Positions 1 through 8,955 of a DNA stretch of 8,955 nt are shown here, one piece after another. The notes under the pieces were generated by a model. That model did not search any database. It had not been told where the DNA came from and saw only the letters and a program-made list of their open reading frames with translations. The stretch is from a bacterium (lineage in GTDB: Bacteria; JAHJDO01): contig JAUWOV010000071.1 of assembly GCA_030611945.1 (NCBI GenBank), forward strand, positions 1 to 8,955, read 5' to 3'. The translations under genes were made by a program, and so were the position numbers. Numbering within the stretch: the stretch's first letter is position 1; every line of letters starts with the position of its first letter.

Positions 1-1
1 T

Positions 2-493
2 GATAGGGATAATGTTTCTGCAAAAATAGTTAGCTACTTTGGAAAGGATGTCCTTAATAACTGTGGGATGATTGATAAAAAAAGGTTAGCGGATATTGTT
101 TTTAAGGATAGAAATAAGCTTGAGAGTCTTAATCGCATAATGCACCCGGAAATTGTCAGGATCATAAAAAGCAAGATTGCTTCACATTCGGCTAGCAATG
201 ACGAGGATGACGTAATTATTGTTAACGCTCCTCTTATTGTAGAAGCAGAAGCTACCTCGCTTGTTGATAAGTTAATAGTAGTCTCTGTAAGTACGGAGAA
301 TCAGATAGCAAGACTAAGAGCAAGATCATCTTTAACCAGGGAAGAAGCTCGTCGAAGAATAAATGCGCAGATGCCAATAGAAGAAAAGGAGAAATTTGCC
401 GATTTAATAATTGACAATAATAATGGATTAAAAGAAACAGAAAAACAAGTCAAAAAAATATGGAAGGAGTTACGCACATGGATAAACGTTTGA
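2..493 (+). CDS. coaE: Dephospho-CoA kinase CoaE, 5'-truncated by the window edge
   Basis: CoaE phosphorylates the 3'-hydroxyl of dephospho-CoA with ATP, the last step of coenzyme A synthesis, in the cytosol. The frame is open from base 2 to the stop at 491-493 (163 codons), whereas the family is about 200 residues, so roughly 40 N-terminal residues with the P-loop (GGIGSGKS-type) lie upstream. The first ATG at base 68 is internal, because family-like sequence ([12 protein letters not shown]) precedes it. Visible family marks are the [10 protein letters not shown] stretch, the central [10 protein letters not shown] strand (usually D-x-PLLFE), the [17 protein letters not shown] lid region, and the [18 protein letters not shown] segment. 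The NAPLIVEAE version departs from the usual DIPLLFE but keeps PL and E. The 3' end overlaps the rho start by 16 nt, which suggests translational coupling. Family assignment is firm. Confidence 0.93.
462..469 (+). promoter_or_regulatory. Ribosome binding site that fixes the rho start
   Basis: GGAAGGAG lies 8 nt before the ATG at 478. An in-frame ATG at 460 overlaps this site, so 478 is the better start. The site lies inside the coaE coding sequence. Confidence 0.75.
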
Positions 494-1746
494 ATGTTAT
501 AGAACTTAAAAGGATGGAGGTAGAGGAAATTCAGGGAATAGCCGGAGAGCTTAAGATTAGAGATTATACTAATCTGTCTAAACAAGAACTGGTTTTAAAA
601 GTTATTAGAGAACATGCAAAAATGGGTGGGCATATTTACGGAGAAGGGGTTCTTGAGGTATTAAATGAAGGATTTGGGTTCTTGAGGTCATCAGACTACA
701 ATTATCTCCCATGCCCTGATGATATTTATATCTCTCCATCGCAAATACGCCGTTTTAGCCTTCATACAGGCGATGTGATCTTAGGAGAGATCAGACCTCC
801 AAAGGAAGGCGAAAAGTATTTTGCCTTGCTTAAGATAGAAAAAGTAAATTCTGAAGACCCTGAGATTGCAAGAAAGAAGATTAAATTTGATCGTCTTACC
901 CCCATTTTCCCACAGCCGAAAATTGTGCTTGAAACAGATCCTGATGAAATATCTATGCGGGTTATGGATATTCTAGTTCCTATAGGAAAAGGACAAAGAG
1001 GATTAATAGTATCTCCTCCAAGAGCAGGGAAGACTGTGCTGCTTAAAAAAATAGCGAATAGTATCTCAAAGAATCATCCAGAAGTGGTTTTAATAGTATT
1101 GTTAATAGATGAACGGCCTGAGGAGGTTACAGATATGCAGCGTTCTGTTAATGGAGAGGTAATAAGCTCAACCTTTGATGAAACTCCGGAGCGTCATGTA
1201 CAGGTTGCTGAAATGGTGATTGAAAAAGCAAAAAGATTAGTTGAGTGCAAAAAAGATGTAGTTATATTACTTGACAGTATTACAAGACTTGCCAGGGCAT
1301 ATAATGTGCTGGTGCCGCACAGCGGGAAAATTCTCTCAGGAGGCGTGGATTCTAACGCTCTTCATAAACCAAAGCGGTTTTTTGCTGCTGCCAGAAAGAT
1401 AGAAGAAGGAGGAAGCCTTTCAATAATAGCAACAGCGCTGATTGATACAGGCAGCAGGATGGATGATGTGATTTTTGAGGAATTTAAAGCAACGGGAAAT
1501 ATGGAAATCCATCTGGACCGCCGTCTTGTGGATAAGAGGGTTTTTCCTGCTATTGATATGGAACGTTCAGGAACCAGAAAAGAAGATCTTTTAATAAATC
1601 AAAAAGATCTGAGCAAGATTTGGTTATTGCGTAAGGTGTTGATTTCAATGAGTGTGACAGAAAGAATGGAATTTCTGATTGAGAAATTAAAGAAGACCAA
1701 AACAAATAGAAAGTTTATGGAAACCATGAATCAGGTTGAGGTATGA
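478..1746 (+). CDS. rho: Transcription termination factor Rho
   Basis: Rho is the hexameric RNA helicase/translocase that loads on untranslated RNA and releases transcripts from RNA polymerase. The 422 residues match the usual compact Rho length (E. coli 419), with no large insertion. Order of domains: N-terminal helical Rho_N (about 1-45); OB-fold cold-shock-like RNA-binding domain (about 50-120) with GFGFLR at 65-70 and [14 protein letters not shown]; RecA-like ATPase with Walker A SPPRAGKT at 179-186, Walker B VVILLDS at 261-267 (Asp266), and the Q-loop [16 protein letters not shown] (287-302). The Rho signature continues through [16 protein letters not shown] and [12 protein letters not shown]-type sequence (here [12 protein letters not shown]) to [10 protein letters not shown]. 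The start at 478 is chosen over 460 because of the Shine-Dalgarno site. A 34-bp palindrome covers its last sense codon and stop. Confidence 0.98.
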
Positions 1747-1774
1747 ACCCACGATTTAAATCGTGGGTTCATAC
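1741..1774. repeat. Perfect 34-bp palindrome spanning the rho stop codon
   Basis: Each 17-nt arm is an exact reverse complement of the other, with centre TTT|AAA at 1755-1760 and core half AACCCACGATTT. It begins in the last Val codon of rho and contains the TGA stop (1744-1746). As RNA it would form a strong hairpin right behind rho. No T-run follows (ATACAAATGCAAA), so a standard intrinsic terminator is unlikely. A mobile or REP-like palindromic element is a reasonable alternative. No second copy is in the window. Confidence 0.85.
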
Positions 1775-1786
1775 AAATGCAAATAT

Positions 1787-3703
1787 ATGTATCGAAAATA
1801 TGTAGTATTTTTTGCCTTATTCCTCATATACTTTATTTCAGTTTTTATAAGGTTCCAGATACTTAACCACAGAGCAGATGCTCATGGTTCTCTCCCTCTT
1901 TCTAATGAATCTGCTCCTCATTTTATATACACCAAGATCATTGCTGAGACAGGCAGCCTGCCTGTTATAGACAATAAAATTCAATATCCTGAAAGCATTA
2001 ATATTCGTAAAAAGAATTTTGTTTTTATGGAATATTTCTACGGGTATTTATATAAATTTCTGAATGTAGGGGCAGGTTTGAAACCTGCCCTTACAGATTT
2101 TATAAGACATACCATTCCTTTGCTTTTTTCATTGAGTATAATCGCAGTTTTTGTACTGGCGTATAGTATTTCGCAAAATCGGATTGCATCTCTAATTTCC
2201 TCAGCATACTATGGCGTAATGCTTCCTTCTGTTTTGGGAACTACGGGGGAGATTTTCATGAAACAGACTTTTACTTTGCCGCTTATATTCCTTAATTTAA
2301 GTTTACTGTTTTTTATTTCAAATCAGTCCAGATACAAAACAAGGTTTTCGTTATCAATTCTGGCTGGATTATTGCTTTATGCTGCTGTTATATCATGGGA
2401 CCTTACGCAACTCTATTTGGTGATTTTATTTTGTTCAGCAGCGTTTTTAATCATATACGGTAAGAGCAGTTCAAATTATTTGGAATTTGTTTTCATAGGT
2501 GTTTTATTTATGGTGTTTGCAGGTTTTACCAATCTTAGGCTTAGAGAGATAGGATTTCTCTACAGTCATGTGATGCTTTTTGGATATTCTATAGTTGCAA
2601 TTGCTGTAGGGGCAGGTTTCAAACCTGCCCAAAACAGGGCGGAGGCAAGCGCCGCCCCTACGGTGAACAGATTAAGAACATTATTATTGCTTCTTGGCGT
2701 ATTTGTTTTCTTGGAATTTATTAGTTTGATTGTATTTAAAAATAACACCGGCACATACTCTCATATAACGTCTCTATTTCTCTATAAACTCAGGTTCTTA
2801 GGAGCAAAACCGGCTAATCCGGCTCTTTTACCTTTTGATGTAAACTTTATGTGGCTGCCTGCTGATATTACACCTTCGTTTATAGAGATAGTGACTTTTT
2901 TTAGTTCAACCCTTTTTATTGGAATCACAGCTTTTATTTTGTTTTTCAAAAGATGTCGCAAGAGAGAGTCAACCAAAGAGGATATTCTTTTTGCATGTTT
3001 GACGTTTCTATTTCTGATCTTCTATCTTCTTTTTGCAAGAATGAGAGTATTTCTAATCTTCTTTCTATGTTGTTCCATCTCTCTTATTTACAAAAACTTA
3101 GCAAAATCAAAGATGATTAATATTGTTACAGCTTTACTTCTTGTATTCCTGCCATTTGAATATATGAAGACAACGCATATTTGCAAAAACCTTGGATTTA
3201 TTAAACATCCTTCGTCTTTAATGGGTGTCTGCGAATGGCTTAAAGAGAACACTCCTGAAGGCAGTCCTGTTGCGACAAACTTTTCAGTAGCAGGATTTAT
3301 AAGGTTATACGCAGACAGACCTGTATTAATTCATGCAAAAGTAGAGTCAGATGATATAAGAAATAAAATAAAGGATTATATGTTCTCAATGTTTTCAAGA
3401 GATGAAACTGAGTTGTGGAGATTCTGTCGGAATAGGAATACAAATTATCTTGTTTATACAATGGGAACTTATATTACAAGAGGAGTGTATTCATGGAGGT
3501 ATATAACCGGCAATTTAAGATTTGATGAAGCAATAACTGCTTTTAAACTTGAATTTAAACCTGAAGAGCTGAGAAAATTTGAATTAAAATATAATAATAA
3601 GTATTACAAAATTTATAAGATATTTACGAGAGAGGAGATTGAAGAGGAAGACAAAATAAGAAAAGCTATTGAAAAATTTCTTGCAAGGACTTCTAAGTTG
3701 TGA
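1787..3703 (+). CDS. STT3/PglB-like GT-C family membrane glycosyltransferase (putative)
   Basis: This polytopic inner-membrane protein has 638 residues: about ten hydrophobic segments in the first two thirds, then a soluble C-terminal domain. Features recalling STT3/AglB-type GT-C enzymes are an N-terminal helix (5-22), a following external loop ending in TGSLPVID...QYPES (as in the STT3 G-x-LP...D...YPEG pattern), and a WLKENTPEGSPVATNF segment (W484 to P490 onward) opening the soluble part. STT3's WWDYG is replaced by TNFSVAGFI, so oligosaccharyltransferase activity is not assured; a lipid-linked-sugar transferase is equally possible. I start it at ATG 1787. An in-frame GTG at 1763 lies inside the palindrome and adds a non-hydrophobic stretch; neither start has a clear ribosome site. 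Two palindromic repeats are translated in frame (residues about 94-103 and 274-292), both in loops between membrane segments. It separates rho from nusA; a functional link is not evident. Confidence 0.6.
   Translation: MYRKYVVFFALFLIYFISVFIRFQILNHRADAHGSLPLSNESAPHFIYTKIIAETGSLPVIDNKIQYPESINIRKKNFVFMEYFYGYLYKFLNVGAGLKPALTDFIRHTIPLLFSLSIIAVFVLAYSISQNRIASLISSAYYGVMLPSVLGTTGEIFMKQTFTLPLIFLNLSLLFFISNQSRYKTRFSLSILAGLLLYAAVISWDLTQLYLVILFCSAAFLIIYGKSSSNYLEFVFIGVLFMVFAGFTNLRLREIGFLYSHVMLFGYSIVAIAVGAGFKPAQNRAEASAAPTVNRLRTLLLLLGVFVFLEFISLIVFKNNTGTYSHITSLFLYKLRFLGAKPANPALLPFDVNFMWLPADITPSFIEIVTFFSSTLFIGITAFILFFKRCRKRESTKEDILFACLTFLFLIFYLLFARMRVFLIFFLCCSISLIYKNLAKSKMINIVTALLLVFLPFEYMKTTHICKNLGFIKHPSSLMGVCEWLKENTPEGSPVATNFSVAGFIRLYADRPVLIHAKVESDDIRNKIKDYMFSMFSRDETELWRFCRNRNTNYLVYTMGTYITRGVYSWRYITGNLRFDEAITAFKLEFKPEELRKFELKYNNKYYKIYKIFTREEIEEEDKIRKAIEKFLARTSKL
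2065..2095. repeat. Palindromic repeat, copy 1, translated in frame
   Basis: Arms GGGCAGGTTT (2070-2079) and AAACCTGCCC (2081-2090) are exact inverted repeats around one base, extended by TGTA/TACA at the ends with one mismatched pair. It is read as VGAGLKPALT within the membrane glycosyltransferase. It shares its left half with the copy at 2605 and its outer TGTAGGGGCA with the copy at 8255. Confidence 0.9.
2605..2661. repeat. Composite palindromic repeat, copy 2, with two hairpins and terminal inverted repeats
   Basis: The element is bounded by GTAGGGGC (2606-2613) and its exact inverse GCCCCTAC (2654-2661). Inside are two hairpins: GGGCAGGTTT/AAACCTGCCC (2610-2619/2621-2630) and GGGCGG/CCGCCC (2637-2642/2652-2657). 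The left half differs from copy 1 by a single central base. It is translated in frame as about 19 residues, VGAGFKPAQN followed by RAEASAAPT, between two membrane segments. It is markedly more GC-rich than the surrounding gene, which points to insertion. Confidence 0.88.
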
Positions 3704-3737
3704 TATAAGACATTTAGAAGTAACCCGGCAAATAGAG

Positions 3738-3768
3738 AAGAGTGGGTAGACAGTGTTTCCCCGCTCTT
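3738..3768 (+). promoter_or_regulatory. Leader hairpin upstream of nusA
   Basis: AAGAGTGGG (3738-3746) can pair with the CCGCTCTT side (3760-3768), giving a 9-bp stem including one G-T pair and a 13-nt loop. It is followed by TGTTGTTAATAG, only weakly U-rich. It lies in the 80-nt gap between the membrane protein and nusA. It may be a terminator for the upstream gene, an attenuator, or a leader of the kind seen before rimP-nusA operons. The stem is seen; the role is inferred. Confidence 0.5.
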
Positions 3769-3778
3769 TGTTGTTAAT

Positions 3779-3784
3779 AGGGGA
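3779..3784 (+). promoter_or_regulatory. Ribosome binding site that favours the nusA start at 3793
   Basis: AGGGGA lies 8 nt before ATG 3793. An in-frame ATG at 3784 touches this site and would leave no spacing. Starting at 3793 gives MNKEIFEI, matching the typical MNKE(I/L) beginning of NusA. Confidence 0.65.
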
Positions 3785-3792
3785 TGATTATC

Positions 3793-4992
3793 ATGAATAA
3801 AGAGATTTTTGAAATTATAACAACGCTTTGTAAAGAGAAAAACATAAAAGAAGAAATTCTCATACAGGCTGTTGAGGCAGCTTTATTATCAGCTGCGCAA
3901 AAAAAATTGGGAGACTCTATAGACCTTGAAGTGTCTATTGGAGGAGATAAGAAAGAGATTTGTGTTTTTTTAAGAAAAAAAGTTGTACGCAGTGTAAAAG
4001 ATCCACATAAAGAAATTGGCGTTAAAGATGCAAAGAAGATGGATGAAAGCTTAAAAGTCGGCAGCATATATGTTAAGGAGATAACACCTCATGATTTTGG
4101 CAGAATAGCAGCCCAGACCGCAAAGCAGGTAATAATGCAGAAGATAAAAGATGTAGAAAATGACAATCTGTATGAAAAGTTTAGAGAGAGACAGGGCACT
4201 TTAATTAATGGAGTTGTGTATAGATTTGATTATGGAGACGTAATAATTGATCTCGAAGATGCTGAAGCGCGAATGCCTTATAGAGAGCGTTTGCAGAATG
4301 AGAGATACAGACAGGGCGATAGAATACGCGCCTATATTTTAGAAGTTGCAAATACCGGTAGCAAAGTTAAGATAATTGTTTCCAGAACGCATCCTGAGTT
4401 TGTAAGACGATTGCTTGAGATGGAGGTTCCTGAAATTGCTCAAAATATAGTTGAAATAAAAGCTATTGCAAGAGAACCAGGAGATAGAACAAAAATAGCT
4501 GTTTGCAGCAACAAAGAGAATGTTGATTGTGTCGGAGCATGTGTTGGAATAAAAGGCACCAGGATAAAGGCAGTTATTGAGGAACTTGCCGGTGAGAGGA
4601 TTGATGTTATTGAATGGGATAAAGATCTTAGCGCCTTCATTAGGAAAGCATTGGCTCCAGCTGAAATAAAAAGTGTAAAATTGGATGAGGCAAACAAAGC
4701 AGCAACTATATTGGTCAAACCGGATCAACTTGCTATTGCAATTGGCAAAAAAGGGCAGAATGTAAAGTTAACGTCACGGTTAGTTGATTGCAGGATTGAT
4801 ATAGTTGCTGATGAAAAGAAGGATGAAAAAGAAAAAATCAACATACCCGGCATTGGTAATGGAATAATAGGCATTTTGGAAACTCATGGATATGATACAA
4901 TGAGCAAGCTTAGCAAGATATCAGTAAAAGATTTACTTAAATTACCCGGTATTGGAATAAAAACAGCTGCAAAGATAAAGATGCTCAAATGA
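3793..4992 (+). CDS. nusA: Transcription termination/antitermination factor NusA
   Basis: NusA binds RNA polymerase and nascent RNA and modulates pausing, Rho-dependent and intrinsic termination, and antitermination. The 399 residues show, in order: the N-terminal RNA-polymerase-binding domain (about 1-125); an S1 domain starting near G135 (GTLINGVVYRF to KIIVSRTHPEFV); KH1 with DCVGACVGIKGTRI (245-258); KH2 with IGKKGQN (317-323), preceded by the family's ALAPAEI; and a C-terminal helix-hairpin-helix region (about 349-399) with two PGIG turns at 352-355 and 385-388. The last resembles a shortened AR-type acidic-repeat/HhH tail. infB begins 13 nt downstream, so the two are co-transcribed. rimP, the usual upstream partner, is absent here. 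The start at 3793 was chosen by ribosome site and family N-terminus. Confidence 0.97.
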   Translation: MNKEIFEIITTLCKEKNIKEEILIQAVEAALLSAAQKKLGDSIDLEVSIGGDKKEICVFLRKKVVRSVKDPHKEIGVKDAKKMDESLKVGSIYVKEITPHDFGRIAAQTAKQVIMQKIKDVENDNLYEKFRERQGTLINGVVYRFDYGDVIIDLEDAEARMPYRERLQNERYRQGDRIRAYILEVANTGSKVKIIVSRTHPEFVRRLLEMEVPEIAQNIVEIKAIAREPGDRTKIAVCSNKENVDCVGACVGIKGTRIKAVIEELAGERIDVIEWDKDLSAFIRKALAPAEIKSVKLDEANKAATILVKPDQLAIAIGKKGQNVKLTSRLVDCRIDIVADEKKDEKEKINIPGIGNGIIGILETHGYDTMSKLSKISVKDLLKLPGIGIKTAAKIKMLK

Positions 4993-5005
4993 CAGAGAGA
5001 AAAGA

Positions 5006-6919
5006 ATGAAAGCGCACGAATTAGCAAAAAAAGTTGGTTTGCCAAGTAAAGAGGTCATAAAAGAGCTGAAAAAGTTGGGCGTTAGTATAAAAACCCATAT
5101 GAGTGATATAGAGGATGACGCATGTAACCTTTTTATTGAGATGTTAAGAGAAGAAGGGAAGCTCAAAGAACAGAAAACTGTAAAGAAAGAGAAATCTTCG
5201 TTGGATGACTCGTCGGATGGTCTTTTAATACCAGCGAATATTGCTGTTGGGCAGCTCGCAACAATGATTAATGTAAATGCAACTGCATTAATTAAGAAGT
5301 TAATCGAAAGAGACATTTTTGCTAATGTTAATCAGGTACTCAAGCCTGAACTTGCTGTGGAAGTTGCTATAGAGTTAGGTTACGATCCTAATCTAATTAG
5401 AGTTGCTGATGAAAAAAATGTTATTGTCAGGACAAAAATAAAAACTAAGGGATCCCTCTCAAGAGCTCCTATTGTAACAGTAATGGGTCATGTTGACCAC
5501 GGGAAAACATGTCTATTAGATGCCATTAGAAATGCAGATGTTGCCGGTAGTGAAAAAGGAAGCATTACACAGCATATAGGAGCGTACAAGGTAAATATTA
5601 ACAAAAGAGATGTGGTTTTTATTGACACTCCCGGGCACGAAGCATTCACATCTATGAGAGCCAGAGGCGCGCATGTTACAGATATAATAGTGTTAGTTGT
5701 AGCAGCAGACGATGGTATTATGCCGCAGACAATAGAGGCCATTAATCATGCAAAGGCGGCTAATGTGCCGATTGTGGTAGCAATTAATAAGATTGATAAA
5801 GCGAATGCAGATGCAGAGCGAGTGAAACAGCAATTGTCAGAGCAGGACCTGACCCCTGAAGAGTGGGGAGGGAAAACTGTATGCGTGGAAGTATCAGCTA
5901 TTAAGAAGCAGGGATTGGATAATTTATTGGAAATGCTGCTTCTTGAGACTGATATACTGGAGCTGACTGTAGATACCTCTTCTCCTGCAAAGGGAACAGT
6001 CATAGAATCCAGAATAGATAAAGGCAAAGGGTCTGTGGCTACGGTTATTATACAAGAGGGAACTTTACGGATGGGAGATGCTTTTATTTCCGGGATGTGT
6101 TGCGGTAAGGTGCGGGCTTTAATAAATGATAAAGGTAAAAGAGTACATGAGGCAGGACCATCTACTCCTGTAGAAATACTTGGTTTTTCAGAAGCTCCGG
6201 AAATAGGTGAAGGGTTTTTAGCAGTAGAATCTGAAAAAGTTGCCAAGGAAATGAGTTTAAGATTAGAAGCTGAAAAACATGGTAAAAGAGGTAATGCGGC
6301 TGATTTTAGCGGTTTAAAAGTAGTTTCTCTTATTATTAAAGGTGATGTTAGAGGGTCTATTGAGCCGTTATGTAACTCATTAGAAGCTCTGAGTATGGAA
6401 AAAATCAAGGTAAATATTATTCATAGCGGTATAGGAAGTATTAATGAATCGGATGTTTTACTGGCATCTTCTTCCGGCGCAATAATACTGGGTTTTAGCG
6501 TTCATGCAGAATCCGGAGCATTAGAGATTGCGGAAAAGAATGATGTATCCATAAGGTATTATAGTATTATATATGAAGCTGTTGATAATATTAAAAAACT
6601 GGTTGAAGGATTGACTGAGCCTGAATATAAAAAAGTTTTAATAGGAAAAGCAGAAGTGCGCCAGATTTTCAAGATTTCAAAAACTACGTTAATTTGTGGG
6701 TCGTATGTTTCAGAAGGAAAGATAAGAAGAGATTGCGTGGCTACTCTAACAAGAGAAGGAAAACCTGTTTATCAAGGAAAAATATCTTCTTTGCGCAGAT
6801 TCAAGAATGATGCAAAAGAGGTTAAAGCAGAGCTTGAATGCGGTATTGGGCTGGACAACTGCAAGGATGTTCAGGAAGGCGATATTATAGAAGCGCATGT
6901 AATGGAAAAGGAAGGCTGA
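5006..6919 (+). CDS. infB: Translation initiation factor IF-2
   Basis: IF-2 is the GTPase that places initiator fMet-tRNA on the 30S subunit and promotes subunit joining. At 637 residues it is short for the family because the variable N-terminal linker is nearly absent: a first IF2_N module (about 1-50), a brief charged linker ([17 protein letters not shown]), then a second IF2_N module (about 74-130). The G domain has G1 GHVDHGKT (161-168), the G2 region [10 protein letters not shown]3 DTPGH (207-211), G4 NKID (261-264) and G5 SA (297-298). Domains II and III follow, and the C-terminal fMet-tRNA-binding domain is recognisable from [23 protein letters not shown] and ECGIGL. All catalytic motifs are intact. 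It lies 13 nt after nusA and 17 nt before rbfA; the ylxR and ylxQ genes often found before infB are missing. Confidence 0.98.
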
Positions 6920-6936
6920 AATAATATTGGGTTATT

Positions 6937-7275
6937 GTGTCAAGGCGAATAGATAGAATAAATCAATCCTTAAAAAGAGAAATCAGCAGGATATTGCTTA
7001 CGGATATGAATGATATATCTGTAAAACTTGTTACAATTAATAGAGTTGAGGTAAGTTCCGATCTGCACTATGCCAGGGTTTATCTAACGCCTTTTGGAAA
7101 AGATAAAAACAGGGTTATGAGGCACATCCGAAAAGCCAGTGGATTTATCAGGACTCGTATTGCCCATAGTATGGATCTAAGGATTACTCCTGAACTTCAC
7201 TTTATATATGATAATGCCTTTGAAGATGGGATGCGTGTTCTAAAGAAGATAGATGAAATTTCTAAGCAAAAATAA
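6937..7275 (+). CDS. rbfA: 30S ribosome-binding factor RbfA
   Basis: RbfA is a small KH-fold protein that binds the immature 30S subunit near the 16S rRNA 5' helix and helps late maturation, especially in the cold. The 112 residues begin SRRIDRINQSLKREISRIL, as in the family. They continue with the conserved VEVSSDLHYARVYLTPFG strand-helix segment and end with GFIRTRIAHSMDLRITPELHF. Length is normal. The start is a GTG (6937), with no ATG upstream in a sensible place and only a weak ribosome site; reinitiation from infB, which ends 17 nt earlier, is likely. Its 3' end overlaps the next gene by 23 nt. Confidence 0.95.
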   Translation: MSRRIDRINQSLKREISRILLTDMNDISVKLVTINRVEVSSDLHYARVYLTPFGKDKNRVMRHIRKASGFIRTRIAHSMDLRITPELHFIYDNAFEDGMRVLKKIDEISKQK

Positions 7276-8239
7276 AAGGATTATAGATAGTATTGTAAGT
7301 CAAATAGCCTGCCGTAAAAGATTTCTTATTACCATCCATATCTATCCTGACGGAGATGCAATTGGTTCCCAAATAGCTTTGTACATTCTTCTAAAGAGAA
7401 TGGGAAAAGAGGTTGCGTTAATTAATTCATTTCCATTGCCTGCAAGATATAAGTTTCTGCCTAACAGCGAATTAATTAAACATAACGTAACTATTCCCGA
7501 TAGTGAAGCAGCGTTCGTATTGGATGTTGGAAGCAAAGGCAGGCTGGGTAATATGAGAGACCATATAAATAATATAAAAACAGTAATAAATATAGATCAT
7601 CATCTGGGTAATGATCGCTTCGGCATTATAAACTGGGTAGATCCTCATATGAGTTCAGTTGGGGAACAAATTTTTCATCTTTATAAGCATATGAAACTGG
7701 AGATAAAGAAACCTGAGGCGATTTGCTTATATACAGCTATTGTGACTGATACCGGGTCATTTCAGTATTCTAATGCCAGTGCTGAGACGCATTTGGTAGT
7801 TTCTGAACTTCTGGAAACAGGCATTGACCATACCCGGATATGTAATCAGATATATCAGAACATTCCTGTAAGTAAGCTTAAATTATTGCAGCTTGCGTTG
7901 GAGACATTGAGTTTTGACGCTAAAGGAAAGATAGGTTATATGTTTATTACATCCGATATGTATACAAAGGCATGCGCAGCAGAAGAGGACAGTGAGGAAA
8001 TAGTTGAGTATGCGCGCAATGTAGCGGGAGTTGAGGTAGGGATTCTCTTCAAACAACATTCTAAAAGAAATATAAAGATAAGCTTTCGCTCAAAAAGCAA
8101 GATAGATGTCAGAAAAATCGCATCAAGATTTGGAGGAGGCGGACACCACAATGCATCTGCATGTACAATTAACGGGGAATTAAGCAGTGTATTAAAAAAT
8201 GTTGTAAGAGTTACAGCTTTGGAATTGGAGTCTTCTTGA
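7253..8239 (+). CDS. nrnA: DHH/DHHA1 phosphoesterase, NrnA-type oligoribonuclease / pAp phosphatase
   Basis: NrnA-type enzymes hydrolyse short RNA oligonucleotides (nanoRNA) and 3'-phosphoadenosine 5'-phosphate, using metal ions in the cytosol. The 328 residues have the usual length and both domains. The DHH domain shows motif I H29-I-Y-P-D-G-D35 with AIGS after it, an Asp at 91 (LDVGS), the DHH triad at 115-117 (NIDHHLGND), and TDTGSF with Asp166. The C-terminal DHHA1 domain carries GGGGHHNAS at 294-302. All expected metal ligands are present. The start at ATG 7253 overlaps rbfA by 23 nt, and the next Met is too far inside, so translational coupling is likely. The pair rbfA-nrnA is a common arrangement, usually continuing into truB; here the cluster ends instead in a repeat-bearing spacer. 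Substrate preference cannot be told from sequence alone. Confidence 0.92.
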   Translation: MKFLSKNKRIIDSIVSQIACRKRFLITIHIYPDGDAIGSQIALYILLKRMGKEVALINSFPLPARYKFLPNSELIKHNVTIPDSEAAFVLDVGSKGRLGNMRDHINNIKTVINIDHHLGNDRFGIINWVDPHMSSVGEQIFHLYKHMKLEIKKPEAICLYTAIVTDTGSFQYSNASAETHLVVSELLETGIDHTRICNQIYQNIPVSKLKLLQLALETLSFDAKGKIGYMFITSDMYTKACAAEEDSEEIVEYARNVAGVEVGILFKQHSKRNIKISFRSKSKIDVRKIASRFGGGGHHNASACTINGELSSVLKNVVRVTALELESS

Positions 8240-8254
8240 ATATTTGGCAATATT

Positions 8255-8282
8255 TGTAGGGGCACAATATTTTATGCCCTTA
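8255..8282. repeat. Palindromic repeat, copy 3 (diverged), downstream of nrnA
   Basis: TGTAGGGGCA at the left and TGCCCTTA at the right form an inverted repeat (TAGGGGCA 8257-8264, TGCCCTTA 8275-8282) with one mismatch and an AT-rich centre. The ends match copy 1 (TGTAGGGGCA...TGCCCTTA, including the same mismatch), while the middle differs. It starts 15 nt after the nrnA stop and could form a terminator-like hairpin, but no T-run follows. Confidence 0.7.
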
Positions 8283-8495
8283 ATAATTGGTTCTTTATGC
8301 CATTCTGAATCGTTAGTAAAACCTTATCATTATGCAAAAATCCGTTTTTTGCGCATTTCCAACTCCAGCTAATTTTATTCTTGACCAGCAATTCCGCAAC
8401 TAAAATAATTTCTTGCCATAATCCTGCTTAAAATCAAGCTTTAGCTCTAAACATCCCAAGACGGCAAATTCGCATTCGTAAAAAATACTTGACTT
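8272..8495 (-). pseudogene. Possible decayed minus-strand coding remnant
   Basis: Two minus-strand open stretches abut in different frames. One, read from 8495 down to a stop at 8402-8400, contains CEFAVLGCLELKLDFKQDYG. The other, read from 8427 down to a stop at 8274-8272, contains EIILVAELLVKNKISWSWK and later LHNDKVLLTIQNGIKN. A one-base shift near 8405-8427 would join them into a plausible globular sequence. Neither has a convincing start codon or ribosome site. I do not recognise the family. The downstream stop lies inside palindromic repeat copy 3. It may be chance. Confidence 0.25.
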
Positions 8496-8516
8496 TTATG
8501 GTCATCTAGGTATAAG
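8489..8516 (+). promoter_or_regulatory. Sigma-70-type promoter for the DUF6788 gene
   Basis: TTGACT (8489-8494) and TATAAG (8511-8516) are spaced by 16 bp, with the gene's ATG about 30 nt further on. TAAGAT (8513-8518) is an alternative -10 with an 18-bp spacer. It is the best promoter-like match I noticed in a non-coding stretch of this window. Confidence 0.6.
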
Positions 8517-8530
8517 ATAAGGCTACCTAG
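8506..8530. promoter_or_regulatory. Inverted repeat over the -10 region (possible operator)
   Basis: CTAGGTA (8506-8512) and TACCTAG (8524-8530) are exact inverted repeats of 7 bp with an 11-bp spacer that contains most of the -10 box and the likely transcription start. A dimeric repressor site or a transposon-end/5'-leader structure would both fit. Confidence 0.4.
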
Positions 8531-8533
8531 TGG

Positions 8534-8542
8534 AAAGGAGGT
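8534..8542 (+). promoter_or_regulatory. Strong ribosome binding site of the DUF6788 gene
   Basis: AAAGGAGGT is a near-perfect anti-16S match, 5 nt before ATG 8548. It is much stronger than the sites of the housekeeping genes in this window and confirms the start. Confidence 0.85.
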
Positions 8543-8547
8543 AACTT

Positions 8548-8871
8548 ATGCACAGGTCAAAGATGTCTGTAGAAGAACGTAATAAACGATCACGCTTAAC
8601 ACAGATCATCCACTCACGTGAGTTTGTGCGGGGGACGCTAACAATGAGGTGGAAGGTGTGCGGCAGGCCTAACTGCAAATGCATTCAAGGGCAGAAACAT
8701 CCAGCCCTTTATCTAGTGCACAGTAAAGATGGCTGCAAGAAACAGCTTTACATCCCTAAGAGGTGGGAGGGAAAAGTTCGAGAGTGGGTAGAGCAATACA
8801 AAGACATACAAGAAAGGCTGGAAGAGATCTCATGTATTTGTTGGGATAAAATTTGGAAACGGGAAGAGTAA
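8548..8871 (+). CDS. Small Cys-rich DUF6788-like protein, probably transposon-associated
   Basis: This 107-residue basic protein has a metal-binding-like motif C38-x4-C43-x-C45-x5-H51 (CGRPNCKCIQGQKH), then a Tyr and short strands (ALYLVHSKDGCKKQLYIPK), and a C-terminal amphipathic helix (WEGKVREWVEQYKDIQERL). This pattern, CG(R/K)PNCxCxxGxxHxxxY followed by a helix, is the one I associate from memory with DUF6788 proteins, which often sit just before a transposase gene. Its biochemical function is unknown; DNA binding or a transposase accessory role is inference. It has its own promoter and strong ribosome site, unlike the operon before it, and the following frame looks like a transposase N-terminus. 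Both support a mobile-element origin. The end (CICWDKIW) carries two further Cys. Confidence 0.7.
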   Translation: MHRSKMSVEERNKRSRLTQIIHSREFVRGTLTMRWKVCGRPNCKCIQGQKHPALYLVHSKDGCKKQLYIPKRWEGKVREWVEQYKDIQERLEEISCICWDKIWKREE

Positions 8872-8874
8872 GAT

Positions 8875-8955
8875 ATTCTTAAGCGAATTATTCGATACAG
8901 CGAAAAGATTTATCACCTGCAAGGACTTCTTAATGCCATAAAGGATAGTCGTCCC
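8875..8955 (+). CDS. N-terminus of a probable transposase, cut by the window edge; start codon uncertain
   Basis: After the TAA at 8869-8871 the same frame stays open to the window end and reads ILKRIIRYSEKIYHLQGLL, then NAIKDSRP, a helical, basic sequence that looks coded. The other two frames hit stops at 8878-8883 and 8939-8944. I recall similar YSxKIYxLxxLL...IxDxRxxP beginnings in transposases encoded next to DUF6788 genes, but this is memory, not a search. No ATG, GTG or TTG occurs in frame. An ATT at 8875 stands 6 nt after GGAAGAG (8862-8868) and could be a rare start. Alternatives are stop-codon readthrough from the upstream gene, a mutated start, or a decayed copy. Confidence 0.4.
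   Translation, partial: MLKRIIRYSEKIYHLQGLLNAIKDSRP

Follow-up and report, generated by a model that had tools for sequence, protein, structure and literature searches.

GTAG-tagged REPs, presumably moved by RAYT transposases, have very probably landed in two loops of a membrane-protein gene in the window (the whole stretch of 8,955 nucleotides analysed here) and are tolerated there as in-frame peptide inserts. In the mechanism proposed, REPs would be hairpins of single-stranded DNA that bear a GTAG foot at the 5' end and that RAYT (TnpA_REP) enzymes of the HUH/Y1 transposase kind would move in trans, a step that we infer for the window copies. Two loops encoded by a membrane-glycosyltransferase gene would have received a single REP and a head-to-head pair, respectively, and the inserts would have been kept because they extend the reading frame in phase and without a stop codon (VGAG(L/F)KPA and EASAAPT). 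The inserts would thus act as tolerated peptides and not as functional parts, and are probably neutral.

The host gene (1763–3703, + strand) lies between rho and nusA and is identified from its open reading frame, Pfam, profile and orthologue matches as a membrane glycosyltransferase of GT-C type (Dpy19/STT3 kind). The protein comprises 646 residues as counted from GTG 1763, while ATG 1787 is probably the true start, since the protein of congener G004 begins MYRKYVV. Residues 15–566 match the Pfam family Dpy19 (E 5e-19), and the homologue profile matches the C-mannosyltransferase dpy-19 (7zlg, E 1e-18) as well as STT3 chains. Orthologues with 79–85% identity occur in four congeners (G001–G004), and more distant genomes encode relatives at 23–30% identity. 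A perfect 34-base palindrome (GTATGAACCCACGATTT/AAATCGTGGGTTCATAC; 1741–1774) extends across the end of rho, and its core GAACCCACG...CGTGGGTTC has no further copy in the source genome.

The first-pass annotation had described two copies of one element in a single membrane-protein frame giving VGAG(L/F)KPA, with left parts identical at 25 of 26 bases, and both statements hold for ORF 1763–3703, where 2065–2090 and 2605–2630 match directly at 25 of 26 bases. The shared unit is a 25-nt hairpin, GTAGGGGCAGGTTT-N-AAACCTGCCC, present twice and in frame each time, both copies being read GTA GGG GCA, i.e. V-G-A-G-(L/F)-K-P-A. The site-1 REP (2065–2096, + strand) has its GTAG foot at 2066–2069, abutting a palindrome within the 20–40 nt range with the stem GGGCAGGTTT/AAACCTGCCC, encodes VGAGLKPAL and ends on the right in CCCTTACAG, almost a second foot. 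At site 2, the left half (2606–2630, + strand) has the same stem and encodes VGAGFKPA, while the right half (2637–2661, − strand) consists of GTAGGGGCGGCGCTTGCCTCCGCCC with a GCTTGCC loop, a different stem and loop type encoding EASAAPT on the + strand; this CTTG-loop type is among the common REP types of the source genome. The second insert is larger than had been described: besides the copy of the shared hairpin it holds a REP of a different type, the third in the gene, read on the − strand, and 2606–2661 (examined by folding) is a head-to-head heterodimer whose GTAG feet point outward. An intergenic REP of yet another stem type (GTAGGGGCACAATATTTTATGCCC; 8256–8279, + strand) lies about 270 bases upstream of a gene for a DUF6788 protein (8548–8871, Pfam E 2e-15) close to the contig end.

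The window contains the string GTAGGGGC four times, whereas chance predicts 0.09 occurrences and none of 200 shuffles reaches four, and folding of the site-1 hairpin as ssDNA gives z scores of −7.3 (+ strand) and −5.5 (− strand) relative to shuffles. The longest perfect stem in the host gene (10 bp) is within chance, the maximum in 200 shuffles being 10; the case rests on the recurrence of the element and on REP-free orthologous sites. Rfam gives no match in the window.

Site 1 (residues 102–110) directly precedes a hydrophobic stretch (113–139), and site 2 (residues 282–300) lies between hydrophobic stretches ending at about 286 and starting at 301. In distant homologues and in the DPY-19 sequence of solved structure, both sites vary in length or contain gaps, in agreement with the earlier placement of the inserts in loops of an unbroken gene. 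Comparison with orthologues supports insertion relative to REP-free sites. The site-2 pair is absent in all four congeners, three of which (G002–G004) have a short MKLK-type stretch instead; in G001 (L037, gene 514–2448) this loop contains the stretch KAQRHKVTKAQ, which resembles another kind of repeat. At site 1, G002 and G004 have no REP, while in G001 and G003 the same slot holds a REP whose loop differs (CTTG); the sequence of G002 and G004 was also considered as a decayed REP, which is not demonstrable. Distant homologues lack the repeats at both sites, as the insertion reading had predicted. The proposed recent spread fits the site-2 dimer, which is unique to the source species, but not the site-1 slot, which is older because G001 and G003 carry the other-loop REP there. 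Relative to G002, site 1 is longer by about 2 codons net and site 2 by about 12, and both inserts also displaced some host codons. Homologues lacking exactly the inserted residues are thus found for nadB of the source genome, a clean case with exactly 24 extra bases that are the REP, in frame, but not for the host gene, where the insertions are not clean.

The exact window stem has only two copies in the source genome, both in the host gene, and a wider foot-and-stem pattern was therefore searched. The literal probe proposed earlier has no other copy, whereas 49 distinct palindromes of many stem types belong to the wider GTAGGGGC...GCCC group in this 1.66 Mb genome (51 places listed, two of which list an element a second time), against none for a reversed-pattern control, and each of the four congeners has 10 to 40 such places. 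The group is dispersed and mostly intergenic, with about three quarters of its members outside and about one quarter inside ORFs of at least 120 residues; recognisable genes with in-frame REPs, besides the host gene, are those for NadB, a histidine kinase, an NtrC-type regulator and an RHS protein. Intragenic copies favour the VGA frame, a preference that is no more than suggestive, given the non-independence of the copies and the chance that some ORFs are spurious. The identical 25-mer GTAGGGGCAGGTTTNAAACCTGCCC was found in at least 120 stretches (L048–L167) of named genomes from many phyla, including Chloroflexi, Planctomycetes, Bacteroidales, Nitrospirae, cyanobacteria, proteobacteria, others and one archaeal bin, most of them MAGs whose individual taxon assignments may be wrong, and in other genomes it sometimes lies within RAYT genes.

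The source genome encodes three Y1_Tnp (RAYT) genes or remnants, none with the exact window stem. L003 passes the NCBIfam model REP_Tyr_transpos (83.8; cut-off 80), and L220 is likewise above the cut-off for REP-associated tyrosine transposases. Two of the three source-genome RAYTs contain an in-frame REP pair, one on each side of the MPNHIHG motif, while the third (L206:1376-1745) is a remnant that has lost the inter-REP segment with its HUH motif and retains one double-foot REP. Four more congener RAYTs have the same layout, which is thus seen in L003:1360-2052, L210:1414-2097, L219, L220, L222 and L223. In the genus, RAYT genes of the CTTG and ACRGCG types have MPNHIHG flanked in frame by a GTAG...CTAC REP pair, and the RAYT genes of the genus carry REPs of several source-genome types. 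RAYTs with the GGTTTNAAACC stem were seen only in other phyla (e.g. L076 and L107); none was found in the source genome or the four congeners, which weighs against the GTAG-tagged REP/RAYT explanation, as do the displaced host codons and the fragmentation of all five genus assemblies (about 100 contigs or more each).

Because the exact stem is restricted to the host gene, the copies might instead have arisen locally, with no transposase involved, if one of them seeded the other by inverted template switching or gene conversion. This route is possible though rather unlikely. It would suit two stem copies 540 bp apart in one gene and none elsewhere in the genome, and the two like copies match as an inverted pair at 26 of 27 bases, including the loop base and the CTG flank, equal to the direct match; moreover, congener G002 already has the CTGTAG flank of site 2, a hint that site 2 was the template for site 1. 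Yet the extra flank match amounts to about 3 nt only, and local copying would leave unexplained the first arrival of the element, the identical 25-mer in other phyla and the other-type REP that already occupies site 1 in G001 and G003.

Changes of REP type at fixed slots are also found elsewhere in the genus. The histidine kinase gene (L202:1684-2829; orthologues L273–L277) has a different REP type in each of the source genome (G000), G001, G003 and G004 at the same codon, the REP of G003 being degenerate, and the left junctions match in three of these four genomes. The G002 kinase has no REP at the slot, and its sequence there is presumably the ordinary kinase form. A second REP slot lies farther along the kinase in G000 and G001. 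In the NtrC-type regulator (L202:352-1683; orthologues upstream of the kinase in L275–L277), one slot holds three REP types, in G000, in G003 and in G002/G004, with a left flank common to G000 and G003 and a right flank common to G003 and G004. At window site 1, the REP type of G000 differs from that of G001 and G003, while other slots keep one REP type across species (e.g. L012/L172, L168/L264 and L173/L171). The slots thus appear long-lived, while the occupant REP type changes between species. Exchange in place of one REP for another of a different stem type as species diverge is a tentative explanation, somewhat doubtful at present, in which a RAYT would perhaps swap hairpins with common feet (GTAGGGGC/GCCC); repeated insertion at a permissive spot is a possible alternative. 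As G002 and G004 group together in the species tree (95% support), the REP-free kinase of G002 implies that G004 gained its REP by a separate insertion or that G002 underwent recombination, and so both exchange and repeated insertion are possible.

Selection of the inserts, as mRNA hairpins or as peptide linkers altering the enzyme, is improbable: the hairpins are strong and the kinase and regulator slots are kept across several species, but a given slot differs from species to species in peptide sequence, length and stem type, and orthologues without a REP show nothing else unusual. Homologue alignments refute the very improbable reading that the inserted residues belong to a functional motif conserved in the protein family, for although the peptide VGAG(L/F)KPA occurs twice in one protein, it is missing from site 2 in congeners and distant homologues and from site 1 in G002, G004 and distant homologues, and the same kind of DNA element also occurs between genes and in unrelated genes. 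The kinship with Rickettsia palindromic elements suggested by the first-pass annotation has practically nothing to commend it beyond palindromes lying in frame within protein genes, as the window units are 25 nt with a GTAG foot in a genome that has RAYT genes, whereas the R. conorii elements carry a CGTC terminal tag and RPE-4/RPE-6 are CGTC repeats not associated with transposase genes, according to PMC3733652 and work cited in it.

The window repeats are best classed as GTAG-tagged REPs inserted in frame in a gene, a phenomenon known before. Some GTAG-tagged REPs are intragenic and in frame according to Di Nocera, De Gregorio and Rocco (2013; PMC3733652), and the likeness to the elements treated there comprises the GTAG foot, a palindrome of 20–40 nt, head-to-head and hybrid dimers, in-frame genic copies, and a genome with several stem families and with RAYT genes, whereas the window stem set (GGGC...GCCC, AGGTTTNAAACCT and CTTG loops) and the lineage are not named in the text consulted. 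The same paper describes different REPs at about the same site of Xanthomonas recB, whereas several such sites occur here in one small genus. Quentin et al. (2018; PMC6006769) found REPs in frame inside TnpA_REP/RAYT genes of subclass 2.4; they also describe double-foot REPs, which a dimer could yield by losing its centre. The genus transposases also contain in-frame REPs and are likened to this subclass by these in-gene REPs, not by phylogenetic placement; three G-C pairs at the stem bottom, double-foot forms and scattered phyla are common to both, while the REP pair lies on both sides of HUH in the genus but mainly between HUH and Tyr in subclass 2.4 (PMC6006769). Site 2 resembles REPINs/BIMEs as an inverted REP pair able to form one larger hairpin, a likeness that lies in the pairing of the REPs and not in a conserved spacer family. 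Literature searches gave no match for the peptide VGAGFKPA and no relevant paper for the repeat DNA strings.

The host gene provides a clear case in which mobile palindromes become protein segments while the genes stay unbroken, with both REP-free and alternatively occupied orthologues known. The presence of the identical 25-mer in many phyla is an argument for wide travel of some REP/RAYT pairs, whereas at the subgenus level RAYTs are reported to be inherited mainly vertically (cited in PMC6006769). The turnover at fixed slots is the part that might be new to specialists; it is unusual for sister species to carry different REP types in the same slots. If exchange in place is true, proteins of this genus would carry interchangeable transposon-derived linkers at fixed positions, and comparison of sister species turns this into a testable question, namely whether RAYTs replace REPs in place.
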